From: Sipunculus nudus
Taxonomy: Eukaryota > Annelida > Sipuncula > Golfingiida > Sipunculidae
Length of the DNA: 64,000 bases
Direction: 5' to 3'
Assembly: GCA_026874595.1 (NCBI GenBank)
Contig: CM049317.1
Location: forward strand, 55,524,118 to 55,588,117
The notes beneath the pieces were generated by a model. That model saw only the letters and a list, made by a program, of their open reading frames with translations. It was not told the DNA's origin and made no database searches. How positions within the stretch are numbered: position 1 is the stretch's first letter; each line of letters opens with the position of its first letter. Positions 1 through 64,000 of this stretch are shown piece by piece. The translations under genes were made by a program, and so were the position numbers.

Positions 1-324
1 ATTCTATGCCCTGTTGTATACCACGTTCAGGTATGAAACTCAAGTATAAACAAAAAAAAGGAGTTGTACTGTTAACACCGCCGAAACCGGGCCCAGCCAG
101 CTCCGTTGACACAGTTCGATAATCATTATTATTTTATTTATTTGGGTCTATTTTAAATAGAGAATTTATAAAAGATAGACATGAGATTGACTTTGCTATA
201 ATTGTGTATGGAATGCCATCCCAATCCAAGCGCAAAAGTATCAAAGACGCACGGTCCAGCGCAGCTCCAGCAATGTCCCCCTATGACCAACAGGGTGCAG
301 GCGCCACAATAGCGCCATTTCGAC
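1..324. other. No recognisable gene
   Basis: Mixed sequence with an AT-rich stretch around 120-200. I see no coding, RNA or repeat signature before the dispersed repeat that starts near 325. Confidence 0.5.
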
Positions 325-830
325 CCTCTGACATTAGAGAGTCTACGACCAGAGCTCTGGCTGTCAGAATGCCGTTACAATCTTCAGCGTTGAACGTACT
401 TTAAGGCTCTTTGAGATATATATTTTCGTCATTTCTGACAATGCTACATTGCGTAAAATTACGCGTTCACTTAACATAAACCAGACCAATCGTGATTTTT
501 TAGTATACTTTCTAACAACACCTAACATGAGCGAAAAAAATTCCGTTTTTACTCAGCATTTTGGTAACATCCTTCACATGTTTGTTGAACATCATGAATA
601 TAAGCATGGCTGGCACGGGTTACTGGACGTAGCTAACTTGTATGCGGTACAGAAAATGTCTCGTTACCATTAAAACGGAGTTTCAATTTTAACATGTTTA
701 TTCATCATTCCTAACCTAATGTTAAGATTATGGGCAGTTTACCACGATATGAATGCAATTTGATGGAAGACCACTGAGATGTATTCCTATATATGGCTTT
801 TGTCACTACTCAAGTTAAGCTTACCAACCC
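325..830 (+). repeat. Dispersed repeat family B, copy 1
   Basis: This block has a diverged second copy in the same orientation at about 47385-47820. Shared landmarks in the same order include a CGCCATTT start, a TATATTTTCGTCAT segment, a TTTAGTA-ACTTTCTA segment with AACACC-AACATG, a TTCCGTTTTTA segment, ATAAGCATGGCT, AAGTTAAGATTAT and a final TATGGCTT-TCAC segment. The copies differ by many substitutions and small indels, so they are old. No coding capacity is preserved. The element class is unknown; terminal repeats were not identified. Confidence 0.6.
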
Positions 831-2143
831 AATATTAATGCCTACTGAGTCTTGTTGTCACGGCTAGCGCCACAGCGGACTACGGTGAGAGTTTACCTTC
901 CGGCTCGTTGGACGGAACTGTTCAAACATGTTCCCTGTGTAGCATGAAGTCACTGAAGAACGACAAGCATTTAACTCCGCAAGCATAAAGTATAAAAACA
1001 CATTAACAGACGCGTATTAAGCTGATATATTGACGCATTTTGCTACTAAGTAAGTTCTTTTTCTAAATACCATTATCAGCATGGATTTCTATCACACAAC
1101 AAGTCCTAGTTATATATATATATATATAATTAAATATTATTATTCGAACTATTTTTCAAATGAGAATAATTATCAAGACATTATCTGATAATTAAATAAT
1201 ACAATGTAACATCCAATATATGAATCTTTATTCTCTTTTATTCTTCTTCTTTACTTTAGCTGCCCATTCACCTACCTTTTGAAAAGGAATTTATGTGAAT
1301 TATGGCCTTCTCTGTGTATATATTAATGATGCAAGGGTAATTTTGCCTGTGCAAAGTTCTTATTAACGCCTTCAAGAAGGATGTATGAATTGGTTTTTCA
1401 ACAAAATGTATGTAAACATGTGGTCAGTTGTTGCAAAACGCCATTTTCAAATAGTTTATCTGACTTGCTGCCAGTTGCCCTTGTTGAATTCGTTTTGATT
1501 ATTTTAGTGGGGCTCAAAATATTTTAACACGTTGATATGAACAAAACAAACAACCTGTGATATCCACGTTTTATGGTATTTTTTTTTATAAAAGCTCCAA
1601 GAGATTATCTTTAGTTTATAAAAAGTCAGCTTGGTAATTTGGCCCCTTAAAGGGGATCAGACACGGCATCCTTGAAGCCCTTGGCAGTGGAAGCCTTCCA
1701 CAATAGCTCGATTAAATATTTACCTCTCCAATACTACTGGGAAGGCGTTTTGAGGGCGGATGCCTCGTGTCTGTATAATTAACAACTGTGTTGTAAAGGA
1801 AAAACAGTTACTGCGAGCAGTTTTTAACGTTACCCACTCCCGACATTTGACAGTAACGTTCATTGATTAATCCGTAATTGTTTGCTGATGCAGACAAAGA
1901 ATGTGTATGACTGATTATAGATGAACATTCACTGATAATCCTAGAATCTAAGATGTGGTTCGAAATATCACCATCCTTGGGAAGATGACTATGAACAAAT
2001 TATCGTGACACTGCCAACCGAATTTTATCTCTAAATAAACGCTACCGACACACCGCTCGTTTGAATATTGTATTGTAGAAGTCTTATTGAATCGACAAAT
2101 CAACCGAGCGTGATCGAAGTAATCGTAAGACCGTAAAATGAAT
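831..2143. other. No recognisable gene; short TA microsatellite
   Basis: AT-rich DNA with a (TA)n run at about 1111-1128 and a more GC-rich patch at about 1645-1790 (GGCATCCTTGAAGCCC onward) that could be an eroded repeat. No supported exon or RNA gene seen. Confidence 0.4.
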
Positions 2144-2414
2144 TTATAAAAATTTCCTGTTTTTATATTTGCGTAAAGTAATTAAGGATCCGTTTGTGTC
2201 CATCAGCCTGTTATTATCCCTTCGCAACTTCGTTGTGAAAATGATATATTTACGCCTCCTTTCGTGCGTCCGTCGTGCCGTCCGTCGGGCCGTCTTTCCG
2301 TCCGGAATTGGCTTGTGGATCGAATGAAAGCCAACCTGTTTGGCCAAAACCTTTCATCTAGCAAATATGGCTCACCCATCTATGGATGAAAAAAATTATT
2401 CATCTTGAGGTCAC

Positions 2415-2428
2415 AGGGTCAAAGGTCA
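2415..2428 (+). promoter_or_regulatory. DR1-type half-site pair (AGGGTCAAAGGTCA)
   Basis: Two AGGTCA-like half-sites separated by one base, the consensus bound by RXR/HNF4-class nuclear receptors. An identical 14-mer lies at 2559-2572 and a degenerate one at 2704-2717, one per internal repeat unit. The sequence match is direct; any regulatory function is speculative. Confidence 0.3.
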
Positions 2429-2558
2429 CGGTCACAAGGCGCACTATTTTAAAAAGCTTGTGGTCCGATTTGAACCAAATGGTTCGGTCCAAAACCCATT
2501 ATCTTGCACCTTTTATCACCCACCCATGGATGGAGAACCCTATTGACTTTGATGTCAC

Positions 2559-2572
2559 AGGGTCAAAGGTCA
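2559..2572 (+). promoter_or_regulatory. Second DR1-type half-site pair
   Basis: Identical AGGGTCAAAGGTCA in the second unit of the same dispersed repeat, 144 bp from the first. It is probably repeat-encoded rather than evolved for a local promoter, because no nearby gene is visible. Confidence 0.3.
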
Positions 2573-2867
2573 CGGCCAGTACATCGCCCACTTCTTGAAA
2601 ATGCGTGTGGACCCATTTTAGGATAAACGTTTGACCAACACCTGTCAGTGCCATCTTGCTCATATGAATCACCCATGAAGAACCCTACTTAGTTTGAGGT
2701 CACAGGAGCAAAGGTCAAGGCCAGAGAGCTGCCCTCCTCATTTTCACACTGTGTAATACACCCGTTCTAATTATGCCCCGTACAAAGGATTGCTCCGCTT
2801 TTCGGAGCCCTTGTTGAAGTTTATATTTTGAGTAGAATTTACCCACGTTGGCAGGGGTCATACAGGA

Positions 2868-3181
2868 GGGGGGAGGGGGGCATACATCACCCTCTTTTTA
2901 GCAAGGGGTGAGTGGGTCATTGTAATAATCTCCCTGTTATTCAGGAAATAATATTCATATATTGAAAATAAAATGTATTAAAAATAAGAATAAGAGACTT
3001 TTGTTCAATTTCTGAGTTAACTATGAAATATTAAAAATCTAAACCTGGTTTAGAATTAACCTAAACTGGTAACATAATACCTTGTGTATTTAAAACCTAA
3101 TGCTTAATTTTGGTATTTTTTGATAAGCTGTCACAAACAATAAATATATTTATATATACATCTATATAAACATATTTACAA

Positions 3182-3247
<66 letters not shown>

Positions 3248-3260
3248 ATAGATAGACAGA
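2868..3260 (+). repeat. Dispersed repeat family A, copy 1 (poly-G start, TA/GATA microsatellite end)
   Basis: G-rich start (2868-2880), then a diagnostic CTAAACCTGGTTTAGAATTAAC segment split across 3038-3060, then a long microsatellite. The same order recurs near 6740-6830 and 42256-42620. The central AAACCTGGTTT is palindromic. No coding capacity; possibly a MITE or other non-autonomous element that seeds microsatellites. Confidence 0.5.
3186..3260. repeat. (TA)n then (GATA)n microsatellite
   Basis: About 26 bp of TA followed by a run of GATA units with minor interruptions, at the downstream end of repeat family A. Confidence 0.95.
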
Positions 3261-4304
3261 TATATTCACCCACCCCTTCCCCCGCCCGTTAAGATAATTT
3301 GACGCCACAACTCAAAGATCCGTGATTTAGACATAAGGGCTCTTAACGCACAAAACATGCATTATTGGCTATCTATAAAACAATTCATGGATCTTGAGCC
3401 CGTGATACAAGACTCATACGTCAGTACAGTGCTTAGATTCTGTAGCTGTTTTTAAAAAATGTACTGTATCCAGACCTTTGTGTACTAGCTCCATCGACAA
3501 ATTATCTGCAGGGCGGCCTTGGCCTATGGTCGCTGAACATCCCACGCAGTAGATGATACATACCATCAAACGGAAACGTGGGTTGGTTGAAACGTTGGAA
3601 GTTACTCGTCTTCAGAGCGTATAATCCATAATTTACGGCTACAATTTCATGACTTGTCGTTATGATTTTATATCCCTCCCTAGTTACAGTGAAAATTACC
3701 CTAACAAACATTTGACATTCAGGTCAAGCAAACGTATTCCAAATCTCATTATATTATCATAATTATTAACATAATTGCCTTGTTAAAAAAAATATTTATA
3801 TAGATTTAAAATAAAATGAGCCCGATTCTTGAAAGAAAAATTTTTTTTCTTCTTTATATTTTTCCCACTAAAACATGAGTTTTGTGTGATTTGTTCAAAA
3901 AATATTGGCACATTTATGAGCCCGGCAGTGACGTCACACACTGAGAAATCCCCTGTGACTAAAAATTCTAGATCTCAATAAAAGCACAGTATTTCTGCCA
4001 CTGTCAGTCCCAAATTCTTAGCAGAGAATAAAAATAACATGCATTACTGGATCTGAATTGTTTATAAATTTCAGTTCATGATGTCACAGGTTTACCAGCC
4101 AATCAAATCAGGGTAAAGTCTGGGATCTCTATGAAATCCTCCCATCACACAACAAACGCACGTGGAATAGGTTTACTTAACCTTCAAGACACTGTCTTCA
4201 GGTCCATTTTCGGGATAAACCAACAGCTGAAAGAGAGGGCTTAGTGTCGCCCTTCCGCCAGAGGTCGTGTCTTCTCAGCACAAACCTCTTCCATACTTCA
4301 GAAT
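3261..4304. other. No recognisable gene
   Basis: AT-rich sequence without supported exons. A CTTCCGCCAGAGGTCGTG segment at about 4252-4269 recurs at about 20004-20021, suggesting an eroded dispersed repeat ending here. The predicted short ORFs have no domain I recognise. Confidence 0.4.
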
Positions 4305-4331
4305 GGGGGGGGGGGGGGGGGGGGGGGGGGG
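4305..4331. repeat. Poly-G tract (27 nt)
   Basis: Uninterrupted G run; one of about 16 G or C homopolymers of 10 nt or more in the window. Confidence 0.95.
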
Positions 4332-6719
4332 TGGCCCCCACTAATTGTCTCAACTGTCCAACTTTAAAATCAAAATTTCTTACGTTTCAAGGAAACACCT
4401 TCAGTTTACCTGTCATATGCACATGCTTACAAAATGTTACTTTTTTAAGAGAAGTTCTTGTTGCAAAAACACCCATGTCTATGTTATTTGTTAATTTTTT
4501 TTCTATCGTATCTGAAGGGGCTGGATTAGGCCTATCCTCTTTACTAATTTATACCTACGCCGCTGGTGAATTTGGAATCCCCAGTGCATTATGGGCATAT
4601 AATTTCTATACTTACAATCCATAACCATTAGAGTCAAACACTTGTGAGTTTTACGCATTATCGGGTGAGAGCCAACGTACACATGGGTACATCGTGAACA
4701 GAACAGGCAGATCAGTACGTATACGTACACGAAAAACTTCGAAATTACCAACGGGACCTCGAAAAAGAGTTTGCATTTTCGAGGTGGTCGTCTAAGCAAG
4801 GTCTTATATACAGCGCAAAAACGAGTCGGGCCCTTGAACAAGTGGTCGTTATTTTTAGGTGGTTGCTAAAACGAGGTGGTCGTAAGACGAGCTTTCATTG
4901 TTTATACAGATAAATTTTATCTTTGAATATTTATTTTCTTCAATATCAAATAGAAAGGCTTTATAAAAGTACTATACCTTAACATTTCGCGTACATTTTA
5001 GATATGCAAGTAAAATAATTTCTAATGTATTACATATAGTCATGGAAATAACTATGGTCTCTATATATATTATAATACATGATCACCTTATAAGGAGATT
5101 GGGTTGCATATAAATCAGACCAACCCTTTGCCTTATTTAGTGTGTTTGGTTGGAGTAATATATAGTATAAGCGCTGAGCCAAATAAGCTTATAATCGGAA
5201 TTGTTTGGCTTTATAAAATTATCTTTTAGCAGTTATAAATCTAAAAACAACTTTATAACAAACATTGTCATTATGTTGCTGCTCATAAATTAAGCATTAT
5301 ATTGCATTCTTGGTTTTAATAGACTCAATATTGCAGAAATAGGCAATTACTTCTTTTTCAACTACAAAAACAAATTTAGTTTTAACACTCATGTCAAATA
5401 TACCCTTTAAATTAGGCATTTTGCAATCACGGTTCAACCCATAAGTATTTAGCTTAATTAAGTAATTCAGTAAATCACATAACAGACAGTATACCAATCA
5501 GGTCCGTGCTGCTTTTAAAACAGAGGACACAGTAAAGTAATAGGGGTCTCCCTATAACCGGAACACAAAATTTATAACCTGTTGAACCTTATTTGCCATC
5601 GGTTAATCATTAGATAACTACACTTAACCCTGTGTTATACTATGTAATGAAAGCTGTTACATATTAGAAATGAACAAGGTCCCCCCCCCCGCAATAAAAT
5701 AATAGGAATTATATTACTTAAGTATTTTGTTCATATTAATATCTGTTTACATTAAAGTCCCGATTAAAAAATATATTAATAAAAATAAAATCTGTCATTC
5801 AATAATATAAAAAAAGAATAAGGTTTTTTATATTAAATTTTCGTCATCAGTTTGATGTTACTCATATAAATATCACAGCGAGATTATTATATTAAGGACC
5901 GGAAGATTTATTTAGGAAAGAGGTAATATAAATCGATAGTGTCTCCCCATCCCAAAAAAATAGAGTAAATATTAACCAATATTCTGTAACTAATTTCTAG
6001 CTCTATAGGAAAGAACTCTTTAAGAAGCTACCTGTGGGTATTTGTAGTTTCTGCCCTGACTTTGTCAGTTCTGTTCACATGGAGAATTACAAAAAATACG
6101 GTGCATCCCCATTTTGTCGCTTCCAACGTTCAAGACCAGCTTATACTTATAATGTATTGGTATATATTATGAATTAATCTGTCCTTATTCCTGCACTGTT
6201 ACATAACGTATTGAAGAATTCAATCAATATAACTAGGTTTATTATTTAACCTGCTAGATTTTAAAGATTTCATTTTTGGAAATGTCATAAAGGAGTTCTC
6301 ATCCTATACAAGATTTATACCGATATTTTCTTCTTTCATAGATTACTATATGAGTATACTTTATCACCATGGGCCTTGCTTGCTGATAAAGCGTGAGGGG
6401 GGCCAGCTATGACAACACGACACTCTGCCGTTTTAAAAAACATTGAAAGGGGCCTGGGAATGTACTCAGTTGATTAATAATGGATGTTAGGGTGGCAGGC
6501 TGCCGCTAGAGGGAGAGAGTCCAAAGGGGTACTGGTAGAAGACTCCCGACCTCCGAGAAATATGAACAAAGGCATAGAGTCTGTCCCCGACATCTCACCC
6601 TCCAAATAACAAACAAAGCAAAATCCCTCCCAAAAATATGGTTTTTTTTTTCCAGTCACGTCACATATAATTAATACTGCAAAAATCATAACCTGTTATA
6701 TTTTAATAAATAGAATTAT
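4332..6719. other. No recognisable gene
   Basis: AT-rich DNA with a C10 run at 5681-5690. I found no exon, tRNA or element end that I could support in this 2.4-kb stretch. Confidence 0.4.
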
Positions 6720-6830
6720 TGGCTTTGGTTCCAGTTATGAGTTTACTATGTAATATTAAATCTAAACCTGGTTTAGAATAAACTTATACTGGTAAAATGA
6801 CTATATATATGTGTGTATGTGTGTGTATAT
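6720..6830 (+). repeat. Dispersed repeat family A, copy 2
   Basis: Carries TATGAGTTTACTATG-AATATTAAATCTAAACCTGGTTTAGAAT as at 3018-3060 (split here for length), then a short TA/TG microsatellite at about 6800-6832. A G14 run follows at 6979-6992. Confidence 0.5.
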
Positions 6831-8322
6831 ATCATCAATTAAAATCACCAAAAAAGCATCCTAATGCTTAGCACGGAACTTTAATCCGAACAGTGTGTGT
6901 GGGACATGAAAGGGGGAGGGTGGGTGGGGGATAAAGTAATCTGATATTAAGTTACTTGCCATCCATTTCAGGTTACCCGGGGGGGGGGGGGGTAAATGAA
7001 AATGGGAAACTTCCGGGTCTTTACGCCGGTCTAAGTGTGAACCTTTGTTACATTAGCCTCGGGCTTTCCTTGAACCAGTGACCTTTAGTTTCGCACGTGA
7101 ACTTCAGTTTCGTAGTTCAATGCCTGCGTATGTTGTTGGCTCACCTGTGCACTGAAAATGTCAAGAACGTCTTGTGGAAAAAGCAGATCATGGACAGACG
7201 GAGCCCTTTCACAAACGATCTCCCGAATACCCTGAGACTGGAGTCGGATAAGATGAAGATACGATGGAACCAGTTCACAGCATGGGCCAGTAGTTCGGCT
7301 TAGATGCAATGAACAGAAATGCTAAGGTTGCTATGAAACTGAAAGCTAACTACTTATTAGACTGGCCTAGTCGATGCAATGGTTAAGATTTACTTCCTCT
7401 CACTAACAGAGCAATCAAACCTGCTCTTGCTGTGTCGCAACGATTAGTACACGTACTGCCACTCCGTGATTAATTATATAACTGCATCTCTCTGGTCGTC
7501 CATTCTGTAGTGATTGGGGATGGCACTGAGTCACGTCTTTCGGCACACGGAATCACGTTTTATTTTACGCAATTAAGTAGCAAACGTTAATACTAAAGCC
7601 GAGGCAGGGCTTACTAACTGTTTAATTAAAAAAAAAACAAACAGATACACATTTTGATCAATTATATATTATTTGCTATTGATTATCCAGACAAGAGTGT
7701 TTCACTAGGGGATGGATCAAGAGACTTTCTATATGACGACACAGACAATATAAACCTGAAAATAAGGGCAAGGGATCCGTGGATCTATCCAACACTGTTG
7801 ACATTATTGGGTCTACAAAGATGTATGAGTGCTAACAAATGCATTGTTGAAAACTTTGCTTAATATCTTTACAAGGAAGAAAGAATTCGTCATTCTTTAC
7901 TAGCACCGCCACTTACAGATATCTTTACACTAAGGACAACCTAGACCAACCGTTAGAATGTCTGCTGCATGTTGTTATTTTGTATTTTTTCTTCAGTCAT
8001 AGTATAATGTTTAGACTACTGAATATATATAGTGACACATTTTGACAGCATTGACAGCATAACATAGTATTTTTGACATGAACAGGATATTTATTTCAAA
8101 CACCAGTTTATTTAAAACTTTAAAAAAATACATCGTTTAGATTGAAGTATTCAATAGCTGGAATACTTGACTAAGTAATCATAATTGTCGCGGGGGTATA
8201 TCTCACAAGGAAAACTCACTTTCTTTCTATAGTTGAACCCACATGATTTAGCAGCTATTTGGTAGGGTTTCCCCTGAATGTCGCCGGAGCAAAGTAGAAA
8301 GAATAGATATACTGGTGCTCTG
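6831..8322. other. No recognisable gene
   Basis: Overlapping short ORFs on both strands at 7085-7309 have no recognisable domain and no splice context that I would defend. The remainder is AT-rich and unremarkable. Confidence 0.35.
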
Positions 8323-8470
8323 TGAGATACGAAAATACTTGATCTTATAAGGGGAGTGCATAGATACGGAAATACTTGGTTTTATACGGGAAGAAGCAAG
8401 ATACGGAAGTACTTGACATTATACGGGAAGTGCGAAGATAGGGAGATACTTGGTATTAAAAGGAAAAGCA
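8323..8470 (+). repeat. ~41-bp tandem repeat, about 3.5-4 units
   Basis: Successive units read AGATACGGAAATACTTG followed by a TTATACGGGAAG-like half and a spacer of a few bases. The units are about 40-42 bp and diverged from one another. They are not open in one frame, so a local minisatellite rather than protein repeats. Confidence 0.7.
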
Positions 8471-8624
8471 GCGAATGAGGAGTGCATAAAATGAGTGATT
8501 CATAATTCATATAACATAACACAACATATATCATTAATATATACATGCAGGTCAGTCCCGGTCACTTAGCTAATTAATGTTTTAAGATACCACGGTAATC
8601 CAGATCGTTGCGTTTCTTGGTACA

Positions 8625-8870
8625 TTAACAAGGGCGATGTTTGCGATCACATGCCATACATAATGAACTCCTGGCCTTTGCAAGGCCGTGGTTTACACCT
8701 CGGTGAAGTTTTGCCGAGATGATATGAAGCAGGAGATCTAAACGTTGCTTGCGACTGGAAATCCCCTTTAAGGGTTCACGGAAAGCTGGAGGTTTTTTGA
8801 GCACTGGAGGAGATACTCGGTCTAAACCTCAATCGCGGCGAAACTTCAGAAAGTTGACTATGGCATGACG
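8625..8870 (+). repeat. Dispersed repeat family C, copy 1
   Basis: Starts with ACAAGGGCGATGTTTGCGA and ends near TCGCGGCGAAACTTC-AAAGTT. A related block occurs at about 38868-39130 (ACAAGAGCATCGCAAACGTG to TCGCGGCGAAACTAAAAGTT). Only the ends align by eye; the middle is diverged. Class unknown. Confidence 0.4.
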
Positions 8871-9711
8871 ATGCCCGCTCCCCTAACAGTCCTATCATAA
8901 AGACGTTCATGGAAGTTTCAGTCATTAATAAGATACCCGAAAATAAGGCACAATAGTCGGGGGAAATAATTATATAGTAAAATTGTTTGCCTATGCATAA
9001 AGTTATAACCTTGCCGCATATTTCCAGACATTTGACCTCATGACCCAGACGCTACGTGTCTTTCTGTTAGACACGCATGCGGCACAAAACTCTCAGGAAA
9101 TAAATTGTCAGGTGCGCATATACGTAATTTGAAATGCCGTTGTGCAATAAAAATATTCATAAACATATCTGTTTCCTTTTTGTTGATGATTTATTTAATA
9201 TCATTTGAGACATAACGCTTCTTCTATGACTCAAAAGGACATCGATGTTGAAGCCCGCACATCCCGGTTATTATCATTATTTATACATGCACCACCGACA
9301 TGACAATAAGCGGGCTTGACTGTTCTTGATTCTTTGGTGTTTTCTTCAGTTTTACTATCACCTTAACTCCTCCTAAACTTACTATACTTGCCATTACATA
9401 TTAAAGAGTAGCAGCTGGAGCTTGAGACCAGCAGTTTTGGACCTCCAGACATAAAGATTTAAATGGCACGCGTATGTTATCAGACTCTCTATCGCTGGAA
9501 AGCAAAATTGCCGTCGCAAGATCCCTGGCGTATGGGCTCCCACGCTGGTGCGCTTTTAACTGCTTTCTGTTTGTCGTGTGTAAAAGACTTCAGGGTACCA
9601 GCGACTCTGATATCGGGTGAGATAATTGGCGCTCCCGCTGGGCGGGAGCTTGGCTCCAGTTCTGCGGGAACTCTAAAAGCCTAGCGTAAATCACGTTTCG
9701 CTTTCTTACAG

Positions 9712-9811
9712 AAAATGTCATCAGATGCCCCTAACAGGCCTTTGCTGTGGGCCACCTGTATATTCTTGGTGATTTTCTCATTTATGAAAGGTATTTGGGC
9801 TAAAACAACGG
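9712..9811 (+). CDS. Candidate exon: signal-peptide-bearing N-terminus of an unidentified protein
   Basis: A pyrimidine-rich tract ending TTTCTTACAG precedes AAAATG, and the reading frame runs from the ATG at 9715 for 32 codons into a consensus donor (GG|GTATGT) at 9812. The peptide starts MSSDAPNRPLLWATC and continues through a hydrophobic core (IFLVIFSF) to about residue 29 (IWA), typical of a cleavable signal peptide or a single membrane anchor. The exon ends in phase 1. An upstream GGTGAG donor at about 9616 would make a 95-bp intron behind a 5' UTR exon. No continuation exon could be found by eye downstream, so the protein family is unknown. The splice and signal-peptide reading is inference from sequence pattern; a chance match remains possible. 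Confidence 0.4.
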
Positions 9812-12101
9812 GTATGTACCTGTTAATGCTTCACTAGCTGCTATGCAGCTTCAGCGCACTTCGCAGCACACGCAGACCAACTTATGTTGTAAATTAATAG
9901 AAAGGCAAGATGAAAAGATGTGCACCCCATTATATCATCAAAGTGGTGTTAGTAATGTACGAGACGAGAACACAGCTTGACTTCGTAATAACATAAAAGA
10001 TGACATTCTTTTCATGTTTTCTCAGCTATGATAGTGTGTTTTATATAAAGCAGCATTTGCGAAGCCCTTGCTGCGACAAAATGTATTTAATGCCTGTGCC
10101 ACCCTATATAGGGTTTTCATTTAAAGCTGTCCTCCCACTTACCGATATATTATGTCAACCGATTTTTTTCAAGCGGCTGAGAAAAGTCGACAAGCTTCAC
10201 CGAGCGCAGGTAGTGCCCGCAGAACAAACGGTTTTCTGAAATGATCGACAGATTTTTATTTTTCTGTTCATTTTGGACACTTCACTTCTGATTGCGTCTC
10301 CAGGATTGTTATATTGCCGTCAAGAATGATGAACAGAAAAGTAGTTTGTAATTCAGCCGATTCAGTGGATAACAATCGGCCGGAAAATCTTTGACATTGT
10401 CAAGGATTTAGCAGCCGATTTTTCCTGCCGGTTTAAAAAAAAACTACCGGCAGCACCCTAACATATACTGATCATACCGATGTTTCCTCCCGGAAACCCT
10501 CGACCGGAAAAAATGGTAAATGGAGGGCCAGCTTTCAGTATGCCTTATTCAAGTAAAGATTATTGTTTGGTTTATAGTCTGATATAGCCAACGGTGTGTG
10601 TGTCAAAGAAACCATGGCAAAGACACAATACATCCTGTTGAAGGCAAAATGGAAGTGCTTTCTTTACTTCGGGAAATAACCAAATGGTAAGGAAATGCAG
10701 CTTTAATTGAACGATGGAAGGGTCTGATGTCGCCCCTGGGGAACGTCTGGGCTATCCATTGCTGGTATGAAGAAGCCATGCACTATCCCAGCTTGTCGGA
10801 TTGTTCTAGTTAAGTGTTAATATGGTCATCATTGTTATGTCAGTTTTTGAAAAATCTCGCAAATCAGCTGGGGACAGATTTCACTTACGGATCATACCAT
10901 CATCTGATTCCGGTCACTAATTCTGTCCTGGTGGGATAAAAGCAATTAAATGCACCAGTGTATCGTAAATTCATGTCCGTTAAACAGAGGCAAGGTTGTT
11001 CTGACTTATATAGGAGCGGTATTAGCCATGTACTTCACAATTATGATATCTGGCACCTTCATGGTTATTAATTGCTTCCGCTAGGTGGGTGTGCTTTCAA
11101 TTGCTTTCGTGTGCTTGTGTATGTGTGTGTATGTGATTAGGTGCATTTGTATGACTGTGCGTGTGTGTTTCAATGTGGGCGTGTGATTGTGTGATTGTTC
11201 ACAACATAACTCATTCAATCATGAGAGGAATCTTATGAAATTTTCCAAGTATTTCGGCAATGGGCTAATAAAGGATGGATTAGATTTTGATGTGTTTCGG
11301 GTACATAATCAAGGTTTATTCTAAAACCTATGTAGTCACTAATGCGCCAATGTACCACGGAGTGCAGATTTCTAGCTTTACATTTGTTTTATATGTGATG
11401 TTTAGCAGTGTATATGCTCCCCCCTCGGGTGGGGGGGGGGGTGAGATGGCAGACTGTATTTAAAGCAGGATCGGTCTCTCTAGGTAGAACCGCGGGCATA
11501 AGTACCAGTGGGTATTAAACCAGTGTTGGCTGGCCTAGGGTGACCCCTTGGACACCTGAATATGCAAAATCTGAAGGAAGGCGCCAGACAGGCCCATCCA
11601 ACAAGGGGTCTGGCGCCATCCCACACGGGTGCCCGCAAATAAACATTGTAGGTAAGCATAAATTAGAGACATTTGAAAAAAAACATTAGGCAGTTACCTC
11701 CATAATTAATATTTAATAAGGATAAACCTTAACCAGAATGGGAAAATAAACACAGTCATGGTTCTAATCTTTGCTGTCAACAAACTGCCATGATGAAGAC
11801 ATAGGACAATGTAAGAACGATTGGAACAAACTCTTAAGAATCAACGAATTAAAGAATGTATTACTTGCAAGTTGTTATATGGAACCTGTACTTGCATAAC
11901 AACCGAGAGTTCCGAAAGTACGGATGAAATAAAAACAACAATTATCTTTCATCATGCAGAATGGAGGACTTCTCAATTGATGAAATTATTCATTTTCGTA
12001 TATATAACATAAAATGGCTTTGGGCTGCTTGTTGGAACGACGATAAAACTACATTGTAAGAGTTATGAAGACAAATTGCTCGGAGGGTGGGGGGGGGGGG
12101 G
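9812..12101. other. Possible intron or intergenic DNA; no supported exon
   Basis: If the exon at 9712-9811 is real, this begins its following intron. It includes a TG-rich stretch at about 11110-11170 and a G run at 11431-11441. Nothing I could confidently call coding. Confidence 0.35.
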
Positions 12102-14179
12102 CAGTGGCGTACCTAAGTGGGCGGGAGGGGATGTCCGCCCCGGGCGGCACATATTGGGGGCGGCATTTCGTGGAATTAGTAAAATGAGTAGCATAAGGAA
12201 TTCCTAAAATATACAATTTTGGCTTTTTTGTCCCTTTCAAGAATTTAGAGATTATCAAGTGGGCAGTGGAACCTACAAAATGATTGGCGAACGATTTGCA
12301 CAATTGGGCGGGGGAGGGAGCATTTCTGTGAATTAGTATAATCAGTGGCATAAAGAGTTCATCATAAATGCAAATTTGGCCTTTATGTCCCATGTTCAAG
12401 TATTCCAGGAATTATAAACTGGACAGTGGAACCTACCAAATGATTAGCGAACGATTTGTAAAAATTTTTTTCATTTCGTGGAATTAGTAAAATGAGTAGC
12501 ATAAGGAATTCCTAAAATATACAATTTTGGCTTTTTTGTCCCTTTCAAGAATTTAGAGATTATCAAGTGGGCAGTGGAACCTACAAAATGATTAGCGAAC
12601 GATTTGCACAATTGGGCGGGGGGGGGAGCATTTCTGTGAATTACTTTAATCAGTGGCATAAGGAGTTCCACAAAAATTACAAATTTGGCCTTTTGTCCCA
12701 TGTTCAAGTATTCCATGCAAGGGTTATAAACTGGACAAACCTACAAAATGATCAGCGAACGATTTGCACATTTTCGGGGGCGGTATTTCTGGGATTTAGT
12801 ATAATCAGTGGCATAAGGAGTTCCACAAAAATTACAAATTTGGCCTTTTTGTCCCATGTTCAAGTATTCGAGGGGTTATAAACTGGACAGTGGAACCTAC
12901 AGAATGATTAGCGAACGAATTGTACATTTGTGGGGGCGACATTATTGGGATTTGGTATAATCAGTGGCATAAGGAGTTCCTCAAAAAGTTCAAATTTGGC
13001 CTTTTTGTCCATTTCAAAAAATTTCAGGGATTAAAAACTGGGCAGTGGAACCTACAGAATGATTAGCGAACGAATTGTACATTTGTTGGGGCGGCATTAT
13101 TGGGATTTGGTATAATCAGTGGCATAAGGAGTTCCTCAAAAAGTTCAAATTTGGCCTTTTTGTCCATTTCAAAGAATTTCAGGGATTAAAAACTGGGCAG
13201 TGGAACCAACCAAATTATTTGCAGACGATCTCTATAGAGCTATAAGCAAAAAAAAAAAATACATATCTGTAGTTATTCTTTGTTAGATCTGTGGTCTTGC
13301 AATGTACAATTGTTGTATATTGTGACAAATCATTTGAAATTAAATTATAATATATATTTAAATTATATCATTACTTGAAATTTATTTAAATGCTTTATTG
13401 AATAACAAATAGTCAGAGGTTCATAAATAAATCTCGCAAAGTGCAAAATCACTATAATTCTAAAATGATTTTGATGTAGCCTTGAATTAAAGTATGCTTT
13501 TAACTTTGAGGATATTTTAATTGAACAAAGTCAGTTTTTCCAAACATTGGATATTTTATATGAAAATATATTAAACATACCCTGCCTACGTATGTAGGCT
13601 TAAATCATGAATTACGCTTTTATAGTAAAGACCAAAGTACCTTGCATGCAGCAGTACCTTGCATATCTCAATAGCTCTTTTAGGTGTACCTGCTGTCATA
13701 TGCGATAACAAGAGGTGGAATTATAGATGTGACAAGGTATTTATATGCGTTGAGAATGGAATAACACTCACCAAATAAAGTTTTTCCCCAAGTTAAGTAT
13801 AAAGTAATTATGAATTGTGTTTACATGAATGATAAAAGATCAATTCCCACATTATATGTGTATCCTGCAGTGTAATATGTTTATAGTTACAATTTATTCG
13901 TTTTATTCCTTTCTGTTCACTTCATAATGAAATATACTTGTTTGAACTTCGAATGATCTTTTGATTTAAATTAGCAAAGAGACGTCTGCTCTTTAATATG
14001 TGGCGGAAGAATTCCCTGCCAGTGAATCCATATAAGTGCGTTGTTGTCAAATACAAGCCTATAACAAGGACATTTGCCACGATATTTTTCAATATGTTAT
14101 CCAGTTTTGTAATCTTTTGTTAGAGGGGCGGCAATTTCTAAGACCGCCCCGGGCGGCAATGAGGCGAGGTACGCCGCTG
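12102..14179. mobile_element. hAT-like non-autonomous DNA transposon (about 2.08 kb)
   Basis: The left end reads CAGTGGCGTACCTAAG and the right end, read on the other strand, CAGCGGCGTACCTCGC. Both are followed by a CCGCCC-GGGCGG palindromic segment. CAGTGGCGTA-type termini are typical of hAT elements. It sits between G homopolymers (12090-12101 and 14181-14205), so an 8-bp target duplication cannot be read with certainty; the base just outside the right end is A rather than G. There is no transposase. The interior is a seven-unit ~155-bp tandem array plus about 900 bp of AT-rich sequence. Confidence 0.6.
12165..13225 (+). repeat. Seven-unit tandem array, period about 155 bp
   Basis: Using the GCATAAGG/GCATAAAG anchor, units occur at 12191, 12348, 12499, 12657, 12811, 12967 and 13122 (spacings 157, 151, 158, 154, 156, 155). 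Each unit carries a G-rich GGGGCGGCATT-like start, the GCATAAGGA-TTCC anchor, a TTTGGC-TTTTTGTCC segment and a GGGCAGTGGAACC segment. Units 1-2 and 3-4 are most alike as pairs, suggesting a two-unit duplication. The unit start resembles the element's own subterminal sequence. Confidence 0.85.
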
Positions 14180-14204
14180 AGGGGGGGGGGGGGGGGGGGG
14201 GGGG

Positions 14205-14274
14205 GCTCGTCCGGGATTCGAACACTTGTGGATGGCGCACATGTCCAGCGTTCCAACCGCTTTGCTAGAAGAGC
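14205..14274 (-). tRNA. tRNA-like sequence, probably a SINE head or tRNA pseudogene
   Basis: On the minus strand there is an A-box-like TAGCAAAGCGGTTGG and a B box TGTTCGAATCCC at normal spacing, within about 70 nt. The ends can form a 7-bp acceptor stem with one mismatch (GCTCTTC with GACGAGC). The anticodon arm pairs poorly and lacks U33, so a functional tRNA is unlikely. It abuts a G25 run on the plus strand. Confidence 0.45.
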
Positions 14275-14678
14275 AAGCTTCACTAGCGAGACATTTCGGT
14301 CCGCTTTTATGTCACCCCGTAACATAAGTAAAAACCGACCAAAGGCAAATGTAATAGGAGTTGTTCTGCCTCTACGGGACATTCTGAATATTGCTGCTGC
14401 AGCAGCTATGAGCTATGAAAGGTTCACAATGCCACTTCAGCAAAGCAAGTTAGAGTCAAGAACATCGAACCCACCGTCAACTTGACCAGATAGTAGCAAC
14501 ATTGACAACAACAATGAATTGCCGGGACTTATTCCTTCATAATTACGAAGGACTCGTTTTTATTTTTTTATAAAAACTCGTTTTATAAAATTCGTTTTTC
14601 CGAAATTTAAAATAAGGAACGAAATTTACCTCGATTAACTGTTTCGCTGCTTTTGAAAGGAAAATAGGATTAAGGATG

Positions 14679-14736
<58 letters not shown>

Positions 14737-15028
14737 TACGTTGATAATGATACGCCTAATGTCCTGGCAGTATCCCCCATTCGGATATTCGAGGTTCCAC
14801 TGTATAATATAAATATAGAAAATAATGTATATGTAGTTTACTGCAGTATTGATACAATCGATATTGAGCAAAAATGGTTACTGGGTTTTAGCCAGCAATG
14901 GTTTGTCGGTTTTGCCTGTCCTTTTAGCCAGCAATGTTTTGTCGGTTTTGCCTGTAAAATGTTTAGAAATGTTTCACATAGTTTTAAAGATTAAATTAAT
15001 TAATGAAATTGCCTTACGAAAGCGGATG
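14275..15028. other. No recognisable gene; contains TA/TG microsatellite
   Basis: Includes an imperfect (TA)n(TG)n tract at 14681-14737. A short direct duplication containing AGCCAGCAATG-TTTGTCGGTTTTGCCTGT occurs at about 14891-14955. No supported genes. Confidence 0.4.
14681..14737. repeat. (TA)n(TG)n microsatellite
   Basis: About 44 bp of TA followed by TG units. Confidence 0.95.
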
Positions 15029-15216
15029 CAGGGGAGGGGTCCAGGGGCACTAGACCCCACCCCTTTTTCAGCCATGGCAACCTTTTTCAATGGTAAGAGG
15101 CCAATTTTTTTCGGCCTGGACCCCGCCCCCTTTCCGCACCTGGCGACTTTATTTTAGGTTTTACCATTAGTCCAGGGTTGGACACCTCCTTATTCTAAAT
15201 CCTGGATCCGCCCCTG
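15029..15216. mobile_element. Short hAT-type MITE, diverged
   Basis: The right end read outward-in is CAGGGGCGGATCCAGGATTT, a common hAT MITE terminus, and the left end is CAGGGGAGGGGTCCAGGGGC. The length is 188 bp. No clear 8-bp target duplication is visible, so the left boundary may be off or decayed. Confidence 0.5.
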
Positions 15217-17810
15217 CTTACTATAAATATATGATATAGACTCTTTGAAATAGTCCCAATGATTAAGGGCAAACTATTTCATTGCAATGTCTACAGTCAT
15301 TATATATACAGAGCTTTGTGTTTAATCAGCAATAGTAGTTTTGTCTTTACACAGTATTTACACAATATTTCATCTTTTTTATCATGAATTATTTAAAAAA
15401 ACATATTTGACACATGGCCTAGTACCAATGTCCGCACAGATTCAAATATCACCAAGCTATACAGAAATTTATCAACATGATCGGAGAGACAAAAATAATC
15501 TTATCGGGGTTTTACAATGTCGGATGACTTTTTCTAAATGTTTTTATATATATAACTGACTTTGATTTATTAGGGGTTACTGTGGGGTTGTACTGCATAT
15601 GGGATAATGACCAATTTGAATACCAGGCCGGATAGTGTGCTATCCCTTACGTATCTAAAATCCTGTTACAGAGTAGGACATGTGCTGTCTTGTAATACAT
15701 GATTAATGGCCAGGAACACTAAGCAATCCTGAAGGCTTAAAATGCTTAAAGCCAAGCCCTCACGATAGGCCTCAATGTCTCTAAACAACTTCACTTTTTC
15801 AGCTTGGTCGGTATCTGTGGCTTGTCTACAAACAGTCAGATTGCATTAATACACACAGATTGTTGCGATGTCCAAATGAGCAACCTGTTGTGTCAAGAAT
15901 ATTATGAGGCTCTTATGGAGCATTTATCAGTCAAGTTGCAGTCCTCAGTTGAAACGTTTCAAATCCCTTATGTGACCTGCTAAAAACTTTACTGCATTGA
16001 ATGAATTTTTCCTTGCCAAAAAGGGATGACCTTTGCTGGTACGCTGGCAATTTGTCCTGAATTGAGGATAAGGTATAATCCTCTTGGTCGTCGTCATCAA
16101 TTTCAATATAACATTATCGGAGCAGCCCTTGCATGCAAAAGGAGACCGCAACGGCACCGAACGGGTATTGAAAAACGAAAGTGAAACTGACATTTGGCAC
16201 AGATACATTAAGGCCATTAGTTTACTGGTATCCAGAGGCAAAGTAATTCCTATAAGACAGGTTAATTATAAATAGGGGCGGGTTTAGAGGGGGCCCGGGG
16301 TGCAAACACTCTTTTTCCCTTTTTTTAAATAAGTTTATTCAGGAAAATATACATAAAAACAAAACGAGCAGTAGGAAGATTTTCCCCTCTTCCCAAAGAG
16401 TAATGGATATACAATTATCATTGAAAAAATGAAGGAAAAAAATTAATTATAATAAAAAATATAAAAATGTCAAATAGGATAATACAGGATTTACAGCGGC
16501 GCCGGATTATCCGTGCAGCATGCTGAACTCTGCAACTCTGCATGTACTCTTTGTTGCAGGGGCGAAGGCACCCCCACCCCGGTCTAAGGCCGACTTTGCA
16601 TGTCAATTGATGATAAACTTTCCAGACAATAGATATCTTACCGTTACTATAGGACAGTGAACACATGAAACTGTTGGTCATGTTTACATCTTGATAAATC
16701 ACTATGATTGTTCATATTATCGATCCTGGGGCCGTTATTTCTAATTTTTTTTTCATGAAATAAGGGATAATGAATCATGCATCTAAATTAAATGATTTCA
16801 AAGTTAACCTGATTGTAAAAATTTGACACATTTTCACCAATTATCAATTTTTATTTATGCTATATCAACTTTTTTCTCTTTTATTTATATTAAAACTGCT
16901 TCATGAATATTGAAGTTCAGGGCAGATTCTCCTCAGAGTCTAAATTATCTTAATTAGATTTTAATCTCGACAGTTTGGAACTAACATGAAATTTTACATA
17001 TTAGTATAGCGGTTGAGCCCCGGATAAAGAAATGGTTAAATGGGGAGGAATATAGAACGAATGCAGCGTGTAACCATTGCAGAATAATTGCCGTATCATT
17101 GCAAAATATAATGTAAAAGCACTTAATACTGATTTTAAATGGGAGTATTGGTAGAAATAATATCAAGACAGCTGCATTGAACTCACAGAGTTATCGTCAG
17201 TTTCTTCTAAAGCGGGCGCGTGTCACATATGTAAAGTATATATCGGGGCGTCACTACAATTTGCATGTAACGGGTTTAGATCGAACTGTGGCAAGTCAAT
17301 TAAGGGGTCACAATACGGGGTTTTTTTTACGAATAATAAACAGAGTCTTCTCTCATCTTTATTCCAATTTTCCCGATATTTCGGACGACATTTTTTAAAT
17401 GTAGTAGGATTTCGAGACCAAATCTATCTCAACATTAATAATCTTTAGTTCCAGAGTACACGAAATTCGATTTTTCGCCTATAAAGAAATTTATGTAGTC
17501 AGCCCATGTCCATCCTTCACGTGCTATAAAAGTCTTTATTTTCCTCCTGGAAAATGAAAAACTGCAGTCGTTTCCATAAGCTAACACACATATATTTTGT
17601 TGAATAAAGGTGTAAGTACCTTCAAAAAGTTTACCCAACGCATATGTTTCGGACCAGGGAAGAACTCATTTATTGCTTCGCTAGTAGGTGTCGCCGGTTC
17701 GGTATGAAAGGTCAATTACCATTTGTGCATAAGGAGTCCCTACTTTATCCAAAACCTGCACCACTAAGCTTATTCCGATTCAAACAGCAAAATACTATTT
17801 CTTTCTTTGT
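15217..17810. other. No recognisable gene; possible MITE ends
   Basis: A GGGGCGGGTTTAGAGGGGGC segment at about 16275-16294 resembles a hAT MITE terminus, followed by a T-rich stretch (16318-16327) that could be the reversed poly-A of a retroelement. No complete element or exon could be defined. Confidence 0.3.
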
Positions 17811-17960
17811 GGAGGTAACCGCCTGAATTTTGAATGGAAACGTAACACTAGCTTACCACGTCTGCAGAATTCTATTTCGCTTTGGGACTGCTTGACAGGG
17901 CGGAAGCACTAGCTTTCCCTGATTAATACCCTGATGTCACGCTAGACCGGTGTCTACCGT
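17811..17960 (-). repeat. SINE family S, 3' fragment
   Basis: Begins with GGAGGTAACCGCC, which is the reverse complement of the 3' end shared by this family at 32156, 39762 and 62528. It then shows diverged body segments (AGAATTCTATTTCGCTTTGG). The tRNA head is absent. Confidence 0.45.
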
Positions 17961-20900
17961 AACAGCGGCTCCTGGTTTTGTAATGTACCCAATCACCGGG
18001 CCAGGGCCTTTCGTAAATGGGTTAGTTAAGAATCGATTGAAGTTACTTATACACGAATTAACCCAGGAATACGGGCCGAGAAAAAAATATTCCGGGAAAA
18101 AAATGAAAACAAAAATGTTGCAGCATACCACGGCTGACTACGTCTTTCGCTCCTCCGGACGGAACAAAATAAATATCAGATTTTTTAGAAAATTCTTCAA
18201 AATTTGTGAATTTTATGCGTAAGAATCTTTCGGGGTGGTGGTCAACGACCATCCCATTCAAACATCCCAAGCGTGTATGCTTGATGGGCAAAAACTAGAT
18301 CATCTCATGTCATGGAATATGGGCTGAATAAGTGAAAGCATACACGGGTTGGAAAGCATCCAACGATTGGACCCCTTTATGAAGGAGGCATTTCTTAGTT
18401 CAAAATAAACTATAAAGAAAAACTAACAATGGAGGAGGGTAAGATTAAGGATTCCTCCTCGTGCTTTTCCTGACTGAATTGTTCCCTCCCAGTTCAATTA
18501 CGTTATCCTCAGTCCAATTGTAGTCATATTAAACTAAAAGAGGTAACATTAATTCAGGATCTGTCCAGCATTTGGGCTTAAATTATATATACTACAAAAT
18601 CCAGATATCCAGCTGGGATTAGAAATCGAAGCCATTTTAGAATAAAAGAAAGATATGTCAATTACGGCGCTGTATGGCGGCTATGGCTATTCAAGGCATA
18701 ACCTTTAAAGGGAACAGCTTGCAGTTTCAAATGTGTCTGGTGTCAAGCTACGTTTCTCAACAGACCTCTTAGGTCATATAATAGACTTGAAAACCTTTGA
18801 AAAGATACACCAGCATTACAAGTATCTGAATGTTGTCAGTAAATGGCCAGGTCACATAAACTGTTTTTTTTACATAAGAAAGCCAAAATAATTGCTGTTA
18901 GATAAAACATTTAGAAAATTTACAGTCAGGTTTTAGCATATCAGAATCTCATTTTGCACAAATGTATCTTTTATTTCCGAAATGTTAGAAATGTTAGCTT
19001 AGGGACAGGCGCTCGAATACTTATTACTAGTTAAAGAATGTAAATGAAACAGCAAAAAGTTAGAATCTTATTTGCAACTGCTCTGCTTCCAATAAGAACA
19101 GACCCGCACTGAATTTTTGCAGCCTTGTGATAAGGCTGTCACAACTCTGCTGAGCACCAGTTTATATATGTCTTATTTTCAGCCAATGACAAAAAGTTGA
19201 CAAAAAATGTGTGCGGTACGTTCTACTCTTAATGGATACAGGGCAGCTGCAAAAGAAGATTCAGCATTGTGGAATTTATTACGCTTCCGAGGCAGCAGAA
19301 ATATGGCTTTTCTAAAGAAACTAATGAATTTACCACTGCCTGAAATGACTGGTTATGTTGGACTTCGACACTAGGTGGCTGGTCGGTGTCTGTTGAAAAA
19401 CATCGTGCGTATGATGTGACTAGCAGACAACCAAATGTCAGTTAACAACCACTAGAGAGGCAACATGGCTGCGCTCCAAGCGCCGCTTTATTAAGGTATG
19501 TTTCAAAACTTTGCAACCGTTTTTGGCATTATTAGCTATTATTAATTAGCAAACATAGTAGGTTATCTGGACCACTGATGAACACGCTCTGATAACAATG
19601 TAAATACCTTATCGCATCAGTTTTGTGTAGCGTTATTTTCTCGAGATAAATGGGGAACAGCCATATTTGCCATAAATCATGTGAACATTTCAGCCAGTCA
19701 TGGAGGATGTTACTTCCAGCAGCTGGTCTCATCTTATTGGTCCAACATACACGTCATCCATTGGAGTAATGTGAAATCGATTTCAAAATACCCACCGGGG
19801 GGGGGGGGTTACCTGAATTGGGAAAACCTGAAGCTTTTAAACCGGTATCGTGAATTTAGTTACAGCCTCACAGACCAAGGACTTAGACAGGAATCTCGCC
19901 ATTATAAAGTGTATGAATTTCATTGCTTGTAATTTGAAATTTGACTAAAATTGATACGGCTTGATACGACATCTATCAACTTCTTCAAAGTAAAATTTCA
20001 CACTTCCGCCAGAGGTCGTGCCCCATAAGTAATTTAAGGTAGCTCCCAATATTGTATATTGTTCCGTCGGGCACAAACCTTTTTTTTCTAAAAATCATTA
20101 ATTCCTATTCGGAAAAGCAGTAGGGGATCCCAAACTACCTCGAGGTCAAACTTTTTACTCGATCAGTGTTTCGTTCTATCTCAAATGCATTTCATATGTG
20201 AACCTCAGATGTCGTCAGAGCATCCATGTGAGCATCATAGTTATAGTGTATACACGTATTTTACTTTTATGCGTGTATTTCTTTATATTTTATATTTATA
20301 TTATACCTTAATTTCCATATTGTTTATATAATTAGTATTTATAATATCAAATGTTATTTATTTATATATCGACGGTTTAAACGGTTAAGTAGATCCTCGA
20401 AAATTCCTTCAGATAATTCTGTTTTCAGCTTAAATTATGGGAAAATTGGAAACTGTTTTCTTGGTTCGGGTCCATGGGGTTCGTGCATTACACACTGCCG
20501 GGTATCGCTGGTCAACTAGTAAAATTACTGTCCGCAAGAGTGATCAAGCGTAATCGAGCTTAGTGTTTATCTTTAAATGTTAATTTTAGTGAATGAGGGT
20601 ACAAGTGCCCAGAAGAAGGGATATAGAGAAAGACGACAAAAGACTTCTAAAGAAAATCACTTCAAAGACCAAACACTGTTTTTTTTTTCAATTTTTGCGG
20701 ATACAGATACTTTTTTATTAAACTTATTGATCGAAATCATTTAATTATTTAATGCTGATCAAAATACGCAAGTTGCCTCCGTTAGATCTTCAGCGAAAAT
20801 GTATTATATTCTGAGGCTGGCCTTACCTCTAAATAAATAATTAGTCTGCACGTCACCACTCTCAGAGAATATCAACGATACGTCATTTTTATTGAATTTG

Positions 20901-21724
20901 TAAATTTGCGGAATTTTAATTATTTGAGCATGCCCTGTAATGCTGTAATAATAAATATGTCAACATCATAATCATCTTACGTATTACTACATAATGTGGA
21001 CGAATGCCCATACAATAACATTTCTGTCGAAGAGAATTTCTTGTTAACCTTTACACACGTTATCCATTTCATGAAATGGCCCCTGCTTTACTAAAGCCAG
21101 GGGCCCTATGCATCCTTAATCCGCCCCTGCAAATATGTATAGTTGTTCGAGGATATATGAACTGGTGGAAGCCCATTAGAAAACAAGAGTATCTTACCAT
21201 TGGGTACATAAAGCTGCAGTAACTTACAAGCGCGTCTCTTAACGAGTACTGGAAGCTAGGGCAGCAACGGACCTTTTGTAAAAAGTTATTACGTAATAGG
21301 CAATGTTTTGCAAAATCTCCGCGATTGAACTAATTCAAACTTGGAGACCTTACATTCGTGAAATAAAGACGTAAAAAGAAAAACCAATGCTTCTTTAAAA
21401 AAGAACTCCAAGCACTGTCTGTCAGTAAATGGCCAGGTAATGTTATCATTTTTTCAAGATTTCCAATCATGCCAAGAATATTACAGTGTTATAGAGTTTT
21501 TATCGGACCGTTTGCATTGTCAAGTTTAGTTACATAAAACAACCTCAGTGATCAGATTAAAAGAATGAGCAGCTTAATTACTTTGTTCTGAGCTTCTCAT
21601 AAATAGATTTTTTATGAAATGTCAGAAATTCCTCGTGTTATCTTCTCGGAACCCGCCCATGTCAATATGGAATTATCGTAGCAACTCATTGCTATCATTT
21701 TATGATAGGTTTCCGTTGGTAATT
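17961..21724. other. No recognisable gene
   Basis: AT-rich. Contains a G12 run at 19797-19808, a copy of the CTTCCGCCAGAGGTCGTG word at about 20004, and a hAT-MITE-like end (TTAATCCGCCCCTG) at about 21117-21130. No exon or RNA gene I can support. Confidence 0.35.
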
Positions 21725-21901
21725 AATATGACAAGGGGACGACATGATAATAACAGGATTATTTTTGCTTAAAAGTTAAAAACAATTGAATAAAAGTGAA
21801 TTTTAATGAAAATTTTATTTTATTTTTCTGAAATATTCGATCGGCCAATTTCAAATGAAAATAAATATTTTTAAGACGATGGGTCAAAACTGACGCGCGC
21901 G
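21725..21901 (+). repeat. Truncated copy of the MITE at 37141-37409
   Basis: Shares ACATGATAATAACAG-ATT, TTTTGCTT, a T/A-rich interior and the right-end segment GGGT-AAAACTGACGCG with 37141-37409. The left terminal inverted repeat is missing or strongly diverged. Confidence 0.5.
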
Positions 21902-22990
21902 AAATGTAAGCAACCAACTACGGCCACTCGTACGACAACCAAATAGTAACTCCGATTTCTCTAAAACGACTGCCGGTTAGGTACGTAAGCGAAACTGCAC
22001 AACCGATCCCGACTACTGGTACGACGATCTGTCGTGATCACGTGACTGGTACATAGAGAGATACATACACAGGGCTAGGTAAATTTGGATTTGGATTATC
22101 CATGGCAGAAAAAAAATCTACATAGTGGATATAGTGGAGATTTGAATGAAGAACACTCTCAATAGAGCATTGTTCGATACTTTTGCTACATATGTCGTAG
22201 GTGATCGTAGGCAATCGGAGTCATGTGTCACTGGGTCTTTAAGCAACAAACAACCTACGATTTTGACTGCCTTGCGATTTCAGCATGGCTACGACAGATG
22301 GAACCGCCGTAGGTTTCGCAGTTTTTTTTCATCAATTTGTGGAAAAGTTCGAATATAAAATATATGTTGTATGACAGTCAATGGAAAATTGGTCAGAGCT
22401 GTCTCAGTCTTTTTAAAGCCCAGCATACACTTTACGAAATTTGGATACGATGGGATAGGAAGCAGGATACGACACGAAATCGTGGCTTCTTGGGTTCTTC
22501 TCGCAACGTCTATGTTGAGATCCGATACGACGTCCTACGATATTGGCTTCGTATCGCGTCGTATCGTACAATTGTCGTAAACTATCGCAAACCAGTCGTA
22601 TAGAGATATGTGACTGGGCCCTTAGTGACCACCGACCAATCGTACGGCTGGTCTCTGTGACCTGCGTCCAATCGATTAAATAGTCATTAACGATTAACTG
22701 GATGTAAGGTCCAGTCATACAGAGATGTAGACTAGTAACGACCAGCGTTATTGGTAAGTCAAGGACAATCGTGAGACGATCGTACGACAAGTCCTTGCAT
22801 GTCGTTCACTGGTGCTCGCGAACATTTGGTTGTAAGGAGGTCTTTGATCAGGTGCAATAACCTCTATACGACTGTGGTCGTGGGAATTTGTTGTCTTTAA
22901 ACGTTGGCATATTATCGTTCGACCGTCTTACGATTGTCTTACCAAGTCGCAAACAACAATATCCCTCTACAACAAATGCTCCGACAGAAA
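21902..22990. other. CGTAC/GTACG-word-rich block
   Basis: About 1.1 kb with an unusual density of TCGTA, CGTACGAC, TACGAC and TCGTAGG words on both strands, much richer in CpG than its surroundings. TCGTACGAC occurs at about 21928 and 22782 and TCGTACGG at about 22640. GTGACTGG-CCTT / GTCACTGGGTCTTTA segments near 22227 and 22608 suggest internal duplication. The short ORFs are overlapping and not conserved-looking. It may be an eroded DNA transposon. Confidence 0.4.
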
Positions 22991-23055
22991 GGTGTTTGAG
23001 AGTGATTCATGTTATACAGATTAAAGTCTTATACTAATATGACCGCAACTGTTTT

Positions 23056-23059
<4 letters not shown>

Positions 23060-23123
<64 letters not shown>
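23060..23123. repeat. (TA)n microsatellite at PLE 3' end
   Basis: About 64 bp of perfect TA. It lies just beyond the hammerhead at the 3' side of the minus-strand PLE, and may be the junction of the retroelement with flanking DNA. Confidence 0.95.
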
Positions 23124-23124
<1 letters not shown>

Positions 23125-23148
23125 CTCTGAAGAAAAACAACACTGTTA

Positions 23149-23196
23149 ATTCACAACAGACTGTTTCACGGGATGCGACCCGATCATCAGGTGAAT
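23149..23196 (-). ncRNA. Hammerhead ribozyme (type I, PLE-associated)
   Basis: Read on the minus strand, the order is stem I strand ATTCAC, core CTGATGA, stem II CGGG / CCCG closing a TCGCAT loop, core GAAA, a very short stem III (ACA/TGT around GTC), cleavage triplet GTT, and the second stem I strand GTGAAT. All conserved catalytic-core bases (CUGAnGA and GAA) are present. A T-T mismatch closes the base of stem II where a G-C pair is usual, which could weaken activity. PLEs of many animals are known to carry such minimal hammerheads in their terminal repeats. This one lies about 600 bp downstream of the PLE endonuclease stop codon on the same strand. Confidence 0.8.
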
Positions 23197-23797
23197 GTGG
23201 TTAGAATGAAGCTAACGTCGTGGTTTGAAAAGCCGAGACTTTACGAGATTACGAGATTATGCTTTGTGCGATTCGGGTGGGGGGGGGGGGCATGTGAAAG
23301 ACTGACACTGATCCTATTGTTCTCGGGTGCACAATAGGATTGGTCGGGGTACACGTGCGATACTGGAACATAACAGGGCAGGGCAAAGAGGTTATATAAT
23401 GTAGTAAATAGTAAATATAATACAAAGATATAACCAGGATGCTCAAACAGCATATTGAAATGATTTCTAATAGGGCCTTGGAAGCAGTGAACATATCAGT
23501 AGTATACATATGACATGATAAAAATACACATATACTGTGAAAATACACAATATACAAGGCAAATATACAATATAAAAGGCAAATATACTATACCCATACC
23601 AAGTGGTGCAAGTCTCCTAGCTGAAGGTCGTAAAGCCCATTAGACCAGGATAAAGTAGAACTTTCCTGTCATCCAATGGACTCCACGAGCCAGCAGTGAG
23701 AGAACAACTACCTGAACAAATGAGTCTGCCCAGCGGATCCTCGTTGGGGGGGGGGGGGGGTTGGGTTAAGGGGGCACGCTGAATATTAGTACGAATG

Positions 23798-24146
23798 CTA
23801 GGTTTTAAAATATTTCAGGGTGAATTTGTTTTGATGGCGGCACTTGGAGAGAATTTCAGCTCTTGAGTTCAACAATGATCCAGGGGGGGCCGTAGCTATA
23901 AGTAGCTTTTCAGACAAGCAGAGATCACACTTCCTAGTCCCACAGAAGTAAGGTGCTGCCTTGGCAGATATTTCCCAGGAGAGCTTGTAATTGATATTGT
24001 TGTCTTTTAGTGACCAAATGTGTTTAGACAGTTCAGTGTTTTTAGCGTGGGATCTGTTCCGAAAGGATTGCTTGTGGTTATTATATCTTGTCTTGAAATC
24101 ACCTTCAGTACACCCTATGTAGTGTTTCACGTCATTGTCTGTTTTA
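23798..24146 (-). pseudogene. PLE GIY-YIG endonuclease domain, C-terminal part
   Basis: Minus-strand reading frame of about 115 residues ending in a stop at 23798-23800. It starts with the sequence around KHYIGCTEGDFKTRYNNHK: the YIG strand and the conserved Arg of the GIY-YIG nuclease core. It continues with ELSKHIW-LKD, a CGTRKCDLCLSEK segment and a final SKCRHQNKF-LKYF, all in the order seen in Penelope/Neptune-type endonucleases. The first signature strand (VYKA) lies in the other half, 7.2 kb away. No frameshift is visible within this half. The RT is missing, so it is a non-functional fragment; the function belongs to target-primed retrotransposition. Confidence 0.85.
24141..24146. other. 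Target site duplication, left copy (GTTTTA)
   Basis: Identical to 31394-31399, immediately outside the inverted termini. With one copy counted, the two PLE halves are in the same reading frame, which supports this as the true insertion site. Confidence 0.9.
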
Positions 24147-25108
24147 TACGGAAGCGTATTGCTGCCACCTGGTAAAAGAAAAATAAATTATTTATCTCGT
24201 ACGTACGACATAGTATCTCGTACGTACGACATAGTATCTCGTACGTACGACATAGTATCCCGTACGTACGACATAGTATCTCGTACGTACGACATAGTAT
24301 CTCGTACGTACGACATAGTATCTCGTACGTACGACATAATATCTCGTACGTACGACATAGTATCTCGTACGTACGACATAGTATCTCGTACGTACGACAT
24401 ATTATCTCGTACGTACGACATACTATCTCGTACGTACGACATATTATCTCGTACGTACGACATAATTAATCTTCCGCATCTGAATCATAGAATACACAAC
24501 AGGCCAACTGATATATGTATAAGCATTATATATATGTTAAATAATGCGTGTTCGTACCCTAACTACACAACATCTTCACCTTGCAAACCGTCGGAACACC
24601 GTTGAAAAGAAAAAAAAATACATATGTTTATTAATGCATTTATCTTTTTATTTATTTTTACTATAAATTAAAATGCTATTGATTTATTGTTGTTTCTTTG
24701 TGTTAACGTTTCGGAAATATTGCAAGGAAAAGAAATTTATCAAATCGTTGTCTGCCAGTCATATACAGAACTTTCATTTTTAAATAGGTAATTAATTCTG
24801 TTAGCAGTGTAATATTAATAAGAACAAATTATTGCCTTTGTCAAATTGAAACTACCTTTTGGAGAAGGAAGGGTTCGGACAAGAGGTACAGCTAACAAAT
24901 AGCCTGATTGTAAGTAATTGAGAATTGATATATGTAGGGTAGGTTTCTTATATTCCTTAATTGATCTGTATAAGAACTAGATTTATGACATAACGCACAG
25001 TGTCACTCGTTCTACCGTAAACACTAAGTTCAACTGATGGGATCAAGCACTTCGTTTCATAATATATGAATCAGGAACCTCTCCTTACGGGCATCTCTGT
25101 ATTACAGA
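24147..25108 (+). repeat. Left terminal inverted repeat
   Basis: Collinear with the reverse complement of 30195-31393. Matching landmarks include GGTTCGGACAAGAGGTACAG (24872) with its reverse complement at about 30715-30738, and GGGATCAAGCACTTCGTTTC (25039) with its reverse complement near 30245-30264. Identity is perfect at the tip and lower inward. Confidence 0.85.
24193..24465 (+). repeat. Left subterminal array, 13 x 21 bp
   Basis: Units each contain TCGTACGTACGACATA with the 12-bp palindrome TCGTACGTACGA, and differ mainly at one or two bases at the unit junction. Because 21 is a multiple of three, the array is open on both strands (SRTYDIV-type heptads on plus, MSYVRDT-type on minus); this is a by-product and not evidence of protein coding. 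Confidence 0.95.
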
Positions 25109-25124
25109 CACCTCTATTAGTCAG

Positions 25125-25430
25125 GTGGCTTAGCGTCAGATTTTGGCCATATCGTTACAGACCGGATAAAAGCACTAAAATTTGTATATGGATAGAGTAC
25201 ACCAAAACAGATGATTTCAGATGGGGTGCCCTCATGGAGTACCTACGAGATAAGTTTTAGATCCTGAAAACCATCTGCGCCTTGCGTATCACAGTACCCT
25301 CTTTTCGCATGAAAATGAAGAGGGATAGGGAAGGAAAAATAACCTTAGATCCACTGCGGTTTAATGAAATATAGTAAATTATATACCAAAAGAAAGCCAA
25401 AGAAGTGTTCTTTCTATCATTACCATTTAC
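25125..25430 (+). repeat. Internal repeat R, copy 1
   Basis: Begins GTCAGGTGGCTTAGCGTCAG and includes TTTTGGCCATAT, a GATAAAAGCAC-AAA segment and AGGGATAGGGAAGGAAAAAT. It is repeated directly about 980 bp downstream (26105-26410) and inverted at about 28910-29060. It contributes to the overall imperfect palindrome. Confidence 0.7.
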
Positions 25431-26104
25431 ATTGTTATAATATACATTTGTAGCCCAAAAAGTGTAGAATGGTCACGTGACAATACAGTTTCTCAAATTC
25501 GGGACTGGGAAAGCTACATGCAAACATTAAACGAAGATATTAAGTGTATAAACGAAAAAATGTGCAAATATTTTTCTTGTTTACTATTGTTGAGTTTGTG
25601 ATTCAGTTTTTGGGAAAGTATTAAATGTTTATCACAAAGGATAGTTCCCTTAGCAGCTTCTTGTGTTTGAACTTATAATATGACCGATTACCCATATTTC
25701 TGATAAAAATCAACCTTACATTAATATTTTTGTTTTTTCTTGTTATTCATTGCAACGGATCTCTGTAAATCGTACCCAATTCAAAATGTAAACTTCTGGG
25801 CCAGCAAAATGGATTTATATTAGAATTATATTATTAACTATCATAACCGCCTTGTTACAAGATTGCGACCACATTCCGAATAATATGTTGAGAAATTACC
25901 ACTGATACATCACCTGTTTCCAAATTAAATACAAATTAAAATAATATAGAAATTAAATCGTTCAGACTGCATTATCAAATAAGCCGACAATATTATTTAA
26001 GCCAAAAGGTTAAAATGCGATATATTAGTCGTACTGGCACATTCTGGAACACAACTTGGGTAGTTACATTTGGAAAAGGGTGTACAATCAAGATTTTCTT
26101 TTAG

Positions 26105-26410
26105 TCATGTGGCTTGGCGTCAAATTTGGACCATATAGTTTAAAATCGGATATAAGCACCAAACTGTGAAAGTGGATAGACTACATCCAGGGGGTTGATT
26201 TTAGAGGAGGTCCCCAGGTGAAGTACATAATAGTTTCGTTTTTAGCGCCAAAACCTATTTGGCCCTTGCTCACCGAAATAACAATATTTAGCCTGAAAAT
26301 ATGAAAGGTCAGGGAAAGGAAAATCACTTTAGATCCGCTTTATTTGGATAGAATATTGCAAATGATACACTAAATTAAAGACAAAGAAAAATATGTTCCA
26401 GTCCAATATA
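26105..26410 (+). repeat. Internal repeat R, copy 2
   Basis: CATGTGGCTTGGCGTCAAAT start, with GGACCATAT, TATAAGCACCAAA and TCAGGGAAAGGAAAATCACT segments matching copy 1 in order. Confidence 0.7.
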
Positions 26411-28909
26411 TTTATTATTTTTTTTATGTGCACAAGAAGCCAACATAACAGCAAAAGTCAGGTGTTTATGACAGATCTCAAAAAGGCGGTCATCAGCCAT
26501 GATGAAAATGTGACACAAATGTTTTAGTGAAGAGGTACAATTATTAACATAGTTTTTGTTTAATAATTCCTTATATATTTTGCCTGAGTTGGAGAGTATT
26601 GTCCATTAGGAATTATTGATAATTTTCTTTGCGGTCATTGTAGCTGACTTCAATTTGTGATCAAGACTTCGCATATAGTCATGTTAAACGCTTAAATGCC
26701 ATCGCAAAATATCAACGTTTTCATTCTACACTTATCCTGTCCTGTTCTTTATTAGCCGGAAATTATGCGTTCTAACTTTCAATTATTTAATTGCAGATGA
26801 ACAAATATATCCCGTCTTTTAGTCTTCTTGGTATATTGTAGTACTTTTACAATAAATCTTGCATTTTTGTTATGTAGCAAACTGTCTTGTTTATATATAG
26901 TTTTCTACAATGGCTAAATTTATATGGTGTTACTTAGTTGTTCATTATTTCATCTAGAGACCATGTCCTGTAGAATATTAACCTAAATTTCTTATTCCTT
27001 TCTTATTCCTGCATCCCATAACTATTTAACTTCATACCTGTTTTCTTTTTTATTTTGGGAATATAAAAATAAATACCATAGATACATGATTCATTTTTTA
27101 TACTATATGCAAGCATGCGGTTTAACAAATTTCATAGGCCTTTCTATTTTCCGTATGATGCAACAAATACCTTTATAAAATGATTTAATCGCAAACAAGA
27201 TGTCTAGTTTGAACTTGACAACAAGTTTGAAAGTATATGTCTGAATAACAAAAACAACCAATTTTATTCCAAATCATGTGTTATCTGTATCTCCAAACTC
27301 CCTCTTAAATTCACTCTAAAGGTTCTTAGGTTTAGGAATCCATCAATAACAAACACGTTTTAACAACAAAATGTATAGGTAAACTTAAGACAAAGCCCCC
27401 TTTTCCTGATAGATATAATGTGTTTGCTTTTAGACAGAACTTTAGACTTGCACTAAAATGGCGGTCTCAGCATTATAATACAACTTAAGCATATTCATAT
27501 TTTATACTTTATTTATATTCAATATTTTATAATCATAAACAATTAAAGTTAACTCAGTCGGACATTTCCATGTCTAAACGATTTAGAATGTAAAACTTGG
27601 TCTAAACAACGTTAATCATTAATATTCTGACTTTTTTTTATAGAGACGCTTTATTCTAAACGAATTAAACACCCAGCTAATCTTCATAAGTCCTCATTGA
27701 CTTGTACTCTAAAGGTATCGTCAGTCTCACATTGCATAGATCTGAACAAAGCCACAAACCAAATTTTTCTTTTTCAGTTAAATATTATTTAGGATAAGTG
27801 TAAAGAATTGCTGCTTAATGATTCAATTCTGAGAATTGTCTCATTTGCCTGTATAACATTTATCGTAATTGAGATGCGTTAATGCGCAGTGCAAAAATAT
27901 TAGTCCAATTCATGTAGACTGCCAATGTAAACACCAATCATGCACTGAGCTGCCCAGATCGCACCCATACTAGTATGATCTTTATCACCCAAACAATTAT
28001 GCATTATTTATTTATAATTTATTTATATTCATATATATATATATATATATCTTAAAAGCTGAGCTCCAATATTTTAACTACACTCTCAACCCATAATTAT
28101 TACAACAGCAGGCTGCGTCGTATTGAACCTTGATCTAAATTGCTACTATCAATAATTATTCTGCAATTTATTAATTTCTTTGAAATGTTATTATTCCAAA
28201 TAGATATAAAACTCAATGGGTGTTCAAGAACCACCTATTAGCGTATTATGTAAGTCCATATATAAGACTGGCTAAGTCAATGGATTTGCTTGTAGCCCTT
28301 TTCTCTCCAGACAGATATTATTTTGGATAAGTGTAACTTATATTGCTTTATGGCACATTTTCATTAAAGCATTTACCATATTTTATAATCAATATGTATT
28401 TGTGTCTTGATTATTAATGATCAAAGGTGTGGACAAATTAAATAAATTGTTTCAATCACCTGGGTTTTTCGTTTCTTACTTAGATACAGATTTCAAAATG
28501 GTTGGTTTCACTGGAAAAAAGTGTATATATATTAGTATATTTCCTATATATTTCAATTATATGGGTGTGAATCTTTATAATTTTAATATTTATGCAATAT
28601 TAATTTGTACTGAATTGCTTATATCTTAACTTTTTCAATATTTTCTTCAGAACATGAGGGCATTTTAACACACTCACAGAATACAATTTCACATCAATGG
28701 ATGACGTGACCTTTCGACCTCTTGCGACTTACAATTATACTTAAATATGATTTTCGTCACAATTTCAACGACAACTGTTCATGATATTTCTTAATGGTGT
28801 TCTTATTATGCTTATTGATTAATTTAAAATGAGTTTTAGAGTCAACTAAGTATACAACATTCCGTTAATTGTTGTAAACTTGTGAAATTTTACGTAAAAT
28901 CCTGTTATT
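26411..28909. other. AT-rich core of the transposon, no gene
   Basis: About 2.5 kb, very AT-rich, without a transposase or any recognisable domain. The 70-codon ORF at 28417-28629 is low-complexity and hydrophobic. A GGATAAGTGTAA word recurs near 27793 and 28324, hinting at a diverged internal duplication. Confidence 0.5.
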
Positions 28910-29060
28910 TTGGACTCGGGCCTGCTGAAAGAACCAGAAACTGAGTTCCGGTGGGCATCCCCTCCAGAATGATCAGGATCGATCTGTAGATACTTCATAT
29001 CAAATTTGGTGCTTTTATCCGGCGTGTAACGATAATTCCGTTAAGCCACCTGACTATATA
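28910..29060 (-). repeat. Internal repeat R, inverted copy 3
   Basis: The reverse complement reads AGTCAGGTGGCTTAACGG, ATCGTTACACGCCGGATAAA and AGCACCAAATTTG, matching 25125 onward. It is the right-hand counterpart of the left copy, displaced about 1.1 kb by the nested segment at 29230-30190. Confidence 0.65.
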
Positions 29061-29229
29061 TTGACACTCAAGGTTCATATTCTTTTGTACTAATATGTTT
29101 TGTCTCACGTTATTAACTCATTTTGGCTGAATACGAAAAATGTTTAGCAAATCCATGCCGATAAACGGGATTAATATCTCCTGTTTACCGCATTTGTATC
29201 CGTTATAACGGTTCTGTGTGTGAGTAAAC

Positions 29230-29659
29230 ACAGTGCACCTTTGTCTGTTTATAATAACAAGACCGCGTGACCAGAAGCAAGATCTTAGTCTACCATACGC
29301 GACAATTATAAAAAATAGAGAAGAAACATGAAAGAAAATCACCCAGAAAAGCTTGAAAAACCTTGATTTTTGTGGAGTTTATTTTTACGGCCAACAGGTG
29401 GCGTGAGCGCTGTTTTTCATTGATCGCGCCCAGGGCAAGTTTTTTTTTCCACCTGTAAACAGGAGAAAGTAAACGAAGAACGAAATATTGAGAGATCCCG
29501 TAATAGTTTAAGGAGACTAAATTGTACTTTATTTATACTCAAAGTACCTGGTTTGTAAAATGTGAATAGGTCCTTTTTTTCATTTAAACTTTCTACTATT
29601 CAATCGGCTCTCTCTCTCTCTCGCTCTTTCCCTCTCTCTCTCTCTCTCTCTTTCTCTCT

Positions 29660-29712
<53 letters not shown>

Positions 29713-30190
29713 AATATATATATATACGTTAATATGTGTGTGTGTGTGTGTGTATGAAAAGACTGAAAGCCTTGGGATATAATACCAGCGCTGTGTTAGA
29801 ATGGCTAAGCCGGTGGATAGTATTAATGTCATTAGTAATACATGTAATGTCTATCAGATCTTCTTGTTTGACCAGATAAAATATCCCGACATGTGCAAGG
29901 GGCATAATTAGTTATTGTTACTTGCGGGGGATTCCTTTGCTTATATGGCAAATTTGAAATGGAAATAAAATTTAGAAACGAGACCAATCGTTTAGAAACG
30001 AGACAAACACAGCGCTCACGCCACCTGGTGGTGGTACAGCATAAATTCACAATTCAAGGGTTTTCAAGCTTTTCTAGGTGTTTCTTCTTTTATGTTTCTT
30101 TTCTTTTTTATAATTGTCGCAAGTGCGCGACCAAGATCTTTCCTCTGGTCACCCGGCCCTCTTATGTAAACACCTAACAGACACTTATAG
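29230..30190. mobile_element. Nested inverted-repeat insertion inside the right arm
   Basis: Segments 29230-29425 and 30000-30190 are inverted copies. Both contain a GTGACCAGA-GCAAGATCTT-like start, CGACAATTATAAAAAA, AGAAAAGCTTGAAAA and GGTGGCGTGAGCGCTGT, in opposite orientation. Between them lie CT, TA and TG microsatellites. The left arm has no counterpart, so this segment was probably inserted later. No clear target duplication was found. Confidence 0.55.
29608..29755. repeat. (CT)n(TA)n ... (TG)n microsatellite
   Basis: About 90 bp of interrupted CT, then TA with one interruption, then about 20 bp of TG, in the centre of the nested inverted-repeat segment. Confidence 0.95.
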
Positions 30191-30194
30191 AGGT

Positions 30195-31393
30195 TCTATA
30201 ATACAGAGATGCCCATTAGGAGAGGTTCATGATTCATATTTAATGAAACGAAGTGCTTGATCCCATAAGTTGAACTTCATGCCGTTTACAAAAGGGCGAG
30301 TTACACGTACATGTACCACATACAAGATTTTATACCAATTCGCAAATGAGACAAATCTGAGGTGTAGATTTTACCACCACTTCAGCTTGACATATGAGGT
30401 TAAGACCTATTTTTGAATTTCGTATTCTTCGGTCACAGATTAATCACACGCCCATGAGTGATAGTTTTTAATATAAATTTTTTTTTATAATTTAGTTCAA
30501 AATAAAAATTATACGTACCCCCATTAAATGGATCGTTTTCTATTCAGCTACCCAACAATCATATCAATCGCTGTATATGCATTCAATAGTTTAAAAGGTC
30601 AAACTACACGATGTGTTATGTATAAATCTAGTTCTTAGAAAGATCAGTTTAGAATATTAGAAACCTGCCCCAAAGATAATCATTCTCAGTTACTTAAAAT
30701 CAGGCTATTCGGGAGCTGTACCTCTTGTCCGAACCCTTCTTTCTAAAATAAGTAGTTTCAGTTTGGCAAAGGCAAGATTTTTTCTTATTAACATTATGAC
30801 AGGCTAACTATTATAACATCATATACTGCTAAAATTATTTATTCACCTGTCGTAAAATGAGTTCTTTATATGATTGTCAGACAACGATTTGATGTATGTT
30901 TCGCTTGCTTGAAATATAACAGAAACCTGGACACACACAAAAAATGTGAATCGAATAGCATTTAAATATATACAATAAATAAATAGATATATGTGATTGT
31001 GTGTGTTGTTTTCAATGGTGGTCCAGCGGTTTGCAAGGAAGTGGAGATGTTGTATATATAGTTAATGTGAAAACATACATTATCTAACATATACATATTG
31101 CTTATACATATATCTGTTGGCATGTTATCTAGTCTATGAATCAAATCCGTGAGATTTATTATGTCGTACGTACGAGATAATATGTCGTACGTACGAGATA
31201 GTATGTCGTACGTACGAGATAATATGTCGTACGTACGAGATAGTATGTCGTACGTACGAGATAATATGTCGTACGTACGAGATACTATGTCGTACGTACG
31301 AGATACTATGTCGTACGTACGAGATACTATGTCGTACGTACGAGATAAATAATTTATTTTTCTTTTACCAGGTGGCAGCAATACGCTTCCGTA
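30195..31393 (-). repeat. Right terminal inverted repeat
   Basis: Reverse-complement partner of 24147-25108. It is longer by about 240 bp net: the array is four units shorter, but a segment of about 320 bp near 30285-30612 has no match in the left arm. Confidence 0.85.
31160..31348 (-). repeat. Right subterminal array, 9 x 21 bp
   Basis: Same unit as at 24193-24465 but inverted. Reading inward from the terminus, the junction variants follow the same block order as on the left: GTA-type units outermost, then alternating TTA/CTA types innermost. Confidence 0.95.
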
Positions 31394-31399
31394 GTTTTA
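31394..31399. other. Target site duplication, right copy (GTTTTA)
   Basis: Identical to 24141-24146. Confidence 0.9.
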
Positions 31400-31911
31400 A
31401 CTGTTGCTTTATAGACAATGCATTTCAGCTGACATTGACCATTCATAGGACATTCGTCTTTTTTACGGCAGTTACATTGTTTTTGGGGTGCATTCACAGC
31501 ATTGTCAGAATTTAGAACCTTCATATTATGTTTGCTGATCAGGTTAGACATGTTGGGTAGACAGCTGTAGCTAATTTTCAAATTGTTCCTGTTGAATAAC
31601 CTGTGGTACCTGTGATGTTGAGGGAAGTGTTTTTCAACTAGTTCCATGAATTTTCTGCCAATGTTGGTTTTTACATGACGGCTGTAGGGTGGATTAAACC
31701 ATATTATTTTCCTTTTCCTGTTTCTCTTGCTTTTCACTGTAGGTTCAACATATTTTAAGCTTTCTGAGAACCCGCTTTTCGCTAAAGCTTCATCATACAT
31801 GGGTTTGGCTTTCATAAATAGCTCTTTATTGCAGGAGTTGTCAGAAACACGTTTACTGATCATCATAGGTATCTGCCTAATGATAGCTGGGGGGTGATTG
31901 GATTGTGCGTG
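31394..31911 (-). pseudogene. PLE linker and Cys motif with start of GIY-YIG domain
   Basis: Minus-strand frame of about 165 residues of PLE type. In order: NHPPAIIRQIP with MISKRVSDNS (the region after the reverse transcriptase), KYVEP, KRKIIWFNPPYS and VKTNIGRKFMELV-KHFP, a LFNRNNLKISYSCLPN segment, the CNCRKKDECPMNGQC cysteine motif that precedes the endonuclease, then CIVYKATV (the GIY-equivalent strand). It stops at the transposon insertion. The frame is open throughout. The 5' side ends at an (AT)n tract at 31912-31935, and no reverse transcriptase follows. Confidence 0.85.
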
Positions 31912-31935
31912 GATATATATATATATATATATATT
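31912..31935. repeat. (AT)n microsatellite at the PLE 5' truncation
   Basis: 24 bp of AT exactly where recognisable PLE protein sequence begins; a second AT tract lies at the opposite PLE end (23060-23123). Confidence 0.9.
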
Positions 31936-32155
31936 TGCGGAGCAAGTTGCAAAGACCACCTATCTAATAAGACTATAATGTCTATTAAGATCATCTTTGG
32001 GTGATCCGAAATCATTAACCTATGTGTTGTAACTATCCTGTGTAATAAGGACACGTGGTAATAAAATTTCTCTTTTGGCCACTCCCGCGGATGGTCTCGT
32101 TTCACAGGTTTCACTCTACCTGGCAATAGCTACACTGGAGCCAAATATTTTGTTA
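31936..32155. other. No recognisable gene
   Basis: Short spacer between the PLE fragment and the SINE. The small ORFs have no domain I know. It may be part of the PLE terminal region, but I cannot show this. Confidence 0.35.
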
Positions 32156-32546
32156 AAGGTAACCGCCGGCATTCTTAAAATGGAAGCTCAACTAAGTATC
32201 TATAGCTCCAGAATTACATTCCAGTTTCGTACTACATGTGAGGTCAGCATCACACGCGTCCCCTCATGTTATATCATGGTGAAAACCAGGCCGTGGGAAC
32301 AACTGCTCCCGGGGGCCTTGGGTGTGTAATCGTCCTCATTACTGGGTTATACCACCGAGGAACCCCCGAAAGGCGCACTCGTTTGTGAGTGAAACACGGC
32401 TGCTGGGGACGGCCTTCTTTTTAAGACTGCAGCGCACTCACCCTTGGTGGGAGCTATCCTTAAAAAAACATATCCGCCTCAGCAGAGATTCTAACTCACG
32501 ATCTCCCGGCTATAAGTCCTTAGCTCTGCCCCCGAGCCACAGGAGA
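32156..32546 (-). repeat. SINE family S, most complete copy (tRNA-derived)
   Basis: On the minus strand the tRNA-related head (about 32478-32546) has an A-box-like TGGCTCGGGGGCAGAGC and a B-box-like GTGAGTTAGAATCTC. The body has the segments CACCAAGGGTGAGTGCGC, CAGCCGTGTTTCACTC, GAGTGCGCCTTTCGGGGG and TTCCTCGGTGGTAT, and the 3' end reads GGCGGTTACCTTTAAC. The same segments recur in five other places in the window. The long plus-strand ORF across it (32322-32990) is antisense to the SINE and not a gene. Confidence 0.7.
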
Positions 32547-35500
32547 ATGTGCACACGTCACATCTTATGCAGGATCCCATCGGCTGATATTAGGCTAATA
32601 AGTAGATGCACCCATGCCAGTTCCAATTCTGTCGTCATATTACAAGGACTTACGAAAATCATCCAGCTCTTAATCATATTTCCAGTTCCAGCCTGTATGT
32701 CCATCTTCGCATTACGATTGCGTGACACAAAATATCCCGAAATCCAGGATTTGTGCTGGTGCTGCCAAAGTGCTCAAAATCCGACTCCTCTAGCATTACG
32801 GAACCATGTGTTTGATATGCCAGACTCTAAGAATATCTTACCCAGAAAGGGTTTACGCCATTGGAACAAAATGATAAGTAGTAACTTGGTAAAAATACTC
32901 ACTGACTTTGGTTTCCACTACCATCGCCGGAGAAAGCCCACAGGTATGCACTTTTACTGCTTAACCCGTGAACCTAACCATTGCATTTAGACTTGATTCA
33001 AACTGAATATCACATAGCCTGTTAACCTCTTAGATAAACGAGCCTGTTACAATAACTACTTAAAGCGGGAAGTTCAATAGATAAAACAGAAAGTAACCAC
33101 ACGATCGATACTTTTACATTAATTTCTCCGATTGTATTTTTTCGTATTTAGCTCTCTCCCCCTCTCTAGAGTTCCATTACCATTATCCTCGGGCCGTTTG
33201 TAGTCATTATTGACCAAACAGAACCACATTTCTGATGGATTAGTAATGCAGAAAACGATCAAGTATAGTTTTCGAAGTAGCGGGCACGGGTGAGCTAAAG
33301 ATTAATGGAATTCTTTAGACCTCTCTTTTTTCAAGTTAGTTCTTCCTTACACTGTATTGCTTTCTAAGAAAACAAGCTGCTGTTTGAAACTTGTCCGATA
33401 TTTTGCATCTTTTCTTGATTGAACCAGTATGCGTTACTCTAAAACACTGAAAATCTGCTTTATCTTGCCACTATATTTTGACCTTCCCTTCAGGGGGTAC
33501 GTTTTTTTATCAGTAATCATACTGGGTAATGCATATGCTGGGTACTGAGAAATGTCTGAAACGTCATCATAGGGAAACAGAAAGTTGTGTCGGTGTTTGG
33601 GATGAAAACATGAAGATCATAATCTGATTTCTCTGTGGCATCGGACTTTTAAAATATGTTATATACGAAGGCCAGGGTTTTAATTTCGGTTCCATCATAT
33701 AACATTGGAGTTTTAAGCAACGATGACGGCTATTGACGGGAACTAATAAGATAGCTGACCTTCGGATCAAGAATTTTGTCACAGGTCAACGCGACAAACC
33801 TGGTTTATTGGAATATTTTGATGCGGCGAGACAGCGTTATTTAACACATTGACTACTTGATAGGTCTCTGTGCATTTGTCTTATCTTTTTTGCCCTGGAC
33901 TCTGGCAGCCTTTTGCTAATATAAGAAACATGAAGTCAACTGTATGTAATAGTGTACTTCATTTTATCAAAATGAAAGCAACCCTATATTCACCTGCATA
34001 TACTAATACAACTTCTACTACAACCACCACTACTACTGTTAAGAGTAAATAATATATTTGTTGTTTATCAATTTGCCTATTCATGTTATGTGGTCTCAGA
34101 GATCTTTGAGGCCATACAACCATATACCTCCGCTACCAGGCACTATTTTTTTCGTTCTACGCTTGATGAATTCAAACTTCACTCAAGAAGTTATAAAGTG
34201 ATTTTTTAGAAATTTTTGGCGGGTTTAGGTTACACCCGGTGAACAACCATTCATTTATTCACTATTATTGAGGGGAATCCAATAACTTTCCGAAGTATTC
34301 CTTGGGGGCATTGACACTTCCCGTGTGACTTATTAGGGGCTGCGAGTAACCCCGACTTCTGATGCAGTCATCATGATGTTAAACAGGGACACATATTTCT
34401 CCTGGCTGTGATCAGGATAATGGTTGAGGTGTGAAGTCTTTGAGTGCATTTAAGTTAATTGATATTTACTCAGTGGTTGGCTAATCATGATACCTATTGT
34501 CGGCAGGGTTTACAGACCCCTGGCAAGGTGGGGGGGGGGGGGGGGGGGTATGGGTCGTAGCCCTAACCAAGGAATAATAAACACAATCTATTTTTTCTTG
34601 ATAGGGTACTTTTCCTCTAAATTAAAAAAAAATAGATTGTAGAATTGTGGCAGATGATATGGGGATCTTTACAAACCGTATGTCTCATTAAATTCATTTT
34701 TTACTGTATGCAAATAGGTGCTAAATTTACCATATTCTGTTATGAGTGTCGGTATTTGTAAATGCCCCACCCTAGCAGTAAAGTAGCCGATCTAATCTGT
34801 GTATTGTATCAACATTTCTTTTTATATTTTAAGACATGTAGAGCAATAAAAATTGGATAAACCTCAGTTGTTTGTACCATTCTCAATACTGTTTTGTAAC
34901 TTTTCTTTTATCTTATACACTGCGAGCACAGAGGCAGAAAGACAAATCTCTGGGGTCCCCCGAGGGCTGTTGTCAACTCCTCAGAATACATCACATGATA
35001 GAACTAGCCCCTGGGGTTTCCTTTGAAATACCGTTGCCTAACTGATGTTCTGTTGCGTAGTTGACCTTAAGATTACCGTAAAACTTTTTTTTTCTGGTCT
35101 GGTTATATTTGGGCTTTGGATTTATTGCAGAAAAATGAAAGCGAGATAGGGCTACAAGGAAGATAATAATAAATGTCTTCTTTTTTTCAAACTGTATATC
35201 ATACTTATATAATGAAAAACCAACATATAAACCTAATTATACACAACATTTTCGATCATACATAAAATAATTATTATAACATTATTTACTTTATACAATT
35301 GATTATGCATTTAGCTCTAAATATATGAATAGCTCATGTCAATCGATCTCAGGGAAAGATTTGGTCAACATATGCCTTATTTCAAACTAGCTGAAGTAAA
35401 TAAAAGAATCCCTCCTTGTGAATTATTGTAATATTGCATTTCACATACGACATTCCTTATAAGTGCTTATAAGTGCTTTCCCCAAGAAATATGTTGTTTA

Positions 35501-36727
35501 ACTATAAAAGATGTTTCTTCCTCAATAGCACCACCACGTTGATATTGACTGTTACCGATTGTCTGGGTCCGTTATATCGACAAAAAAGATTGATTTTATT
35601 ATATCACGATTGATAACCGCAATAAAACCTCTCTTTACTACAAAGAATAGTTTCTTGTCGAAGTCTCTGGCGTGTGTCCGGTTTCAATCTATATTTTAAT
35701 TGAAGGTGGTCACTCGGGACCCTTTTTTATACGGAACTTCTTCTTAGCCACGCCTCGGATATGAGTTTTTTGGTCTGTCGGGAATAATACTAACTATGTT
35801 CTAAGAGGGGAGGGTCATTTCCAATATTTTCACCGTGATACTAAGATATTCCAGATTATTTTCCCCCCAAGGGGCTTTGGCAGCGCAATCTGTCGGCAAC
35901 AGCAATTGATGGTGTTGCAAGAAAGAAAGCATTTTTTTAAAATTATGATTCAAGGCCACATATTTTTACATTTAATGGGACTCATGAATTAAACATTAAA
36001 ATGTTTTAATTGTTCCTTGAGCATCAACACACACATTTTGACTGTGTCAATGAAATATATGGAAAGTAGGGATTGAATTGAACTTCTAATTGACAAGTTT
36101 TCTTTAGGCATGAAGGTTGTTCCTATGACCGGTTCAACAAAATGTTCATCTGTTGTGTTATCTGTTAATATTAAAATACTTCAGCAAGTCTTCTTTATAT
36201 ATTTATACTTGGTAATAAACTAAACTGGTCTTTAAGTGTAAAATAATGAACGGATAGGATAGGCTAGTATATACAAAAGCAGCAATGCTGGATCACTGGA
36301 CCCGAACACGGCAGTTCACATTTACGTGCGATGCGCATGCGCAGGAATAATTTTCTTTTGCTTTCCTTTTGCTATAAATCAATTGGTGAGATGGGTACTG
36401 GTGGGTTGCCCTAGCCAGTGGTCAATAAATGGTACAATAATGTCAGTAATCTCAATATATAACGTCCCGGACAGACACTCTTAATACAGCTCTTTTTTAA
36501 ATGACGAGTCTATGCAGAGGAGAGGGAATTGAGATAAATGGCGGTTGCTGTAATTATCTCCATTACTGTCTGAGACAGAAAATGGTTGGCAGAGTGTTCT
36601 TCCAGACATCCTATAGAATTACAGGCTGATAATATAAGGTCTGCTTGTCGAATTCATTTTATATTTTGAAATAATTACAGTAGTGGCAACTGGCACAACC
36701 TGTATAATATAAAGATATGGATATGGA

Positions 36728-36729
<2 letters not shown>
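32547..36729. other. No recognisable gene
   Basis: About 4.2 kb of AT-rich DNA with a G19 run at 34530-34548 and scattered short ORFs without domains. No element ends I can define. Confidence 0.4.
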
Positions 36730-36788
<59 letters not shown>

Positions 36789-36900
36789 TGGATTGATCAC
36801 GTAACCTGTCAAATATTTTATAATCAGCATGAATAGATTAAACAATAAAAAGGTAATACTGCTGCAATAAAAGAGAATTTTATTTATTTTGTTTGCATTT
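36730..36900 (+). repeat. (TA)n followed by microsatellite-linked repeat
   Basis: About 54 bp of TA, then at 36857-36900 AATACTGCTGCAATAA and GAATTTTATTTATTTTGTTT. The same downstream segment follows the TA tract of family A at 42570-42610, so this is probably another copy of that family's end. Confidence 0.6.
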
Positions 36901-37140
36901 CGATGTACAATCCATATTTCATTTCAAGATTTTATAACTGCAGGATTAAGATGGAGGATGGAGAGACAGAAGTGCCTTTGATGCAGTGATTTACTAAACG
37001 CCTTTGATTATCCTGTTATTGGCATTTACCCGTTAGGCCACATTACCAAGACAAAAGAGAGTGCATGACATTTTCAAATCAGAACACAAATTGTTATATA
37101 TAAAAACCGACTTAAAAAAAAACATTTAGGCCAAAAAAAA

Positions 37141-37409
37141 GGTATGGTTCTCAGGCACTTTTTTTAAATCAGTGCGGGCGGACATTTTTTTGTTAACCTT
37201 TTTTTTGTATCTTTCGATAAAAATGTCATATGATTAGGAAAAAGCATGATAATAACAGATTTTTGTTTGCTATCAGGTAAAAGCACTGCATCACAATGGA
37301 AAACTTATCCAAATTGTGTTATTTTATCTTCTTGAAAGATGAAAATCAAAATAAAATTGTTTTATGCGGCGGGTTAAAACTGACGCGGGCAGTTCCTGAG
37401 AACCTTACC
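37141..37409. mobile_element. MITE, 269 bp, with inverted termini
   Basis: The left end GGTATGGTTCTCAGG and the right end (reverse complement) GGTAAGGTTCTCAGG match at 14 of 15 bases. A GCGGGCG / CCCGCG segment lies just inside both ends, and the middle is A/T-rich. The flanks are A8 on the left and T6 on the right, so the target duplication is ambiguous. A truncated relative lies at 21725-21901. Confidence 0.65.
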
Positions 37410-37608
37410 TTTTTTACCTCAGGTCATACTGATTTTTGTAGACACAGATAATAAAAATGTGAGAAAAGGGTAAACGTTCGGTTATATATTGTAATACATT
37501 TCTTTATACTAAATCACTAAAGGTTTCGTACTGAAATCATACGATATCACCTTTGCTTTACATTGAAGTGATCCTTTAAAATTGTCACATTGACTACACC
37601 ACTGTATG

Positions 37609-37611
<3 letters not shown>

Positions 37612-37686
<75 letters not shown>
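37612..37686. repeat. (TA)n(TG)n microsatellite
   Basis: About 54 bp of TA then about 20 bp of TG. Confidence 0.95.
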
Positions 37687-38052
37687 CTTTGTGTCTGTTT
37701 GCCGTTTGAGTTTATATGAGTGTGGAACTATAAGGATTAACGGTATTAAAAACTCAAATATTACAAAGTTATAATGTATGGGTCCGGTGAAGTCATATTT
37801 GAGTATAAAGTTCATTATTTATCCTCCGCAAAGAATCCTGTTTTGAACCGAAGCCATTTTCATGGAATAAGTGTGAAGTGGACGGCATTTGGTCAAATGA
37901 AAATGATTGTTATAGTATTCGCCATCAAGCATAAATGTCTTATTATCCACAAGGATCCATATACGAATTGTCTAGTTAAAACAAACACTCCTCAGAGGTA
38001 GTCTATACCTTCATCAATTAGAAAAAAATCAGATGATAAATACGCTAGCAGT
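37687..38052. other. No recognisable gene
   Basis: Short ORFs only; nothing supported. Confidence 0.4.
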
Positions 38053-38190
38053 ATGTATATATCATTTCGACATGCGAGCTGTGACATCCGACTTTTAGTG
38101 TGTACGTGGAATGGCAGCCCCAGTGAGCGATTTCGAGAAACTGAGAGATATAAACCTGTCAGGGTTCTTAAAGCGCGGGGGTGCGGTATA
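38053..38190 (+). repeat. Dispersed repeat family D, copy 1
   Basis: Shares TTTTAGTGTGTACG, AATGGCAGCCCC, GTGAGCG-TTTCG-GAAAC and a G-rich GGGG-TGCG segment with 63145-63265, same orientation. Confidence 0.5.
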
Positions 38191-38867
38191 CGAAAACACT
38201 CCAACGACAGAGCCTTGAATCTATCTACAGAAAGTGCTGCATGGACGCACCGGTAAAGCTAAACACGGAATACCGCTTTCCTTCAACCACGCTAAAATCA
38301 TCAACTTATAGTAAAATATCACTTTAATTTGATGCATGCTGGAGAGTCTGTTCCCGTATCGGAAGTAAATCTATACGATTGTATGACCAAACAGATATCC
38401 ACAATCAAATGTTATTGAGGGTGTTACAAATCTTCCTGCAAACAAAGCTCTCGGAAAGTTAAGGTCCGTCGCGAAAGAGCTCGCGCTCGACGCCGCCGTG
38501 CCAGCTTTTTCATGAATTACAATCATAAAAAATGGGCTTGTCTCATTTAATGCGAAAACAATCAAGCTGTGTTCTTTTCAAGGACAATAACACCCGTGAG
38601 TGTCTCACGTCTATGCATTATTAACACGAATGTAACTAGATTAATAAATCACAGAAACCTATGAATTATAGGCAGTTATAACTGAAGGTGACAGGACATA
38701 TAAATTATATTTCAACTAAAACTGCAATTAACCTTTAATCTTATGTACGTTAACGCATCATTAAAGATAGTGCAGCTATACACAGCATCTTTATTTTTTA
38801 ATTATTTTAACTGTTTGAGACTATGAGAACTTTTTTATGGACTAAACCCAGAACAATTTGACAAACC
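38191..38867. other. No recognisable gene
   Basis: A GC-rich patch (CGCGAAAGAGCTCGCGCTCG) at about 38469-38490 stands out but no exon can be supported. Confidence 0.35.
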
Positions 38868-39130
38868 TAAACAAGAGCATCGCAAACGTGCATAATACGC
38901 CCGTCGTGTATCTGGTTACCTCTGATCTCATTAAATATTAAACCACAAATTAGCCTAATTACCCGTAACCTTATTAAATATGCGTTGATGTTGCCATAAT
39001 CGAACTCGGGTTGAGATAATATGTTGGTAAGTAGTTATAGTGAGTTTCGTGAAAATCAATTAAAGCCCAGGTACGTTATCGCGGCGAAACTAAAAGTTAA
39101 TGGACGGACAGATTTGGGTATACGATAATA
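38868..39130 (+). repeat. Dispersed repeat family C, copy 2
   Basis: From ACAAGAGCATCGCAAACGTG to TATCGCGGCGAAACTAAAAG, with GAACTCGGG, GTTGATGTTGCC and GTGAGTTTCGTGAAAATCAA between. The ends resemble 8625-8870. The boundary is approximate. Confidence 0.45.
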
Positions 39131-39761
39131 CTCCGGTCATATGACCTGCATATAAAATCATACTGAATCGTAACCTGAGGTGTGAGGAAAACATCGTGGG
39201 TGTATTTGCTTTATTTGAATCAGGGTGGAGAAACTCTTTAAAACGGAGAATTTTTTCCTCTGCATTAATAAATAAATATGGTTATGAAATTATAAAATCC
39301 CTGTAGTGGTTTGCCCTCTCCAGGTAACAAGATACATGAACACGGATTTGTAATATCAAGCTTAAACTAGTATTCAAACAAAAACTCATTTATAAATCAA
39401 CGTTGTCCTTCCAAAATAAATCAGATTATGCAACCAATTGGTTTTTGATTGAAAATCCTGCCTTACTTAAACCTACATGAACTATCAACTGAAAAAAAAT
39501 AAATAAGCCACCAAAACTAAACATTTTTACTACAACTCGGGATATACAAAAAACATCAAATAATTCATACACGCGTGAAAATGAAACTTAGAAAATCCAA
39601 AATATCATAAAACAAAACATTTTAAAAAATTTATAAAAATAAAATTAAATATGTTCATCCGTCAGAAATACTGTACCACGACCTACAGGAGTGCCACTCC
39701 TGTGACTCTGATAAGAAAAGAAAAAAAATCTGTAACATATTCCCATCTTTTTATTCTTGTT
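39131..39761. other. No recognisable gene
   Basis: AT-rich; no coding, RNA or repeat signature that I can support. Confidence 0.4.
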
Positions 39762-39929
39762 GGAGGTAACAGCCTCCGTTTTTTAACGTTAGCTTAACAG
39801 AGTAAACATGTACAAGTCAAATCTGGTTTCGGACTATAAGGCGCTTTGACTCCTGCACACGCTGGCCCAGGGCATGATATCGTCGCCACTGCTGGGCCAT
39901 ATACCATCGAGGAACACACGGAAGGCGTT
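39762..39929 (-). repeat. SINE family S fragment interrupted by a LINE
   Basis: Begins GGAGGTAACAGCC (reverse complement of the family 3' end), then GGTTTCGGACTATAAG and ACCATCGAGGAACACACGGA. It stops at 39929 exactly where a T7 tract begins, the reversed poly-A-like end of the LINE at 39930. I could not locate the remainder of the SINE with confidence on the far side. Confidence 0.55.
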
Positions 39930-40450
39930 TTTTTATTTATTACAATATGTTTTATCAGGAAAGCCCATTCAGCTTAATGCTGTTTTTCAGTGGGGTCCTG
40001 TTCCAATTGCACATACATTATTACAACAGAAGTAGATCATAGAATACATGAATAGGCAATGAATACTACAATGTGTATACTAAGACATAAATGAAATACT
40101 AAAATCGTACGTCATACAATAACGAATTTCGGCGAAACATGATAAAAAAAAACAATCATATGTGATACATATACTCAGTCCACAATGTTAAAATATCGGA
40201 TAAATATCCATAAGGAAAAAATATAAATTTAAACCACAAGAGTTAATGTGATTCAAGGAAGTAGGAATGCAGATAATTTAGTACATGTATTAAGATTTGG
40301 AGGGAAAATGCTTTAACTCTCTCTTAAATACAGGAAGTGACGTAAGAATTCGGATATGAGCTGGCAGTTTGTTCCACTGGAAAGGTCGAGTAAAGGCAAA
40401 TGAGTTATAGTATTATTCAGACTTTGGTTGGGTAAAGGCAGTTATTATTA
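39930..40450 (-). mobile_element. Non-LTR retrotransposon 3' end (LINE remnant)
   Basis: On the minus strand, 40440-40310 encodes a degraded C-terminus with NSFAFTRPFQWNKLPAHIRI and LTSLPVFKRELKHF, then a stop. The WN-LP...SL..FK..LK pattern is characteristic of the end of LINE ORF2 reverse transcriptases. About 380 bp of 3' UTR follow, ending in AATAAATAAAAAAA at 39930. An in-frame stop upstream of NSFAF shows decay. The family within the LINEs cannot be assigned from this fragment. Confidence 0.7.
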
Positions 40451-42255
40451 GAAATCGCCCTCGTTGGGTTTACATGGGTTCGCGCTAAATTAAATATATA
40501 TATTTAAAAAGACACTCGGCTTAGATTCGAGTCCTAAACTCATCCTTGAAGTATCCTTGGACCTTAATGGCACGTAATATAATGTCGCATCTTTTTACCA
40601 TATCAGCTGAGCGAATGTTAAATGTTAACCCTTTAAAGTAAGATTTAATGCCTCCACAAAGAATGCAAAGGTTGATGTGAACGTTTAAATAAGAAGATAT
40701 TTCGCTTTTAACCTTGCCTTATCACGGCTTCTGGGAATTTGTCACGCGACGTTTGTTTGCAATACACTATTTATAGCTCAGTTGCCGAGTCCAATAACCT
40801 TGCAAAGGAAGACAGAATATTTCTATATGGGCTCTTGAATCTGCCACCGGCTATGCTACCAAGTTGGCACCATACATAAATTCAATATGGCCGCCACCGC
40901 CACTTTTCATTATATCACTTCCAATTGAATTACTGTTTGACGTAAGCATAATTAATTAATGTCTACTTTAAAATATTTTCAAGCGATAACCTAGACAGAA
41001 GTATTTTATTGCTGTGCTAGAAACAATATAGCCATAAATATTTTTTAAAGTGCTACAAAATGGCTGGGAATCCTTGAAATCACCATTTGACTTTGCCTAA
41101 ACCCAGGTAAAATTTGTTGGCCTCTTGTTGTTAGTAGATGCCGAAACATCTCATTGGTGAGGTCATATTAGAGCCCGGGGCCGAGTTAGCCAGACAAATG
41201 CGACTGGCTTGGACTAAAAACGGCTGAGTTTTGTATAAAGCCGAGTTTAGTGGCTTCACTTTGCTTGCAAAATGTTGGTTGGCTTATACTGACCTGAAAC
41301 CATATTCTTTGACGATGCTGCAACGTATTCATTTTATCTAAACAAATTGTCTATGGTACGTGTGACATATTGCATCCATTTTTTATTTAACTAGTTTGTG
41401 ATTAAATAGCGAGTATAGTTTTTCCTGGTGGTTTCATGAACCAACATTTCATACTTCAACAATCACGCCGTTTTCTTTTAGCGAACAAAACAGAAATCTG
41501 AACATTTGTTTTGGACATTTTAATTGTAAAAGATTTATCTTTTTGTGTTAATATATTCTCATTTGACTTTGACTTAATGATATATCGGCGGCGCCTCCTG
41601 ATAAACTCGGCTGGCATGGCTTTATGTTAACTCGGCTTGCGACGGCGCATATTTCTTAGGATTAACAAACCATGCTTCTGAATGGCTGGAAGGAAAGGGG
41701 TTCATGGCTCCATTCCTCCCAATCTAAATATATCTAAATATAGATATAAATAAATGGTAATAACGTCAGTTAATTCTGTGCTTATAAAACCGCTACAGTC
41801 AAATGTATCTCATCCAACAGCTTGGTTCGTGCCGTTTCGATCAAAGTTCGGAAATGAATATATTTCCTTGAACACCACTGAAGACCCCCGAGCTTCGTTT
41901 CACATCATTAATTATTCATACATAACAAATGACCATGGGGTTTTAAACAAGTTTTAATGATGGCTCAAAGGGCTATGTGTCTACATATCGGAGGCATTTC
42001 TTCTCTTTTCGTGATAGTAATACCGAGCTGAACGTCTTTTTTAGACCTAAAACCTTTCAGCTTTTAAGGTTCTACCACTTCAAGAAAGACCGTAGGAAAT
42101 GCTAAAAATGTGAATTATTTGGTGACCATATAAGAGCTTTTCCTTCAATTGTGTTATGGTTTTAGTAAATGACACTTTTTACCACCAATCAGTTCTTTCT
42201 AAATATGATAGGTAGATTTAAAAGACACAAGGGCGTCAATATAGGGAGATTTTTT
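40451..42255. other. No recognisable gene
   Basis: A TTCGAGTCC word at about 40528 resembles a B box on the minus strand but no A box is evident. TCGGCTTG/CTCGGCT words recur at 41180-41640. No supported exon. Confidence 0.35.
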
Positions 42256-42511
42256 TTTGTGGGGGGGGGGGGAGTTATATTTCACCCCATTATTTGGCAA
42301 GGGGAGGAAGGTCAAGATAATCACCCCCCCCCCCCCCGCTATTGCAAATGAAATATATTGATAATTAGAATTATAGATTTTGGTTCTTTTTATGTATTTA
42401 CCATGAAATATTATGTCTCAACCGGGTTTAGAATTAACTTATATTAAACTCATATTATATTATACTCATTCATATATATATATATATATAGTTATATATA
42501 TATATATAGAG

Positions 42512-42553
<42 letters not shown>

Positions 42554-42620
42554 AATATCTAATTAATACTGCTGCAATAATAAAGAATTTTATTTATTTT
42601 GTTTCCATTTATTTATATAT
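42256..42620 (+). repeat. Dispersed repeat family A, copy 3
   Basis: G14-type run (42259-42273), TTTCACCCCATTATTTGGCAAG, C13-type run (about 42326-42338), CATGAAATATTATGTCTCAACC then GGGTTTAGAATTAACTTATA, a long interrupted TA tract (42470-42550), then AATACTGCTGCAATAATAAA and TTTTATTTATTTTGTTTC. It is the most complete copy and links the pieces at 2868, 6720 and 36730 into one family. Confidence 0.6.
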
Positions 42621-44052
42621 ATATTGACAAAGGTGTGCATATGTGTGGTGCGCGAGGGACTCATCCCCCTCCCCCTTCCCCCCCCCCCCCCACACCACCC
42701 TGCAAGATAAATTGATGGCACTGCAAAGACACGTAAATTTATATAATTTGCATATTATTATCATCCATTTTGGACGCCATCTTGGATTGTCAAGTCACTT
42801 AACAACTCAGTGGTATATCAGTTTATTTCATTAGAACTCTTAAAATCCAGTATAAGATAACAAACAACACTACTCTCAAATAACTCAATGATACTTTGGT
42901 CGGGTCTTGATGATACTAACAGTTTCATCTGAGATGATGTATATTAATTGTGATTTCGTGTAATTCGTCTATAATTTTCGCGTTGCGTGACTACTCAATT
43001 ATAAATAATGCTGTCCTCGGTTTCAATGGATTTCGCAACCCCTAAATCCCGGTATTAGATACCAAACTTTTAATTATAGGATAAAAAAAAAATAAATCAT
43101 TCATGGCCATATTCTAGAATGTACATTTTGTGTTAAATGCAACAAATACCGTCACAAAAACGTTTATAGCATTTCTTTCGAGTTAAGCTGTAAATTTATC
43201 CATTTATTAAAGCAAAAACTGACAAAAACGTACTGTAATCACAATTTTTTCATCAACAGTTATAAACTATTACCCAAATATATTCTGTATCCTGTAGTGC
43301 CAATTTTTAAATTGTTTCTAAAAAACTGGTTCAAACAAACCAGCACACCAGCATACAGGTATGAAAACATAACCGCCCTTCAGAAGCGAATTATAGAAGC
43401 TTACATATTTAGAAAGAGGGCTGTAATCCACTAGTATCAATATAATAAGAACAAATGAATGCGGTAGAAGCGTAACAGATGTAAGGACATTTTCAAAGGA
43501 ACTTTTTGTGTAAGCGAGCCTAACAAAAAAAAAAAAAAAAAAAAACTACCCTGGTCGTTGCCCCTCTAATTTAAATTCTGCAAGTTTTCTTTTTAAAAAG
43601 CACAAGTCTACGCTGAGATGATACGTATTACAGCAGTTCCTCTAAGATGTGGATCAGCCTTCCTTCTCGGGACTCAGGTTGATTCAGAGATGACAGTGTG
43701 AATTAAAACTTGGCAGCCAGAGGCAATAGAATTTGGAGTTGGAGCAGGGATAATTAGATTGAGTTTTACGAACCATGAAACCGTAAGGGCTGCGTCCGAT
43801 ACGATCAGTATTTGAGGACAGATCCCCGTTGATTGCGGGCGCCAGGATCATACTGCAGGATTTCCAACATAAATTCAGACGTTGTAACCTTACTCATTGA
43901 CATTGATTCCTTGCATCAAAATAAGTGTCATGTTAAAGGAGACTATTCATGTATCTGACATCTATTAATTAAAGTAAATCCCTAGAACCTTTTATTATAA
44001 TATACGCTTGAATATTCCGATCAGCAAGCGTGTTTGTTTTGTTTATATCCAC
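42621..44052. other. No recognisable gene
   Basis: A C-rich tract at about 42666-42691 and an A20 run at about 43525-43544 (possible retroelement tail, but no body recognised). No supported exon. Confidence 0.4.
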
Positions 44053-44932
44053 TGTTACAGATGTCTCTTTTATTGTATGCAGCAGTCTAACATGTGTATG
44101 TGCAGCGCTAGCACTGGCCGTTGCTATGGCGGCATAGCCCCGCCCACGCGTGAGGTCTGACGTGTAAACAGCGGTCATGCTAGTCTGGGGCTTTCTCGCC
44201 TGGCCGAGCCGGGCCGGCCCACGTATGAACCCTGATATGTAGAAACCCAGCGTTAATTGTATTAGATGTTTCCTGTAACCTGTGCCTTGGGTTCTTTAGA
44301 ATGATCGGAAAATGGAAAGTTCTCGGCTTGAGGTGAAAAGTTATAAATAAGGGTCTGTATTTAGAGCCGGGAGGGAGAGGAGAGATATATTCCAACTGAT
44401 ACAGAAGAGTGTAAGTTAGTTTGTGGACCTTTTCCTATAATTGCGGCAGTTATAGCTTTTCTTCGAATTTGTGACGAATTTTAATTAGTCTGCAGTTTGC
44501 CTTTGGGATCACTATCAGAACTTCACTTTTGGATTACAACAAAGTGATTTTGTGATTGAACTGGACTGTTATTCTCTGAGAAAATTTATGTTAACTGTCC
44601 ATCTGGATTATATGGACTTTAAAGGACTTTTTGTCGCTGTGAGAGTGGTGGTAACCAGGTACTGTACACTTTATTTATATTCTTGTATTTTTTGATAGAC
44701 TGTTGTACTGTTGTTATACTGTGTAATTGTATTGATTTAGTGTATTGTAATGTTAGGTTTGTTTAAAGAATAAATTATAATTATTTGTTTACAAAAAAAA
44801 TTACTGACTTCTTTATTCATTCCCCTAGACATTTCACGTTGCCTAGTGTTACAGAATCTGATTTTTTTATCTCCCTTACAAAATTTATGTTAGTCACGCA
44901 TACGTGATCTGTTGATATTAGGTTCCGTAACA
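44053..44932 (+). mobile_element. Solo LTR, copy 1 (880 bp)
   Basis: Starts TGTTACAG and ends CCGTAACA, with an inverted TGTTAC/GTAACA tip, flanked by a 4-bp duplication CCAC (44049-44052 and 44933-44936). It contains a TATA box TTATAAATAA at 44341-44350 and a polyadenylation signal AATAAA at 44769-44774, placed as in an LTR (promoter in U3, poly-A signal near the R/U5 boundary). A second copy lies inverted at 53604-54438. No internal coding region flanks it, so it is a recombination-derived solo LTR. The superfamily cannot be assigned without gag-pol; a 4-bp duplication fits Gypsy- or BEL-type elements. Confidence 0.8.
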
Positions 44933-45370
44933 CCACGTTTTATAAGATGTAAGCTATTTAAACATGTTGGATTAAAAATATTTTGAAAAATTTTTGAAAA
45001 ATTATTACATGCCAATTTATGTTTGTTTAAATTGCAGGCTTATAGGTGACATCTTTTGTGTGAGAGTTTACATTCATTTTTTTATTTGAGAATAGTAGTT
45101 TTTAACTTTAAAGTGAATTTATATCACAGGCCTAGGTTAACCAGACAAGGGGTTTACTATCATTGGTCGCATCGGAAAAAAAATAATTTGATAATATGCT
45201 GATTGGCTGCTGAAACGTATATAAGGTCTAAATGTGTCCGGCCAATGAAATACGTTATTAGTCTTTCCATTCATAAAAAATTATGATTCCAAATTAAGGT
45301 TTCTAGCCATTTCTTTCCAATCGATATCAGGTGGCCGCGAATTCAGCAAAATTAAAATAACATCCCAACA
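44933..45370. other. No recognisable gene
   Basis: AT-rich spacer; nothing supported. Confidence 0.4.
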
Positions 45371-46706
45371 AGTGACCTAGGGGTCATCACGCTCAGCTGA
45401 TATATGACACTGAGAAATTCTATCAATTTCGTTATCTGACATTTTAGCATTTTTGATACCTATCCATAGGTTGATACATTTATCTTTAATGTTATTCTTT
45501 TATTAATATTATTCTGCCAGTTTTTATTTTTTTTCACTTATTTATTTCAAATTCACGTCCCTAAACAGCGCGATTTTATAAATTGTTAATGTTGATTATC
45601 TCCAGATCTATTAAAATGGTAAAATATGATATATTTTAACACAGTAAAATGGATGAAAACGCCATGATGCCATCAATACCAAAGATTTAAATTCACTCAT
45701 TTGGAAAGTTATGAGATAGGTGGCGCACCACTTTTCTGTGAACTCTGGTTTTCACCTTAAATATTTGACCTAGAAAGTTGAAAAATACAAAGACATGAGT
45801 CATGTTTTGAAAAGTATGCAAATTACGAAAATGTGACGTCACCATGTTCACTCTTCTGTGAAAACCCTTGGAGATAATGATCAGATTTCCCTTCTATTAA
45901 GCAGAACTCTAGTTCTTACCTAAATCCTGTACCATACGAACAATTGGTTTAACACTTCCAAATGTATGCAACCATGCAACCATTACTGCGATATATTATT
46001 TAAAGTATAAATATCAGGTATAAATGAGATGCAACGTCTGTTTTGCATCTGCCCTCAGCAGCATGAAGGAATATTTTTGACAGATTTATTCAAAAGTTCC
46101 ATGGTGATAGAGACTTTGTAGGTGATGCACATTCTTTTAATATGTATATTAAACATAATAGATTTGTTTGCTAGAATCTATCATCAACCTTTTCTCTAAG
46201 TCTTAAAAATGTAATAAATAATGCGTACAAATAAAGGAAATTTAGACGACATCACCAGTTCTTCACAGCTGAAAGGGCTATCCATGATCATTCCGCTTAC
46301 CAAATTTAAGAAACATACATGCAATCATCACAAACTTATCTAAACTTTGGATTTCATACATCATGCGCCGTAAATGTTAAAATTTCGGAAGAACTTGCTG
46401 GGCCTATTTTCTTCCTGTTTTGTACAGGGTAATGGTTTTATTTATTCAAAGGATGAACAATGATTTTTTTTTTTAAATTGGTTGCACAATTTATTGCACC
46501 AAGAAAAATCGGATTTTCCTCAAACATGTCACAGTGACCTGTTCTGTGTATGCAACGAGATACCAATGACCTACTTGGATTTAAGTTAGGACAAACGGTT
46601 ACGATTTATGCCCTGCTAACGGCCAGACGGCCAACGGACAAAGGGTAATCGCTATAGCTCAGATGATCTATGGTCAGCTGATAAAAAAATTGGTCAGCTG
46701 AGCTAA
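45371..46706 (+). mobile_element. Element family F, copy 1
   Basis: Begins GTGACCTAGGGGTCATCACG then CTCAGCTGAT, and ends GGGTAATCGCTATAGCTCAG then GGTCAGCTGAGCTAA. The same start and end words, in the same order and orientation, bound 49739-51413. Its interior differs from copy 2 and lacks the tandem array. A GGTTACGATTTATGCCCTG segment near 46597 is shared. No ORF survives. Confidence 0.55.
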
Positions 46707-47384
46707 AGATAGGTTGGGTATATACATGCATGCAGATAAATAGCCAAATGGAAAATTATAACATACAAATAAACATGTATCTGAATATGAAATATATTCC
46801 GTGATGTCAAATGTACCCCGGGATAGCTAGAGCATTAAGCTTAGATGTATTGAGCGTGAAGGCTGTCACCGAAAAAAATCCATTTCCGTTATGTTGTCAT
46901 AGACATCAGATGCAGGCGAGCTTGTATGTTTCACAAAGCCCAGACTGCAGCCCATCACGTGATCCGCTTTGGGGCCTCCTGTAGGTTTATTGAATCAGGC
47001 TTAGCTGAAAGAGGACCATTTATACTGTGTCCCCTTTTTACTGCGTTAACAATACTAAGAAAACACTTCCAAGAAGTATCCAAGCCGCCGTGTAAATGAT
47101 ATTATATTATGCACTTTAATCCAGTAATAGCGACCAGTGCTACTAGGTCACCTGTGTTAATCCGCCAGACTTGATAACTATGAAGGAAGCTGCGTGTCAC
47201 CCCTCGCCGTTATTGATTGTATCATGAAATGCTCATGTATCTTCCCTACTGGTGCGTGCGGGCAATATGGATGTGTGTTTTGTTGTATGGTCCTTCTTGC
47301 AAATTATTCTCCCTTCTCCTTGACTTACGTTCTGCGTACCGCTCTAAGTATAGAAAATATCGTGAAGACGCCATTTTAGCCCAC
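46707..47384. other. No recognisable gene
   Basis: The ORF at 47194-47379 has several cysteines but no domain or splice context I can support. Confidence 0.35.
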
Positions 47385-47820
47385 TGACAACGATCAGCGT
47401 ACTGGTGTCAGAGTGCCTTAACATCCTATAACGATCACTTTAAAGCTCTGTGAGGATGTTTATATTTTCGTCATATTTGACAACGGATCATCGCCTTTAA
47501 GTACGCTGTCATTTGACATGAACCATGCCAATCGTTGACTTTTTTTAGTAAACTTTCTATCAACACCCAACATGGGCGATAATTCCGTTTTTAGTTAGCA
47601 TATCGGTAAATCTCTCTGCATGTTTGTTGAGTAACTGACAGCATAATTATAAGCATGGCTCGCATGGATTCCTGCACGAGAGTCAATGTGTTGATTTGTT
47701 ATTCGTAGCCTAAAGTTAAGATTATCGACTGTTTACCTCGATAGCAATGGATAGATAACCTTGTTTTAAATCCCCCAGTATGGCTTGTATCACGACTCGA
47801 GTTAGGCTTACCGGCCAAAT
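47385..47820 (+). repeat. Dispersed repeat family B, copy 2
   Basis: Diverged direct copy of 325-830; see that entry for the shared landmarks. Confidence 0.6.
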
Positions 47821-49738
47821 GTAAATGCAAAATGATTCGTGAATTCACGGCTTACATCGTTACAACACACTGACCTTTAAAAATATTTCTATCCGGAACA
47901 TATAATTTGCCTCAAATATTTTGCCATCTAACAGTATTTTCTGGAAGTCTTTTTGATAATGAAGTTTATAACACATAGAAAATTTTAATCATAAAACTGA
48001 AAATCTGTAACATTTTTTTAACGTTCATTCTGTTCAGAAATGAGAAAAATGATAAAATGATATTTTATTTGCAAAAATACATAAAATTATCATTTATCAA
48101 GGTTTTATTCTTGGCCTTGAAACCAATAACTTCCATAAATTGGTATGAAATATATTTTTTGTGCATTTCCTATCAAAACGGGTTGATACAACCATGCATC
48201 ACTAGTAACCTTTAATCACATAATTTCTTAAAATATGAAATACAAAGAAAAATTAATTTTTCGATGTTTTGGCAGAAAAAGGGTTATAGCCGTGCAATGT
48301 GCACATTTGCGACAACAACATCGAATTAAAAACAAAAATAGACACCCTGACGGTTAAAATGATATCACATTCAGCTTGTTATACCTGCGGTAGGGGTGGA
48401 CCAAATTTTGCGGCCAGAACCGCTATCTTATAATAGCCTCATTGGCAGTTTATGTATGTCATCAACGCGACCACGCCTGTAGGTTTAAAAGTCGGAAGTC
48501 CAAATATAGTTATTATGAATAATAACATATATTTTTGTTACCTGTAAATAAAAATTGTCATTATAAATAACATCAGATATTTCATATTATCTGCTAACAG
48601 AGGACAATCAATTCTACTTGTTGTCCTCAACAAATTGCCAAGATTTAGCGCACACTAAAAAGTCCGAGGGATAATGGGTTTACTCTGCATAAATTATTGC
48701 CGGGTAAGATCGCGAAAAAAGAACCATAGCGAAAAAATGAATAGTTAAAACCGCGAAACATTTGCTTCGCAAATATATGGTGACCCGCAGTCTTGTGACT
48801 TTTACCTGTCCCTTTTTTTTAATAAAACATAATATGAGTTACAACTTTTGAAAAAAAACCTGTCATTTAAGCAAAAATCAGCTTTAACAAGGGGGGCGAT
48901 AATGTGGGCCGTCCAGGGGCAACATGAAACGGGGTCAAGAGTATACCCTCAGGTGACATGAAACCGATTTCAGACTACAAGGGTACTGTAAGCTGAAATG
49001 GGAGGCAGTCTTTTCATCGGCCTGTCAGACGGTTCTCAAGGCGTGCATTAGAAGTCCATATTGTAAGTCCTTGAACATCTAGTGAGTGAATTTGAAAACT
49101 GATCCCTGTCCTTATAGATGCCGGGTTGGACGGAATAAGCTGCCATATCTCCGACATGAAAACAGCCAAAATTAATTAAACAGAGGCCGTGATACGGGTG
49201 TTGTGATACCCTCCTTTCAAAGCGACGCTCGGCAAAAAAAGATGCCCGGTGAAGCTGGGACGGTATCCGAATCACATACTCAGCCTGGGAGCTATTGTTG
49301 TCGTGTCAGACTGTGATTGAACGATTAATCATTTATTTCGGTAAAAATTAATAAATATAATTAACTTTCCGCTTGATTCTGTTGTCAAACCTGTTTAAAA
49401 GGGCCCATACTTCATTATTATACGATTTCCATAATCCACACGATGCACTGATCTGCATTCATATATTTATAGCCGGATATAGTGAAGAAAGCCGTACATT
49501 TTACGGGCAAGTTCCTTATTCTGTTTCTGATTTTAACAGACACGTTTCTTGCACCCATTACCTCTTCAAAACAATTACATTTGATAACATGCAAATAAAG
49601 GGAATTTAAAGGAAGAAATATGAAATATTGCAATAAACCTTTTTTGAAATTTGAAATGCATGACAAAACAGACAAACTTAGCCCAGCAAATTACCCTTTT
49701 CATTTAATTACAATCATTTAATTACATGATAAATACAT
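47821..49738. other. No recognisable gene
   Basis: AT-rich. At 48975-49265 scattered words (CCGATTTCAGACTACAAGG; GATGCCGGGTTGGACGG) recall SINE family S and the segment near 55067, but too weakly to annotate. Confidence 0.35.
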
Positions 49739-51413
49739 GTGACCCAGGGGTCATGATGCTCAGCTGACTAGGAAAACATTCACGAAGGGAATTTTATCAA
49801 TGCCAAATTTTGTAGGTGGTATCTCCATTCAACTTAAGCATAGCTCAGAGGATATGGGTAACAGAGACCTTATTTCAGGTTTCAAGCAGATCTTTATTGG
49901 ACCTCCCTGAATGTCAAGTAAGAAGATTCTAGGTCAAATGGTTACATTTTATGCCCTGTTAACAGATGACCACATCTTTGAAGGTATATAAAATAGAGAA
50001 AAAATGGGTAAAATTAAAAAAAAAATCCAGGTGGCGCCACCAGTCTGCAGAAACTAATGAAAGACTCCATGAGCAATACACATGCAAAGAATCGTGGTGA
50101 TAAATGAATTAGTTGTTCAGATAATGAAGGTTTTTATCACATTTTCAATTATTCCGGGGGGGGGAGGATATTTCTGAGCCACATAGCTTAGAATGTCAGA
50201 TGTCCACGCGGACTTTTCATGGGCCTCCATGTTCATGGACAGTTCATGGATCTCCCAGGATGTCAGCTTAGAACTTTCTAGATTAAGTGATAAGGATTTG
50301 TGCCATGTTAACAGATGACCGCATCTTAAGAGGTCTCAATAATAGAAAAAATCGTAAATATCGAAAAAATCCAGGTGGCGCCACCAGACTGCATAAATTG
50401 TTGAAACATTCCATGATCAATATCCGTGCAAAGAATCATGGATATCAGTGCATTTGTTGTTCAGATACTTGAGCTTTTGTATCAAATTTTCTGTTATTCT
50501 GGGGGGGGGGGGGTACTTCAGAACCCCATAGCTCAGAGTTTATGGGTAACAGAGACCGAATGTCAGATGTCCACGCAGACTTTTAATGGGCCTCCCTGCA
50601 TGTCAAGAGGAAATATGCTAGGTCCAGCCTTTACAATTTGTGCCATGTTAGCAGATGACCGCATTTTAAGAGCTCTCAAAAATAGTGAACAAAAATCGTA
50701 AAAATCGAAACTGCAGACTGCAGAAACTGATGAAATATTCCATGATCAATATCCGTGGAAAGAAACATGGTGATCAATGCATTAGTTGTTCAGACACTTA
50801 ACTTTTGTATCAATTTTTCCATTATTCTGGCGAGGGGTACGTCGGAGCCCCATAGCTCAAAGAATATAGCTAACAGAGACCTAATTTTAGGTTTCCAAGG
50901 AGACTTTTCATAGACGTCCCAGATTATAACAATAAAAGATTCTAGGTCTGGTCGTTACGATTTGTGTCCTGTTAACAGATGACCGCAGCTTTAAGGTATC
51001 AAAAATGAAGAAAAAAAAAAATCGTAAAAAATCGAAAAAATACAGGTAGCGCCACCAGTCTGCAGAAACTGATGAAACACACCATTATCAATATATATGC
51101 AAAGATTCATGGTGATCAATGCATTAGTTGTTCAGATATTTGAGCTTTTGTATCGAATTTTCCATTTTTCTGGGGGGTACTTCGGAGCCCATAGCTCAAA
51201 GAATATAAGCAACAGAAACCTAATTTTAGGTTTCCAAGGACCCTATTCATGTTTAGTTAGAAGGTTCTAGCACCAGTTGTTACGATTAATGCCCTGTTAA
51301 AAGATGACCGCATATTAAGAGGTTTCAAAAATAGAGCGGTTACGAATTGTGCCCGGTCGACGCACAAAGAGTGATCGCTATAGCTCAGATGACTGACAGT
51401 CAGCTGAGCTAAT
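49739..51413 (+). mobile_element. Element family F, copy 2, with internal tandem array
   Basis: Starts GTGACCCAGGGGTCATGATG and CTCAGCTGACT, ends GAGTGATCGCTATAGCTCAG then GTCAGCTGAGCTAA. The interior is expanded into about five partial units of 324-348 bp (anchor GATGACC-CA at 49965, 50313, 50653, 50979, 51303). Each unit includes CAGGTGGCGCCACCAG, GCATTAGTTGTTCAGATA, a G-rich GGGGGTACTTC segment and CATAGCTCA. No protein is encoded. Ends of this AGCTCAGCTGA type are common in bivalve repeats in my experience, but I cannot name the family. Confidence 0.65.
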
Positions 51414-52689
51414 AACCGGATTTATTTTTATTTTAAATTCCGGCGGACATCTTGGCCGCCATTTTGAATTTTGACCAATATAGGACGAATTTGGCTTGGC
51501 CCCATATCTGAAAACATTCAGTTTGGTCTGGACAACCATAATGCCAAGTTTCATGCTTCTTTCATTTGTTATACAATTCTTCTCATAACAGCTGGACTAT
51601 AAAGAAGAAAAGCCGTTTGGTTAAGAAATATCAATTTATTTTAAAGGCTATTAATAAAATGATCAAAATTTACACAGGCCATTTAAAAGAGACACTACCA
51701 AAAAAGACGGCATACGCGGTTGCTAAAATGTTATGCGTGTTCTGATCAGCTGTGGTTGGTAGAAACGATTCGCCAGAAACCGATCTGCTTGCTTAACCCT
51801 GCCATGATTGCCACAGAAGTGGTGAAATCACGCAATTCTTGCAATGCCTGATTGCAATATCTGATTTGTGAAGGTCGTGCGCTAGAAATCGTCAGTTGCA
51901 GGTTCCATTATATAGCCCCGCATCATTTGCTTTGTATACTCACAGAGCCGCCCTGACCTATGCTGAAAAAAATTATGCATAACCCCTTTCGGCGACGCGA
52001 TGTAAGTAAACAGTTTACCGCTAATATAGTCATGAATGAAGTCACATGGGATGAAATTTTACTACCTCTTATTGGCTATCTATCCTTGACTCGTCAACGC
52101 TCCGCCAATTACAAGAACGTTTGCGTGAACAAGACAAATTAACTGTCAAATGGTTTAAATGCAAACATCAGCCGTTTAACAGTGTGAATGTCTCGAGAAC
52201 TTCCATTTAATGCGACAGCGATGAACTGCCGCTTTATTTGTTATCAAATAAGAACCATTTCTAACTGTTAAATATTTTTCCGTGACCCCCCAAGTTTTTC
52301 ATAATTATTAGCGCATATAAATATATGAGATTTCATTGATCTTGGGCTCATGTGCGCAGGCTGTTCCGCCCGAGTAACGAAATTTGGTAGCGGTTTCCCG
52401 GCAGTTTTTCTCCTCTCACGTACGAGGGTGTACCGATCGCTCCTAGATTATAGGTACAATCAGACTAATTTTAAAATGTTCAAATTGAACGAATGGCAAT
52501 TATTATCGGAATTAACAACATCTTATACCTGGAGACCGTTGAAGATAAAGATTGTGATAGGACGTCTTTTTTTTTTAGCACATGAAGGTACATTTTTACG
52601 GATTTGCATCTTCACATTATTCGGAGCCGAGCCTAAAAAATACGGGCAATTGTCACGGGCCCCTAACAAAAATTTCGAACCCTAGACGA
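51414..52689. other. No recognisable gene
   Basis: ORFs at 51960-52142 and 52350-52685 have no domain I recognise. The sequence is less AT-rich in parts, but no splice-bounded exon could be argued. Confidence 0.35.
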
Positions 52690-52900
52690 CTGTAGTGTAT
52701 AACGGGTCTAGGGTAGAGCAGAGGACACAAAGCAGGGTTCGAATCTCGGCCGAGGCTGTAACATTTTTTACAGACTCACCAAGGGAAGAGTGCGACCAAC
52801 AGTCGTGTTTAATTCACCAATGAGTGCACCTTTCAGGGGTTCCTCGATGTCATGACCCAACAACACACCCCGGACGCGCAGTCGCAGTACACATTTAGCC
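52690..52900 (+). repeat. SINE family S, copy with tRNA-like head
   Basis: The head has TCTAGGGTAGAGCAGAGGAC and a good B box GGGTTCGAATCTC (52735-52747). The body segments CACCAAGGGAAGAGTGCG, ACAGTCGTGTTTAATTC, GAGTGCACCTTTCAGGGG and TTCCTCGATGTCATGACCC match the reverse complement of 32156-32546. The 3' end is not preserved. Confidence 0.7.
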
Positions 52901-53599
52901 TGGTTAATCGTCAGAATAATCGCGTGCTAATGCCTTATCGTGTAGCCCGAAACCGAAGCAGAATTCTGCAGATGTACGTACATATATAGTTATGGTTATA
53001 GTTAACCCCAAAATATCAAATAAAGGCTTCAGAGGGAGATGATATTTCAACAGACCCAATCGGATTCACGCTCCTGTTTTATCTACAGGCCAAGACTTTT
53101 AGATTACTGCAGAGCTATTACATAGAAAACTGTAAATCAAGAAGACTCAACAATACAATACCGTTTTTACCCTTTAGTTACCTTCGTACTGTTTCAAAAG
53201 ACTCGTCTGGGCTTTAGGAACAGGCAGAAAAACCATAAGAAGACGATGTTACCTCATAACCTCATTGTCATCTATCACTAGAATTTTTTGTCTTTTCTGG
53301 AATCGGGAAGTTCTTGCAGACAAACACACGATATAGTGGAGATTATCACCTTTGATTCTGTGGATTCCATCGTATTTCTTCGCAAAGAATTGTTGTCTTA
53401 ACGGCACTTTCAACATTGTCTGTTTTAAATAACATTTAGGCTTTTTCAGGATAGATGTGGCACGTTGGCGCTCAGAATAGATAAAATACCTAATTAAAAA
53501 TGACGGGTCAAATCCGGAGCTCATTGAATCGGATAATGTTTTAACGTGATGTGTTCCTTGAACTTCCATTTAGTTGCAAGAGTATAGATCAATCTTTGG
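52901..53599. other. No supported gene; 107-codon minus-strand ORF of unknown nature
   Basis: The minus-strand ORF at 53249-53569 (106 residues, basic, no recognised domain) lies directly beside the solo LTR but outside its target duplication. It is intact by length only and may be chance. Confidence 0.3.
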
Positions 53600-53603
53600 C
53601 TAA

Positions 53604-54438
53604 TGTTACGGGACCTTATATCAACAGATCACGTATGTGTGATTGACATAAATTTTGTCAAGGAGATATAAAAAATCAGATTCTGTAACACAAGGCAGCG
53701 TGAAATTTCTAGGAGAATGAATAAAGAAGTCAGTGGTATTTTGTTAACAAATAACTATAATTTATTCTTAAAACAACCCTAACATTACAATACACTAAAT
53801 CAATACAATTACACGGTATAACAGCGGTATAACAACAAATCAATAAAATCACACAGTAAAATAAACAAAGTGCACAGTACTTGGATACCACCACTGTCAC
53901 AACGATAAGTCCTTTAAAATGTATATGCCGGATGAAAAGTCCACACAAATCCTCTCGGAGAATAACAGTCCAATGTAAAGCTCTTGTTACAATCCAGAAA
54001 GTAAACTCAAGGCAGGCCTCATTAAATTGTATAGAGTTAGTAATAGTAGAATCCCTGAAATTACTGGATAATCGGACAGGTCCCACAAACTGACATAAAC
54101 ACGTCTGTGTCCGCTGGAATATACTCTCACCTCTCTCTGCTTTAGAACACAAACCCCTATTTATAACTTATTGCCCCAAGCATAGAATTTTCCACTTCTC
54201 GAACAGTCTAAAGGATCTAAAATAATACACAGTAAACACGCGTTACAGGGATCATCTAGAAGAAGATCGCTGTGTCTCTACATACCAGGGTCCACACGTG
54301 AGCCCCACCCGGCTCGGCCAGGCGAGAAAGCCCCAAGCTAGCATGACAACGAGAGCCCAACCAGTACGTACTAAACTGAGAGTGCAACTATAACACGAGT
54401 TACGCCCGTGTCACACAATAAAAAGAGCACCTGTAACA
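53604..54438 (-). mobile_element. Solo LTR, copy 2 (835 bp, inverted)
   Basis: Same family as 44053-44932, in opposite orientation. On the minus strand it starts TGTTACAGGTGC and ends GGTCCCGTAACA. It is flanked by CTAA at 53600-53603 and 54439-54442. The TATA box (reverse of 54159-54168) and AATAAA (reverse of 53761-53766) are conserved in position. Short ORFs on both strands are incidental. Confidence 0.8.
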
Positions 54439-54463
54439 CTAAGGAAAATATTAAGCTGCTTTA

Positions 54464-55652
54464 AGCTGCGATTACCGGGCGCGCGGTATGCTATATGCGG
54501 AGTGCGGCAGCAGAATGCGATGTAAAACCGGTTAGGGAATTTATTTACACTCCTTTCACAGTGCTTTACCTGTAGGCCTTCTACCTATATCGTTAGCGCT
54601 GTTTGTTCGACCTCGTATCCAGAATCGCTACATTAGAGGGGATCACTGTATATTGGTTCAATCAGATTAGACACTGTGCTGGAAGACACAACCTCTATGG
54701 TTGGCTGATATTGCCACATGATTAAATAGCAAATATAAATGCTGCTGGCAACATTTTTAGGGGTTGAAGAGGCCATTGTGTATAAGCTAGACCACAATCT
54801 TTTCCCATAAAGAGTTGTGGTCTTCTTGATTGCGTGTAAACAATGCCCGATATGCGACACACAACTGGAGCGACAAGGAATCTACATAATTATTAGGCCG
54901 TGTTGCCAGCAAGAGGTTTACCAGCCAAGCGAGGAATACACGGAACAACTGCTGTTACATTTGTTTTGAGTGACAGCTCATCGCCCCGGAAAACGTTTGA
55001 ATAGGCCACAATCTGTGGCACAGACTCAGAGAGAATGGCCCGGCACGTAGTTTGAACTGGTCCTTGTGTACATAGGATGCCGGCCGGTGAGCTGTAATGG
55101 AAACGAAATGTATAAAAACATTGGCTCTGTGTACATTTCGCTGTCTGGTTTCCGTTTTGCTAGAAAATTCGTCGATGATGCCAGAACGTAGAGGGAGCAA
55201 TTAAAATTCGACTATTTTTTACTAAGAGAAATCATTCGAGTGCACTTGAAGCGCACTTGAAGCGCAGCTATGGGCGGAGCAATGATGCCTGTCGAGTGTT
55301 TGTTAACTCGCATTTGGTTGGCTGCCTGACAACGCCCAACACCTGGTGTCTAAATGTATCATAAACAGTCAAACCAGACAGCGGGAAAATCAGTAGCTTC
55401 TTTAGAAGCGCAAGATTTCCGCTGCTTCGGGAGCGTAGAATTTACTTGGCGGGCGGTAAAATATAGCCCGGATGATGTCAAATCCCGCTAGGTCGCACTG
55501 CATCTGTAGTTCATGCATATGGTAACTAGAGCCCATGGACCCTATACCGCGCGCAAATTCCATTTTACCGCGGGCCTGGTAAACGCTTTATGATACAAAA
55601 AACTAGGGTGATAAAAACGTTTTCGCATACCGCGCGCCCGGTAAACGCAGCT
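54464..55652. mobile_element. Inverted-repeat element with GC-rich tips (about 1.19 kb)
   Basis: The left tip AGCTGCGATTACCGGGCGCG plus CGGTATGC and the right tip (reverse complement) AGCTGCGTTTACCGGGCGCG plus CGGTATGC match at 27 of 28 bases. A further, direct, diverged version lies just outside at 55651-55678 and related ACCGCG-GC words occur at 55546-55590. No transposase. No clear target duplication; class unknown. Confidence 0.55.
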
Positions 55653-55678
55653 TACTGGTCGCACGGTATGCTATATGC

Positions 55679-56974
55679 AAAAATTGTGTTTTCGCTCCAG
55701 TTATTTTATCATAAACCGTTTGGAGCAGGGTTAAGAAATTACATAAACCGCGGGGAAACAGTTTTTTTCACAATTTCTTGCCAGAAAGTCCGCTGCACAC
55801 TACCTCCTATTTGTACAGGAAACAACAATCGGTCTCACAAATAACCACGTAAATGTATCCTTGAACCTGTCATTCAGCGGGCTTCGGTTGGTAAATCAGA
55901 CAAAAATTGTCCTTGAGGCAACTATGCAGCCAGGCGAATTGGGTGGAAGTTATTGCCCACCGCCGGGTAACTGTGGCTTCTGCGACCATTGAGTAATTGA
56001 GTACCGCGTTTATACGGATTCATTAGACAACAGACAGTGTATTTTAGGATACCTTCGTTAAGAAATTTTATGTTTTTATCGCCGCCGGTGGTTGGTGGAC
56101 TGGTTGTTTGTCTGTTAGTTAGCGCTTTACTCAAAACGTTATGAACGAATATTTTTTTTGAACGGTTGGGATAACACCCATGGAAAAATCCTAATTTTTG
56201 TTTTAATTTAACTCTAGGTCACTATATTTTTTTAAGATCCTCTTATAAACAAGAGACTTGTTGACCTTGACCGAATTCGAAATCTAATCATTCACTGATA
56301 TTACTATTAGGGGACGTCTTGGCTCTGGCCGGCAGAGATGACCTATGATGCAACTATCAAGTTGGTAAATGTGTTTCAATCATATATTCCGTGCGCTTAG
56401 GCAGCAAACGGGGGAGTTTGATAAGGGCCCTGGTGGATGTATATAAAGCGGTCTCCGACTGCTTTCGAGTAATGACTCATTTAACATATAATAACCAACA
56501 ATACTAATTTTACGTACACTTTAGTTATGGTGATGTATTTTGATATTCAACTTGGAGAGAAACGTTAGTGTCAGCGTGGACGGGATACATGAGTGATTAT
56601 CCACCAGAAAAGTTAATCTGCAATACCTACATGCTATCTGAGTAGAACGGCGTGAAGCATACAAATTGTCTGAAAACGTCTAATTTGTCGTTATTCACTT
56701 AATTTACACCGAATTTTTAAACACCAGTTAATTACTTAGACATAAACCTTTTCCCACTCTGAAATATTAATTTGCAAATCTTTCTTCCTTCCTGTCACTA
56801 ATTTACTTAATTTATTCACCATTGAAAACTATTACTTTAATCTAGTATCATGCGTTATTTATCATTTGAATTAACGGTAATTTTCTGCGCCATCTTTCAG
56901 TGTAAAAAGACAACAAAGAGACCAGTATATGCCGACATCGAGCGAGGACTCTCGTAAGATTCTTAGGTTTATAT
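55679..56974. other. No recognisable gene; possible TATA element
   Basis: GTATATAAAGCGG at about 56438-56450 resembles a TATA box but no initiator or downstream exon could be supported. The ORF at 55922-56134 (minus) has no domain. Confidence 0.3.
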
Positions 56975-57230
56975 GTTTTCCGAATATCATCTTAGCTCAA
57001 ACCGGGCAGTCAAATCTCAGCCCGAGGAATGTTGCAACTTTTCCGGGTCGGTGCCCGCCTTGGTTGAGCGCTCTGTCCACTCATGGGAAAACTGTGCCTT
57101 ACAGTCGTGTTTTACTGTGCGCATTTCGGAGGTTCCTCTGTGTCATACCCCGCCAAAGGGGTTGTCTTCGCAAAAAGAACCCGAAAGGTGCAGGGCACAA
57201 AGCCTGGTTTACGCCGGTATATTCTAGTGT
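56975..57230 (+). repeat. SINE family S, diverged copy
   Basis: Has AATCTCAGCCCGAGG (head/body junction), CCTTGGTTGAGCGC, ACAGTCGTGTTTTACTG, GCGCATTTCGGAGG and TTCCTCTGTGTCATA in family order. The three overlapping plus-strand ORFs across it are products of the repeat. Confidence 0.55.
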
Positions 57231-57955
57231 TACCGCCCTGTTACGTATTCTGCAGAACCTACTTAATTAAGCTAGTATTTAAAAAGTATATAAAACAATA
57301 TCATATATAATGGACACTACCGAATTAATGCCGTGGCATTTATCTTTAAACATTCAAAATACTTATTTCATTTAATTATGTAATACATTTTTATATTGAC
57401 CTTTTTTATTAGATAAACGTTCAGTAACAGGGTTGCAATGTAAATGTTAATTGCCATTTGCATGACGTGCACATGCGCAGCCATGCTATTCTTTAGTATT
57501 ACGTAAAAAAGTCATCATTAGCATTCACTTCCAAGAAAATCATCAAAGGTTTGTACATGAGGAGTTCAATGCAGGCTGAAGAAAAATTATCAAAGTTTTA
57601 CTGACGTACCTGAAAAGGGGGATGCTGGCTTAAGGAAAACCTTTTTCTTTGGTGATGGTCCGTTTTTTTTTAATCCTTGAGGAAAATAATACAATGTATA
57701 CATTGACTTTGGGATGTGCCCTTGCCGGGCTTTGCTGGGGAAGATTGATCGACGACGGTTCGCTCACAAAGGACAGGCACGGAGGAACAGCTCAGGTTTG
57801 AAATAAATATAACACAAGGTATGTCCGGGCACATATTGAGTTCAGGGACCTCCCTCGTGAGGCCTTTGATGATTTATTTCAAGAAATTTCAGTAATTTTC
57901 CTATTATTTTTTTTCTAAATTAAAACCACTATTTGGTCATCTTTTACCATTAATT

Positions 57956-58026
<71 letters not shown>

Positions 58027-59389
58027 TCAGAATATATTTCGATAATGGTCAGTAATATATTCTGTGGATCCGCTCTTAGCATCAGGGTTATAGATCACGG
58101 TTGGATTCGTTTATCACTCTTAAACTACTACCAGAAGATAACCCCTTTGCATACGTTTATTGCCCTTATCACTCTTTTCCGTGTCTGGTATAGCAAGGCA
58201 TTAATGTGATTTTAAGAAGAAATTGGAAGAATTATGTAATATCATATCTTAGCAAGTGTAAAATAAAAATGATAATTTATCTAGAGCGAAGCCTATACAT
58301 TGTTAAATAATAAATGTGTTTTTATCCAATAGAAAACAATATAGTTTATAATTAATTCACTTTCGACCAAAACCATTTTGACTATACAAAATGTACTTCT
58401 GGTTAAAACAACACATTACGAGAAGACTTGTATGATTTGTTTGAAATTACGAACGGTTTTCCTTATAACTGGTGACAAACTAGGAGAAAGAAACATCAAT
58501 TTGCTTCCAAAGAATGTATCTTATACGAGTAATGGGTCAAACCCTGGTGTAATTAAGATATTTTTTTTAACTCAAAATATACAAAACATAAGCAATAATG
58601 ACAGCAGAACTACATTTTTTTCAGGAAGATTAGACGTTTCAGACTGATGGAACATGCTAAGTTTTTGTTGGTTTCCAACAAATAAATTTTTCAGCATTCC
58701 ATTATTCAAGTGCCACTTCGCAGACAGAACGGTAAGTAAAAACATAAAGTATATCCGTTTTCATCAGTTTTCCCATCAGGGTGGCTGGCTACGGACACAT
58801 TTGTGGGTGATCTGAAGCATTATCGTGTAACCTATCCGTCATGGGCAGCCTTCGACTTGCCACCCTGTCTTCCAAATTGGCGAGAAGTCCTACGTCTCAT
58901 TTTCGATTAATCCTGGCGACTCCCCTTGAATCAACGCTAATCTTCTGTCGTTGACACCAAGCGCAGACTTATCAAAGCAAACCCGCACAGTGGGTGACAG
59001 TACACTGTATAACAAATCAACTCGCCTTCCTGTACGGAACTAGTGGTCCGCAGGCAGGTCATTAGGTTCAGTATAAAAAGAACATTGTACATACATTGTC
59101 GCCACCTTACAGTTTACTTCCGGGCTACCATTGCATGTGTGTTTTGTAGAATCTGTTTACTTTCTGATATATAATGTGTTTCTCCTCACATATATTTTCT
59201 CCATCATTCGTCATATGTGTTCTTTGTTACATATGTCTATGTCTATATTTGATTTATGTTTCTAGTGATCTTATATGTCTATGTTTGTATGTAATCTTTT
59301 TTTAACCCTTTTTCAGTAAACGTTTATGTCTATGTCTATATTTGCTATTTATTTACTTGATTTTGGAGTATTTTTTCCCTTCCCTTCCG
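57231..59389. other. No supported gene; TA microsatellite
   Basis: A 64-bp TA tract lies at 57961-58024. The ORF at 58378-58647 has no known domain. The more GC-balanced stretch at 58770-59060, followed by GTATAAAAAG at 59071, could be a promoter region, but nothing downstream is coding by eye. TGTCTATGT words repeat at 59235-59340. Confidence 0.35.
57961..58024. repeat. (TA)n microsatellite
   Basis: About 64 bp of TA. Confidence 0.95.
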
Positions 59390-59610
59390 TGTTTAGGTTT
59401 TTTTCCTACGACATCTGAAAGAATCCGTTCTCTTCGCTCCTGTGCCTCCTTTTGATAGCAGCGTCGGGTGGTCGGTAGGGGAAGAGTCAAGTGGAACCGG
59501 TGAAAACAACCGACCTGCGACAGGCTACTACAAAATACTCTCGCAGCCACGTAGGGGATCGAAATCGGGTCGCCTTTACCACCCGACAGTCGGGCCCTTT
59601 GCGCTCTTAT
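59390..59610 (-). repeat. Second tRNA-derived SINE-like sequence
   Basis: Minus strand: CCCGACTGTCGGGTGGTAAA, then a B-box-like GATTTCGATCCCC about 30 nt later, then a body with GACCACCCGACGCTGC. It is not similar by eye to family S. A single copy in the window, so family status is inferred only from the tRNA-like head. Confidence 0.35.
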
Positions 59611-60095
59611 TTTTCCTTCGATTAAAAAATATGTTTCCTATTTTCACTTGAAGCCTGTCTAATCTTTCTTCTCTCTTTTTTTCTTTTTAATACTCTCACG
59701 TTCCTGCCAATGGGGCCTCTTTTTATTCTCCTTTTTATTAGTGCCTTATTCTCATTACCTTTTTTTACCTTCTTCATTCATGTCCGTCCGTTCTCTCTTC
59801 CTAGGCACTCCCAATTTCATCATCGAGCTGTTGCCTGTCTCCCCTCCCTGTTACATACCCCTTTCCTGTTTCTATCTTTTACCTCCTTGAACGGTAATAT
59901 TGCGTTCCCTTTGCCTACTAAATGCACCTTTTCATCACACAGACGACCTCTGTCGGTGACCATTGGTACTGAGTGTTCGGGTCCGGTGTGTGCACAAAGA
60001 AAGACATTTTGATATACGTGATTCGATCCTATTTTAACTTCCATGACCTGTCTAACAATGTGAGCCTCTGGGTTCTACCTAACCTCAGTTGACCT

Positions 60096-60121
60096 CCCCC
60101 CCCCCCCCCCCCCCCCCCCCC
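60096..60121. repeat. Poly-C tract (26 nt)
   Basis: Uninterrupted C run; a second C15 run is at 60305-60319. Confidence 0.95.
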
Positions 60122-60289
60122 AAGCAGACGATCGTTACAGGAAGTGCGCATGCTCGAGGAATAGGTCAAATCTAACATTTGCATTTAAATAGTCCTCCCA
60201 CTCATTTTTATGCCTTTTTCTTTCTGTTTTCTCTCGGCATATTCCCCTTTTTGTTTTACCTCCTTTTTTCCGGTGTAAATACTTCAGGT

Positions 60290-60825
60290 TAAATCCCATT
60301 ACAGCCCCCCCCCCCCCCCGGTAATGTGAATTCGTTTCCAGATTACCACGAACGGTTGTCTCAACGTAATATTAGGATACCCTCTTACTGTTCAGATTAC
60401 CCCCGCACTGTTCAGGTTACCCCTTCGTGCACTGTTTAAAATAAATGAAAAATTCTCAGGTTTTAAACACCTGATAAATTATTCAAATAAACCTCAAGAT
60501 TTTAAAGCTGGAATCGGTCTATTAACATAAAATGTCGCAAAATGTTAATTATATTGTCAACTATTGTTTTTTTTTCATTAACTCAAACATTTTGACACAT
60601 GACACATTACATAGAAACATAAAATATACAAAGATCAAACTGATCTGAGAAATCCAGGAGAAATAAAGCACAAAAACTGTAAGGAAATAAACATGTAGAC
60701 ACGATTATTTTTAATGGTAATCATGTACAGTAGGGGAGGTGGGTGGGTTGGTAGATAATATGAAATTTATTTCAAGTTACCCCCTGGGTAATCTGGAGCA
60801 GGAGTAATCTGAAATCGCTACACCG
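60290..60825. repeat. Inverted AGATTACCC-word cluster, MITE-like
   Basis: CCAGATTACC (60340), CAGATTACCCC (60394) and CAGGTTACCCC (60414) on one side are mirrored by GGGTAATCTGG and GAGTAATCTGA (60786-60815) on the other. The interior is AT-rich. It may be a decayed foldback or MITE; the ends are uncertain. Confidence 0.4.
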
Positions 60826-61774
60826 TTTTTTTTAGTTTTGTGTTTATTTAGAAAACAATGATATAATTACTATCCAGAAATTTAATACAATGACATTACA
60901 ATTGTATCTGAGACTTAAAATGGAAATAATGCCCACTCTTTAACTAATACCCCAGTTGCAAATGCAGGTTTCAGAACTGGAAGTTAGGACTAGAAAAAGC
61001 TAGAGATATCCGACTACCTTGCATAACCAAAGGTTTGAATGGACATCCCATTTACCTTGCTTTCTTTTAGGAATTTTTCCAAGTAAGCTAACTGCATTTT
61101 TTAATGGAACGTTTTCACGCGAGCTTGCTTCTGGTACCAGGAAAGTAAAACATACTACATAAACTCAGCCCAATCTATTCACAAACTGTCACAATCAGCG
61201 TTTCAGTTTCAGTGCTGGATAAATACCATTAGAATTAGAGTGACAGGCGGTTTTATTACTGATAGTTTGAGAACACAATGGCAAAATACCATCCATGCAT
61301 GCAATACATAGGCAGGACACGTGCAGCTGACTTCACAACATTACTTACAGTCATACGTCGATATGACTCTAAAATTAGCTTGACAGCCTTTGCTTTAATA
61401 ATACGGGAGAGAAGTTTCCATTACTGTAGCAAGACATTTTTTTAATGAACCGTCATATGCTGTGTATGATTCAATGAAAGAATGACAATCTGAACACGAA
61501 TGTATATCGGACCTGCCAAATGAAATAAGCAAAATACGTAAATACTAAATGAGCAAGTAAAAAGAAAATAAAGGAGCGCAGCTCAAGGCGTGTCTTGTAT
61601 TTAAAATTGCTTTCTCTGGAAATGGGAAAGTGTATTGTGTACTGAGCCGAAGGTCTTGTCAATTCTGTCCCAAAAAATCGTTTTGTATTGTATACTTCTG
61701 AGAATACTTAATTTAACTCACTCTCTTTAAATCCATGATCTGGTAAACGTAAATGTTTCGCGGAGACAAGTAAT
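60826..61774. other. No recognisable gene
   Basis: AT-rich; no exon, RNA or element supported. Confidence 0.4.
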
Positions 61775-62185
61775 TTACGTCTATGGACTGATACTATGAG
61801 CAAGACAACGGATCCGCTGGTGTTAACTTAAGACCATTTTCCCTCGGTTTTCAAGGACCTGTTTTTAACTCCAGTCCGCCCCAAAACTGATCGCACAGAT
61901 CACAGACAACTTGATTTCGTCAGACAACTTTGTCAGCGTCCAAGGGAGAATCTAACTGTCCAACGATTTTAGTGGCAAGGGAGCGTGTATCGGCAATTTT
62001 TAGAGCGGGGCAATGCTTTTTTAAACCTCGCCGAAAACCTTTTATTATGTTATGATGATAGTATCCTCAGACGTTCTTTGCTTGCTCATCTACCATGCTT
62101 CCTGGTCATTTAAAATTTAATTTATAATAAATATTATAATATAACCTTAAAATTCATTGAGACAGAAGCCCGTTAGATGATCAAG
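61775..62185 (+). repeat. Local duplication E, copy 1
   Basis: Collinear with 63268-63640: GGACTGATACTAT, AAGGACCTGTTTTT-ACTCCAGTCCGCCC, CAACGATTTTAGTG, ACGTGTATCGGCAA-like and ATCTACCATGCTTCCTG segments in order. The copies differ by many substitutions and small indels. Confidence 0.75.
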
Positions 62186-62255
62186 GCCCTGTTTTTAACT
62201 CCAGTCCGCCCCAAAACTGACCACACAGATCACAGACATCTTGATTTCTATATTA
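62186..62255 (+). repeat. Local duplication E, partial third copy
   Basis: CCTGTTTTTAACTCCAGTCC and AAACTGACCACACAGATCAC repeat the first part of copy 1 immediately after it. Confidence 0.7.
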
Positions 62256-62527
62256 AGATTATAATGATGTTCATTCTTTCTGTCGTTGGCTCAGACCACT
62301 GCTTTTAAGACATGAACAATGTGTTGGCTGTGGTTCAACCAGATGAAAGGGCAGGTGCTTTTATTGCTGAAATCACCTTTATACTTTCAGACGGGTCTGA
62401 CGTAAAGCCAGACAGGGGATGTACAAAACACTTGGCAGCTAAACAGACGGAAAACTATAAGGTGGACGGTAGCATTATCGAATTTTATGCGGAGATGTGA
62501 CATTACTTTTCTTTTATTATTTATTTT

Positions 62528-62715
62528 GATGGAGGTAACCGTCTCATGATTACTTAACTAAGTACTTTGTGTGTTGGTAGAATTTCATATCGGTTTCGGA
62601 CTACGTGAACAGGGCGGCATTACGATTAAAGTGGTTTCAACCAGGCTGTGTGTACCGCACCTGCGGGTTCTGGGCGTGAGGAACCCCCGAAAGGAGCAGT
62701 GGAATTGAGTTAAAT
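62528..62715 (-). repeat. SINE family S, 3' fragment
   Basis: GGAGGTAACCGTC start (family 3' end), ATATCGGTTTCGGACTAC, GCACCTGCGGGTTCTGGG and GAGGAACCCCCGAAAGG. Head missing. The ORFs on either side are not coding in appearance. Confidence 0.6.
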
Positions 62716-63144
62716 ACGATTGTGGGGTACGATCTAGCATTTAAGCTTGCAGAACGCTCTCTGTGGGTATGGGTTGACCGTGAATATTTAACCACCCCGT
62801 TTGAGCCCTTTACCCTACTATTAGACAACAAACATCGATATGACATTATGACCCCATATTCCACCTACATGATTAACCTTATTTTTTGTCAAAGTGTAAT
62901 TGTTAATTTAGGTAGCATAGAAAGCAGGGCCCCTCATTAAAATTCCATTCTATAGCTTTTTTGTCTTGATGCTTGGACGCATAGAGTATATAATTTTACC
63001 TATAGAATGGTGTATAATCTGATGGTATATGTATCCATTTTTTTTGTATCTTTTAGTTTCAATTATATTTGACAATCAGTTAATACATTAAAAAGGCTGA
63101 GATATTCTAAGCACCCTGTATAAGTGAGCAACCTCTCAACACGC
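62716..63144. other. No recognisable gene
   Basis: Short ORF at 62722-62940 has no domain. Nothing else supported. Confidence 0.35.
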
Positions 63145-63267
63145 CGTATACATATTATTTCCGCATTATGACGGCAAAATTTTAGTGTGTACGCAAAATG
63201 GCAGCCCCCGTGAGCGGTTTCGTGAAACGATAAGGAATTATCCTGTAGGGAATCGGGGATGCGACAA
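63145..63267 (+). repeat. Dispersed repeat family D, copy 2
   Basis: TTTTAGTGTGTACGCAAAAT, GGCAGCCCCCGTGAGCGG and TTTCGTGAAAC match 38053-38190. It directly abuts local duplication E copy 2. Confidence 0.5.
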
Positions 63268-63640
63268 GAAAGTACGTCTGTGGACTGATACTATAAAGAA
63301 AGACAACGGGTCCACTTTCACTTAATTTTTAAGGACCTGTTTTTCACTCCAGTCCGCCCAAAACACTGATCACACATATCACAGACAAGTATTGTCAGCG
63401 GACAGGGGAGAATTTAGATGCCCAACGATTTTAGTGCAAGGGGACGTGTATCGGCAAAGTCAAGAGCGGAATAACGCTTTCTTGGGCCACGCCCAAATCT
63501 TTCAATTATATTATGATGATAGTATTTTCAGATGTCCTATGCTCGGTCATCTACCATGCTTCCTGATCGTATAAAATTTAATTTATAGTACATATTATAA
63601 TACAATCTTTAAATTCATGGAGACGGAGCCTATTAGATGA
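63268..63640 (+). repeat. Local duplication E, copy 2
   Basis: See 61775-62185. It lies about 1.49 kb downstream of copy 1 in the same orientation. Confidence 0.75.
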
Positions 63641-64000
63641 CTTTACCAAAGAATTCTGTTTAATTTAGCTTAGAATGCAACCTTTATTCCTTAATAAATA
63701 CATCATAGGAGAATATACATTTTTAAGTCAAGTGGGACTAGATTGTTGTTTTTAAGCAAAAGATAGATTTTAATCTACGCGCTAATTATCATATCGCTAT
63801 ATTGGATACCAATGACATGTCAACCATATGCTATATCTACTTCCTGTAGAATATTTGTAGAAATGTTATCAGTTCATAAAATACCTTTATTATCACATCT
63901 GAAAAGAACAGAACTTTGTACAATAGTATTATAACTAAACATTACAGCGTTGTAAAAAGCGCCTACCTTTTTATGGAAGTTTCAGTCAACTCCAAAGAGT
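63641..64000. other. No recognisable gene
   Basis: AT-rich to the window edge; nothing supported. Confidence 0.4.

Follow-up and report, generated by a model that had tools for sequence, protein, structure and literature searches.

A gene-less foldback-type DNA transposon with IS3EU/GingerRoot-like ends in the genome of Sipunculus nudus

Introduction

Transposons of the IS3EU group have TA..TA ends and usually produce 6-bp target-site duplications, and duplications of 6 bp are also described for GingerRoot elements, whose ends are mostly TA..TA, according to the available parts of PMC10045372 and PMC12730594. In the same parts, the IS3EU ends of rust fungi read TAYGG..CCRTA with terminal inverted repeats (TIRs) over 30 bp, fungal TET-carrying members hold passenger genes (alpha-kinase, TET/JBP), Polintons are also said to make 6-bp duplications, and no foldback form of IS3EU is described (PMC10045372, PMC12730594). 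Foldback elements are tied mainly to the Mutator superfamily, with Galileo, which belongs to P, as an exception (PMC4079207, in the part available).

Tandem repeats tied to IS3EU are found in another animal genome, that of the oyster, where the satellites CgiSat35 and CgiSat47 are annotated as DNA/IS3EU (PMC8268682, in the part available); their units measure 690 and 129 bp, in contrast to the 21 bp reported below, and their link to IS3EU is by annotation only.

Results and discussion

Structure of the element and its insertion site

Within a window of 64,000 nucleotides, the whole stretch of Sipunculus nudus DNA analysed here, we delimited an element of 7,247 bp (24147-31393) bordered on both sides by GTTTTA (Table 1), in agreement with the boundaries and exact duplication of a preliminary description. 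The latter had given 10 bp of perfectly inverted tips, TACGGAAGCG; this sequence is correct, but understated, as the perfect complementarity covers 113 bp. The foldback-like anatomy claimed there was also seen: the arms are joined by long inverted matches, which reach about 25.1 kb from the left and about 30.2 kb from the right, including inverted matches at 24826-24955 and 25026-25108 in the remainder of the left arm, and carry subterminal arrays with a 21-bp period (13.0 copies on the left and 9.0 on the right). Among the 39 elements compared, the core was seen only in the 7.2-kb type. Four open reading frames of at least 90 aa (starts ATG, GTG and TTG) overlap the element, three of them array read-through and one a part of the interrupted retroelement; no transposase was found among them, and the element has no gene of its own, as first described.

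Table 1 Features of the window element, its insertion site and the 22-kb tip pairs
Feature	Position	Strand	Remark
Interrupted PLE, downstream part	23120..24140	-	from YIG strand through the stop into the 3' region; alignment to sibling L060
Target-site duplication, left copy	24141..24146	.	GTTTTA
Left tip	24147..24259	+	starts TACGGAAGCG; perfect inverse of right tip, 113 bp
Left subterminal array	24193..24464	+	13 units of 21 bp
Remainder of left arm	24465..25117	+	at least partly common to other copies
Core	25118..29053	.	no long ORF
Right arm	29054..31159	-	at least partly common to other copies
Right subterminal array	31160..31348	-	9 units of 21 bp
Right tip	31281..31393	-	perfect inverse of left tip
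Target-site duplication, right copy	31394..31399	.	GTTTTA
Interrupted PLE, upstream part	31400..31917	-	linker, cysteine cluster, VYKA strand (presumed labels)
First 22-kb tip pair	C10:16851256-16873369		22,114 bp
Second 22-kb tip pair	C17:22613458-22635653		22,196 bp

The element lies in a retroelement that we take, from its motifs, to be a Penelope-like element (PLE) with a presumed GIY-YIG endonuclease; a Pfam scan of the 682-aa frame of a sibling copy returned no PLE or GIY-YIG family, and no PDB chain matched. Counting one hexamer, the flanks read in a single frame across the junction (...VYKATVK-TDNDVKHYIG...), which places the insertion point after the VYKA strand and before the YIG strand, as had been proposed. 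The PLE coding sequence is indeed interrupted, but no complete PLE was broken: homology to sibling L060 stops at 31917, short of the reverse transcriptase, so this copy was already 5'-truncated. Sibling retroelement copies have the empty site, a 400-bp query being fully covered in all 40 genome matches scored (out of 700 candidates, with the identity of 100 a rounded value), and the insertion is more recent than the PLE copy. Both window hexamers share a base absent from the GTTCTA of L060, the one sibling read, and therefore derive from one hexamer. With nine substitutions in 1,539 bp between the interrupted retroelement and a sibling, the insertion looks young.

A family of several hundred tips

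The host genome (1.43 Gb) contains 743 tips, 369 on the plus and 374 on the minus strand, against none in the reversed control; the family is a real transposon with hundreds of tips. Ends of the form TACGG..CCGTA were found on the window element and on the 40 copies read, with the left end of L048 (GACGG) as the single exception. The 6-bp duplication is exact in 36 of the 40 copies with both ends read and agrees in five of six bases in the other four, while none of 35 exact pairs scored by script matched beyond 6 bp. Copies were selected by their tips, so that tip identity is partly built in, whereas duplication length is not; for the ends, the informative comparison is with the published motif. 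The preliminary description had pointed to differing ends or missing duplications in other copies as evidence against it; the copies instead agree with the window element in their ends and in how long the duplication is. One copy, L018, is nested in the tip of another and has its own duplication, TATTGC.

From 39 elements (L026 and L044 set aside) we surveyed the stop-to-stop frames, taking the 60 longest. The largest belong to a retroelement in L012 (864, 418 and 290 aa), a LINE by eye, with an endonuclease domain in one part; others are array read-through, translations of simple repeats and, by eye, a reverse-transcriptase-like piece in L024. The remaining long frames, of about 130-165 aa, have no family assignment and by eye do not resemble a transposase. 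Six-frame translations of the 39 elements, L044 and L049 gave no match to a profile built on ten integrase-like frames.

Subterminal arrays

The array unit consists of a 20-bp near-palindrome, TATCTCGTACGTACGACATA, and one free base. Arrays are present in all 78 arms of 39 elements, and their 751 units are uniform at 97-99% at positions 1-20, with C, T, G and A at position 21 in 33, 32, 23 and 13% of cases. A permutation test (p 0.017) was driven by position 21 and core and spacer positions otherwise differ little, so our claim is limited to 20 fixed positions versus one free. In 20 arm pairs picked for like barcodes (227 unit pairs), agreement at position 21 was 0.85, compared with 0.97-1.0 elsewhere; quicker change at this position may account for part of its variability. 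The free base in every 21 bp can serve as a barcode of array growth and loss.

Folding of the unit into a DNA hairpin was no better than that of shuffled sequences (z -0.05), which favours a protein-binding palindrome over an extruded hairpin. Most likely, the arrays represent multiple putative binding sites for a dimeric protein, either the transposase or a helper.

Affiliation and proposed mobilisation

The preliminary description could name no superfamily with this set of features. That view is not borne out by the ends, as TACGG..CCGTA termini together with a 6-bp duplication are the published signature of IS3EU/GingerRoot (PMC10045372 and PMC12730594, in the parts available). The feature is real, and we class it as a foldback form of a superfamily already described, which, judged by the ends, appears to be IS3EU/GingerRoot: its TA..TA termini agree with the published TAYGG..CCRTA, the duplications are of 6 bp, and the inverted ends exceed 30 bp. 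Unlike these groups as described in the same parts, its ends are foldback arms, roughly 1-2 kb long, in which the 21-bp palindrome arrays lie. Among the papers listed by literature searches, titles and beginnings of abstracts revealed no comparable element. Dada elements insert into small RNA genes and have no terminal inverted repeats, whereas the window copy lies in a retroelement and has inverted tips of 113 bp.

We consider it likely that this is a non-autonomous foldback-type IS3EU/GingerRoot DNA transposon moved by a DDE transposase, with mobilisation in trans as the most likely mode. The enzyme would recognise the TACGG tip, probably along with the palindromes of the subterminal arrays, excise the element and insert it into a target cut with a 6-bp stagger; repair would then leave the 6-bp duplication. 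Array sites would recur at intervals of two helical turns, all on the same side of the DNA, and the number of units would shift through gain and loss. With its several hundred tips, an insertion younger than a near-identical retroelement copy and a testable array of putative binding sites, an IS3EU foldback family would show that this form arises repeatedly, and the family offers a natural system for studying the role of subterminal arrays.

A foldback of the Mutator or P superfamily (such as FB, Tetris or Galileo), moved by the corresponding transposase, is already disfavoured and in our view highly improbable, because the tips of those groups differ from TACGG and Galileo duplicates 7 bp. 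The anatomy is the same, with long, inverted, modular arms containing tandem repeats, variable middles, and numerous copies that are rearranged or have lost internal sequence, most of them gene-less; against this, Tetris, a suggested Mutator member, makes duplications of 8-10 bp (PMC4079207, in the part available), not the 6 bp found here.

Long relatives and the search for a transposase

In two pairs the tips lie about 22 kb apart (Table 1), where chance alone would give 0.068 pairs with spacings of 12-25 kb (for at least two, P is about 0.0005, with estimated sizes of C11 and C13 used in the calculation). They are the best candidates for a coding relative. In the C10 pair, the left tip is of the CCACCTAG type and the right one is not among the tips of that type, so the two ends of this pair differ somewhat. 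Common to both pairs is a HECT ubiquitin-ligase-like piece inside a 646-aa open frame; 266 aa sampled from one pair match the other at 100% (rounded). It is the one clearly coding sample among seven from the first pair (5.2 kb in total), and three frames from these samples had no Pfam match. HECT-like frames also occur at many loci away from the listed tips, so this one may be a passenger gene, different in kind from the alpha-kinase and TET/JBP genes of fungal TET-carrying IS3EU members in the available descriptions; it is a cargo type to seek in animal IS3EU elements.

Coding members of IS3EU/GingerRoot carry an rve-type DDE transposase of the IS3EU lineage. No match inside either 22-kb pair was present among the matches listed for the IS481-family model (65 of 5,100 candidates scored), the L050 integrase query (127 of 4,519) or the rve_3 model (150 of 2,794). 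This absence is weak evidence, the genome matches listed being limited in number and rich in retroelements; those of the IS481 model were mostly long retroelement-like frames. It would fit a new superfamily, with a transposase unrelated to IS3EU, TA ends and 6-bp duplication shared by chance and the HECT-like protein perhaps a part of the machinery, as would the lack of an integrase-like gene in the copies read and the HECT-like frame as the only clear coding frame in the 22-kb samples; we regard this as very unlikely, since the five-base tip TACGG with 6 bp fits a described group and the HECT-like frame is possibly a passenger. Least probable is a non-autonomous Polinton/Maverick derivative, which would share the 6-bp duplications, the long inverted ends and the size of about 22 kb, in a genome with integrase frames that we take to be Polinton-like, but Polinton termini are AG..CT, whereas the ends here are TA..TA in the copies read (the left end of L048 excepted), and integrase matches were absent from the 22-kb pairs among those listed. 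Polintons carry self-synthesis genes (polymerase, ATPase, capsid); none was seen in the 5.2 kb sampled from one pair.

For mobilisation by an IS3EU/GingerRoot transposase, the enzyme would likely come from a long coding relative, for example the two 22-kb copies, or from an unsampled copy. We tentatively put forward, as a possible though doubtful extension, an IS3EU foldback lineage with a master of about 22 kb that carries a HECT ubiquitin-ligase-like protein, in which near-palindrome arrays at two-turn spacing would load many transposase dimers. Such arrays would account for the continued movement of gene-less copies in their hundreds despite their differing cores, and the foldback form would then be a repeated outcome, known from Mutator and P and reached here in one more superfamily.

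Several other candidates were set aside. A 280-bp stretch of L062, considered as a core common to the 22-kb and shorter copies, matches L018, L025, L043 and L014 at 64-68%; it also matches the flank of L047, outside the element, at 71%, and may therefore be a repeat dispersed in the genome. For L066, too, there is a match in L041 that lies outside the element, and we conclude nothing from either stretch. Two integrase frames, L056 and L057, look Polinton-like to us. As a transposase source, the L050 integrase has four places at 72% or above, none near the listed tips by eye; L058, also away from the listed tips by eye, carries a zinc domain, and IS3EU is described without one (PMC10045372 and PMC12730594, in the parts available). 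C12 has one more long tip pair, with 59 kb between its tips.

Insertion into a Penelope-like element

The insertion of the transposon into the Penelope-like element (PLE) is real. Joined through one hexamer, the flanks form a single protein frame that reads VYKATVK before the junction and TDNDVKHYIG after it, bearing out the preliminary description, where the PLE halves had been said to join in frame with one duplication copy. We take the interrupted retroelement to be a PLE and its endonuclease to be GIY-YIG from their motifs; Pfam and PDB searches returned neither label for it.

A 400-bp empty-site query (PLE joined without the transposon) matched end to end at all 40 scored host-genome places (of 700 candidates), with identity shown as 100, a rounded figure. 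The bit score was the same for all 40, which fits the same single mismatch in each, the sibling sequence inspected being that of locus L060 alone. L060 carries GTTCTA where both window copies read GTTTTA; both window hexamers therefore descend from one, as duplication predicts. Over 1,539 bases the window PLE differs from L060 by 9 substitutions and one 6-base gap. The window PLE copy is older than the transposon insertion, and the latter is probably young in years. Homology to the sibling ends at 31917, so the window PLE copy is 5'-truncated. Elsewhere in the assembly, near-identical PLE copies lie head to tail in several places at a spacing of ~2.92 kb (e.g., C11:14440531-14455530 and C3:29338539-29344785).

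Anatomy and superfamily of the element

The tips of the window element are inverted and identical over 113 bp, and inverted matches between its arms extend well inward. Four ORFs of at least 90 aa overlap the element, three being array read-through and one belonging to the interrupted retroelement. The hexamer duplication, the inverted tips and the lack of a transposase in the window element, all claimed earlier, are supported.

Features of the window element and candidate coding relatives
Feature	Position	Description
Transposon	24147-31393	7,247 bp, flanked on both sides by hexamer GTTTTA
21-bp tandem array, left arm		13.0 units (TRF)
21-bp tandem array, right arm		9.0 units (TRF)
C10 tip pair	C10:16851256-16873369	
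C17 tip pair	C17:22613458-22635653	

Published accounts give IS3EU ends as TA..TA with duplications of usually 6 bp, and those of rust fungi as TAYGG..CCRTA (PMC10045372, PMC12730594). The TACGG..CCGTA ends and 6-bp duplication fit this published signature of IS3EU, and the earlier view that the features match no superfamily that could be named is not supported. Dada, which inserts in RNA genes, differs in that Dada-U6 and Dada-U1 are without inverted ends, in contrast to the 113-bp tips here. Tetris foldbacks have duplications of 8-10 bp, against 6 bp in this family (PMC4079207).

A family in the host genome

The window element is a member of a family. In the host genome (1.43 Gb, 153 contigs) a search for the 26-base tip that allowed 3 mismatches gave 743 occurrences (369 plus, 374 minus) and its reversed control none; an exact 24-base tip occurred 357 times (56 + 101 + 96 + 104). 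Among 352 exact tips listed, 89 adjacent pairs converged within 12 kb (median spacing 3,626 bp, range 425-9,893). A sub-family with end CCACCTAG accounts for 113 tips when A, C or T is allowed at the variable base, which is A in 94 of 100 among the matches listed.

Duplications were surveyed at 41 loci (40 fetched and the window), of which L044 had no partner tip. Selection by best or exact tips biases the sample towards intact copies. The preliminary description had proposed looking for other copies with 6-bp duplications; a script found these duplications exact in 34 of the 40 remaining elements (35 of 41 pairs, as L012 and L020 have two pairings each, L020 being exact in both). In L013 and L023, reading the outer tip or the one with an indel by eye also gives an exact duplication, and four copies (L009, L011, L025 and L026) agree at 5 of 6 bases. 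One copy, L018, is nested in the tip of another.

In structure the copies vary as known foldbacks do. Two long types were distinguished, one of 7.2 kb (window, L022, L023, L028, L029 and L039; pairwise identity 94.4-99.5%) and a second comprising L018, L025 and L043 (96.5-96.8% within type); they have ~2.6-3.2 kb in common at 88-93%, largely within the arms. In short copies the arms are retained and the core is lost or changed, and in some of them (e.g., L010 and L041) right-arm sequence flanks both sides. Nested in an 8.4-kb foldback copy (L012, 556-8963) is a retroelement, a LINE by eye, that includes an endonuclease domain. A LIM-homeodomain frame adjoins one family copy, indicating that the host is an animal. 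The 8.8-kb copy L049 carries, at ~482-5577, a tandem repeat of ~324-340 bp also present at ~49.7-51.4 kb of the window, in pieces 61-89% identical.

Subterminal arrays

Across 39 elements (L026 and L044 were left out), all 78 arms carry array units in register, with a distance of 46 bp between the tip and the first unit in 68 of these arms. Across 751 units, positions 1-20 are uniform at 97-99% and position 21 is nearly free. Apart from one symmetric pair, the 20-mer TATCTCGTACGTACGACATA is palindromic. The bases at position 21 form, in their order, an inherited barcode; GGGTCTCTA, for example, is common to the window right arm and the L023 left arm. At 10.5 bp per helical turn, the units may be a series of sites, spaced two turns apart, that each bind a dimer.

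Candidate coding relatives

Two tip pairs are spaced 22,114 and 22,196 bp apart, against a chance expectation of 0.068 such pairs at 12-25 kb. A 266-aa piece from the first (L064) recurs in the second at 100% (rounded) identity, within a 646-aa open frame in both; its remaining 32 genome matches reach at most 74% identity, across 66 residues. The piece had 16 matches in the PDB up to E 10, every one a HECT ligase, and resembles the HECT domain of ligases of the NEDD4-like kind (best E 0.00026); a Pfam scan of it found nothing. In the C10 pair, the left tip belongs to the CCACCTAG sub-family and the right tip is absent among the CCACCTAG matches listed; the C17 pair has an array at its right end. 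A search for a longer, transposase-encoding relative yielded these two pairs and no transposase: no clear gene appeared in six further samples from the C10 copy, and among the matches listed from genome-wide searches no integrase-like one fell inside either pair.

Some 30 further HECT-like frames occur in the assembly at 29-48% identity, apart from one that reaches 74% across 66 residues. Several are equal in length (559, 651 and 741 aa) and, judged by eye, the frames lie away from the listed tips; they may be element-borne.

Integrase-core matches of IS3/IS481 type above the Pfam cut-off were seen on small contigs (C106, C110, C118, C128 and C135), and L054 looks by eye like a transposase of bacterial type; contamination or symbiont DNA is their most likely source. 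Loci L056 and L057 hold integrase frames, presumably Polinton-like, with several copies of equal score.
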